A stretch of 54,279 bases of DNA from Pholiota molesta (taxonomy: Eukaryota; Basidiomycota; Agaricomycetes; Agaricales; Strophariaceae). Shown piece after piece: positions 1-54,279 of this stretch. The notes beneath the pieces were generated by a model, which saw only the letters and a list, made by a program, of their open reading frames with translations, searched no databases and was not told where the DNA came from. The stretch is from positions 1-54,279 of the forward strand of contig JACGCK010000271.1 in assembly GCA_014925825.1 (NCBI GenBank), read 5' to 3'. The position numbers and the translations under genes were made by a program. Numbering within the stretch: position 1 is the stretch's first letter; each line of letters begins with the position of its first letter.

Positions 1-525
1 ATCGACACTTTTGCTCGGGGAGAGAACTGGCTCTGCGTTTCTCATGGCAAAAAGAGTTCGTTCTTGACAGCGTTGATGTGCAGAGCGTCGTGCCGATGAC
101 TACATTAAGCAAAGGTGCTCCAGGCAGGGGCTTGGAGAAAGAACAGGAATCATTCACCAGTGACCCCATTTCTGTCCTTTCTTCGCGATAACATATCAGC
201 CGACAATATCGATCCAAATGCCTTCCCATCCCTCTCCAATCTCCCGACAGAGCAGCCACCCTACCCGCCAGCTGAATACGAGGCGGCCAAACGGCGAAGG
301 GAATTCTCTACAACATTCGAAGTGGAATTCCTTCGTGAAACACTATCGACTGTATCGGTTGCCTTGAAGAGCTTGAAATTTGTCCGAGACACGGCCGTAC
401 GTGGCTTGAAGGTAAGCGAAAGTGTTTTTGGGATTATTGTTGGGGTGCTGAAGCATTGAAAAACTGTGTGCGCGTTGAAGATAGGAAGTGTGGAACGGCC
501 TAAGGGGAAAAGGAGAGGGCGGTGA
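1..525 (+). CDS. 3' end of an unidentified protein gene, cut by the window edge
   Basis: An open frame runs from about 115 to a GTAAGC donor at 412. A 69-nt intron ending in TTGAAG at 480 keeps phase 0, and the short last exon ends with TGA at 523-525, giving a basic tail (PKGKRRGR). The visible ~110 residues include a proline-rich stretch (PTEQPPYPPAEYEAAKRRRE) followed by a helical, charged region (FEVEFLRETLSTVSVALKSLKF). A second open frame, positions 3-193, reads into the same region, so at least one intron or an indel must join the two upstream. I do not recognise the family. No start codon is visible, and the true exon start near 115 is unresolved. Confidence 0.4.
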
Positions 526-1245
526 TTCAAATTGGGCCCGAGCCACGACAATTCCTATTTCGAACACCGCGCCTCAGACCTCCCCAACTCCTTTCCCGCC
601 TACCCGCCAACTGGATGTGGATTTCACGGTTTCCAATCTCATTCAACATATCTTATGACGACAGCGCTTCCCAATAATTGAGGTTTTGCGTCTGGAAGGC
701 CAACCACGTACAATCGTTCCAAGTCGACATCGACTCCAGCACCTGTAACGCCGATTCAGGATTGACCCTCACCTTGAAAAAGAATAAGAAAGGTCTTTGT
801 ACGCATTTTATGTTATATACCTTATAGATATATCTGACTCGGACTAGTTTTAGCAACGAAAATCAGACGTTAGATAAATTGTCTAGGACGGATTCATTCT
901 CCAAGCTTGAACGTAAAACGCAGTCAACTTACACTTTCGTTTTATCAGGTGTCGAAACAAGTCAGGAATCGGGATTCTCTCAACGAACGAGCAAGACTTC
1001 TACTACTCCTCAAACGGACCATAGCCCGTTAACAATAGCGAGTGGATAGTATCTGTCCCTTTTAACAGTCACCGGTATTTCTCTCAAGTGCGTACTCTAC
1101 AACATCCATCGGACTAACATAATCTTCATAGATTTTGCGAATTTACAAGTGCTATGACCTCGTTCTAAATTCCTGCAAAATTTCTTGAACTCGCCAGAGG
1201 AATCAAATGAGCGCAACGTCAATATAACGACTCCACGCCATTACA
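526..1245. other. intergenic, no gene seen
   Basis: AT-rich stretch with only short, unconvincing open frames. Nothing recognisable beyond the presumed 3' UTR of the left-hand gene. Confidence 0.5.
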
Positions 1246-1247
1246 TA

Positions 1248-2265
1248 AGGTAGAGGAAATCCATAATCATCCAATGTCAGGTGATGTCAGATGACGTGAC
1301 ATGGCTGTGACGTCTAAGCCCAACTGATTGATCTGATTGAGAGATGGTTGTACTACACACGCTGAAACTTTCCCTCGTACATTCACTTTATCGTCTTCAT
1401 TTCCTTCCATTACTACACCGAGACCATATCTGATTGATATCTGAGGTACATGTATATGTTGTACAGTAAGTAATCCCATTAATATCCCATAATAATAATA
1501 ACAGTTCATAAAGATGAAATCAGGGTGAAATATTTGCTTTTGCGAGGTCATCCAAAACATGGTGGCCGCAATATTTCTTCGATGCCCATGCTGCTTGCTT
1601 TCCACTGAGTCCATGATAATAGACATGCATGAATTTCCGTGAATGCCATGAATATCTATTGTTTCTGATTAGTTTTTGTAGCTCCCTGACACTGAGTGGT
1701 TAGAATAAAGTAAATGGCATGCACCACCGCATTGTTGCAATTGGAATTAACTCGAGGGAAGACAAAAGGCTTTTCTGCAGGTCTTCCTCCTTTGATGACA
1801 CCAGATAGTAGATACTGACAATGGATACTTGAGTGTCAAATAGCACATATATTTTCCTTGTCACTGTTGTTTACTTCATCCTCAGAGTTGTTTGAGGTCT
1901 TCTTCTTCTTCTTTAAGATCCAGCTAGATAGGTTTTTAATACTTACATGCAAGCTTCCATTTCATTGGTGGCACCATTGTTCTCCTGTCAATCTCTTGTC
2001 TAAGAGCTTTGCTGTGCTAATAGATCATGTGATCATATTAATTTCTTACCCTCAACACCACTTGTAAATCTATCAACAACTCCTGCAATCCGACTTTCCC
2101 ATATATTTTCTCACCGGAAATGCTGAAATCAAGATTCAATTTTTTGGGTGAAGACAAATCTGTAAATTTAACCCACAAAACATTGTTGATAGATTTTCTA
2201 CCGTTTTGTCACTCAAAATCACGCTGAATCATGTGATATTAGATGACTATGTACTTCCTCTACCT
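1248..2265. mobile_element. non-autonomous TIR element (Tc1/mariner-type MITE), ~1.0 kb
   Basis: The left end AGGTAGAGGAA... and the right end ...TTCCTCTACCT are inverted copies, continuing as an imperfect inverted repeat of about 38 bp (shared GTAGAGGAA, then CATA-TCATC-AAT). The element is flanked by TA on both sides (1246-1247 and 2266-2267), the target duplication used by Tc1/mariner elements. The interior is AT-rich, has an ATA microsatellite near 1490 and a CTT run near 1900, and has no recognisable transposase, so it is non-autonomous. A 119-codon minus-strand frame inside it (1267-1626) does not look like a known protein. Confidence 0.65.
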
Positions 2266-2442
2266 TAGGCCACAACACTTCAGCTCGAAATTTCCAAACC
2301 CAAGACCTCTAAGGCTGTGTTCGATTGCTTTTCCGCCGTGTTTTTTAACGTGCTCAGTAGCAGCAGTTTTCACAGTTTTCACAAGCCCTTTTTGAGCCTC
2401 CGCGTTCCAAGGAAATGTTTCTAACATGTGATTTACTGCCAT
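2260..2442 (-). other. possible small gene fragment ending in the element's TIR
   Basis: A 60-codon frame of plausible composition (lysine-rich, e.g. KTVKTAATEHVKKHGGKAIE) starts at 2442, and its stop codon is supplied by the right TIR of the neighbouring element. It could be a gene truncated by the insertion or chance. Joining it across an excised element gives a stop after a few codons, so the evidence is weak. Confidence 0.2.
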
Positions 2443-2878
2443 GTTTTTCAGAAGATAACAATTATAGCCCTATAATTCTATCTTCCTACATAACGACAAC
2501 CTTCCGGTACGGTCTCTATCTTCTATTCAATTCATCAAGAGACGAATCCACCATCTACACTTTGAGTTCTTGACACTATATTATATCGACTTAGAATTTA
2601 AATTTCGTCTGTCCCAAATATTTTGGCAAGACAGAAGTTTGAATCATTGACGTACGAACAAGAGATGCTAAGGCCTTCGATATGGCGGTAGACATCCTTA
2701 GTCCGATTGATTATATACGCCCATGTAGGGTTGTTGTGCGTTCAAATTCTATCCACATCTTATTATCTATACCATCTTGCATCAGAAAGCCTCAATCAGA
2801 AATATATAGCTCAAACCTTGAAGGTCAAACGGTGGGTTAAGAAATGGTCAGCTCGACAAAGAAAGTAGAACTTGGGAT

Positions 2879-2881
<3 letters not shown>

Positions 2882-2918
<37 letters not shown>

Positions 2919-3321
2919 GTTAAGCGTCTCGCAAATGGCAGCGAACCCCGGTCACACCCCATTCACGCGCTGGTAAGGAGGTGAATTCCATTTATGAACG
3001 AACACAATCGGAGTTGTGAACAGTGTGGGACTCAGGAGGGGGTCTCTACGCCATTTCTATTGCCACGGAATACAAATAAATGGTATTGCAGCGCCGTGGC
3101 CGGGATTTTTGTCTCCGCCGGCAGGACCCCAAATCCTACTACCCACTAAACACCCCCTACCGGTACTGGGATTGGCCAATCGAGGACCTGCCGCCATTTG
3201 ATAGTTGAAATCGTATGCGACAGGGCTCGAAACAAGGACCTCGCCATAGCGGTTTACCCGCATGACTCCCCAGCAGGAATGTACAACTTTCGCGAAATAT
3301 CCGCTAGGCTACACAGCCGGC
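2882..3321 (-). mobile_element. tRNA-related SINE with poly(A) tail and target duplication
   Basis: Read on the minus strand, the element begins near 3321 with a tRNA-like head. This head has a box A match (TAGCCTAGCGG) and, about 65 nt on, a box B match (GTTTCGAGCCC), the two internal RNA polymerase III promoter elements. The body is about 330 bp with no protein-like frame and ends in a run of 36 T on the plus strand (2882-2917), that is a poly(A) tail. Perfect 16-bp direct repeats TAGAACTTGGGATAAA flank it at 2866-2881 and 3322-3337, a target-site duplication of the length expected from LINE-type target-primed reverse transcription. The intact duplication and long homopolymer tail suggest a recent insertion. 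The parent tRNA was not identified. Confidence 0.8.
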
Positions 3322-3489
3322 TAGAACTTGGGATAAATAAACACTAATAACAGAATGCTTCAACATCTAGATAGACTTTAGATGGAACATCGAAGTGAAG
3401 TATATACATCAACTAACATTACAATAAATTATAAGTAAACCGCCATACCAGTAACCAAATTAACAACTAACGTACACTCTGCTCGTATG

Positions 3490-4917
3490 TCAAGCATGCT
3501 GTTCAACCGATCCCCTGTTGTTTTTGGTATTAACATGAATGGAAGAACCGCCCAGTTTAGAAACGACGCCGTCGTGATTTTCACAGGTCGACTCGTCTCG
3601 TTCGCTGTGCGTTAGACTAAAGCTCGGGACCAACGAAGACAAGAACTTGATCGACAGTACTTCTGGACCTCTTTTATAGGTCTGCCTAGTCAAGTTGACG
3701 CGGACAATTATCAGAGTCGGGACGATGGACTGCGAAAACGCATTGGTCTGTTAGGCTGGAGCAACGTCAGAGAATCAAGGTTCACATACCGATATCTGTC
3801 CAAGGGCCTTCCCAATGATATTGCTCGCTTGACTATTGGCCTCGAAGAAAGCCAGTAAAATAATGGTCGAGACGGTATAGAGAACTCCAGACTCCACGAT
3901 AATCCAGATGATCGATGTGTAGTTTGTCCTGTCCTTCTCATCGGCCGCGACGACATGCGACGAGATACCGGCAGAAAGGGACCATATGCGGTAAGCGATG
4001 AGGCACGTCGCGGACACCTGAATGATTATGGATAATGACCACGACGCAAGGAGATATTTGAGGATAAGGGGCCATGACGCATCACCTCCGTGAGCGATAA
4101 TGGAGGTAGCGATGAAGCCAGATACTAGAAGAAGTTAGCGTTATTATGATAGACAGATGGGGCGACGCTAGAAGCGATTTACCTGCAGATGCTATAACCA
4201 TAAGCAACTGTGGGCAGCCCACAGACGATTAATTTTAGCATGTGGGCTCAGCAGGTATGCCATCAGAATAACGCACCGGGAACATGGCTATGTGGATGTT
4301 TCGCCCCCACACAACGTACATACGCCAGACTAGCACAGCGTCACCGATGGCAGACTGGATGAAGGTTCAGCTCGGGCGGTGCACGTCAAGAACGTTACAA
4401 GGGAGACAATCTTACGTTGGCGAAATACAGGACCTTCATCCCAATCTGCTCTGGAATGGTCTCCTGCGCGAGATAGGCCTCCGAGGCGCTTGGCCCGTCG
4501 CTCACGTTGAGGAAAGCGTTGATGAGCAGGCGCAGATTCAGTGCAACATGGGCGGTGGAGATGGCAAATTGAAGGATAGCGCAAGTGAAGAAGAAACTAT
4601 CGAAAGCTCTTATCAGCCAACCAGTTGACCGGTTTACAGAGAGGCAGACTCACGCCGAAACAGGCTTTCCCTCCCTGCGTTTCTTGAGGAGGATGTACAT
4701 GCAACTTGTAAAGATAACGACGCTGTTTGTTGTATGAGTATGGATTGCGCGGGAATCGATCGTAAAAGTCTGCGCACTTCAATCCTAGCAAAAAATTGGA
4801 ATGAGTCGACCTCGATGGGGGAAAGGTACGAGAAAACATACCATATAGAACTGCATTGCACCATCCACCCAAGAGTTCACCCGCACTGGCAGACATGGTA
4901 TAAAACCCCATCGCCAT
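3490..4917 (-). CDS. multi-spanning (about 7-TM) Agaricomycete membrane protein
   Basis: I assembled this from about six or seven exons. The start at 4917 gives MAMGFYTMSASAGELLGGWCNAVLYG, then TM blocks VVIFTSCMYILLKKRREGKPVS, FFFTCAILQFAISTAHVALNL, SAIGDAVLVWRMYVVWGRN, SATCLIAYRIWSLS and WIIVESGVLYTVSTIILLAF. A last exon begins SIVPTLIIVRVNLTRQ and ends at 3490. The order and motifs (STAHVALNL, GDAVLVWR-YVVW, ATCLIAYRIW, ES--LYT, IVPTLIIVRV) match a large lineage-specific family of plasma-membrane-like proteins of unknown function in mushroom-forming fungi. The cytoplasmic tail of about 70 residues is hydrophilic. The first intron's exact donor is unclear: the join that best fits the family (LYGI-VVIF) needs a GTTTTC donor, so a small defect there is possible. 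Confidence 0.75.
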
Positions 4918-5942
4918 TTCGCCTCAATTGCGCAGAGTTGGAAAGGGAAGGTGCGAAGAATGATGGTAGTGTGCCAGGTTATCAAAGGGACATCCAGCAG
5001 CGAAAGAAATCATGGCGCAAGTACTCTGTGGTGCTAATATAAGTAAGGAGTTTTCGCCATGCATGTTACGGCACCCCTGACATAAACACCTTGATTGGTG
5101 GTATGTACCTCCGATGAAACGCATCAACCGTCCTAAAAGCTGAAGGAAACGGATAAGATGGCATGGCTGTGGCGCACTGGGGCAGTGTCGCTTCAGCTTA
5201 GGCTTTGGTGAAATATGTCGAAAGCCGATAACAATAAGAGCGGCATTGCGGCAAAGTGATTTCGGCAAAGTCAAAGGAATTCAATTCGTCAACTGGTCAA
5301 CTCAGTTGGACGGTGCACCATGCGATATCGTCGCTGTAGTTTCAAGAATAGATTGTGGGCAATCTGTATATTTTTAGTTATCAGTGGTTCTGACATACAT
5401 ACGGAGTCGTGGATTCACCATCTTACGAAAGTCGTAGGTCACTCGTCGCAGAACTCCTTACCTATCTTTTTGTTTTCTGTGAAGGGGTGCGTGGTGAGAA
5501 GCCAGAAAAAGGAAAATCAAGCGAATCCTGGGAATGCTTTCAATCAGACAAATCTTAAAATGGAAAGAGACGGGGAAAAACAAGATTAAACATCTGTTCG
5601 CCACAGCTTAAACGTTTATCAGCCATCTACGGTGACCAATAAATATCAGAATTCGTCGACTTCCAGATTACTTTTGGGCTAGTCGCGAGTAGGTAAACCA
5701 TAAGAGATCACTAGACTGGTTTGAGAACTATGGGATATGTGAACAAGTGTGGGTGCGCCGACCGAGACTGAAAGCTCACCAATAACTAATAGCCCTATGC
5801 GTCGAAAGCTTGCTATAGAATTCGTTTGAGTTCATCATCCAAGCTTATTGCTGAATTATACTTGATAACAATGGCAACATATTATGATTGAAAGTACTTT
5901 TGCATTGCGAAATAAGCGAGGTATTAACCCCTCTCTGAGTCT
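4918..5942. other. intergenic between two minus-strand genes, no gene seen
   Basis: Contains the presumed promoter of the 7-TM gene. An 89-codon plus-strand frame at 5320-5589 has no recognisable features and is treated as chance. Confidence 0.45.
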
Positions 5943-6095
5943 AGTATACCCCTACAGATGTATTAGAGGCCTATACGCCGTGTAAGAACTTGATGAAAAA
6001 CGCACCTATTAGCGAGTCCTAGATAGTATACCCCTACAAATGTATAAAAAACCTATACGCCATGTGAGAACTTGATGGAACACGCACCTATTAGC
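5943..6095. repeat. tandem duplication (82-bp period) spanning the last intron of the uS7m gene
   Basis: The segments 5943-6013 and 6025-6095 are diverged copies (both contain AGTATACCCCTACA, CCTATACGCC, AACTTGATG and ACGCACCTATTAGC), offset by 82 bp. On the minus strand each copy contains the exon end CTAATAG, a GTGCGT donor and a TGTAG acceptor, so the duplication copies a complete short intron with its flanks. Confidence 0.8.
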
Positions 6096-6740
6096 CATGG
6101 CCTCTTCGTGCATCCTCTTCTTCTTTTCGAGGACGCCGCTGCTGCCTTTCAGAACAGCAATCATTTCCCTCGCAAGCCTCTCCTCGAGCTTCTTTCCCGG
6201 AACCTTTCTCGCGTCCGCTGCTTCGAGTATCCAACGCAGCCCGAGACTAATTCGCTGTCGTTCACTGAGCGCCATAGGCTTCATGGCCGATTTGCCTCCG
6301 CGTTGTTTCTGCTTGCGACACCGTACGGCAGGAGAGGCAGCCAAAACAGCCTGCTCGACAATAGGCATCGGCGGACTCCGTGTCGCGGCGAAAATATGTA
6401 GCAACATCTTCGAGACTATCTTCTGAGCGCGCGCAAATTCTCCGTGTTGCATGATCGTAGTAGCCAGTAGATGGAGTAGGGGTGACTCTGCTGGTGGTAT
6501 GTGATGGTGCATTGTATCGAGGTCCACCTTCGGGATAGCAGAGACGGGCTCTATTGGTTGCAAAGGCAGTGCGAATGGGTCTTCCTTGGGGTTGAGGAGG
6601 TCCCGAGCCTCATTGACTGCCGCATTATCCTTCTCAGGTGAAGGATATGTTGTTAATGTGCGGCCATATCTCGGAAAGACGCGCGGAAGGGCGCTCCTAG
6701 TCGCCTGTCGCAGCGACGAGAGCATCCTGGTTGGTGGCAA
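6009..6740 (-). CDS. RSM7: mitochondrial small-subunit ribosomal protein uS7m
   Basis: The protein of about 225-243 residues starts with a typical mitochondrial presequence (MPPTRMLSSLRQATRSALPR). The ribosomal S7 domain follows: PPMPIVEQAVLAASPAVRCR, GGKSAMKPMALSERQRISLG, RWILEAADARK, EERLAREMIAVLKG and KKKRMHEEAMANR. It assembles the 3' domain of the mitoribosomal small-subunit rRNA. The frame is open to 6009, but a GTGCGT donor directly after the ANR codons (intron 6034-6087, 54 nt, acceptor TTTGTAG) gives the shorter end ANRGILSRTR with the same stop, which I prefer. The intron and its flanks lie in the first copy of an 82-bp tandem duplication. The 3' end may therefore be a recent remodelling; a classical S7 tail after ANR is not evident. 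Confidence 0.9.
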   Translation of the reverse strand: MPPTRMLSSLRQATRSALPRVFPRYGRTLTTYPSPEKDNAAVNEARDLLNPKEDPFALPLQPIEPVSAIPKVDLDTMHHHIPPAESPLLHLLATTIMQHGEFARAQKIVSKMLLHIFAATRSPPMPIVEQAVLAASPAVRCRKQKQRGGKSAMKPMALSERQRISLGLRWILEAADARKVPGKKLEERLAREMIAVLKGSSGVLEKKKRMHEEAMANRCVFHQVLTWRIGFLYICRGILSRTR

Positions 6741-7239
6741 GCTAAGGTGGTGTCACTTGTCACACCCAGCATAAATTTCGGAATTGACGGGAAACCTCGG
6801 GCCGGAGTCTTTTTAAACGTAAACGTTTTCAACGCCAACTCTCATGAACTTGAATACAACAGCTGCAGGCAGCGCTCATAGCTCAGCCTGTGAACACGAT
6901 CAGCCAAGGAAACAACTAGGAATGAAGGTCTCCAAAGAAGTCTATCTTGTACGTATCGTCCACACACAATGATGAGTCGATAAATGCCGAAGAAGCTAGG
7001 AGTACTAGTACGTTATTTTCTTATGAAACGATGGGCTCTTAAACTGAGACTCATGCGGTACAGTTTGATTCCATCTGCTATTCGATTCTAATATGAAGGG
7101 AGAACATTAAATTAGAGTAACCGTGCTGAGTGGCGCCTCATCCTCATCTGATGAGGCGCCACCATCAAGCCAATCCGGCCACCGAGAATAGTACGAGAGG
7201 TGCAAAATCGCCACCCTTCTGTATTGTTCTACCTCGTTC
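6741..7239. other. intergenic, no gene seen
   Basis: Upstream region of the uS7m gene and downstream region of the HET remnant. It contains a 17-bp inverted repeat at 7133-7163 (GGCGCCTCATC...GATGAGGCGCC), which could be a hairpin, but no coding signal. Confidence 0.4.
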
Positions 7240-8583
7240 TCAACCCGCACCACCAGTAATCCTTGCATCCAGTCTCCCAGATTGTTCCAATTTCTGCCTG
7301 CGCGCAGAATGATGACATAAAATTTTATCTGGCGATCTTTCTCTGTTCCTTCGAGGCAATCGAAATTTGATCCCAGCTTTTTCCCTCTCCGAATTTTCCT
7401 GCTTTTCGTCGCTCATCCCTTCTACGGGAAAGGATTTGGGCTCCAGGCAGCTTCCCACCGGAGGAGTCCAATACCGACCTGTCGACATGCTTACAATCCC
7501 ATTTCCCGTACGGGTTCCTTTATGCTCTATGATCGAACATTTCCGCCCATCGTACATGAAGGGATGCATCTTCACTCGCATGGTCATTCTCGCGTTCTCG
7601 AGTTCGCCAAATGGAAGCGTGCTGACTTTCGGAGTCGCTTCGCACACCAGGATCTCTGCTTCAGATCTCGCGGCAGATGCTAGAGGCTCCAGTGAGTATG
7701 GGATGTACAGCTTCCCGTCGACCGATGCCCACGACCACGTTGGAGCGCGATAGTTCGCTGGACGGGGAAGGAGGACCTCATCCGGCCCCATGGGAGGGCA
7801 GAACTTCCAGAGGAGGTCGTGTAGGAGGTTCTGTCGCCACAGGCCGGCGATGTATCGATCCTTCAATGCAGACTAGTGCGGCAAATTTATGGAGGGGATA
7901 GTGATCCTGCGCTGAGAGTAGTCCAAGAGCGTCCTCCGCCACTGCTCTCGCAGTTCTTCGTCGCCATTTTTACCAGCAGCACACCTTTATTATGAATTTT
8001 TCAGGACGGGAAAAGGATGTGATTGTTCGTTGGGGTTGGAGCCCGTAAACTTCGGTTGGAAAGGGAAGGCTGGGAGATCTCTACTCCAGTAAAGCTGCGA
8101 CATTTGTACCAGACGTGGAGAGGTTGGAAGACGAGCCTGCGTGGTGAGAGCGTACTTTCCTGCAAACACCAGCCCCGTTCATCCAGCGGCCTATGCATGA
8201 CAACGCTCTCGTATTTCCCTAACCCTTGCGTTCGACGCGGTATATTGTATTCGAGTAGCATCCGACCTATCGACCCATCGCCAAGGTGGAATGGAAGAAC
8301 ATCCGGGATGTGCTCGTCAGGAAGAAAGCCGTGGTCAGCGTGGAATGCCGACAACACAGGGATCGTCAGATACACATCACGGTACATAGATGTGCGCCAT
8401 GGCCCCCAACTCCCGCACTTTGTCTTCGGCAGAATCTTGGATGATGCATAGCGCGTCGACCCAGAGATACCGAAGGCCGAGCTTGTTGGCCACAAGGATC
8501 GCATCCGCAATCGTTTGGGGCAGAGGGACGTTTATGCCGTCAGGGACATAGGTGGCGATGTTAGAGCTGGTTGTTTTCTGAGG
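7240..8583 (-). pseudogene. broken HET-domain (heterokaryon incompatibility) gene
   Basis: Three minus-strand segments together cover a HET-domain protein. They carry the signature blocks [20 protein letters not shown] with [32 protein letters not shown], and RYIAGLWRQNLLHDLLW with YRAPTWSWAS. HET proteins act in vegetative incompatibility and cell death in fungi. The gene is not intact. The N-terminal block usually seen before PQ-TT (LSYCWG type) is absent upstream. The frame breaks at about 8380-8387 (ELGAMAHIY to RDVYLTIP, an apparent 4-nt surplus). An in-frame TAG at 7873-7875 and another frame break interrupt the region between the YSQRRITIPS and RYIAGLW blocks. Sequencing error could explain one break but hardly all of them. 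Confidence 0.75.
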
Positions 8584-8875
8584 CTGTAAACTACCAGTAA
8601 ATAACCCCCTGGAGATTTTACCCAACCCTAATGAGCTCGAAATATTTTCGGTCGTACTCACAACTAATCACACTGCCTCTTCTTGAACGAGGCAGCCTGG
8701 CGTGTCAATAGCGAACTTTCGGAGGTTAGTACGTAATCTGCAGTATATGATATGCGTCCTCGACGGTTTTCACTGTTTTTTGATACATAATTATAAGTAG
8801 AAGCCGTTGACGATTGGCTGACGAGCTGTGTTCTGCTGTGTTCTGAATCTGCTGTGTGCATACGATCATGATCGA

Positions 8876-8900
8876 TGATCAATGATCGGATCATTGATCA
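8876..8900. repeat. 25-bp near-perfect palindrome made of GATC units
   Basis: TGATCAATGATC, one spacer base, and GATCATTGATCA form a perfect inverted repeat with 12-bp arms. It lies upstream of the HET remnant. Role unknown. Confidence 0.7.
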
Positions 8901-9396
8901 ACTTCTTTCTATACTTTTTGGCAGAGCATCCGATGCTGGTTTGAAAGCCACCATCACGGGGTGCAGTCATGATTTTTCTGAAATATATTCCACAAAAGGT
9001 GTATTTATCAATGGTTGTTTTGAGATTGCGACAATTTATAACTGGTTAGTTATGGAGCAACTTTGACTGTATTACACATAGCTGAGCTCTGAACTTCAAA
9101 GCATTGACTCGGATCACTCTCCGGAATAATTTCGTCATATGCGTGTATAGCCGTGCGCGTCCTCCGCTGACATCGTTATCAACAAAGATAACTGAAACGA
9201 TATGGTATGAGTCATATTGAACACCGATTTTTTCTACTTAACTCCGCCTTGAGGGGATTAGAGGGCAACAACTTGGATTTCTATCGGTCAAGTTCGAGGC
9301 ATATAAGCGCAGACTGGCAACATTCTCCAGCGATACGCACTCCTACAAATCCCTCTTCGTCTATCTTCTCCACTTCCAATCATAGAGCAGAACAAC

Positions 9397-10299
9397 ATGC
9401 TGGCATACGCTCGTAATCCATCGTCTCTGCCCCCGCTTCCTTCCATCCGTATTCGCTATTATCGAGACTCGGACGCAGATCGGGTACGCTATCTATTCAA
9501 AGATGCTATCTGTGTCGGAGGTACGTCGCCAATCCACAGCCGTCTCTCACCTGGACTGCGCGCTGACCCAAGCATCAGCGGATTCGCCTCGCGCCAACCT
9601 CTGCCGCTCCGAGCTCAAAACACCACGCGCGTTCGCCTCTTGCGCGCTCCTCATCTTCGGGGCCGCTCTCTATCTATTCTCGCGGACACAGCAAATGCGC
9701 GTCGCCGCCGCGCTGCTGCTTATCGCCGGCCCTGTCCAGTTCCTCGCGTACTTTGCGCGCACCTACGCCACCTTCATGGCCTTCGTCAACGGCTCCATAA
9801 ACGGGCCCGAAATGATGGACGTGCCCACTGCCTACGGATTGGTTCGCAGCGCGGAAGGTGGCTTCATCCCAAAAGGCACGAACGCGTTCTGGGTCGCGGA
9901 GGCGTATTCACCTGAGGATCCTTCCCGCGTGGAAGTCGTCGGCTGTGTTGGGCTAGGTACGCAACGGGTGTATTGGTATCAGAAAATATTAACTAAAACT
10001 GCTCCACCTTTCCAACAGACGTGTCGACGCGGATTAAGGAGAACAACGCTGAGCTCCGGCGGCTGGCCGTCTCCTCTCGGTACCGCGGTCGGGGTATCGC
10101 GCGTCTGCTGAACAGCGCTGTCATTGCGCGTGCGCGCGAATACGGCCTCGAAAGCGTGTACTTGCGCACGTCGTCTTCTAATTTCGCCGCACTCAAAGCG
10201 TATCGGAAGCTTGGCTGGGTTGTAGAGCAAGAATATGCCAATTTCAAGAACCTGGAGACCCATGTGTTGACTTTTGATCTTGCTCAGAGTGCGCTGTAG
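9397..10299 (+). CDS. membrane-anchored GNAT-family N-acetyltransferase
   Basis: Three exons (9397-9520, 9579-9956, 10019-10299) join in phase to give 260 residues. The N-terminus (IRIRYYRDSDADRVRYLF) looks like the first strand and helix of a GNAT fold. It is followed by two adjacent hydrophobic segments (FASCALLIFGAALYLF and VAAALLLIAGPVQFLAYFA), and then the catalytic part with the acetyl-CoA pyrophosphate loop motif RYRGRGIARLL and the C-terminal block LRTSSSNFAALKAYRKLGW. The layout of a membrane hairpin inserted before the acetyl-CoA motif resembles NAT8/camello-like acetyltransferases, so the enzyme probably acts at an internal membrane. The acceptor substrate cannot be told from sequence. 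Splice sites are canonical (GTACGT...CAG, GTACGC...CAG). Confidence 0.85.
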
Positions 10300-10581
10300 G
10301 GCGGAAGGGGCGAAAGTGCAGGAGTTCACTTTGAGTACATGACGTGGTCTATTACAATATATCTAGATAATTGAATACTATAGCAAAGACGATATATTAC
10401 ACCGCTGCGCATGCTAACCACGGATTTCTAGACCCTTGTATTTCCAATGTCTGTCATTTCGAAATCTTGATCTCCGCTATCTGGCATGCTGGCAGGTGAT
10501 ACAAAAAGGAATTGTGAGGTATAATCTTTCGTTATATCTAATAGAATATTTCTCTGTTAGGTCTGTTCATGTAACTTGAAA

Positions 10582-12220
10582 CTAGATATTACCTTTGTTT
10601 ATGTGATCTATTTGTGAACCTGGATGTATGAACTCAGCAGCGGACGCCCTCGACGCGGTATCAGCAACGCGCAAATTGAGAATTAATCTCGAGACCATCA
10701 GTGGAGTAATTCTAGGAAATGATCATGGGTAAGAACCAATGTGTCGCATACATTCTCAGGTCGAATCTCTGAATACTCACGCAACGGTAAAGCTAGCATT
10801 GATGGCCTTTAAATTTGGCTAAACAGAGAATAAGGAAAATTAAAATGAACAAAGACAGCGAGCATACCGGTGCAAGCTGCAAGGCAAAGCTCCGTTATAT
10901 CAGCGAAGCTAGATGCCGCGCAAACTCATAGCTTACCAGAAAGGTCAGAACGGTGAAAAGGTTTGCAGCCAATATGACGGCAAAGTATATGACGCCTAAG
11001 TGTCGCTTTAGCACTGTACTCTCAATGGACAGGGATCAATAACACAAACCGTCACGAAGAATTAGATTAATGAGAGAACGTGTGCCTCCTCCCCTCATGA
11101 GGTTGAGCGAAAAAGTGCGCCACAAAGTTAAAATGAACACGATGGAATCTGGTCATAAATAAGCGCGCGCTTAGAAATGTGCCAAAAATAGGTAGACTTA
11201 CCGAAGATGAGCTCAGCTATCCAGGTGAATGTGAAGCGGCTGAAATGCAAAGTCACCATTGTAAACTGTTATTTTTTGTTTTAGCGAATTACGGTGCATA
11301 CAAACTATCTGGTCCCGTGGTGAGAATGCATCCTACAAGACCTGAAAATTTGATGAGATTCTTAGTACTGCTGTTCTTGGGCAGTCGTACCTGGGGGCAG
11401 CTGCAACCTCTGTCCGCTAGTGAATGACCACTGAAGAAGATAATATTATAGTGAGCGACTGAATTTAACCAACTTTGAAAGGTGGAAACGACCAACAATC
11501 TTGAGTGCCAGTTCCAGTAGCAGGAGGCACGTCATCGTCAAAGCAATAAAGCGGCTGCTAGAATATGTGGCGTATAAGCGAATAACGAAAATGGCTACAA
11601 ACATTAACAAAACAAATTATTAAGTGAAAGGAATATGATATATACTTCCAATAGTCCCTGAGGTGAAAATCCTCAGTATTTCTGGAAAGAATACATAGCG
11701 AGTACAGGCTGCATTGGTCCAATTTGGGTCTTGAAATGCTTCAAGAAACACAAGGTATGAATATTTGAGACGGCTATCAAATAAATAAGACTTACAAGCA
11801 GTAATAACTATGAAACCCAGTGGTGACAGATAGCGATTCTGGGTTGGAGGAGAGAGGATAAGCTATGTAGTCGCACGCGGTGATAGAAAACACAGACGAG
11901 GAACCACAGTGGAGTGAATTTGGTGAATTTTCTTTTCCAGATTTGGTCAACTTCATCACCGAATGTGATCATGATATCATAGAATAACATAACTTGAAAT
12001 AATATGAGTTACTCAGAGATCTATGGACAGCATGAAGTTCACCAAAAGACGCTAGGGAGTAATATTTTACAGCCATTCTACGATATGAGAGTCAACCGAC
12101 ATGTCAAAGTATGATAATAGAATACACTGGTGGACCTACTCACAGGTTGCTGGCAATCACTACAAATTCGGCCTCGCTGGGACTGACTGTGTTGTTGATG
12201 TTTAGCATGGAGACAGCCAT
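10582..12220 (-). CDS. intact 14-exon membrane protein with DUF6533-type N-terminus
   Basis: I assembled 14 phase-consistent exons: 12144-12220, 12043-12077, 11898-11992, 11796-11838, 11646-11738, 11497-11594, 11391-11430, 11302-11341, 11202-11239, 11050-11148, 10937-11013, 10868-10876, 10781-10818 and 10582-10711. They encode 303 residues with no internal stop. The N-terminus carries the DUF6533 signature (VIASN, YYSLASF, LFYDIMITFGDEVDQIWKRK, FLNRYLSPLGF). Further conserved blocks are GTIGTIFVIRLYATYSSSR, LLLLELALKIWSFTSGQ, LPPGLVGCILTTGP, DSIVFILTLWRTFSLN and SRLILNLR, giving about seven TM helices. The family is abundant in Agaricomycetes and its function is unknown. Exon 12 is only 9 nt (Leu-Ala-Pro), and one donor is GTTGGT. 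Confidence 0.85.
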
Positions 12221-13063
12221 TTGGGCGGCCGCGGGATACAAAAATATTGGGCGGTATACAATGCTTAGATTCCGGAACCCGTTCAACGGAGGTCTGTATT
12301 TAAATCAAACTCATGTGGCACTTTCGGAGAAATCATACTGGCTAATAATACTATTCAAGTTTTAACTAAAAGAGTTTCGTCTTACAATAGACATTCTTTC
12401 CCTACCAAAAATCGTGTCAAATGATACAGATACACTGTTCCTTATGAAGCGCTGGTTTGCATGCCATGCAATCGAGTATCCTCGGATATGCGAACTGAGT
12501 GAGAACCTCCTGCATCGTAAAATGCCCTGAGAGTATGGATCACCAACCGTCATGGATGGATTCCTACCGATTTTCAATGACCACCGCCCCAAGGTACTTA
12601 TTCCGGTTGAATAGCATCAGCCCGAGGTACGACGTTCAAAAATATCAGACCATGCGGATAGAGCGGTTCCGGCTATTGCCATCTGTTCCATGAAAACTGC
12701 TGTATAACTTGATAATCTATGCATATGATCTCGATAAATATTTCTTATAAAGGATTCACGAGGCCACTGGCTCAAGGGTTTACTGGAACCCTATATGAGA
12801 ACATGGATCTCAAACCGAATTCTATCTGCAACACAAAATTAAGGTGATTTGGCTTCGATCAATATCTGATAATCAAACTCGAGATAACCAACCTAATCTG
12901 CTTGTGATTAAGTACCTATGTAAGTATGACTCGGGATCACTCTATGTACCTCTATCGATACCCAAGACATACGCAACCAACAAGAGGAAATGTAAAATGC
13001 AACACGAATCATTGGCATCAATTCTAATAAAAATGTATAATGAGTAGTACGGTTCTCTCATTT
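12221..13063. other. intergenic up to Element A, no gene seen
   Basis: Promoter side of the DUF6533-type gene. Short frames on both strands (for example 12362-12592 minus) show no recognisable features. Confidence 0.4.
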
Positions 13064-13065
13064 TA

Positions 13066-13241
13066 TTGCTGTTCACGAAATTGTTGGCCACAGCTGCCTT
13101 TTCGGGCGAAACCGAACTTTTCGTCACGTTTGGGCTGTAATATTGTATCGACTGTAGCACACTCATTTCTTACTCAAATGCCACGAAAGTTACAGATTCA
13201 GAATTGTTGCGTTCACCGCTATTCAGTAGTGCCAAGAAATT
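13066..13241. repeat. left TIR of Element A (176 bp)
   Basis: Starts TTGCTGTTCACGAAATTG directly after TA. It is inverted and about 97% identical to 16533-16708. The outer part contains short repeated motifs (TTTTCG, CGAAA) that could be transposase-binding sites. Confidence 0.9.
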
Positions 13242-13364
13242 GAGGAAATGTGTAAGTTGATGCATTTGTGTTAGGGGGTTCAAGTAGATAGTCATTCGGT
13301 CTCAATAGCTATCTTACTGCTCTACTACTGCCCTAATCTTGATCTGTATACCTCTATTGCAAGC

Positions 13365-15180
13365 ATGCCCCCCAAGAAAACCAAGAATACCAAAGCTCCG
13401 AAGCAGAAATCAGCAGCCAAAGCGTCCAAAGCTGCCCCAGCACCTCCCAAGAAGCCCATTTCCGAACCTAGCCGTATCCCAAAGCTGAAAATACCGCCAC
13501 CAAAGCGTGCTGAATCACCCGAAGAACAGGAATCTGACTCTCCATCCATTACCCCACCTCCTGCCGACCCACATCACCCTGCCAAAGTCAAGGCAGCAGT
13601 CGCACAGCTCTTGGGTTGGGACACACTTGCCGACCTTTCGAGCGATGCATATGATTCTGAATCTGACGACATAGCTTCGAATAAGCGAAAACGCGCAGTA
13701 TCAGATGCCACTTCAGCTGCCCTGGATGATGAAGCACAAGAAGAGGCAGCTGCCACTAGTACTGCAGCAGAGGAAGATGACATCGACGAGCAAGATGAGC
13801 TTGATGAGGATGGGGATTCTCAGTTAGATGAACCCCAGTCTGAGGAAGAAGGTAAGCACTACGGATTTTTCTCAGCTTCGAAGCTAAAGAAATACCTTAC
13901 CAGTAATTCAACTTCCCTTCTCTGTTCCATCCGATGGCACCAACTCAACAATACTTGTCCCTGATGACATTACATTCCGTGAGCTTATGTCGCAAATAGC
14001 AAATGAGCTGTCGGTCCCACCTAAGGCTGTCAAAGTAGCCTACAGGTTTACCGTCGAACCACGTAGTGCCCCTTGGTCACATTTGCATAGTGATGCCCAT
14101 CTTGCGGAACTCATCAAGAAAGCAAAGCTCACCCTGGAGAAGCAGAGACGAAGCAAATCTACGCGCGCATCTGCAGTTGAGCTCAAAGACCTCGCCCCAA
14201 GCTTGGATAAGAGAGACACAGGGAAATCGAAGGGCAAAGAGTCTGCGCGAGAGAAAGATAGAAAGCGGAAGAAGAAGAAGGTGAGCCCAATTCGGTCATG
14301 GTCTCAGTGCAGCAGTAACGTCTCTATATTAGGCCCACACAACATCCGACTCTGAAAACAGCGCTGATGATCTTGATCCTGCGAAGATTGTGTCCAAAAA
14401 GAAAAGCGCAACACAATGGATTGAACAAATCGAAAAAGACAATGCTTGCATGGAACATATTGGTAAATTCTGCATCAAATTCACGACCCATCACCACCAG
14501 TTATCTAAAGAAGATATCGGGACATGGGCAGTTCTTATGGTGAAGTAGTATTATATTTTAGCTCAAGTCAATGTCGCTAAACATAATTCCAGACACATAA
14601 CTATGCTTCGACAACTGTTCCACCAAAGGCACTCAAAATTGGTGATAAGAAACCCGAACTCAAGGCAGAAACTCATGCACCCACCACGGAACTTCCTCAG
14701 CATCCGAGCATGGCTTATCAATATGGATTCAACCATCCCATGTATATGTATCCACCCCCGCCAATGCCGCCATTTATACCTGGATATTCCATGCCATATC
14801 CATCAGGCAGTAGCCGCAACTATGAAAGTCATCGCCCTCGATACTCATACCGCCACGACGATAATATGCCAAGCTCCGATCCACCCGAGGAAATTGAAGA
14901 TGTCAGTCAATTCCCCCTTATTTCAGAGTGGCTCCAAGAGCTCGATAATGGCCCTCGTGGAGCAGATGGCCATCACTTCTCCCAGTTTGTTCCCTTCTTT
15001 CAACACCACAAATACATCCGCATTTGCGATATTGCTGATAATCTGGATGCTAGTTCTCTTTCTGCAAAGTGCGAAGGAATAGCTGATGGAACAGCACAAA
15101 ACATTATTTCTTACACAAGAGCAGATACTAAAGCTATTCGACGTAGAGAAGCTAAGAAAGGAAAGGCCCGCCTTTACTAG
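13365..15180 (+). CDS. accessory protein of Element A (unknown function, putative zinc-binding core)
   Basis: Four exons (13365-13851, 13904-14280, 14333-14539, 14593-15180) join in phase to give 552 residues. The N-terminus is basic and K/P/A-rich (MPPKKTKNTKAPKQKSAAK), then acidic and disordered. A folded block follows (VPDDITFRELMSQIANELSV, VAYRF, APWSHLH, AELIKKA). Next is a lysine-rich, NLS-like run (DRKRKKKK) and a Cys/His core C-x2-H-x-G-x2-C with downstream HHHQLS and TWAVLM. After a P/M/Y-rich linker there is a C-terminal SAM-like helical region (FPLISEWLQELDNG ... DIADNL ... GIADGTAQNIISYTRA). The same modules occur in the same order in the accessory gene of Element B (21150-23202), so this is a conserved transposon component. 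It is probably nuclear and may bind DNA or protein; no enzymatic motif is seen. Confidence 0.8.
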
Positions 15181-15196
15181 ATTATCATAGATACTA

Positions 15197-16418
15197 TTAT
15201 CCTATACATGAATAGCCAGAATGCTCAAACCATCCTTTTGCGCTCTCTTCAGTTACAGAATAAACTGCCTGAGAAAGTAAACAATAAACATCAGTATCAT
15301 CTTTTTCCATCATCGCCTCCCGAAGTATACCACCATGGCGAGAAATATATAATTTGATCGAAGAAAATGCAAGCTCAATAGGGTTGTAATCTGGGGAGTA
15401 AGGGGGAAGAAACTCATAATGCATACCCCTGTTCAATTGAGATTAGAATAGAGGATAAAAATAATTGTATATTCAGACTTGCCGTGCTATTATCATCTCT
15501 AAAATGACTGGATCTTTGTGAATTCTGCAATTGTCCATCACAATCACAGAGTTGGGTAGAGGGAATGGATTCATTTGATCAAGTAGACCACTGATAAAAT
15601 GCGCAAAGCGTCGTTTATTGTATGATCCTTCAACTATGTCCAGTGCAATAATCCCATCTAGAGATAGTGCTGGGAGGAGCGAATATCTACAATTACAGAA
15701 TATTAGAATAGTAAAACTTATCAGAAACAAGACTGACCGGCGTCCACGGACAAAGAATGCCTTGCGGACAGCACGTCGACCCCCAATTGCCCATGCATAG
15801 CCGCGGTAAGTCGTTCGTCGATCTGCCGCACTTTCATCGACAAAGACAAGCTGTTGAGAGTTATATCTTGTCGCAATTTTGAGGACATAGCGTGCCCGTT
15901 TGCGAGAGCTGCGTTCAACAGCATTACGTGAAAGCTAACACACAAAAAGTTAGCTATGGTAGTATCCTCAAAAGTCAAGCTACATACCTTCTTCATGTGA
16001 TATCCCCCACGCTTGAGTGTTTTCCATATGAGTTGAAGTGATGCCCGTGTCCCACATATTGCTCCTAAGGAGTCTCGAAGCTCGTCGAGATAGATATCGC
16101 ATGTCTCGTTGACTGTGCCATGAATGAACTAGATCATACGGTAATGCAACGAGATTGGTCAGATTTTTTTGAGTGTTATGAATGAGAACATACCGCAACC
16201 TCCTCCGCACTCAAGTGACGTGGTCTTCCCCTTATTCTATGGTTTGGCCTCGAACGAACCACTGTTCCAGTATCTCGCCATAACTTTCCAATCCGCCGCT
16301 GTTGTCGCTCGCTAATATTGGTGAATGCCCGTATTTCCGTGGGGCTGAAGACATCTGACATCCGAATGACGGTCTCCCGTAGAGTTTTTGGGATTGTTAC
16401 ACCTTTAGGCATGCTCAA
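15197..16418 (-). CDS. DD34E transposase of Element A (DDE_3 superfamily)
   Basis: Five exons (start Met at 16418 or 16412) encode an N-terminal helix-turn-helix region (SPTEIRAFTNISERQQRRIGK, then RIRGRPRHLS) and a DDE endonuclease. The catalytic blocks are LVFVDESAADR (first D), SVIVMDNCRIH (second D) and FLPPYSPDYNPIELAFSSIK (E), with 34 residues between the second D and the E. This is the Tc1-like DD34E spacing. The intron before the last exon is best read as a GC-AG intron (GCAAGT donor), which restores the frame exactly. With it the protein has no premature stop and looks functional. It should cut and paste Element A at TA sites by recognising the 176-bp TIRs. It is related to the transposase at 23369-24559 but clearly diverged. 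Confidence 0.85.
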
Positions 16419-16532
16419 TGAATGTTACATGGAGGTGAGGGTGCAGTACAAGGATGAGAAAGTCACGTCTCAAGGTTACTCACCCGGAGTGACCTGTCAT
16501 TAGGCATTCTATGTAAACTCAACCAATCTGAT

Positions 16533-16708
16533 AATTTCTTAACACTACTGAATAGCGGCGAGCGCAACGATTCTGAATCTGTAACTTTCGTGGCATTTGA
16601 GTAAGAAATGAGTGTGCTACAGTCGATACAATATTACAGCCCGAACGTGACGAAAAGTTCGGTTTCGCCCGAAAAGGCAGCTGTGGCCAACAATTTCGTG
16701 AACAGCAA
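16533..16708. repeat. right TIR of Element A (176 bp)
   Basis: Inverted copy of 13066-13241, ending CAGCAA before the TA target duplication at 16709-16710. Confidence 0.9.
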
Positions 16709-16710
16709 TA

Positions 16711-17302
16711 AATATCTAATCTCGCGCTCACTTCTATCGGACTACTCCCTGCGTGAGCCGCGTCGCTTGATAGTGACTATTATATAGATGAAGGATTTTC
16801 CTACTGACCAATTTCTTAACCCATGTACAACCCATATACCAGCCGTGTGAGTGATCGTCCAAATGTTCAATGCAGCTCGATAAGTATGAGGCATGGGCTG
16901 GGCATGGGAATGAATCAGTTCTAAGATCTAATGATTGATCCCACACAACAATATGAAGTGATTGATTGCCCTTATCAGATAAGCTCAATATTATAGTCAA
17001 CGAGAGACTAGTCTACATACTCACATTCCAACCCAAAAAAAAAATTCCACATCTCCATCGAACATTGGAATGCAAATTCCACCGAAATAGACCCAAATGC
17101 GAATGGCAAAAGATGGCAAAGGCAGCAAAGCTACATAGCGTTGGAGCTCCTAGAGCCTGATCGGTCCGAGTTATGACTCGACATAAATAACCGAGGGACT
17201 TCTATTTTAATTTTCTGTTAGAAACGACAATCACTGAAGGTTTATAAAACCCCTTCCATCCGACGACGGTGGCCAGCTCGCTCTCTTTCTTCCAGTCATC
17301 CG
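16711..17302. other. intergenic: upstream region of the first MFS gene
   Basis: No coding signal. The 600 bp between Element A and the MFS start codon must hold that gene's promoter. A TATA-like TATATAGATG lies near 16791 but too far upstream to assign. Confidence 0.4.
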
Positions 17303-19391
17303 ATGATGGCCACAGACGCAGAAGACACTCCATTGCTCTCGTCTGACGCGAATGATTCTGAAGCCGATCACAATGCAGTGTACCGCCGTTTCTCCCCAAG
17401 AAGAAAGGCAGTGATCCTCATTATGGTCTCTGGTTGTGGTATTATACCGTGTAGGGGATATAGCAACGCAGAATTCATGACATGTACTGACTGGATTGAC
17501 TCTCTCCAACAGTGTTCGTCACCGGCACATTCACCCCATCTATTCCACAGATCGCAAAAGACCTTAATACAACTGGATCCGTTGTCAAGTGTGTTTCAAA
17601 CCCTGATTTGCTGACCCAAAGCTAATTCTCAATACAAAAACATAGCTTGGCTGTCAGTTTATCAGCATTTTCCGGATCCGTTGGGGGGTTGATAGGCGGT
17701 TCATATTCGACATTTTGTATGTTCATTTCATTTTCTACCTCCATTCTCGTTTCTGATAATCTGAAAGACGGACGCAGGCCACTTTATCTGACCTCTCTGC
17801 CATTCTTAATATTTGGCTCGGTCGGGGTGGCTACAGCTCTCAATGTGCCCTCGCTATTATTCTGGAGATTTATACAATCCGTTGGGGCAGCGCCAGCCAT
17901 GGTAGTAGGCGCAGGCGTTTGTGGAGATATCTATAAGCTGGAAGAGCGTGGTCGAGCTATGGGCGTTTTCTTTGGGGTACGTTATCTCAGCGACAGTATT
18001 GAAAGTTGATATTCTTATTTACTACCTCCACAGGCTTCGTTGCTGGGCCCATCTTTGGCGCCTTTAGTTGGAGGTACTTATCCGCTATTTTTTTTTTTGA
18101 CATATGCCGCACCAATGACTCAATACCATTCAAAGGCGCTGTTAGCCACTATTTCTCTTGGAGGATCATGCAAGGCAGCATCGGCATCATCGGCTTATTC
18201 GCCTTTTTTTCCATGCTTTTGTTCTTCCCAGAAACAAGTCAGCCAGGGGCGCGAGGCATTGACAAGTTGAAAATCGAGGAAGGTCCAAAGTGGAGGAAGA
18301 GATTTATCTTCGTGAATCCATTGCGTCCCATGCTATTGCTTCGAAGTCCTAACTTGCTATTAATTGTATGTATCTATGCCACAGTTCTGTTATTTCTTGA
18401 ATGGCTAAATTTCTGGTTTTTGCGACAGTGTTTAGCGACATCTGCGACTCTGATGTCCGTGTTTGGTTCGTCTTTTTCCTTGTATGATTCTCCTGAAAAC
18501 TTGTCCTAACATATACTCTAATTAGCTTTGCTAGTTCCGCTACCCTATACACTTGTGAGTTGCGTACAATCGAAGTAGGCGACCTATATATGAATGAGTT
18601 GTGACAGGGAATTCGGTATGGACTTAAAAATGAAGCCCTTCTGGGGCTTTGCTTCATGCCTGCTGGTCTGGGAAACATACGTGCGTTGTTCCATTCACCA
18701 CCGCTTCTTTTCTGAATTTGAGAAGTGGGTGCACCTATCGTTGGACGGCTATCGGATCGCGCGGTGGTTCAATGGCGCCAGAAGCGTGGCGGTGTTTGGT
18801 ATCCCGAGGACCGTTTGAGGGCGGGGTTGCTCCCAATGGCAATCTATGCTCCAGTCCCTCTAATTTGTTTTGGGCTGGCAAACAAGTACGTGGATGGCAC
18901 TCCAGGTCTGGTTCTCTGTTTAATTTGCCTATTCTTCAATGGCGTGGGGGTGAGCTCTCCAAAAACATTGATCTATCCTGGAAATTGATCTATGCAATGG
19001 TAGGTTGAGATGTCATTTGGTGCGTGCGCTGCATATCTAGTCGACGTCATGCACTCTAGGAGTGCAGAAAGCTTAGGCGCCAACAAGTATGTCACACTTC
19101 CCTCGTCTGACCGCCGACACTGACTCCAACTAAGTGGTCTACGCGCCATCCTAATGGCAATTGGGATTGCCGCCATTCTCCCGATGATAAATACCTTTGG
19201 GATATTGTTCACGGCTATATTACACGCCATATTTCTCTGGATAGGATTTGGGTGCGTTGAACCTGCATCGTACTTGTGCGATACAGGATACTGACTGATG
19301 CGAATTTAGAATGGTTTGGTCGATCATCCGATATGGAGATCGGATGAGAGCATATGTCGATGTCGGATTTTCTACTGATAGAAATAATTGA
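17303..19391 (+). CDS. MFS transporter, DHA1-like drug:H+ antiporter type (paralogue 1)
   Basis: Thirteen exons separated by 12 short introns give a 12-TM transporter. The N-terminus is cytoplasmic and acidic (TDAEDTPLLSSDAND). TM1 enters VFVTGTFTPSIPQIAKDLNT, the loop 2-3 motif is DGRRPLYL, and TM4-5 carries AAPAMVVGAGVCGDIYKLEE with RGRAMGVFFG, typical of DHA1-type transporters. The second half shows GLKNEALLGLCFMPAGLGN, VGAPIVGRLSDRAV, GGVWYPEDRLRA and a C-terminus YVDVGFSTDRNN. It is an integral membrane exporter, probably of the plasma membrane, with unknown substrate. The gene at 25100-27187 has the same exon plan and the same C-terminal FST--NN, so the two are tandem duplicates now separated by Element B. 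Confidence 0.85.
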
Positions 19392-19569
19392 CGGCCGTAA
19401 AAGAGGATGGGCACGGTCTGAATCGTTTAAATACTCCTAGAGTTGATGTACTTAAAAGCGTGCAAACATGATAAGAATCATTAGATATCGGCAAACATTT
19501 AAACATCCGATCAAATTCCCCACGACGCTTTCATAATCTGACTCAGAAATTCAAATAACTCTTCTATAA

Positions 19570-19670
19570 CACGGCGGACATTCAACTGTCAGGTCGTGCC
19601 GATACTTGCGCTGTTAGGTTTGTGTTACAGCTACTTTCATATCGATAGGCCGGAATTTTCAGAATAGACG
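19570..19670. repeat. left TIR of Element B (about 100 bp)
   Basis: Outer part CACGGCGG...CTGTTAGGTT and inner part TTACAGCTACTTTCATATCG...AATAGACG both recur inverted at the right end (24671-25041). A few mismatches are present, for example GATACTT versus GGCACTT. Confidence 0.85.
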
Positions 19671-19808
19671 TACAGGCGGACCTCGAATTTTAAGCTCAGC
19701 ACAATGGCTAAGGCGGCAACAACAGGTATATATTTCATGATAGCATCAGAACAAAAATAGCAAAAAAACAATAAAAAAACGACGTAGGGGGTCCAACAAA
19801 GAAAATCA

Positions 19809-20856
19809 TTACAAAAATACATCGGGCGGTGTGGTGGAACCAGCGACAGGCAAAATAATAATGAACTCATGGCCGTCGAGGAGGTCTCCGAGAACCCATT
19901 TCCCTTTAACCTTGTAGGAAGCCAGCGCAGCAAGGGGTTCTCGATGATCAACAAAAAAGTTAGTGAAGACTGTGGAAACGGTACCCTCCAGAGGTTTGTC
20001 CTCAAACAGGGTTCCACGAAGCTCCATTTCCTTAACATAGGCTACAGGTGAATGTCGCAATATGTCTCTTGCGTTGACGCGACAAAATTCAAGGTCGATA
20101 CCATAGATTGTGGTACCTGAGTCAGCAGTGAGGGAGAGGAATACGATACAAAGAAAGAACCGCACTAGAGTACTTGCAAATTGCGTGGCAAGCAGCAGGG
20201 TGAGAAGATACCAGGCCAATGGCATTGATCCCGCGGAAGAAAGGTACGTCCTTGAGCATCTGCAGAAGCTGTGTCGCGATGTATTTTTTTCGTTCCGTGA
20301 GATCCACCACCAACTGTGTGACCCAACCGACACGCCCTTGCCATAGATATCAGCAATCAAATAGAGAAAAATAAGAAATAAACCCTCACCATTATCATAA
20401 TCCCACACTGTAGCAAACGCGTGTCCAACAAGTTCCATCTTGGTCCAGTCCCCCCCATGGTACATGTCAGCACTGTGACGGAAGCAGGTGGCAAGGACAG
20501 TGTTCCGTGGTGAAGCCACACACTGCTGGCGAAGACGCTTGCCGGACATCTTAACGCGACTTCCTATATACAAATCAACGTCAGTCTCAGTTCGCGTAGG
20601 GAGAAAGCAACCTACCTATCTTGGGGCCTTTCACTGATTCGGGACGCGGTCCCCAAACGCCATAGTGATTCCCAAACAACTCCGCGCATCGTTCAAGCAG
20701 TTCATCTGAGATTTCCGGCCCATTGAAGGTAATGTAGGCGAGACAATTGGAACCAGGAGAAGTCGGGAGGATGATCGACCCCGTCGGAGGAGTGCGAGGT
20801 TCAGTGGGGGACACAGGAGGTGGAGACAAGGACTTCGTCTTTTCGATAACGGACAT
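19809..20856 (-). CDS. GNAT-like protein carried inside Element B (apparent cargo)
   Basis: Four exons join in phase, from Met at 20856 to TAA at 19809. After a proline-rich start (SLSPPPVSPTEPRTPP) comes a globular region. Its blocks are ELLERCAELFGNHYGVWG, LVGHAFATVWDYDNGRVGWV, TQLVVDLTERKKYIATQLLQ, INAIGLVSSHPAACHAICKY and a long C-terminal part ending LGDLLDGHEFIIILPV. The strand-then-RKKYIATQLL-helix arrangement resembles the acetyl-CoA-binding core of GNAT acetyltransferases, although the Q/R-x-x-G-x-G/A loop is not canonical, so the activity is an inference. The gene lies between the left TIR (134 bp away) and the accessory gene, with a shared intergenic region of 293 bp that may act as a bidirectional promoter. 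Element A has no counterpart. Confidence 0.65.
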
Positions 20857-21149
20857 GCGAAGAGGATAGAGGTTGAAGGCGACGTTGAAAGAGCTTATAA
20901 ACCTGATTGTTTGGTTTATCAATATTTGGCCATGGAACAGATTCATCACGTGAACCGTCCGACGTCAAAGCCCATCCCCTGGTCGTCGCCACCGTCTACT
21001 AGCGTATCGAATGATATTGAGCATGATCGGAATAAAAAAAAATGTGCCCAGGTCGAGCAGAAAAAAAATCAGCCAATAATGCCGAATAAAAAAAACTAAT
21101 ATAAAGAGACGTCTTCAGTCCCATTGCACTCCATCCTCCATCGAGTCCA

Positions 21150-23202
21150 ATGTCTTCCAACCAGCAAAGTCCTTTCGGTCACCCAGTGCCTTTTGCAAGT
21201 CTTGGAGGTCATCCAGGCCTCCAATATGGTGGCGCGTTGCAAGGCGCTATGTCACCGATGTTCCCTCCTGGGCTTCCGCACCCTCAGCATCCTCAGCATC
21301 ATCCTCAGCCCCACTTTTTACCTCAATTCGTTCATCCCCAGTACCACCCATCGCCGATGATGCCAAATCCATACGGACAGCTCCAATACAGGGCGCCAAG
21401 TGTTCCTGCTCATATAGCAAATCAGCAAGCACCTCCGACAATTCCAGAACCACAAATACCGGTGCCGCGATCACAAGCTCCAGTCCCCGCAAAGAATCGG
21501 CCTAACCGCGAAATTCGTCCAGGAGGTACATTCAGTTTTGACAGCTGCGGAAATATTATCTGATCTTGCGTCTGTATAGTGTTTGTTATTCAAGCAGACG
21601 TCCTCGATGGTGAGAAAAGGGAGAGTTTCTACGCAGAGACAGATATATCGTGGGTAGAATTTCGCGATCGCGTCGTTAGGATTCTTGGAGATCCGCAAAA
21701 GGTTGAACTGTCTGGAAAGATTACGAGCGAAGGAAAGTGGGCGGTCTTGAATGGGGCGGAGGGATTGGAAGGAGTTATGCAACGGATTTGCCAAAAGGCA
21801 TTCAATGCCAGAACAAAATCGGTTGGGCTTGAAGTCAAAAACACAGCAGTGAGTTCTTCTGTCCTTTGAACTCAAGGGTGCAACTCACATAGTGTAACAG
21901 ATAACAGCGCCACCAAGCAAGCCCAAGTCGAAGGGGAAACGCTCTCGGAAGGAAGATATACCTCCAATGCCGGAGTCCGATGGCGAAAACGATGTCCAAT
22001 ACACGGCGTACAAGCAGCTTACAGAAGAGACGCGGTGCGAAGCTCATCATGGCCATTGCTATGTTACTCGCCAGGGCGGTTCCGACAATCACCATCGCCT
22101 CTCGCATCAAGAAATGACGCTTTGGGCAAAGAAAATGGTGAGTAATTATCAGACAACATAATGGAAACATGAACTTACGTTTGACTACTGTTCTCAGAGT
22201 CTCAACGAGGCAACGAAGTATGCACCACCCCATTGCCTCAATTTTGATCATGGCCCAATCTATAAATCGGGTAAACGCACTGCATCAACATCCTCAATCC
22301 CAGAGGTCCATGTTACCATCCAAAATATCACCCCCGAAGGACCCTCCCTCATGCCCTCTATAGGTGGATCATCTGGCGCAGTTCCAGCCTCTATATCCAG
22401 TGCCTCTACTAGCCCCAAAGTTCCCTTACCAGACCAATGGTCTGGATTATCATCATCGATGATTCCTTCAGCGTCAGCTTCAATCATGTATCAGCAACAT
22501 TCCACTGCGCCACCCATCATGTATCAGCCATCTTCCACTACACCTCTCAGCTCGATTCCTTCAACCTCGAGGGCAGAGACTCCATTTCACATAAGCGCTG
22601 ACGTACCTGCTGATTCCTGGGCAAGACCTACGACCTCATTCCAGAACCAGAATGTTTTCCCGCCTCTTTCCGCTGTGATGGCTCTACTTGCCTCGGAGCG
22701 TCCTGGACAGCACTGGAATCAATTGGAGATGTTCCTATTGGAAGCTGGAGTGTACTCATCGGAGCACATTCTGCTGGCAGATCCACTTGTGCTGTCCTTC
22801 GTTGGGAATATGGGCGCAAAACAGACAAAGGTTCTTCGCAACTACGCAAAGCGAGTCGTGCTTCCAGTTTTAGGGCTCCGAGGGACCTACCAAGAGGACG
22901 AAGACTCGGATATTGACGGAGATCACATCATAAGCACACCACCTACTCGGAAACGGCGTCTCGATCTCGGAGAGGCCGTTGTTCATAATTTCTTCAAGAA
23001 GCCCAAAGTTGAACCTGTCGATGTTCAACCGTTACCACTGGAGCCGACATTCCCTGCCAGCGAGCCATATTTTTGGGGCCATATCGATGGTGGAGGAGAA
23101 GTGATTGATAATGGGGAGGGGAGCTCTGATGAAGAAGAAGACCAGTTACATTCGGATGATGCAGAGGGCGACTTGGACGACGAGGACGAAGGAGAACTCT
23201 AA
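21150..23202 (+). CDS. accessory protein of Element B (homologue of the Element A accessory protein)
   Basis: Four exons encode about 620 residues. The N-terminal domain is P/Q/H-rich and disordered (FPPGLPHPQHPQHHPQPH). Then come a folded block (VQIL-type strand, DISWVEFRDRVVRILGD, KWAVLNGAEGL, RICQKA), a basic linker (KPKSKGKRSRKED) and a Cys/His core RCEAHHGHC (C-x2-H-x-G-x-C) followed by HHRLSHQEMTLWAKKM. After a serine/proline-rich stretch there is a SAM-like helical block (FPPLSAVMALLASE ... EMFLLEAGVYSSEHI ... VLRNYAKRVVLPVLGL). The acidic tail ends SDEEEDQLHSDDAEGD. The Element A protein has the same module order. Function unknown; a DNA-binding or transposition-helper role is plausible. 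Confidence 0.8.
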
Positions 23203-23368
23203 TTGATCATTACTATTTACAGTTATTTTGCTTTGCTTTTTCCTGGCGGTTTTTCAACAAACCTTACGATTTTCTACACTAATTTACCTCTTGTATATAG
23301 TCAAGCTCAACGCTTTTATAATCAACTCAGTAGACGATAGTTAGAATAGAATAATTGATATAATTTCA

Positions 23369-24559
23369 TTAGGCAATATACTCGCTATTCCGATACCACC
23401 CATAGGCTTTCTCCGGGGTAATTGTACTATAAACAGCCTCCCAAATCAAAGCGTAGGCATCGCAATTTCGTCCTTCTGTCTCGCTGAGGACATAATTGCG
23501 ATTCGCCCGCAGCCACGATTTGACACATGAAAATCCTTCTTCAATGGGATTGAGGTCAGGCGAGTAAGCTGGAAGAAATAATAACCGCATCCCACTGAAA
23601 GAACAACATGTTAGAAAAGAACACATTTAGCACAAGGGAAAAAACGTACCGTTCTTCGATCATCTCCCGTATTCCTGGAACATGGTGTATCCGTGCGTTA
23701 TCCATCACGAGGACTGAGTTGGGTAGAGGCCATGGCTGCATCTGATCGAGCACGCCCTTGACGAAGTTGGCGAATTCATGCCCAGTAAAGGCGTGATCAA
23801 GCACCTCAAGGTGTATGACACCATCAAGTGAAAGAGCAGGAAGGATAGAGTACCTGAATGAGTGTTGTATGATTGAGAGTGGTGATAAACGGGGGCAACA
23901 AACCGAGCACATACCGTCTGCCGCGAACAAAAAAGTCACGTCTCCTTGCACGATCACCTCGCGGGGCCCATGCGTAGTTTCTTCGTAATGAGAGACGGTT
24001 GTAGTGGCTTTCGTCTGCGAAAACCAAGTGGTGGGGTTGGAAATATTCACCCACAAGCATCTTGTATTCAGCGCGATCACGTTCATTGCGTTCGATTGCC
24101 GGGCGTGTCACCTAAACCAGATAAGCACATGGGATATCAGTGAAGGCAGAGACTACCTTCTTTCTAGAGAATCCTCGACGATGTAATGTCCTGTGAATTG
24201 TTGAATGCGATGCATCAATGTAACATACATGCCGAAGGTAGTCTGCGATTTCAGAGAGCATGATATCGGGCTGTCGCTCGACAAGGTCCTGCACAAACTT
24301 CAAAAGTTGATAGGAAAGGTTTGGTGACGTATAGAGAAGAAGAACTTACCATGGCATCTAATGAATTCAGAAGCCTCGGACGACCAGCCACCACAGGTTT
24401 CTTCACAACATCTCCGTCCTTTTGAAACTGTGCTCTAATGCGCCTCATAGTCCGAGGCCGAATTCCTGTATACCTTGCAATGTGTTCGTCGCTAACACCA
24501 GAGTCCAGTGACATTCGAAGGGCCAGCTCCTTCTCTGCTTTGGAAATGTGTCGGCGCAT
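23369..24559 (-). CDS. DD34E transposase of Element B (DDE_3 superfamily)
   Basis: Five exons, Met at 24559 to TAG/TAA at 23369, read without premature stops. The N-terminus is an HTH region (KAEKELALRMSLDSGVSDEH, RTMRRIRAQFQKDG, AGRPRLLN). A second HTH-like stretch follows (MLSEIADYLRHVCYIDASHS, TIHRTLHRRGFSRKK). The catalytic blocks are HLVFADESHYNR, NSVLVMDNARIHH and FLPAYSPDLNPIEEGFSCVK, with 34 residues between the second D and the E. Introns have canonical GT...AG ends. The stop codon lies 167 bp from that of the convergent accessory gene. The protein looks complete, so Element B may still be mobile. Confidence 0.85.
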
Positions 24560-24670
24560 AGTTGGGAAGAAAGGTAGATCTGTGGTGCGAATACTAAGCG
24601 TCGAGCGACCCCCCCAAATGATGTCCTTAGCCGGCGGTCGGAGTTCAGTGCAAGATTTAGAGTCCGCATG

Positions 24671-25041
24671 CGTCTATTTTTAAAATTCCGGCCTATCGAT
24701 ATGAAAGTAGCTGTAAGTTATTGTTAGGTTGCTTTTAGGTTAATGTTAGGTTGCTTGTTAGGTAATAAGCGAGGTAATATTTTTGTCACGGTATCTGCTG
24801 TCACTCTGTGCCGCATTAGATTTGTTAAGACCCTGCCTATACAATAGCCTACGTGAGCATTACATTTGTTGATACACGAGAGCGTGACAGCCGAGCTTGT
24901 GACCACTTGTATTACCTCGCTAAATACCTAACAGCCACCTAACAGCCAACTAACAGCCACCTAACAGCCAACTAACAGCCACCTAACAATAACCTAACAG
25001 CGCAAGTGCCGGCACGACCTGACAGTTGAATGTCCGCCGTG
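24671..25041. repeat. right TIR of Element B, interrupted
   Basis: The inner part 24671-24716 and outer part 24994-25041 are the inverted counterpart of 19570-19670. They are separated by a foreign 277-bp palindromic segment. Confidence 0.8.
24717..24993. mobile_element. 277-bp palindromic insertion rich in GTTAGGT/ACCTAAC repeats
   Basis: The ends GTTATTGTTAGGT and ACCTAACAATAAC are perfect inverted repeats. Inside them are arrays of GTTAGGT-like repeats on the left and CTAACAGCC(A/AC) repeats on the right, and a further inverted pair (GCGAGGTAAT near 24770 and ATTACCTCGC near 24910). It lies exactly inside the right TIR of Element B, where the left TIR has only 7 bp. No coding capacity. 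It looks like a small MITE or foldback element. Confidence 0.6.
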
Positions 25042-25099
25042 TAAGTAATGCTCATATACAAAAGGTACCTCGCTAACCGCCTCTTTCTCGTCCCCCACA

Positions 25100-27187
25100 A
25101 TGACTAATGAGTTGGACGCAAACTCTGAAGAAGCGCCATTGCTAGCGCCGTCCAAGCATGAGGAAGTTTATCTGCGGTTCACGCCTGCGAAGAAACGTGG
25201 CATTGTCGCCATTGTGTCACTGACTGGGCTTCTTGCATGTTGAGTCGATGAGGTGTCCTGCCATATCCACGTTTCTCATTTCTGCATTACAGTGTTTGTA
25301 GCAGGGACTTTCGTTCCTTCAATACCTCAAATTGCAAGAGATCTCGACTCGACTCCTGCAGTCGTTAGGTAACAAACTCCAGGCAAACCCGCCGCGTTCA
25401 ATTCGAAGGCTGACATGGACGATGCGTCTACAGCCTGGCCGTAAGCTCTTCGATCCTAGCGTCATCCTTAGGCTCTCTTATTGGTGCCACGTACTCTGGA
25501 TTTTGTACGCGCTGTTCTGTTTGGCCTTCGAGCTATTGGCTAATGTCTTATTTTGATAGATGGCAGGAAACGGATCTATCTCATTGGGACACCTCTTCTC
25601 CTTGCAGGTTCTATTGGCTCAGCCGCGTCACAGTCTATATATCAGCTTATTTTTTGGAGAATCATACAAGCGTTAGGCGCATCTCCAGGACTTGCAGTTG
25701 GTTCAGGGGTTATCGGAGATATATACAAGCTGGAGGAAAGAGGTCGCGCGTTGGGGATATTCTTTGCAGTATGTCCAACTCATTTGTGAAAATCTAATCA
25801 AATCTTAACATCTACAGGCTGTACTTGTTGGTCCTGCCTTGGCACCTCTGGTGGGAGGCAAGTGTTACCAAAATCTGACATGCTACAATCGACCTAAGCC
25901 GTAAATTTTTCTAGGGTTTGCAACACATTACTTCTCATGGCGTCTCCTGCAACTTTGGCTAGGATCAGTCGGTCTAGTCGTGTTCGTCGTAGTCGTCTTA
26001 TTCTTCCCCGAAACATACCATCCGGGCGAACGTGGAATTGATAAGGCAGATCCGGCCTCACTCCCGAAATGGGGACCAGTTCTCCTCAATCCATTCAAAC
26101 CTTTATGGATGTTGCGAAGCCCAAATTTACTGGCTGTTGTGCGTTCTACTTTTGATGTTGACTAGGTTGTTTCTGTGAACTGATGTTACACTCAGATGCT
26201 CGCAGGATTTACCACACTGCTTACAGACTATGGTAATCCGTCATTTTTGAGCCTAGTTTCCCCAATTAATATTGACCCCTTGTAGTTCTCTTGGTTCCTC
26301 TGGCATACACAATTGTAAATTCTTTTATTATGTGATTGCTGCCTACATTTTGACATACCATATCAAGGGCAAGAAATACGGCATCAGCAACGAAGCAATG
26401 ATCGGCGCTTGCTTCTTACCAGGTGGTCTCGGAAATATGAGTGAGTTCGGTCCTTTACTTCTCTCTGATGCTATTATACTCAACTGTACTTCCATAGTTG
26501 GAGCGCCTTTGGCCGGATATATAGCAGATAAAACGGTCATTCGATGTCGAAAACAACGGGGAGGCGAATGGTACCCAGAAGATCGTCTTCGTGCCACCTA
26601 TCTGGGCTCTTTATTTCTGGTCCCTATGTCGATCTTATGCTCTGGGCTGATCACGCACTATGTATCTGGTCGACTTGGCCTCGTCCTAAATCTCATATGT
26701 ATATTCTTCAACGGCATCGGGGTGAGCACTTGCTTGTCATATCGTGCCGCTTCGCATCAACGCTGAAAAATGGCCTCCTTTCTAGGTCGACTTCGTGCTA
26801 AGCCCCTCCGCAGCGTATGTCGTCGACCTCATGCATTCACGTAGCGCCGAAGCTATGGCCGCTAACAAGTAAGTCCATCTATCCATCAGCGCTCGATATC
26901 ATGCCTCCAACTTAACACCGCTGTAGCGGCTCTCGTGCATTCCTCACGTCGATGTTTATCGCGGGGATTCTGCCCAGCATCGAGAATTACGGCGTCGTCG
27001 CAACTAACACGGGCGCCGCCGTCCTTGCATGGATAGGTTTCGGGTGAGCTGTCGCAGTTGGCATTGCACGGTGATACACATACTAATGCAACTGCTTTTG
27101 TACAGCCTTATTGCTGGGACTATCCACTACGGCGACCGCCTTAGAGCGGTAGTCAATGTTGGTTTCTCCACTGCGGAGAATAACTGA
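25100..27187 (+). CDS. MFS transporter, DHA1-like (paralogue 2)
   Basis: The start at 25100 gives TNELDANSEEAPLLAPSKH and TM1 FVAGTFVPSIPQIARDLDST. Motifs match paralogue 1: DGRKRIYLIG in loop 2-3, ASPGLAVGSGVIGDIYKLEE with RGRALGIFF, FFPETYHPGERGIDK, GISNEAMIGACFLPGGLGNM, VGAPLAGYIADKTV, GGEWYPEDRLRATY, VVDLMHSRSAEAMAANK and the end VNVGFSTAENN. About 13 exons in the same positions as paralogue 1; the intron after APLVGG appears to use a GC donor (GCAAGT). The start codon is only 58 bp from the end of Element B, so its native upstream region has been displaced and transcription may now depend on the transposon end. Substrate unknown. Confidence 0.85.
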
Positions 27188-29141
27188 TTTGCGACGGGTA
27201 TAACAATACCGGATAAGAGAGAACCTACTAACTCTAATTGGACCCTTCGACCTTTCCCGGGCCGTCGTGCGTCAAAAATGTTGACTCGTCTCTCTAGATA
27301 TCGTATCCTTCACTCTGGCCCTCATGAGAGTAGGAGCTCATGAAATAATGAATCAGTGGATTTTATAACAATAACATGACTTGCGTGTCAACAACAAAAC
27401 TTGAAGCAAGACATGCGTCGCGGTAGGTGTCTGTGAACAATAATTCTGGAAAACTCATGGACGTGGCGACACTTTTCCGAATTCACACTCTGGGACCGGG
27501 TTCTCAACCCCCCGAAGACGATGCATGACATGACGAAATCGTCATCCGCGCAAAATAAGAAATGTGCTGGGGTTCAAGCGAACTGAACGAACATCTGAGC
27601 CCCCAGGAACTCTCAACGCTAATTGTTTCTTGGGATTTCCTATTTCCGTATCTTGAATACTTATATCCTGCTTATATCTCGGGCAGATGTCATCGGAAAT
27701 GGCTTTTGTATGGACGTGCCCACTTGATGGAGTGGATTGTGAACTATGAGGTCAGGAATTTGGGAAACGGCTTTGGAGTGGGTAGGGAGTGGGTTTTTTA
27801 ATTACGTTGAGGCATTTAGGGCTCAAAAATAAGCGTATGAGTGCATCTCGATATGATATCGATGTATGATATATCGTCTGAGCATACATCGATAAGATGG
27901 ACGATGAACATATCCAGAGAATTGTTATTTTTTCAAGTCTTTGAATCCCCTAGAATACTACCTCCTCCGAGTGCGGAACGACCACACCATCAAAGGTATC
28001 GCAAATTGCCATTGGCCCACATGTCAGTATTTCAATAACCACTGACCCGGAGTCAAAAGGTAAACGTACATCGGAGGTCCCATCAGCGTCATCCGGGCAC
28101 CGAACGAACATCATTCGGCGTCTGGTCGAGAATAGCATATTCCCAAAGCTGGACGCCCTCTCTAGCGTGAGTCTCACGAAACGCGCGTTCGTAGACCGGC
28201 GGACCCGCTGCCCTTATCCTCGTTGTATGTAGTATGTATGTCGGCGAAGAGAGGCTATATTTAGCGTTCGGCCCATCCATTGGCGAGTGACAGACACAGC
28301 CTTGTGCGTGCGTGGGGGACTCGAGGGTATAAGTATCCACATGAGCAGAATATGAATAGGATGTCAGAATTAACCTTTCATGCCCCAAATTTTGGACGGA
28401 CGGCGGTCTTGGCTGGGACTGCGTGAGGCTCGCAAAGCCAGAAATAGGGCTTCTTTCTCATAAAACATGATCGTGTTTGGAAGCCTGAAGGATGGCGAGG
28501 AATAGCTATGCTTGAATCCAATCTCGGGATAAAACATAAAAGCACGGAGAAAGAGACACTACTTACTGATCTACACCGCAAATTGACTGCGGCCGCGGTA
28601 GGCCTCGTGGCAGTTGTTGCGTGGCTTGGATGTGGCCTGCTACCTTTGATCTGCGTGTGCTGTGTAACAGTTTTATTCATGCGACGGACTGTTGGCATCG
28701 CTCGTTGGCATCATCCATCACCATTTTATCTGACATTGACCGTTGAGGCCATGCCTCAGGCAGGTGGGTGAAACTAGAGAGCTTGAGCGCTTAGTATGTA
28801 TCATCATTTATAAGGTAGGAAACATGTACATGCGTGCGATGCCAGTCATGAAACCAACATACGTTGCGTGTTAGAGATGCAGTGGATGGATGCGGATGGA
28901 TGCGGATTATGTGTCGTTGTTGGTCGGACAGTCAAGGTGCGGTGTTGTTTGCATTCTCCAGTACTCCTGCGGAAATGGACTCATCTGTTATGTAAACTTG
29001 GCTTTAATAACAATGGATTTGCACCAACACTACTTACGCTTGAAAGACCACGCACAAGAACCCTTGCTGATGTAGTTGATTGGACGAAGCCCAGACCGTA
29101 GAAATAGAAAGTCGGCCGTAGACGTAAAACCGTAGAGATTC
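27188..29141. other. long intergenic stretch with only doubtful short frames
   Basis: An 87-codon plus-strand frame at 28508-28771 has one strongly hydrophobic segment. On the minus strand around 27950-28200 two overlapping frames give protein-like text (ETHAREGVQLWEYAILDQ, then DGTSDVRLPFDSGS) separated by a frame change, possibly a decayed gene. Short GGATGGATGC repeats occur near 28885. Nothing here is assignable. Confidence 0.35.
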
Positions 29142-29143
29142 TA

Positions 29144-29738
29144 TGGTGCCCCAGGCCTAGTCACCACATATTTGTGACAAAGTTTATTCAGGTTCAGAAA
29201 TTTCCCCAATTTCTTAGTTACTTGGTGAAAATGCTCCTTTTGCAATTGTCTATCAAACCTCCAAAGGGTTTCTTGATTGAAGCAAAACTGAGCGAGTTAT
29301 ATTTTGTGACCATTTCAGATTTGGCCAGATAAGATCATCTGTCCATATATGGTAATTTTAGATTAGATAAGGCATTATCTAACAGCAATTTACCGATTAG
29401 ATAACTACCAATACTGATCTCCAACTATCCACAGCTCAATTTTTGGATGTAAAATACACATAAGTGAACTCAAAGATGGTTTTTAGTATTTATTTGCTTA
29501 TCACAGGCTACAAATATATTGGTAAAAGGTTGTTCATGGATATTGTCAAGTCATAATCTAATCCAATCTTGTAGTGAATGGCTATCAGGGTGCCAGCAAA
29601 GGCCAATTTGGCAGATTATAGTGTGCAAAACACTTATTTCAATGATCCATGTCAAGATCTGGCTTGAGTTGAATTTTTTTTTTCTAGCCACCAATTTGGC
29701 CGCTGTCCAAACATGTGGTGACTAGGCCTGGGGCACCA
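29144..29738. mobile_element. 595-bp MITE with TA target duplication
   Basis: The ends TGGTGCCCCAGGCCTAGTC...ACCACAT and their inverted copy are perfect over about 26 bp. TA flanks both sides (29142-29143, 29739-29740). The AT-rich interior has no coding signal. Its TIR differs from those of Elements A and B and of the 1248-2265 element, so it belongs to another Tc1/mariner-type group. Confidence 0.8.
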
Positions 29739-29740
29739 TA

Positions 29741-30864
29741 TCTGAAATGTTAGCCATGATCCATCCATAATGATCAAAAGGCTAAGCGAAGTCAAACCTG
29801 AGGCCTAATTATATGTAAGGCCTCGAAGGACATGTACAAGGCGGTTGTGCACAGAGGTTTTCTCCATGGGCTAGAAAAACTTGGGAAAAACAGTCATCGT
29901 GACCGAAATTTGGCCGTTGCAGAGCATCAGTTCTATCTTGAGATATCTGACGACTACTTAGCGTGAGTAAGGATGGCGACATGGTGGAGATGGAATATGC
30001 AAAATGCCCGGGCAGTGGGCACCGTACGTACTTGGTACGTACAGCCTCAATTAATGAAGTTTTTCTGGTCCCGACATTTGAAGTAAAACGTGCTCAAGAA
30101 TTCATGGGCTTTTGCGGCCTTGAGGCGATTGATAAATTCTGCATGTGGCGGATATCATCAGAAAGTATCCTGCCTGCCCGACAAGGCGCTTTGCTGGCAA
30201 GAATAGGCCGGCAACTGGGGCCGACCACACTGATAAAAATTTGGCGAAGCGCAGTGAGAGCGACAGGTTCCATTCTTGAGGTGTTCGTCATGATTTGGCG
30301 GTCAGAAGAGTTTGATACCGCCGCAGCTCATACACAATTTTCTCCGGATATGTACTTACTGGATGAGAACAAGAAAAAAGGAAGACAATGGCCGCTGATG
30401 TGCGCTTTTGTGGGCGTAATAGCAACAAAACAGTGCATAATTGTATGGGTATGTTCATTGACAAAGAGAGATTCTTGTGGGATTTGTTTCGATAAGATGG
30501 TGAAAAATATAGGCCGATACCAGAGATTCGGTGAGATAACACGCGTTTTGCCTCGAGGCGGCAGTGCCCCCGGGGTGTCCGGAGTCCGTGAGTGCGCGTG
30601 GTTCGGGGTGTGCTGACTAATGGCCTGTCATTGACTAGCGTTCAACAGACGATCCTCTCCACCACACACTCACCATCCCCTCCCATCCCCGATTCCTCTC
30701 CGATTGTCGCCAACAACGACCACCATGGACGATTTCTGAATAGATGCCCATCGACGTGAGTGCTGCTATCCAACAGCTGCCTCTGTGCATTTATACGACC
30801 GCTATGTCACGCTGTAGAGCGCCAGTTGACATCACCTTCGTTTATTCTAGATTTGAACACTCCT
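29741..30864. other. upstream region of the disordered-protein gene
   Basis: Contains a C/T-rich stretch (about 30650-30720) typical of fungal promoters just before the gene. A 217-codon plus-strand frame at 29963-30616 has no recognisable features and is not called as a gene. A short 5' exon (ATG at 30744, GTGAGT donor at 30756, TTCTAG acceptor at 30850) is possible, but its phase does not join to the main frame. Confidence 0.35.
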
Positions 30865-33102
30865 ATGGCTCCTGCGGAAGATACGACATCTCATTGGGAC
30901 TACTGTATACCATCTTCGGACGACATATATCCTCTGAGCCCCTTTTTCCTTTTTCCGAACCATTCCACCTCAACGAACACCACTTCCCGCGACCTATCTG
31001 GACATCAATTTGGAATGAGTTCTATGGGAGGCTCTAGTGCTTTGTTGCACGGTCAGAGCCTTGACGACAATTCTTGCGACAAATATTCGGCATCTGGCTA
31101 TGCATCCGAGCCCTCTTCCGCGAACGGGCCCACTCAGCGTCATCGAAACCCACCTTTGCCATCCTGGTTATTTCCGAGCTCAGATTGCTCCGCCACGAGG
31201 TTTTTTACGCCTTCTACTAACTTCAGGGAAAACCTCGACTCCTTAGGCCTTTCAGGACACGTGGAGACTAAATCGCAGCTGCATTCCTGTTCGCCTGCTC
31301 CCCAATCTACATTGACTGGGAACTTGCCGCCATCACGTTCAGACAGGGACTATATGGACCATGATGGGGGTATCTATCATCATCTATCCCCCGATCCGAG
31401 CGAAAGCCTTTTATCGCCCCTTCCCTTGTCATGGCCAGGTAACAGACTTTCTCTGGGCGCACTTCCAGGGGATATCTACAACCCGGGCTTGATGTTTTCT
31501 GGAGCCTTAGGGTCCATCAATGGTTCAAAAGACGTCCCGATTGAGAGCGACGATGATGATTTCTCTGCCAATCGCCCTTTTGCGCAACTGTTGTGGGGCA
31601 GTCCCAGTTCTGTAGATACAGACTTGGATGATGAGTCAATAACGTCCTCAACATCCTCTCTATCGCCGGAATATTTGGACACAGATTTACGCCACTCTCC
31701 TCTTGCGTCAGACGAGGACGAGGAATTCGAAGATGACCCCTATTACTCACAACTTTCTCCACCCATGCACCACGATGACCACAGATACCACATAGACCAA
31801 TACCCGACGCGTTTTGATTTGTACAATGAGACGCTTTCGCCTCTTTCTCTATCTTCTCCACATCGGCACAGGTTTTCACCGGAGCCGCCTCTCCTGCAAC
31901 CAGCATCACCACCGCTGCCAAATCCCGACTCGCTCGGGTTCCCTCTATTGTCGTTCCCCAAAAATGACCAATGGTCGTTGTACAACACGGACGATGCTCC
32001 CACCAGTGTACCATGTTCTCCATCACGGCGGCGTTCTGCCGACCTTCCTCTCCTCGATGAGGACCCGTTCGGACTCCAAGAAGGATCCTCTTCCATGCAG
32101 GTGGACGATGCGATGACGACCACGACGGACGAACCGCCGCAGCGAAACTTCTGGCTCTCGCTTCCTGGCGCGGAAACCGACGACGACCTAATACCGCGCG
32201 AACTCGGCTCGAAGAACTACGTCCCCGATCCAACGATAACGGTGCCCACGACACCGCCCTCGTCCAGCTCCGGCGGCCTCCTTCTGTGGGACGTCGACGG
32301 CGGCGATTTGGTGCGCCGGCGCTCGCCCTCCCCGGAGGACTTCTACCTGGACCCCTCCGTGCTCGCGGAGCTTCCGAAGGACGAAACCGGCGCGGAGGTG
32401 CAGAAGATCTACGAGTTGAAACAGCGCACGGCGGGCCGGGAGAGCTGGGAGCGGGAGAAGTCGCGTGAGCTGTCGGCGCTGCTGCGGTTGAAGCTGAAGT
32501 TGGATGAGTCGGGATCGCCGAGTAATATCGGCACCTGTTCTGCAAAGTCGAATGGGCTAGCCCATTCGACTTTGCAGGCCTCGGCTGCTGATGCTACTGG
32601 ACGCGTGCCTCAGCCAACTCCCATTTCTGCCGAAACGACATCAACGGCGCCCATGGCTTCAAGTAGTAGTCCGTCCGATCCAGCAAGCACGTCTGCTCCG
32701 CTGCCCGATCTATCGCCAATGTCGACGCCGAATCCGAATCCAGCAAGTACCCGCACCAGTCATCAGTTCCGTTGTAACCATCCAAGCGCGCGAAAGCCGG
32801 CTATATCAAGTATGGACCAGCTCGTCGCGAACATGGTCTTCCATCGCCAGCAGGAGCCGCTTAGGAAGAAGCCTGCGCGAGCACGGACGTGGTCGCCGCC
32901 CGCAGCGGGTGTGCCGAAGGCCCATCCGACGCCGAAGTCGCCCCTGAGGCAGATGCTGCTCCCGGATGAATGCGATGATGGGGAGATGGAGGAGGATGAA
33001 GGGTTGAGCCCGCGTCTTGCGCAGCTGGTGGAATCACCGCTGCCCTTGAGCCCGCTGTGTCTGATGGAGACGGATCTTGCGCCATCGCTCACTTATCAGT
33101 AG
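30865..33102 (+). CDS. large, mostly disordered conserved fungal protein of unknown function
   Basis: One long exon. The open frame reaches back to 30760, but the codons before 30865 look like intron sequence (TTCTAG precedes), so I take Met at 30865 (MAPAEDTTSHW), giving about 745 residues. Composition is S/P/D-rich throughout. The only folded-looking part is a conserved stretch near the last third (FYLDPSVLAELPKDE, VQKIYELKQRTAGRE, ELSALLRLKLKLDE). The C-terminus has short basic/aromatic motifs (KPARARTWSPPAAG) typical of regulatory linear motifs. I do not recognise the gene; a nuclear or signalling role is a guess. A perfect 38-bp palindrome lies in the coding sequence at 32540-32577. Confidence 0.7.
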   Translation: MAPAEDTTSHWDYCIPSSDDIYPLSPFFLFPNHSTSTNTTSRDLSGHQFGMSSMGGSSALLHGQSLDDNSCDKYSASGYASEPSSANGPTQRHRNPPLPSWLFPSSDCSATRFFTPSTNFRENLDSLGLSGHVETKSQLHSCSPAPQSTLTGNLPPSRSDRDYMDHDGGIYHHLSPDPSESLLSPLPLSWPGNRLSLGALPGDIYNPGLMFSGALGSINGSKDVPIESDDDDFSANRPFAQLLWGSPSSVDTDLDDESITSSTSSLSPEYLDTDLRHSPLASDEDEEFEDDPYYSQLSPPMHHDDHRYHIDQYPTRFDLYNETLSPLSLSSPHRHRFSPEPPLLQPASPPLPNPDSLGFPLLSFPKNDQWSLYNTDDAPTSVPCSPSRRRSADLPLLDEDPFGLQEGSSSMQVDDAMTTTTDEPPQRNFWLSLPGAETDDDLIPRELGSKNYVPDPTITVPTTPPSSSSGGLLLWDVDGGDLVRRRSPSPEDFYLDPSVLAELPKDETGAEVQKIYELKQRTAGRESWEREKSRELSALLRLKLKLDESGSPSNIGTCSAKSNGLAHSTLQASAADATGRVPQPTPISAETTSTAPMASSSSPSDPASTSAPLPDLSPMSTPNPNPASTRTSHQFRCNHPSARKPAISSMDQLVANMVFHRQQEPLRKKPARARTWSPPAAGVPKAHPTPKSPLRQMLLPDECDDGEMEEDEGLSPRLAQLVESPLPLSPLCLMETDLAPSLTYQ
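32540..32577. repeat. perfect 38-bp palindrome inside a coding sequence
   Basis: The two 19-bp arms (outer CTGCAAAGTCG, centre GGGCTAGCCC) are exact reverse complements with no spacer. The reading frame stays open through it (TCSAKSNGLAHSTLQ). Confidence 0.9.
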
Positions 33103-34238
33103 GCCGCCGTTGCCCTACGGTAGGAAGGTGCGTCCCGGTGCCTTTTTCTGAGAATGAGTATTGGAATTGACATTACTTTTTTCACCCTTTCCTTTCAGCG
33201 TGCAGGTTGCGCATCGTGCCGATCGTCTGGAGTTACCGAGATCCCGCGATTCATCTCATCTTTCCCGTTTTCTATCCATTTAATCATACCATCTACAATT
33301 CGATATCCTTTGCACATGTACCAAAAATCTAACACCATCCATTCGTCCTCTATCTCTTTCTCTCATGCGTGATCTGTTTCTCTCTGTCTTCCCGCCTCTT
33401 CGCGGCTGATTAGTCTGGCCCACCCTCTTCGCATGCATCACGATTTCAAGTCCGGGTTACGAATGGTGGATTCAGGCTCCCTCTCCGCTAGATGGGCGAA
33501 GAATGCGGATGGGAACACGTCACGCGCAGTATGAATGATATATGCGACACCCCCAATGTACTAAGTATCTTTTACTTACTCACTCTACTACTCCCCATGT
33601 AGCTATATTCTCCGAAGGTCCGTTCTTCCTTTCTCTGGCCGCGTTTCATTTCTCGCCTCTGCATTTTTTCTCTCTCTATTTGTGGTTGCTCCGATTTTGC
33701 TTTCTTCATTTCCTGTCCACAATGCTCCGTCCGCCTTTACTGCTGTCATTTCAATGAATGCGACACCTCATTTCATTTGCCTCGCAATTGCTCTACCAAA
33801 ATTTTACAAATGATCTGCTACTTACTTAATATTTTGCTTTATTCAATGGACATGATCGATTAGCTTGTCGTTTTTTTTGACTCTTCCCTAGGTGTGGTTA
33901 ATGTATGTTTCTCGCTGACGTCGTCTCAAAATATGAACCTATTTTTACATCCCTGCGATATCGTCTAAAATTCTATACAGTATCTTCTATTTCATGACTA
34001 TGACGATGGTTATCCCAATGTCCTCCACGCGTTTCTGCAAAAGATCACAATCAAGTTACGCACAAGCTTCATGATGCCAAGCCGATGGCGCACTGGCCTG
34101 GGCAGCTCTGGTCGGTGGGCACTTGGTGGGCACCGTTCTAAGAAATAGCCCGTGACTGAGTCCGACTCTGGTCCGACTCGAATCGGACTCGAAGTTGAAT
34201 TTGATCCACCAGTGCACCCTCTCCAAGACTACTCCAAG
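33103..34238. other. intergenic, 3' UTR and C2-gene promoter
   Basis: C/T-rich, with long pyrimidine runs between 33150 and 33750. No credible coding frame. Confidence 0.45.
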
Positions 34239-35829
34239 ATGCCTGGCGGACGTCGTAATCCTCTCAGCGTATCGCATATCCTCGAAAAGGTCGGCGATGC
34301 CGTTCACAACGCGAAAGACACCGCGCACGAGGAGAAGTCTTCGCTGACGAAGAAGATCGGAGAGCTTGGCCTCCCGATCCCGTATGTCGATCTCAGCATT
34401 CAGGTGAATGGCGCTTTCCAGTTCTGTCCTGTATGTAGGGAAAGACTCATTGGGTGGCGTCGGGCAGTTTATTGGGGCTTCTGGACTTCCGCGGATGGAC
34501 GTAGTCGGTAGTGCCGACCCGTATTTCGTGGCCAAGATTGATGATAAGATCTCCTTCGTGTTCGTTCCAGATCGTTTGGGCACCGCAGGTTACTGAAGAT
34601 ATTACAATTACACAGCTCATCGGTGCAGCAAAAGACGCTCTCTCCTGTGTGGAATGAGGTCTGGCGAGTCAAGAACGTCCCTGCTACTGCCGATCTGGTG
34701 ATCACGTTCATGGACAAGGATGACGGCTCTCTAACGGACGACTTCATTGGCAGTGTCAAGACGAGTGTCGCCGCAGGGGCGAAGGAAGTTGAAATCGAGG
34801 GCCCACTATTGAAACTTCGGAGCTCGCGCGGGACGTTTTGGTTCAAGGTGCGTTCAAGCTTTCGCCTTTGCCGTTGTCAGAAATAACCCTGTGCTCATCT
34901 CATCGCATGATTCGCATCCCTAGATCGAAAGCACGTCGGCAGAGGACGAAGATCCGGCTGCGTATCCATATCTCTTCAACGGGCCTATTCGCTTTTCGAG
35001 GCATTTCTCGCCTACGGTCGGTGCACTTACCAATATCAATAACGCGCGCCTCTACTCCACGTGGAAGATGTTCATTATGGGCATCCCGCAAATCTTTGGC
35101 GACGTGCACCAGCATTGGAACAGAAATTACAAAGCCGCGCAGAGCATCTTCCAGGGCCCGACGAGCATAGCCGTGCGCAGTGGGATTCAGGCGGGCCACC
35201 GGATGCTCTACGCGCGCACTTCGACGAATGGGTTCGGGGTCATCAACGACACGGCGGATATCATGAAACTGCTGCACAGCGGCCCCGGCCGCGACGGCAG
35301 CGACGGCGGCGCGTTCGCGCACCGCGTGAAGCCCGCGGTGTACACGTACATCATCTCCTCCGAAGACGACTCGTGGCGCTTCTCGGAGACGGGCGCGGCG
35401 TTCTTGATCGACTTCGCGAGCAAACACGCGCTGCACGCGAACTGCTGCGAGACGGTGCGCTACAGCGGCGAGTTCCACCCGCGTCCTGCGGGCGGCTGGG
35501 CGAATTTCTCGGATGATACCCCAGATGAGGCGGTGAAGTGGGAGCTCGTGATCGACAACAACTCGGGGACGTATGCCCCAGACCCGAAGATGCTGCCTGC
35601 GGTGAAGGCGCTGCTGGAGCACAACTTCCCTGGTATTGGGATATTTGCACTGGATCATGGGGATGAACAACTCAAGCAGAGCCGCGAGGCGTGCAGGGCA
35701 TACGCGCTGAAGTACCGCGGGGTAAATCAGGACGAATTGCAGCCCCATGCGCATGCCGGTGAAGAGACCTTGAGTCACCGAATTTCAACTTCAATCAATC
35801 CCTTGACAATCGAGGAACAGATGAGTTGA
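34239..35829 (+). CDS. C2-domain protein with fungal-specific C-terminal region
   Basis: Four exons (34239-34403, 34468-34559, 34616-34847, 34924-35829) join in phase to give 464 residues. After an amphipathic N-terminus (VSHILEKVGDAVHNAKDTAH), a C2 domain occupies about residues 50-160. It contains ASGLPRMDVVGSADPYFVAK, TLSPVWNEVW, LVITFMDKDDGSLTDDFIGS and RGTFWFK. Aspartates at the usual calcium-binding loop positions (MDV--SADPY, DKDDGS) suggest Ca2+-dependent membrane binding. The remaining ~300 residues (HFSPTVGALTNINNARLYST, WKMFIMGIPQIFGDVHQHWN, WELVIDNNSGTYAPD) form a fungal-conserved domain of unknown role. Its job may be lipid or membrane traffic, but this is an inference from the C2 domain only. 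Confidence 0.85.
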
Positions 35830-36423
35830 AGTATTTGCGAATTAGCGCTCGTGTTTTATGACTCCCAGGTATATCCTATCAGTTATAAAAATTTCCATGT
35901 GTAACACCTATACCCACTATGTAGGATTATTGAAACCGATACCATTGGACACTTTGCCTCAATCCCTCAAATTTGAAAGTCACCTTTCCAAATCTGTCAG
36001 CAATGTTGTCGTTCATATTTCTCGTCCCAAGGGCCTGCTGTTACGATAAGTATTAATATTAAGCGCTGAAGCACCCAGCGCTGCCCACTGCGATTCCATC
36101 ACTTTCGATTGAAGTCGGATTCGGATCCTATTAAATTGGAACACTCGAAGGAGGGGCTGGCACCGACATTAGATTACCAAACACCATATGATTTTCAAGT
36201 TTTGATGAGCATAGCTGCCATAGCATCTCGTGTAGAAATAGATTCAAAACTGGTCAAAATAGCGGTATAAATATACAGCAGTCAACGCAACCGTATAGGA
36301 CATATAGGACAGGCCGCAAGAACTTTTATCTTCATAATTTATCATTTGCCATCCAGATAGGAGATATCTGCCATATTGAGCTCAATTCCTAATTATGCGT
36401 GTTACATAGGATCCACAAGTAAA
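35830..36423. other. convergent intergenic region, no gene seen
   Basis: AT-rich 3' regions of the C2 gene and the monooxygenase gene, which end toward each other. Confidence 0.5.
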
Positions 36424-38883
36424 TTAAGCCCTCGAAAAACGAGCGCTTAGCTCCGTAGTCCAATTTATCCACGCCTTTAACGTGGACCTAATGTCGAACT
36501 GACCTCCTGTTAAACCATACTTATATGCTCCGAACGCAACAGAAGCGAGCAGTATTAGTCGCGCAAAACGACGGAGACGTTGGCGCGAACGCTGCTGTTT
36601 TAACCACGCGGTGGTGCCTATGCCAAAGTAGTGATTCCAATTGGGTCTGCGGAACCAGAAATAGAATACGCTGGACGATCTGCAGGCGGAAGATCAGTGA
36701 GGAATTTATCTGACGAGCAAGGCAGGGTACTCACTCTGGGAATGCATTAGTGATTTTGCCAGTCCCGCCCACACGATACCATGAATGACATTGTGTAAAG
36801 ACAGATTTGCTCAGCCTCGCTTGAATCATATCATCGTATTCGTTTGTCGCCTTTTCGCTCACTTCTATGGAGACAATTTTGTGCTCGAGAATGGGCTGAA
36901 TTAGCTGCATGATGTAGTTGACCTGTCAGAAACCGGGACGCCGTTAGCGATTGCGACTAACAAATGGGGGGAGGTAATGTACCTGCAGTTCATTGGTCCA
37001 TACTACGGAGGTATGACCAGTAGCGATATTTGGGCCTTAAACATAAGTCTTGGTAAGTATATGAGAAGATCTTGACTTGAAATTAAGACACAAACCGAAT
37101 ATCAAGAAGAAATTAGGAAATCCGGGCACGGTTGTACCGAGATACGCCTTCGGTCCCTTTTGTTCCTCATAATACTGTTGAATCGTTTTATCTAATCTCC
37201 CTTTAATGGGAACCGGATACTCGTCCTTGTAACCAAATAAGTCACGATATGAAAAGATATCGCGAAGGCACTTACCGCGACATAGCCTGTTGCAAATATC
37301 AAGACGTCCAAGGGAACGTGTTCGCCTACACCAGTCAATGTCATATTTTGGTTGCGCTTTATTTCTGGGTGAGAACATACCTGTCTTGGTCAGTATCCCA
37401 TCCTCCACGATGGTCTCTATTCCCTCATAATTGATGTCTAAATTCGGACGGTGAAGGGCGCTTAAATATTTCGCGTCGAAAATGACGCGTTTGCAACCGA
37501 GAGCTATTTATAAAGGAAGTCAAAATAAAGTAGCAAGTTAAACTTTCTGACACGAACGATATTTTGGTATGATTTTTTCACGATATTTCTTCGGCGCAGA
37601 GGACGTCATATACCACGTAACGAACTGTATAACTGAAATATTAGCGGCTGAATGGTGGGAACACGAAACTTCCAAGATGAATACGTACCTTTGTTGTGCT
37701 CCATCGGAGCACTGAGTTTGCAAGACAGTCGTGTACAATGTTTCAAACTGTAGAAGAATGAGACCGGTCCAACAATATGACACCATCTTTCTGAACATAC
37801 TATAAGAAAATGCGACCAGCGAGATACACGCATCAGGAATGGGAACAATCGAAACAGCCCTTGCCTAAATGCTGAATACGACTTTCGGGGCTGCAAAAAT
37901 GACAATGCCATTAAGTAGGGTGGAATACGTTGTTCGATAAACAAAGCAACTTACCGAAGGAAACATCCAGTTCGGTGACCGACAGAACTGAATAATTTTC
38001 GTAGTCGGGTCTTGTGATATGATGGGTACAAATTGCGTGCTACAAGAAGAAATTATCAACGAAGGTCAGTACAGGTTATTTTGCAACAACATCATAAGCT
38101 TACGCGGACGCGCCATTTCCTATCACTCCAACCCTTCTGCCACTGAGATTTTTCGAGTAATCCCATCTTCCTGAGTGGAATATATCGCCTTTAAAACTCT
38201 TCAAGCCCGGCACATGCGCATAACGTGGCGTCTCCAGGATACCCACAGCAGAAATCACAATATGAGCTGTGGAGTGCGTCTTGACGTCGGTCGTAGGGTT
38301 CTTTGTAACGATGTCGTACATATGAGTGCTGTCGTTCCATTCTGCGGAAACGACGAGGCTATTGAAGACGATATGCGGATAGAGGTTGTGCTTCTTGGCC
38401 AGGAGGACCCAGTATTCCAAAATCTTCTCTTGCGGTAGGTGAGAAGCTGTCCAATTGCGAAGCTCGGTTGACAGGCAGTAGAAAGGCATCGTAACGTCAG
38501 AGGAACAACCCTGTAAGACGCGATGAATGGATGGTCTGTACATTGACGGGAACGAGTTACCGGATAGATGTTATCCTGTTCGATAAACCATATTTAATAC
38601 TTGGGCCCTCGGTCGCAGAGTTTGTAATGCAAGAAACTTACCCTCCAAGTCCCTCCTACTTCCGCTGCTTTCTCATAAATCTAAAAATCGCATGAGCGGA
38701 GTGTCGATAGTCGCTCTGGACAATGGAGCGCACCGTGAAGTTCTCATAGCCAAACTTCGCCTTCAACGCAATCGCACAGGTCAACCCTCCCGCCCTTTGT
38801 GCCAGGTGAGCTATCGATATTCAATGACGACTAAGAGTCCAAACGTACCCAGAGCCTATGATGACCACTCTCGGATTGGCCAT
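36424..38883 (-). CDS. FAD- and NADPH-dependent monooxygenase of the Baeyer-Villiger type
   Basis: About 14 exons from Met at 38883 to TAA at 36424 give roughly 580 residues. The Rossmann FAD motif is split by the first intron (VVIIGSG then AGGLTCAIAL). It is followed by YEKAAEVGGTWR, DNIYPGCSSDVTMPFY, the BVMO fingerprint F-x-G-x3-H-x3-W-D (FKGDIFHSGRWD) and the NADPH Rossmann motif RVGVIGNGASA. Further on are FCRSPNWMFPS, YPLGCKRVIFDAKYLSAL, VPLDVLIFATGYVA and PNIATGHTSVVWTNELQ. Such enzymes insert an oxygen next to a ketone or hydroxylate substrates and are often in secondary metabolism. Here no clustered biosynthetic genes flank it. The C-terminus carries a predicted TM helix (ARLILLASVAFGAYKYG), suggesting endoplasmic-reticulum anchoring. 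All joins checked kept phase. Confidence 0.85.
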
Positions 38884-40288
38884 GTCAAGTTGAAACTTGG
38901 TCGGGCAGGTTTATTCTGAGATGGAAGCAAGAAGCGAACTTCAAGATAACTTCCTTGGGATGTACTTATAGCTATGGCCGTGGATACTTCCGACAATCTG
39001 TGGGAAATACAGGTCAGATATCAGATACGCAAAGTATGTGACTGATCTACCATTGTTAGACTAGTATACACCGTTATTTAGATGATATACTTCTTACAGA
39101 ATCTTCCGTTACTCGGATCCGTTGTTTGTTGCTCCGGCGTCCGAATGCGCCTTACCACCCTTCCGCGCGCTTCGCTGATAGCTGTTCTCCTCTCAGCTCT
39201 GGAAATTGCGTCGACTGAAAGCCAAGAGTACCTAGCATATCCTTCCCTCCGAACAGGGTTCTACGATTAGTTTTTAAAACCATCATTGGCGGAAGGAATA
39301 CCTGGCCGAGTTGATATTACTATGTACATGTACATGTCTGATGACGGTGCATGCGACCAAGTCTTGGATCAATCACTGATAGCCTTCACAACATGCGATG
39401 AACTTTTCCTGAGAAGCAATCTTGCCGACCCGGCATTCTGTTATTTCCGGTCCCTATGCTGAAACTGAGATTCATATGTTATTGACGTAGAGAATTGACA
39501 TTCTTGAGTAATTCAAGCATCGAAGCGGTATGGGCCTCGAACAATATCATTCGCAAGGGGTTGTGCGCGGTGCACGCGATGACAACACTAGAAAAATCAC
39601 GTCTATAAAACCAGTACGAGTATCTTTGCAAAGCTCGTACCATGGTCCGTAGAAGATCTCACGTACGGTTGTATGGCAGCAGGTTGTGCACCTGTTGAAG
39701 CAATAAAGTGGATGTTAGCTAGCCACCAATCTACTATACCAGTTTGAGACGTCTAGAAACTAAACCTTCGACAACGGAAGGATCCGCGAAAGCGCTAGAA
39801 GTAAGTAAGGCTTTTGTCCGAAGCGATGTCTTTGCAGTTGAAAATTCCTCTTCTATTATTGCAGGCCTGGAAACATAGCCGTCGATAGAAGGCACGCCAC
39901 ACCACAAGATGATGGGAGCTGCGCAAGCCCGTAAACAGCTGCACCCTATGTACGGGTGCAGTGAGGGGATGTAGAGGATGTTACTAGGTTCGATTCTTCC
40001 CAGAGATGGAACCCAGAGCTCAAGCTTCAAGACTTGAAGCTGAAGCTTGAAGCTTGAAGCTTGAAGGTCGTCAGAGGACTGAAATGCGTATGTGAGTATA
40101 TTGGCTGGCCGTAGCTTTCGGTTTCGTTACCTTTCGTTACATACAAGATAAAGGAGTGGTGTGCACTTGACGTTACATTATCATTGATTATAAGTATTCA
40201 ACATCAGTAAATTGTGGAAAAGTTGATATCTAGTTGTAGCTCCGACAACTAAGTGGCAGTGTTACGGCGGGGTATATTGGCATATAAG
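38884..40288. other. intergenic, no gene seen
   Basis: Upstream region of the monooxygenase. A short (TTGAAGC)n-like repeat with internal inverted symmetry lies at about 40020-40066. Minus-strand frame 39734-40030 has no recognisable features. Confidence 0.4.
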
Positions 40289-40984
40289 ACATTATATTGT
40301 TGTCTTCAGATATTAGATATATTGTAAGCAGTATCTAACTATTACAGAAGGACACAACCATATAAATGAATGGTATTGCAGCTACATATACTTTGCCGGG
40401 TATATCTAACTATTATAGCAAATGACATTATTCCAATGTATTGTATGTTTCTTGTCATTATCTTATCAGTATGACATTTCTGAGATAAGCGCAATGTATT
40501 GTAGCACCACAGTAACATATACATTATATTGTTGTCTTCAGATATTAGATATATTGTAAGCAGTATCTAACTATTACAGAAGGACACAACCATATAAATG
40601 AATGGTATTGCAGCTACATATACTTTGCCGGGTATATCTAACTATTATAGCAAATGACATTATTCCAATGTATTGTATGTTTCTTGTCATTATCTTATCA
40701 GTATGACATTTCTGAGATAAGCGCAATGTATTGTAGCACCACAGTAACATATACATTATATTGTTGTCTTCAGATATTAGATATATTGTAAGCAGTATCT
40801 AACTATTACAGAAGGACACAACCATATAAATGAATGGTATTGCAGCTACATATACTTTGCCGGGTATATCTAACTATTATAGCAAATGACATTATTCCAA
40901 TGTATTGTATGTTACTTGTCATTATCTTATCAGTATGACGTTTTCGGGATAAGAGCAATATATCGTAGCACCACAGTAACATTT
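40289..40984. repeat. tandem repeat, 3 copies of 232 bp
   Basis: Copies start at 40289, 40521 and 40753, each with ACATTATATTGTTGTC. I see no difference between copies 1 and 2. Copy 3 differs at a few positions toward its end (GTTACTTG for GTTTCTTG, GACGTTTTCGGG for GACATTTCTGAG). AT-rich, no coding potential. Each unit has two versions of TATCTAACTATTA(C/T)AG. Confidence 0.95.
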
Positions 40985-41529
40985 AATTCCAAATTTAAGC
41001 GGGTTCGCGGGTAGTAAACCGCCAGGATTTAAGACATTCGTTGTGAACCATGAAATGAACCGTAAGAGCCGTAAGCAAAATGAGTGCCGCAAAATCGTGA
41101 ATATTTCTCAAGGCGATAAAAAGTACCATTGAAAAACATGAGAAACTGATTGCATCAACGCATAAAAAAGCAGAATTGATGACATTCTATTTCTATTCAT
41201 GATATGCAGTCCATAAAAACTATGGCGCTAAAGGAAGGGATCTCATTTCAATAGTAGAACTCGTTATATAACTTTTTTACACATCGAAAATTATAAAACA
41301 TTGAGTATACGGAGCAAGAGGGGCAAGAATATTTGGGACGCTACAAGATATTGGTATAATACATGCAAATGAAGCTCAAGATACAGATGGAAGTAATATA
41401 GTACAACGGGGAGGAGAGCACATGATGCTCGAACAAAGTAACTAGGACACGAATTAGCATTTCTGCTTGCGAAAAAATGAAAAAATTGGCGACGTACCAA
41501 GATTTAAGGCTGGTGCTGGTGGGTGGTTT
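40985..41529. other. intergenic, no gene seen
   Basis: AT-rich. A 69-codon minus-strand frame at 41291-41500 is rich in aromatic residues and unconvincing. Confidence 0.4.
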
Positions 41530-41960
41530 ACGAATGCACTCCTTTACGGAGAGTGGTACCTGGGATTACAAGTGAGTAATAGCATTTGAATAATGAGTTA
41601 CAACTTACCAGACGCGGAGACGGCGGAAGTCGCGGAGGCGAACGAGGCCAAGCTTATCGCCTTGTTCACCATATTCCAAAGCCCTTTCAGCCTTCCAGAC
41701 CATCCCCATCCTCGCCGCCTCCCAGAATCGCGCCGAGGTCGAACCGCCGGCCCAGCGCCTCTCCCTGCCCTTTCAGATCTGCCCCTCCGCATACTGGTCT
41801 GACCAATCGAGCCATCTGGGCGTTGGCGTTCTGCGTTTGTTCGTCGGCAGCAGCTGGTGTCAGTGTGGTTGTTGTTGCTGCTGTTGCTAATGAGGTAGGT
41901 GATGTGGAACTGAGCAAAAGGTTGTTGAGCTTATTTCTTCTCGCCACCACTGCCACCACT
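41530..41960 (-). pseudogene. 3' part of an unidentified minus-strand gene
   Basis: A minus-strand frame reads PVCGGADLKGQGEALGRRFD, LGAILGGGEDGDGLEGLKGL and WNMVNKAISLASFASATSAV, and meets a clean GTAAGT donor at 41618-41613. A short last exon after a CCCAG acceptor adds TTLRKGVHS and a stop near 41530. Clean splice sites argue it is, or was, a real gene. Its upstream exons cannot be followed because a broken phosphatidylserine decarboxylase on the other strand occupies the next 800 bp. Family not recognised. Confidence 0.35.
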
Positions 41961-42078
41961 GCCTTTCACGCGCGCTGAGCAACGCGCACACGCCGCCTCT
42001 CAACAGGTCATCCTTGTATGCTTCTTTGTTATTATTTCTAATTGAATATTTTCTCATTGAATTGTGCATGCATTTAGG

Positions 42079-42830
42079 TAAGTCCAGCAGATGGCACGGT
42101 GCTGCACTTTGGACAACTTACGGATTCGCGCGTGGAGCAAGTCAAGGGCATTACCTACTCGCTCGACACGCTGCTGGGCATCGAGCGCCCCGGCTCGCCC
42201 ACCTCCGTCATCAAAGGCGGCAGCAACATGTCCGTTGTGGACGATTACGAATTCCCATCGTCAACGGGATCGACTATACATTGGAACAACTCATCGGGGG
42301 CACGTCGTCGCCCTCGACGTCGGAAAGCCAGACGCCGACGTCATCTGCATCGTCGTCTTCCGCTGTGATCCTCTCCTCCTCTGCCCCGACTACCCTGCTT
42401 CGAATGATGTTGTTCCACATAAATTCGGAGCGCAAACGGACGCCTCTGTGGGCTCGGATAACACGGAAGCGACGCTGGTACACGACGCATCTATGGCGTT
42501 GCAGATGGGGTGAAGCCGACGCTGGACCGACGACGCAGTGTGACGTCAGGCAAGGAGGTACGACTACGACCGGGCAACGCTCTGTTCTTCTGGATGATTC
42601 ATCTCGCTCCTGGCGACTATCATCGCTACCACAGTCCAACAGCATGGGTTGTTGAGAAAAGAAGACGCTTCGTCGGTATGTGTTCGGACTAGTCAGCAAG
42701 CCCAGGCTCATTTATTTTTCTTGCCTTTGAATTGTTGGCTAAAAGTTTCTTTCCTCTGCAGGCGATCTTTTCTCCGTGTCGCCCTGGATGGCTAAGCGCC
42801 TCAACGAGCGCATTGGGGGCAAAGGCAGCG
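42079..42830 (+). pseudogene. PSD1: broken phosphatidylserine decarboxylase (mitochondrial PSD1 type), partial
   Basis: After a TTTAG acceptor the exon reads [30 protein letters not shown] and SVVDDYEF. A frame change near 42255 leads to [20 protein letters not shown], another to [14 protein letters not shown] and ASMALQMG. A lost base near 42511 (GGGTGAAG where GGGGTGAAG would continue) breaks into [11 protein letters not shown]. Then come [20 protein letters not shown] and [15 protein letters not shown], a GTATGT...CTGCAG intron and DLFSVSPWMAKRLNER, where recognisable homology stops. The C-terminal half with the LGST autocatalytic site, needed to form the pyruvoyl cofactor, was not found. 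An intact copy makes phosphatidylethanolamine in the inner mitochondrial membrane. Introns are retained, so this is a DNA-level copy, not a retrocopy. Confidence 0.75.
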
Positions 42831-43869
42831 GGCGCGAATCGATACCGCGCCGCCGATACGGTACGTCTGCGCCCATTCCGCCGGTGTGCCAGGAAACCGC
42901 TGACGACAGCGGTGCGGGCAGCACTCGCACGGCAAGGCGCGCTGCCGTGTGGTCCGCACCTCCTAGACATCCCGCGGCTCGGCGCTGAATGAACGTCGGC
43001 GCCCTCGAGTTCAAAGCTATATTGTCGTAAGTAATGTGTACGTGGATCGGTTGAGTACTCACCGACGTTGCCCGCAGCCGCGCACCGGTGCTCTCGTCTT
43101 CCTCGTCCTCGCAAGACGAGCCGCTCCATCCAAGCCACGCCATGAGTCGTCCACCCCGTATCCAGCGTCGTCATCTCCATCCCAGCGTCGTCGCCCTGTT
43201 GCCGACTCTGCTCTGGTGTGCGTATTTCGCATACGCAGTTCTCTGTGGCAGTCGTCGTGTCGTCGCGCCGCCGCAGTGTGGGATAGCTGTCTGCTGTGAG
43301 CATGACACTGAGAGGTGGGGAGACGAGAGGAGCTACACACAGCTGACAGCGGCGCGGGGGCCGTTCTGCATGGCTCCTGCGCGGCGTGGTGCCCATCGAC
43401 AATGCTCCGGGCGATCTGAAGATCGGGCGCTCGCCGGATGGGTTGCGATGTCGTCCAGATAGCCTGCTCGTGCTCGACGCCGTGAGTCGCCGATCCATAT
43501 CCAGCGTCGTCGTTTCATTGGCGACTACGCTTCGGTGTCCGTATATCGTGCGGGTCGGCACATCGTTCTCTATATGGGAGTGGTGTCGTCGCTGCCCTCC
43601 GGTTTGCCTATACTACTGCTGTGAGCGCGACGCTGCGACGAAGGGCGCTTCGGTTAAGTACTCACCGACGTTGCCCGCAGGTCGTCGCGGGCGAGGAGCG
43701 CGAACGGCGGGTGTGAGCCCCGTCGTCGCCATCTTCGGCTGCGATGTTCTTGCGAAGCGTGGTAGGCGGCGGAGCGGCTTGGCTGCCGCGGAGGCCGTTT
43801 GAGTTGGGGCGAGGAGCGCTGGCAGGGCCGAGGTAAGTACGGATGTCGAACAACGAAAGGAACTCAACT
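42831..43869. other. GC-rich region of shuffled coding fragments
   Basis: Long frames occur on both strands, but none is convincing along its length. Short segments recur: TCGGTT(G/A)AGTACTCACCG with ACGTTGCCCGCAG at 43047-43077 and 43650-43680, and TATCCAGCGTCGTC near 43160 and 43490. On the minus strand both copies of the first repeat read as an exon end (AGNVG) with a GTGAGTA donor, so they look like duplicated pieces of one gene. Confidence 0.4.
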
Positions 43870-45760
43870 TACTTACTTTGAGATCGTCTGCCAGCATCCA
43901 AGTACGCGCCTCCCGCGGGCCGAAGGATGGTGTTCAATGCGTCGTCGAGCATGGCTGGCGCTTCGCAATCGCAGGGTGTCGAATCGGCGTTGTGTCGTAG
44001 AGGGCCAGGCCACGGATCTGGGGCGGAAATTGTGCGCAATGGATCCTTGCCGGCGCAATGCGAACAGCGCAAAATGTACTATTCTGCTAGCCCGGATGAT
44101 TGCGCCTCCACGAATTGCACATTTCGCTATGAAGCGTAACGATCTGCTCTGCGAACAGCACATTTTGTGCTGTTCGGCCACCTTCGCCATTTGCCGAAGG
44201 CCCGAAGGCGACCGCACTGGAACGGCATAGACTACATTGGGACTCGCAACGTGTATACCGTTCATCTGCCCGTCGATGCCATTCACGACAGACGCCGGCC
44301 GCTGCATCGGCGAGCTCATCCACTGCAGCTGCCTGGCAGCAGGCAGCTTCAGGTTCATGTTTGCACCAGCAGCCAACTGATATTCATGTTCGTTCCATTC
44401 GGCCCGACATGCATATAGCCGTTGGGAAGACCACGAGCTGCTATGCCCTTGACATCCGTGGCTGGCATCGTAGGTTTTGGTTATGTTGGTATGGAGCTGA
44501 ATTAACCAGAGCAGTACCATTAGTAGGAACGCCAAGGGCAAGGTGAGATTGCGGACACATTCTGCGACTTAGGCCACACAGGAAGTCCATTTACAGACAT
44601 CTCGTTATTGACCTCGGCCTGGGGGATCGGCGAAGCACCATTGGAATACCTGGTGTCGAGATGACTTCAGGCTTCTGCACATCGACATGCGGCATACTGG
44701 TCACTGCACGACTCATACCCGGTATGTCTCAAGTAGCTGGAAATATTTGTCAGACTCGGCGGAAAAATAACAATAAAGGTGGTAGACATACTTGGGGTCG
44801 TAATGGCCAACCAACATTCGACTCTGTTCATCAGCACCTTCAGGACCAACTGGAGGTACATCGTCGGCATCGTACTTCCATTGCTCCTCCAGTCGTTTCA
44901 AACGCTCAGCTTCCGCTGGATCATCGACATCCATGTTCTTGTCCTCATCATTCTCAGGAAGGCCAAACAGTGACGACCGCGGAAGCTTGGGCGTAATGCG
45001 GCGACTGACGGCATCGAGGAGGATACGGCGCCGCCGCGACCAATCAACTCGCATGCTGACTGCACGGGCTGGCGGGCAATCGACGACGAGACCAAGGAGG
45101 AATGGGGCAGTGTGTGGTGGGTATACTTGAAGAGTCCGGATGCATAGGACGTGGGAAGCGTTTGGTAGGGGTTCTGCACACAAAAATGAGTACTCGGTAA
45201 AATAGGCAGGAAATAAAGACTTACGTCGACAAGATCCTTCCCAATGATGGTCGAGGTCCTTCTGTCTGGAAAGGGCTGATTTGATGGCTTCGCGAATCTG
45301 TTGAGCCTTCTCCTTGGGACGCACCACCGCTTGCAAAGGAGTGGGAGGTGCCTGGTCGTTCGTCCTGATCTTGAGTCCTGGCACACGTCTAACCAAATAA
45401 CCAATGTCAAAAACATTACGAAATAGGCAGCGAAAAAAGAATACGCACGCAACCTCTGTCTCTTCGCCGGCCTCTCCTTGTCCACCAGCAATTCGTCGCC
45501 GATCTTGTCGTTCAGACTTGGGAATTTCGTTTGAGGTCGACATATGCTAGACGTTTCTCCACACTGTTTGCGAACTACCTGCTGCTTCCTTCTTCAACTT
45601 TTCTCGCTGCAGTATCGTTTTCGCTAGTTCGAGGGATATGAAAATTTGAGCTGCAGACGAAGCAAGCTTGTCTGATGAAGTGACTTGCGACGCACGAGTC
45701 TTCCGAACAACCTTGCTTTCGCACCGTCAGAAGCAGATGTAGCAGATGTAAGATTCATTG
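43870..45760 (-). pseudogene. EPL1: broken enhancer-of-polycomb-like gene (EPL1), middle and C-terminal parts
   Basis: Minus-strand pieces in order match Epl1, a subunit of the NuA4/piccolo histone acetyltransferase complex. They are VVRKTRASQVTSSDKLA, LELAKTILQREKLKKEA, EKRLAYVDLKR, LNDKIGDELLVDKERPAKRQ, VVRPKEKAQQIREAIKSA, LPTSYASGLFKYT, LKRLEEQWKYDADDVPPVGP and EQSRMLVGHYDP. The N-terminus is missing, there is an in-frame TGA just before the VVRKTR block, and several frame changes occur. After a stop at 44667 the low-complexity C-terminus continues in other frames (GASPIPQAEVNNEMSVNG, LPNGYMHVGPNGTNMN, MNLKLPAARQLQW with SSPMQRPASVVNG). Introns with normal ends remain (for example GTATGT...TTCCAG near 44790). 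An apparent Met start at 45543 is fortuitous. Confidence 0.65.
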
Positions 45761-45886
45761 AGGGTGCCTCATTCATTCCCCTAGAATTACAGGTAAGCAC
45801 CCACTAAAAAGAAAATTGGGATGACTAGTCCGCTCCAGGAAGAAGTGTAAAAATTTCAAACGATGAAATTGCCAATCGGTCGAACA

Positions 45887-48800
45887 TTACATTTTGTTAG
45901 ATTTCTTCAAACCAAGGTCATCCCAGTCATCTTCATCAGACTCAGAGGCTGAATCCTCATCCGAGTTATCATCACTATCATGATGTCAAGCCCTCTGCCA
46001 CGGCCATTAGAAGATACATCAGATCGGCCATATTGGCGCCATCGCCATTATCCTCTATGGATTCAGGGCCATCTTCGTCCTCTTCTTCATCTTCATCTCC
46101 AGATAGAACAGAGTGGTGGACTTGATCTTATGTCCGATGCCATTTCCCAAAAATCGTGTTAGCATGTCGCGGTCAACCAAATCTATAGAATAAAATAGTA
46201 AGAGCCAGAAGATTTGAATAACTGACAGCTTACATTCCAACGTAAAGTTTGCCCATCATCTCGTTGACCTGGTAGCCTTGCCTCCGTGTCATCCACAGCG
46301 GTCATCAGGTCATTGGTCTTGCCATCTGCAAACACAGGAAGAAGATGACAGCCTCCGTATAACAAGCGCAGGGTCAAGAAAGCCGAACGCGTAATCGTCT
46401 GAGTCAGGAATGAATCCAAGCTTTGGCAGACGTGCTTTCTTTCTTCCAAAGGAATGACCAGGAACCACACCCAACCATCGTACCCAGAGAAACTCCATAC
46501 GCTGTAGTCTGAAATCCTGGGAGTTCTGCCAACGTGCTGAATATCTGCATGGAATATACCAATAACAGAAGCATACCAAAAGGGGTGTGAGTTGGGCTGT
46601 GTTTCAGGGGATGCTACCATAACAAAAGGACGGGTCCGGGATTGATAGTATCATATGCCCGTCGCACATCATAGTCGTTTGTAGTTATCCGGGCAGTGCG
46701 AACTCGAAATATAGTTCCATTCGGAACCGGATTGTCTGTCGATCTTCATGAGTAAAGTCTTCATCGGTGTCTCCATCAAAGGTGCGGCCAGAAGGCCGCA
46801 AGTAAATGATCTTGGAGCCGACTAATAAGTTCTGTATCACAAATAAGAAAATAATAGCGGGGCATTGGCAGTGGTTAATAAAATGCTCACTTTCTTTGCT
46901 GGATCTTTAGAATAGCAAGTACAAATTGATAAATGTCGATGGGTGTGTTTCAGAGGTAGATATAATGTGGTGGTCCTCAAGGCGCCTTGCTTGCTTCACT
47001 CTCATTCATACTGTTCAATAGGTTGAAGTGCTTGTTTCTGCTGTATTCTTGCCGATTTGCTGGATGGCATTCTTTTTATTTGTCAAGCCATAGAGTCTTT
47101 CACGAGGCGATGTGCCAGTTCGCCCTACTATAGCATAAGTATTTAGCTCTTTCAAAGTAAAATTACTCACCAATGTGTTGAGTAAGAGTCTGTCGTACCG
47201 ACAAAGCGAATATATTTAACTAATCACCAAGAAAGTGGAATTTGACTGTTGATAAATTCAAAGTTTTGGGCTTTCTTTCCAGCAGAAGACCGAAGTGGTG
47301 GTTCTAAGCAATAAGATTTTGTTAGTTTAGTCTGCACCAAAATGCTTGGTTGAAACTCACGATTCGGAGTGCCACTGGTATAGGAATACTAGTCTCTGCT
47401 ACTGATGATATGCCAGAAGGTGCTGCTTGGCTTAGTTCTGCATTTAAGGTTACTAGTGGAACTTGGGCAGCCAGGACTCCTGCAGCAGCATTTAGAGGAA
47501 TAGTCCGCGAAATACGGCCAACTCCTGTTTCACGGCGATTCGAGCAGCCGCTTCCGAGGGAGTTCTGTTGTTGCAAATTCAGAACAGGTCAGATCTCGAA
47601 ACTGTCGCATAAGTTTTCCAAACTCAGCAGTCAACTCATCAAGCAGGCCAAGTGATGAATCTGTATGCATGCGAAATTTAGCGAGACCATGCCACTCAGC
47701 TGTCCGATAAAGAAGTTTCATGAGGCGTCCATTGTGAGGCTCATCTAAGAGACCCTCAAATACTGGGATTGCACACTAGATGCAGTGTTAGAAGGCTACA
47801 CAGAAGCAAACAATATAGTTAGCGCATACCTGAAGCAAATCTTCAAAGTCACGAGCAGCAAGTTCTTCATTTCTGAAGAATTCGCAGCAAAGGTCGTATC
47901 GTACCATTGCCAAAGGTTGAGATTTGGCGGTATCTACAGAATGCAGTTAGCAATAGAGCACTAAAATTCAAGGACACACAAACCTATTGTCAGCTCAACC
48001 ACAATTCATCACTTCCCCGGCCTGCAGCATAGAGAAGGCGATAAGATGCGTAAAGAGTGTTTTCCAAACACCGAGTTCAAACTCATGCATCAGGTCAACG
48101 ACAAGCATTTTTGAAGGATTGAAGTCCACCCAAGTCGATCAACAAATGCGTTCTATATTGAAAGCAAAATGAAAGATTGAACAATTGAAAATTTGGATAA
48201 AGCACATACCATTGTTGTACACCAGAGAATTCTTTCAAGAGATTTTCAACATTGGCACCACTGATGGGTTTTGCAAGTGCGTAATTATTTTCGAGCACTA
48301 GCAACCTTTTCAAACATAAATGTTCGAAGACAGTCGATGCGCATAGCAATGTCACGACGCAAGCCAAGCCTATCTAAGCTTGACTTTGGAACAAGGCATC
48401 GGGGACAAGGGCAGAGACCCTTGTCACGAGTTTTGCAAGGAGAACTCTAAGGAATTACAATTAGTCAGACACTAAACTGAACATCAGATTAATCCTTACT
48501 TTTCAGGATAATCAGCTGAGTAAGTGAAAAGCTAGGATAGACTCGTCGTTCTATTCCATCAATACACTGAATAACATTCCATACTTGTAGGCATGTATAT
48601 AAATCATCATCAAGGATTGTCTTCCACACACTATGCATGAGCTCGCGTCGACAATGGGTGAGAAGCTGTTGCTTTTGAGAATGCCATTTGTGATGGAATT
48701 TCGAGGCGAAGTCTTGGAATGAATCTGGCAACTAAAGTACGCCAATATTAATATGAGTTGAAAAACATAGACATCAAAAGAACTTACTGAAGGAATATAT

Positions 48801-50255
48801 GCCAAGTGGTGCATTGCTCCTGAGTTTGGTTGAGCCCGAATATACTTTGAAAGGTTTCGAGCATCAGATATATTGGCCATGCTTTTGCATTTCCAAAATT
48901 TGTTAGATGCGTTGCATCCGATGAAAACATTAGTGCTGCAACAACCTTTTCTCTTTTGCATTCAAGGTCATCGGGAGGGAGTGGCGAGTGGCGCTGGACC
49001 TTTCATGTTCTTCTAAAAAAGCATCAGAGGTATACACCTCCCATAAATTCGCTCTTCATTGTTTGTGATTGAAGAGTGGTGGTATAACTTGAAGGGTGAA
49101 AAGTGTAAAGATGTGATAATGGGCTATTGAAAGCATCGAGATAACAGAAGTGAGCTTGCGGTGAAAAGTCCGGGTACAGAACACCTTGGGAGGAATACCA
49201 GCAGCTCCCGATGGAACAAGATATCCACAGCACTGTGGTAAACTGGCTCCAAAGGGACTTAGAGAGTGCGCTGTCGAGGCGCTGATTTTCGCGATGGGCA
49301 TCGAAGCCAGCAAGGTGCTCTTGGGCAAAATCAGACGAAAGAATCACGTTGTGCACAAATTCATTGGTTTGAGCCTCAGATTTGGCAGTATTCCCATTAT
49401 TCAACCATTGCATGATGTGATGAACAGTAGCGTTACAAATGGCCAGTAGGCTGGCCTACTTGAGTTTTGGTGTTTCAGATAGAGCAGAAACAGGGGTTGG
49501 AATTTGAGGACTATTGATGGCCAAGTCATCAAGAGAGAGAGATGCGTCAGGTCCCTTGTCGGTCGCCGCGGATAATCTCGCCAAATTCCAAATGAGTTGG
49601 CAGTGGTGATCAGGCGATCCCGCACAATTAGCATGACGCGCCGGAGAGGTCCTATTTCTGGCTGTGGACCAATACAAGCATAGAGCTGAAGGAATAGAGT
49701 CGAGGTCGGTTCAGGCAGGTTGTCTTGATAGCGCGAGGCCTCTGGTAGTTGCGCCGCGGACGTCCATTCTAGTAAGATTGGAAGCTCTACTGGAATTTGC
49801 GTAGGTCAGCATCCATGCCTTCGGTATGTGGTGGTTGTGCATTCGATGTTCCAGCTTCAAAGTCAATATCCATATAGCTGTCAGATACCAAGGGTCCATC
49901 ATGAACTGGCTTTGATTATTGGAGGGTCCAGCAGCTGCAGGCGTTTCTAGAGCTGATTCTAGGAGGTGGTCGAGAGAGCCTTCCACTGCACTAGCAGCAG
50001 CGAGGGCCATCTGAGTATTGATGTTTAGAACACAAATTGGCCTCTCTAAACGAAATTTCTCACCTGCAACCGCTTCTTTCGATCCAGAAGTGTTGGAATG
50101 TCCTTGAGGCCATGAGTATGCCTACCCTCTTTGCGAGCCTCCCTAGACTTTTGTCGATGCTGCTGAACGTGTTGGCAAGTTTTTTTGTGTCGAGATAGGT
50201 GTTTGTTTTCTACGAACGTCCTTCCACATCCAGTGACGCATGTAATTTCAGCCAT
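45887..50255 (-). pseudogene. Plavaka-type (CACTA superfamily) transposase, decayed
   Basis: The N-terminus at 50255 is the Plavaka zinc finger (ITCVTGCGRTFVENKHLSRH, KKTC). Family blocks follow toward 45887: RRVMLIVRDRLITTANSFGI and WRDYPRRP; NTAKSEAQTNEFVHNVILSS; EHLAGFDAHRENQRLD; NLSKYIRAQPNSGAMHHLAY; LLTHCRRELMHSVWKTILDD; MKLLYRTAEWHGLAKFRMHT; KLMRQFRDLTCSEF; SVIGIFHADIQH; FLWVRWLGVVPGH; DRDMLTRFLGNGIGHK. It ends with an acidic tail (DEDSASESDEDDWDDLG). Several blocks lie in different frames not explained by introns (near 48900, 47100 and 46100), so it is probably dead. I did not find its terminal inverted repeats. It separates the EPL1 and AROM fragments. Confidence 0.75.
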
Positions 50256-50583
50256 GAGCAGAAGGGCAAGGGATAGAACAACAAAGATAGCTATTTTTTG
50301 CCACCATGAGCGAGTATGGTGCCCATGGACTGGGTGGTGGAAAGTAACTGACGAAAACAAGGGATGGTACTACTATCATGGCGCCGGTTTTGCATGTTTA
50401 CGTAAAGGGTTCTGGACGGGCCCTGCGCAAGTCTGAGTCATTCACCGTCACCTTGGAGAGAAATGCCGCATGCGCAAGGTCATGGCCCGAGGTGTGCGGA
50501 CCGCAAGGGCGATGCATGCTGGCTATAGGGTATACTGTGCAAAAGGTGCTGAGCGCGATAGTGAGGAATGAGTAAAAGACAGT

Positions 50584-51560
50584 TCAATACCTAGGACCGG
50601 ATAGCGGCGCGGGTGACTTTTTCCAACACGCACATTGAACTCCAGTCACAGAATTCTGCGAGTTCGCCGAATTGCACACCATCAACGACGCGGACGCGGA
50701 CGTCCTCGTGCTGGTGCGCAAAGTTCTCGTACGGTTCCGGCTCCGCTTCGCTGGGAATCCTTGTTCGAGGAATGGTTCCTGGTCGCCTCCGCGCAAAATG
50801 GAGTGCACTGCAAATCTACAGAAGGGAAAATAGTTACAATTAGAACCGCACTAATGGAATTGACCAGCCACAAACCTTGTTCTGGAGATCGTCCCACCAC
50901 GTCTTCTCAAAACACATCTCTTCTCCTGAAGACACTGAACGCCATAGCCACAAGATGATCGTCGTGACAATGGACGCTGACACCCTTCTTCAGCCGGGCT
51001 TTCCAATGATTTCATGGCCATCCATCGTCAAGCTCGTTCGTCTCAATGCCAAATTTGGCTAGAATAACGCAATGAGAATCGTCGAAGGAAATTTTTTTTT
51101 ACCAGAACATGACATACCGAGTTCATCAATCATCGCCTGGATGCGATTATATTCCTTGACTCGCTGATTCGCGATGCCCAAAAATCCTAGTCTTTCCATG
51201 CGCGACAGTAGCGAGGACAGTTGCAGTCAAGAAGGCATCCGTCATCTCCGTCATATCGACCTCCTCAAGCCCTTTGAGTTGCCCAATAGGAGGCCCTTGC
51301 ATGGTGGTCTCGGTAGGCGTCTGCACAACCTTGTTGTATCCTATAACTTCCAAACCTCTTTGGCGAACTTTGCATCTCTCTGCAGGGAAGCAGAGCCGAT
51401 GTTTTGGATGGTGCAAGAAGTACCGATTATAGCAGCGATAGCAAGAGGGTATGTAGCACTGCTGGCGTCCGACTCGATGCTATACTCGGCCGAGTTGTTG
51501 TAGATCCCTGTAGGGATATCGTAGGCGTCCAAAAGCTGCTGGTTTTCGCATCCTTCCTTC
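50584..51560 (-). pseudogene. ARO1: AROM (pentafunctional shikimate enzyme) fragment, EPSP-synthase part only
   Basis: The minus strand gives EPSP-synthase blocks: [45 protein letters not shown], then after a frame change [20 protein letters not shown] and [19 protein letters not shown]. Next are [20 protein letters not shown], a normal GTATGT...TTCTAG intron, AKFGIETNELDDG, CHDDHLVAMAFSVF and KTWWDDLQNK. In intact fungi this is one of five fused domains in aromatic amino acid synthesis. Here the first half of the EPSP domain and all flanking AROM domains are absent, and at least three frameshifts or stops are present. The intron is retained, so this is a genomic fragment. Sequence left of about 50850 no longer matches AROM. 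Confidence 0.75.
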
Positions 51561-52290
51561 GAACGACTTGAATTTCAGTCTTCATTCATGGCTGTCGCAT
51601 ATAAGAAAGGTTAATATACGAATGGCGGTTATTGAAGCAAGCAGCGAGCCCAGGCGTGAGCTCAAGCTGCTTGCAGAGGGTGGCTCACCTTCAGACTCCA
51701 GCGCCACCTATGCAACCTTTCGCCAACCAAGAGACTCATGGTGGGCTCCGGCGTCCGCGCCTGTAGGCCCATCGTGCATCATTTAAGAGCATAAATGCTA
51801 TACAATTAAGTATCCTATTAACAATCGTTGAGTATGATTGTGTGTGTACAAGGGAGAGTGAAAGAACGTACGTGTCACCAGTGTGCACGAATGGGTATGG
51901 GGGAAAAGGCGGAAATGCGAAGCCATGAGTCTGCACGACCAATTCAAGCACTAAGAGATCAAAGGGGCTGGAAATTTGCAATGAGCTGGCGAATGTGTAG
52001 CGGAGGCGGCAGAAGGGCAGTGAGAACGGAATACACACCCTGCTAGAAATGACCTTGACTAGGAATTCAGTTAGGTAGTTTGCTTGTTGATGGGTTTGGC
52101 AACGTACCTCGAGCGGAGCGGTCACAGATTCAGAGCCTGAAAGCGCCGCGGTGCCTTGGTAAGACTCTACGAGCACTCCAAGCCCCATGTTCGTCATCGT
52201 TTCAGGCTTGCGTACGAAGAAATACTCGGAGAAGAAAAGTTGATAGGAAGGAAGAAGTACCATGAATAAATACGCAATAAATGGTACAAA
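51561..52290. other. unassigned stretch with one long minus-strand frame
   Basis: A 175-codon minus-strand frame (51736-52263) begins with protein-like text (VRKPETMTNMGLGVLVESYQ) but becomes low-complexity. I cannot assign it. Confidence 0.3.
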
Positions 52291-52620
52291 TGAGTTATGC
52301 TATATGCAACACAATATCGGCAACAAGGCCAAATCATCCCATGCCTCATCAAGCTCTAGGTTTTTGGCTACAGCATCAGAATGAGTGGGTGTTCGAGGAA
52401 GGGCATTGACATCAAGGTCATCTGGATGCGCCATACACCTATTATCATAAGGATTTTAGCAAGCTGGTAATCATGTCATTAAACCAAAAGATGAGCGTAC
52501 TTAGGACACCAGTTGTTCATGATACAAGCAAGAAGTGCTTGCTCAGGATAATCAGCAACGCAAGACCTCAGGTGTTGTCATTCCGGGCTGAAGAGGCTGA
52601 AGATTGTAGATTACGAAGAA
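52291..52620 (-). pseudogene. fragment of a second Plavaka-like transposase
   Basis: Minus-strand text PLQPGMTTPEVLRC, then after a stop or frame slip DYPEQALLACIMNNWCPK, a GTACGC...AATAG intron, and CMAHPDDLDVNALPRTPTHS with LDEAWDDLALL. This matches the region around the YPE-LLA-I--WCPKC motif of another group of Agaricomycete Plavaka-like transposases. Only this segment is recognisable and it is broken. It is distinct from the copy at 45887-50255. Confidence 0.55.
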
Positions 52621-53696
52621 TGGAATGACTGCATTTTCTAATTGGCATGTTTTTTATCTGCTGCAATGGTTGAGTTACACTCACTACCAGTTAGGGTTTA
52701 GTCCTACACGTACTCTTTGCAATGGCCAGGAACCCGATTAGCACAACACCATTACTGTGCACTCCTAAGCAATATGCTATGACTTTCCAATTGCTAGTTG
52801 CGGCGACTCAATCCTCTCTAAAGCCTGATCGTACACCTAGCAACATATGAAAGCGTTAATCATCAAAAATCACAAGTGATTTACTGACACGCACATGATG
52901 CTTAACTCTTCCCAATTCGATTTGAACTAGGTATCTTGTTTTCTCGGGAATAGTGAGTTCGCTAGCCATAGATGACTTTGTGGTCCTTGGTTACAATAGA
53001 GAATGTTAGATATTGATACGAGCCATCGACGAGGTAGCTTACCGGATCCATAATGCAACGTCTTCCTAAACGCCAGGCTTCAAATGCCAATGGCAACTGT
53101 TTGGGATGAGCGACAGGGTACACCATCTCTCTATAAGATCATCAACATCTGCATGCGCGTGCGCCAGAGTCAAACACCGTGTTCCCTTCAAGAGACCGCT
53201 AGTATGGGCCGCCATCACTGTGGGCCGGATGGCACCACCGTCACGTGCACGTGACCTACGTTCACCGCGAAATGCACTAAGTCCCAAGGGAGAGTTAGTG
53301 CCCAGCTTGTACCTCTTGAATGGAAATTGTTGAAACTCTCAGAGGCATGTCTAATACAGTGCGCGAGGGGACTCACTAAATATTATCCGCCAAATCCTAC
53401 CGCAATGCACTGAATTAGTGTCTCGGTATCTCGTTAGGGGCCCATTCCCGAAATGGCCCATGTCACGGTAAACGCGCCGGCCCGCTAGCTCATTACGGAC
53501 CGCCATGGTCTCGTTATCTCCAACACTTTCGCATCATCCATGGAAAGTCGTAGGAAGGGATCAGCCCCATATTTCCATTTCTGGGGACAACTTCTGCTGC
53601 TGCATACCGCACCAAACTCAGTAACTTCATGAGTTTTTGATTAAACATTGTAATCCTAGGTGTAAATTAGGGGCAACACTTGCCACAGGCGCAGCT
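52621..53696. other. no assignable gene
   Basis: A minus-strand frame at 53066-53287 (RPTVMAAHTSGLLKGTRCLT) looks protein-like, but I cannot place it in a family. The rest shows nothing. Confidence 0.3.
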
Positions 53697-54208
53697 TCAA
53701 CACAGACGACTCGGTGACAGGAGGGACAAAAACTTGAAGATTTGCAATGACGTGTTGGGCTGAGCAGCTCGAAAAGCAGCGGCGTCCTCAAGGCTTTCAG
53801 AAGACGAAGAGAGGAACTGCTGTGCAATACATCCATCCGTCCATGGGATGCAATGCTGAACGAAACAAATCAGCAAATCAAAATTAGGGGCGGGATGAGA
53901 CACGATAGCGTACATACCCAATGCGCTTCTACAAATTGGTAGAGGAATTTGACGTAGCATCTTACTAGCCGTGTTGTTGATATCAGGTAGCAGCGGACGG
54001 CCTTCTTCATCGAATACTATGGAATTCAATGCGCTCTTCGGTGTGGTTGGAAAGTTCTCTGCAGCATGTAAATTAAGTCAATCGAATCGATTAGCGCGCG
54101 AAAAAACGAACCGCCAAAGGTCTTTTCACAGCAATCACGCCATGATTTCATGACCCGCCATTTCGCCCAAGTTTTCGCCTGTGCTGATGTCTTTGGTGTC
54201 AGAATCAT
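53697..54208 (-). CDS. exons of an unidentified minus-strand gene reaching the window edge
   Basis: Two or three exons join with clean sites. The first reads TWAKWRVMKSWRDCCEKTFG up to a GTTTGT donor near 54111. After an intron ending CTGCAG comes NFPTTPKSALNSIVFDEEGR with PLLPDINNTASKMLRQIPLP, to a GTATGT donor near 53920. A further exon may follow after a TTCAG acceptor. It probably extends beyond 54279. Family unknown; given its neighbours it may belong to another transposon. Confidence 0.35.
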
Positions 54209-54279
54209 ATAAACGGACAGACGTGATAGCGAATTTACCGACCAGTTTTCAAGTTCTCTTTTGAATCTCGAAATGCCCA

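Follow-up and report, generated by a model that had tools for sequence, protein, structure and literature searches.

Convergent second genes beside Tc1/mariner transposases in Pholiota molesta: candidate cofactors of transposition

In textbooks Tc1/mariner elements exemplify transposons that encode a transposase and require no further protein of their own, which is part of the reason that they are used as gene-delivery tools across hosts. The stretch of Pholiota molesta DNA considered here (the window: 54,279 nucleotides, contig C192 of the 65.6-Mb assembly) contains two elements, A and B, in which the transposase gene is faced by a second gene, and the question raised by the locus is whether this second gene belongs to the element and, if so, what it might contribute.

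The two elements and their limits

A preliminary description had assigned to each of A and B a minus-strand DD34E transposase and a convergent plus-strand second gene of four exons, and our gene models, together with matches of both transposases to DDE_3, bear this out. Its limits for element A, 13066-16708, are exact, with arms that are 97% complementary and a TA next to each end:

13066..16708: element A, 3643 bp; TA duplication at 13064-13065 and 16709-16710
13066..13241, plus strand: left terminal inverted repeat, 97% complementary to the right arm
16533..16708, minus strand: right terminal inverted repeat, from the inverted-repeat search
13365..15180, plus strand: second gene, 552 aa; exons 13365-13851, 13904-14280, 14333-14539, 14593-15180
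15197..16412, minus strand: transposase, 330 aa, DD34E, hand model; exons 16412-16194, 16128-15988, 15934-15738, 15686-15483, 15428-15197

As computed, the inverted arms extend over 13062-13241 and 16533-16712 (180 nt, 97% complementary), and the termini, TTGCTG...CAGCAA at 13066 and 16708, are flanked TA/TA. Both genes are open with no stops, and their convergent stop codons are 16 nt apart; the intact transposase has 5 exons and one GC-AG intron (GC donor at exon 15686-15483), with the gene finder picking an inner ATG, unlike the hand model. Genome-wide, the arm of A matches its own two arms only, and there is a single degenerate relative of the element, on contig C2. Two A-like gene copies on C2 were considered and rejected in favor of one degenerate copy that has been split, because positions 1353-1815 and 1811-3355 of the A region map to C2:584 kb and C2:562 kb, ∼21 kb apart and on the same strand.

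The limits given previously for element B, 19570-25041, had to be replaced. Two nested inverted pairs surround this element, the inner of which (19625-19670/24671-24716) begins TTACAGCT and contains the termini CAGCTA...TAGCTG at 19628 and 24713, flanked TA/TA. The outer 59-nt pair gave 40 scored genome matches out of 57 candidates, counting the two arms in the window and those flanking the C59 element, and copies fetched from 11 places are MITEs of ∼315-365 bp with both arms present. Since the outer arms bound a short element and two of its copies, L058 and L061, are unbroken across the insertion point (TTTGTGTTAGGTTATTG), including the TA site, element B jumped into a MITE and its real ends are 19628 and 24713. 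The C59 element likewise sits within arms of this MITE family.

19569..19627: left end of the MITE, after which B is inserted; the 'TIR' of B in the preliminary description
19628..24713: element B proper, 5086 bp; TA duplication at 19626-19627 and 24714-24715
19628..19670, plus strand: left terminal inverted repeat, inner inverted pair, starts CAGCTACTTTC
19809..20856, minus strand: GNAT-like acetyltransferase gene within element B, ∼297 aa, hand-chosen splice model
21150..23202, plus strand: second gene, 628 aa; exons 21150-21525, 21580-21848, 21901-22137, 22198-23202
23369..24559, minus strand: transposase, 325 aa, DD34E; exons 24559-24350, 24297-24157, 24111-23915, 23853-23650, 23594-23369
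24671..24713, minus strand: right terminal inverted repeat, inner inverted pair
24714..25042: remainder of the MITE, including its right arm 24984-25042

The stop codons of the two convergent genes of B are separated by 166 nt. The acceptor at 21579 in the second gene is backed by a homologue, P0001, and for the 5-exon transposase the gene finder and the hand model differ by three residues at one acceptor. A genome search with the second gene of B matches only itself. The GNAT-like gene (20856-19809, minus strand), absent from the preliminary description, is perhaps a passenger; the gene finder gave a shorter model of 152 aa, the match to PF00583 (E 6.8e-4) is just under the cut-off, and two paralogues, ∼51% identical, are found elsewhere in the genome.

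In Pfam searches transposases A and B match DDE_3 (E 2.5e-26 and 7.3e-29, respectively) and no other nuclease family; DDE_Tnp_4, the nuclease of PIF/Harbinger, was not matched. The two are 44.8% identical and both have a catalytic spacing of 34, which is also the value in 8 of the 12 models measured genome-wide (C30 and C322 having been left out), the other 4 having 35. With a DDE_3 nuclease of the DD34E type, a TA target site duplication and terminal inverted repeats, A and B are Tc1/mariner elements. Transposase B gives helix-turn-helix matches each just below the curated cut-off (HTH_32, E 5.2e-7; HTH_23, E 2.9e-5), and for transposase A Pfam returned no helix-turn-helix match at E ≤ 1.

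The second protein

Compared as single sequences the two second proteins show a weak BLASTP match (24% over 78 aa, E 5e-4 to 9e-4). In order to compare them as families we collected homologues, 12 for the protein of A and 8 for that of B, the B search and the resulting alignment (A2) having been made with a 622-aa version of the protein; among the named sources are Gymnopilus, Piloderma, Steccherinum, Suillus, Cyclocybe, Mycena and Hericium, all of them Agaricomycetes. With hhalign the families align at E 2.1e-12, as compared with a best value of 0.038 in 24 column shuffles and 0.0013 for the reversed alignment; the 322 aligned columns reach from the N-terminal through the C-terminal block. 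The second proteins of A and B are thus homologous, and the common module order that had been proposed for products of 552 and ∼620 residues (the latter is 628 aa) is borne out over the aligned region. A search with eight second proteins from other elements gave at least 53 matches (7998 candidates scored), 37 of which form a third alignment, A6, from which P0044, a longer gene model with DUF6830, was excluded. This alignment matches B at E 2.3e-9 and A at E 4.2e-5, in both cases over the PB1-like block and the core; minima from 24 column shuffles per pair were 0.17 (third-B) and 0.12 (third-A), and reversals gave 0.52 and 0.17, respectively.

Structure predictions for homologues of two distant families, read for fold only, agree in giving a PB1-like domain, an alpha-beta-beta-alpha core and a SAM-like domain, and we predict this architecture, with a core that often carries Cys and His residues, for the second protein in general. 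The Cys/His motif of the core, beginning C-x2-H, that was described previously is present in A and B but does not hold family-wide, the Cys/His residues being missing in the C30/C181 and C85/C144 groups. Sequence searches against solved structures gave no match at E ≤ 1 and a comparison with a viral structure library none at E ≤ 0.001, while Pfam matches to PB1 and SAM lie far below cut-offs. Pfam at its cut-offs identified no DNA-binding domain in the second proteins, and no Myb/SANT-like Pfam match was found. Basic stretches, with 5-9 K/R per 12 residues, occur in 12 of 12 second proteins, a count for which there is no chance control.

Distribution and history in the genome

With both transposases as queries at least 16 loci were found (genome match counts are lower bounds): C192-A and C192-B in the window, and C2, C23, C30, C59, C85, C113, C135, C144, C168, C181, C322, C389, C440 and C608. 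All have the second gene except C135; that of C168 was found by profile only, and those of C440 and C608 have short gene models, though protein matches span most of the length. The reverse search, with seven second-gene proteins, led to at least 15 places, 14 of which are next to a transposase, the fifteenth being a 50-aa N-terminal fragment on C599, away from any known transposase. No full stand-alone second gene was detected in this genome with the seven query proteins, so that the outcome which the preliminary description had set against its own proposal, homologues occurring mostly as independent host genes, is not what is seen here; nor is the other outcome that it had named, since the two proteins do match as profiles. 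Viral and prokaryote contigs, collections not intended to contain fungi, yielded no example of the linkage in other species. The orientation is convergent at 15 of 15 loci (12 by gene model, three from match coordinates), with 16-166 nt from stop to stop in the 12 modelled loci.

Outside the window ten second genes were modelled, with 4-6 exons each, and in 12 of 12 models (approximately 11 independent ones, C85 and C144 being near-identical) a phase-0 intron follows immediately after WAxx[M/I/L]; in most models additional introns flank the PB1-like block, before or after it. The gene finder was trained on four genes of the window, both second genes included, and its agreement there is therefore not independent. 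Independent support for splicing is provided by P0021, an NCBI model from Pholiota molesta that corresponds to the C23 protein (100% over the 78% matched) and that splices at WASAM as our model does; a second such NCBI model, P0022, retains three extra residues after WSSAM. The C389 second-gene model was merged by hand, the C113 N-terminus and the C30 transposase are doubtful, and the forced-splice models of C30, C113 and C608, which may bridge defects, are not counted as intact.

Element ends are often TTACAG[C/T] (B, C30, C59, C85, C144, C322, C23 and C389), in place of which A and C168 have a common TTGCTGTT. No TIR pair was found at C181 (left end only), C2 or C440, and the TIRs of C23 and C389, from a permissive search, are short (16-17 nt, 88%). 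An apparent TIR pair in L057 was discarded, as it is part of a Harbinger-type element. One DDE_Tnp_4 (Harbinger-type) element is carried on C440. The C135 element is 1510 bp long with a single gene, and because its 76-nt arms match at 100% and its transposase model is intact the data suggest a relative that moved recently without carrying the second gene.

Four strongly supported sister pairs, C30/C181, C59/C322, C23/C389 and C85/C144, are common to the trees of the two genes, with the deeper forks of the second-gene tree, including that of A with C168 and B, poorly separated. The transposase tree places C135 as the sister of C113/C608 (99/98) and, with midpoint rooting and no outgroup, inside the two-gene group. 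The simplest reading under that rooting is that C135 lost the second gene; alternatively, in a tree with no outgroup, all of the others may have gained it.

The dN/dS analysis of both genes, suggested in the preliminary description, has one informative pair, C59 and C322, both of which are open. For the second gene dS is 1.38 and dN 0.265, a ratio of 0.19 (bootstrap pN/pS 0.30-0.42), and for the transposase the ratio is 0.05. By module the second-gene ratios are 0.27 (N-terminus), 0.16 (PB1), 0.10 (core), 0.19 (second linker) and 0.14 (SAM), with synonymous sites of the first linker saturated. In this pair the second gene is under purifying selection. Three further comparisons were excluded as evidence of selection: C23/C389, where bootstrap pN/pS is 0.44-0.58 and four of six modules are saturated, the other two giving 0.41 and 0.61; A/C168, with saturated synonymous sites; and C85/C144, too close and with models that differ (0.60 for the transposase, 0.48 for the second gene). 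Because the gene is present at 15 of 16 loci, because 14 of its 15 places adjoin a transposase, and given the matching sister pairs and purifying selection in the one informative pair, we regard the presence of a conserved partner, as opposed to a chance neighbor, as supported, in keeping with what had been proposed from the window.

Possible roles of the second gene and known systems

Our preferred reading, on which we put even chances, is that A and B represent a two-gene Tc1/mariner lineage in which a DD34E/DD35E transposase is paired with a predicted PB1/core/SAM protein that likely serves it as an oligomerising cofactor. In this scheme the basic stretches would take the second protein into the nucleus and PB1 and SAM would let it multimerise; at the TIRs or the target it would then either hold the transposase or license it, and full activity would depend on both products. 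We prefer a cofactor since almost all loci have retained the gene, across groups whose transposases are ∼29-50% identical. The two-gene unit would presumably also be present in those other Agaricomycetes where the second protein occurs. It is a tentative possibility that the dependence is absolute, the transposase working only with a self-encoded PB1-SAM protein that polymerises into a scaffold for end pairing or target choice, in which case C135-like copies would use the scaffold in trans; of all the observations, C135 weighs most heavily against so strict a requirement for the second gene.

Two further readings are serious rivals to a cofactor. The second protein could be a self-encoded regulator that multimerises with or titrates the transposase and so limits copy number, which we consider unlikely. 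Low copy numbers (the A arm is found only at A, with one degenerate relative on C2, and the B second gene only at itself), the identical arms of C135, as after a recent move without the gene, and fast evolution under domain constraint would all be consistent with regulation, but age and silencing also predict low copy number and no high-copy element that has lost the second gene was seen among these loci. Anti-silencing is the role of VANC, a protein of the plant element Hiun, and it is conceivable, if rather improbable, that the second protein similarly binds the chromatin of its own element, countering host methylation or RNA silencing. The basic stretches in 12 of 12 proteins (no chance control), predicted folds of types that often self-associate and fast evolution would fit such a role, against which Pfam identified no DNA-binding domain at its cut-offs.

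A single capture of a host gene, which the elements would since have carried as a passenger with no role in mobility, appears very unlikely as the source of the second gene. PB1 and SAM are common folds in cellular proteins, and the paralogues of the GNAT-like gene in B indicate that capture may happen; however, a passenger would not be expected to keep one position and one orientation at 15 of 16 loci with such divergent transposases, under purifying selection in the informative pair and with no full stand-alone copy found in this genome by seven queries. Nested elements do occur, as with B inside its MITE, but two unrelated neighbors joined by chance insertions would hardly share a convergent layout, mostly within matching TIRs, and an intron position common to 12 of 12 models, and we dismiss this explanation.

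A lineage that keeps a selected second protein would mean that the independence of Tc1/mariner transposases is not universal. Matched two-gene and one-gene relatives in one genome would provide a ready test system, and the elements are a possible origin for a family of 'hypothetical proteins' annotated in Agaricomycetes.

The TIR_1 family of Pleurotus ostreatus is similar in its DDE_3 transposase, DD34E triad, TIRs and TA duplication; it is listed as a 1.6 kb element and described with a transposase, unlike the ∼3.0-5.1 kb two-gene elements studied here with their second convergent gene (PMC4905642). Among ciliates, TBE elements have additional ORFs for a zinc finger protein and a small product, and Tec elements one for a site-specific recombinase; these have other hosts and, in the description compared here, include no PB1-SAM protein (PMC7325037). 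Pogo elements have one or two ORFs encoding transposases (PMC7386202). A search of the open-licence literature found no report of a PB1-SAM or like second gene in Tc1/mariner. Cdc24, NBR1, Eph receptors and p63 resemble the second protein in the predicted folds of two of its three modules, with no sequence relation found in the search of solved structures and Pfam matches far below cut-offs. PIF/Harbinger elements have two genes, the second for a Myb-like protein, and differ from those described here in their DDE_Tnp_4 nuclease and in that second protein, for which there is no such Pfam match here; they are alike in how they work, a transposase and a dedicated second protein being supplied by one element.

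The GNAT-like gene and surroundings of element B

The two-gene Tc1/mariner element B carries an additional gene and lies within a MITE:

19809-20856 of the window, predicted GNAT-like acetyltransferase gene inside B, splice model unsure
19569-19627 and 24714-25042 of the window, MITE interrupted by B (further family copies in the fetched stretches L058-L068)

The GNAT-like gene is divergent with respect to B's second gene, has two paralogues, on contigs C41 and C12, at ∼51% identity, and is possibly a captured host gene. Members of the MITE family are ∼315-365 bp in size, with arms of ∼59-62 nt (CACGGCGGACATTCAACTGTCA) and TTAGG-type repeats in the interior, and 40 scored matches to the arm were obtained genome-wide. 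The left arm is adjoined by two different Tc1/mariner elements, B and that on C59. Open frames between elements A and B (17222-19000) and after B (from 25049) resemble parts of transporter genes, by eye presumably MFS-like.

Split and fragmentary relatives

C2:562512-583818, A-like element in two halves
C599:75454-75624, second-gene fragment matching the C144-type second protein

The C2 halves, separated by ∼21 kb, share an overlap of ∼5 bases, as would be expected from target duplication. The C599 fragment covers only the first 50 residues of its match.

Elements for comparison

L057:2351-5761 (C440), PIF/Harbinger-type element (DDE_Tnp_4, E 1.9e-21)
L047:4358-5867 (C135), Tc1/mariner element with one gene only

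In the PIF/Harbinger-type element, with arms of 154 nt, open frames on the opposite strand converge on the transposase and give no Pfam match at E ≤ 0.01. The C135 element, whose 76-nt arms are 100% identical, has two-gene elements as its sister group and serves as a natural one-gene control.
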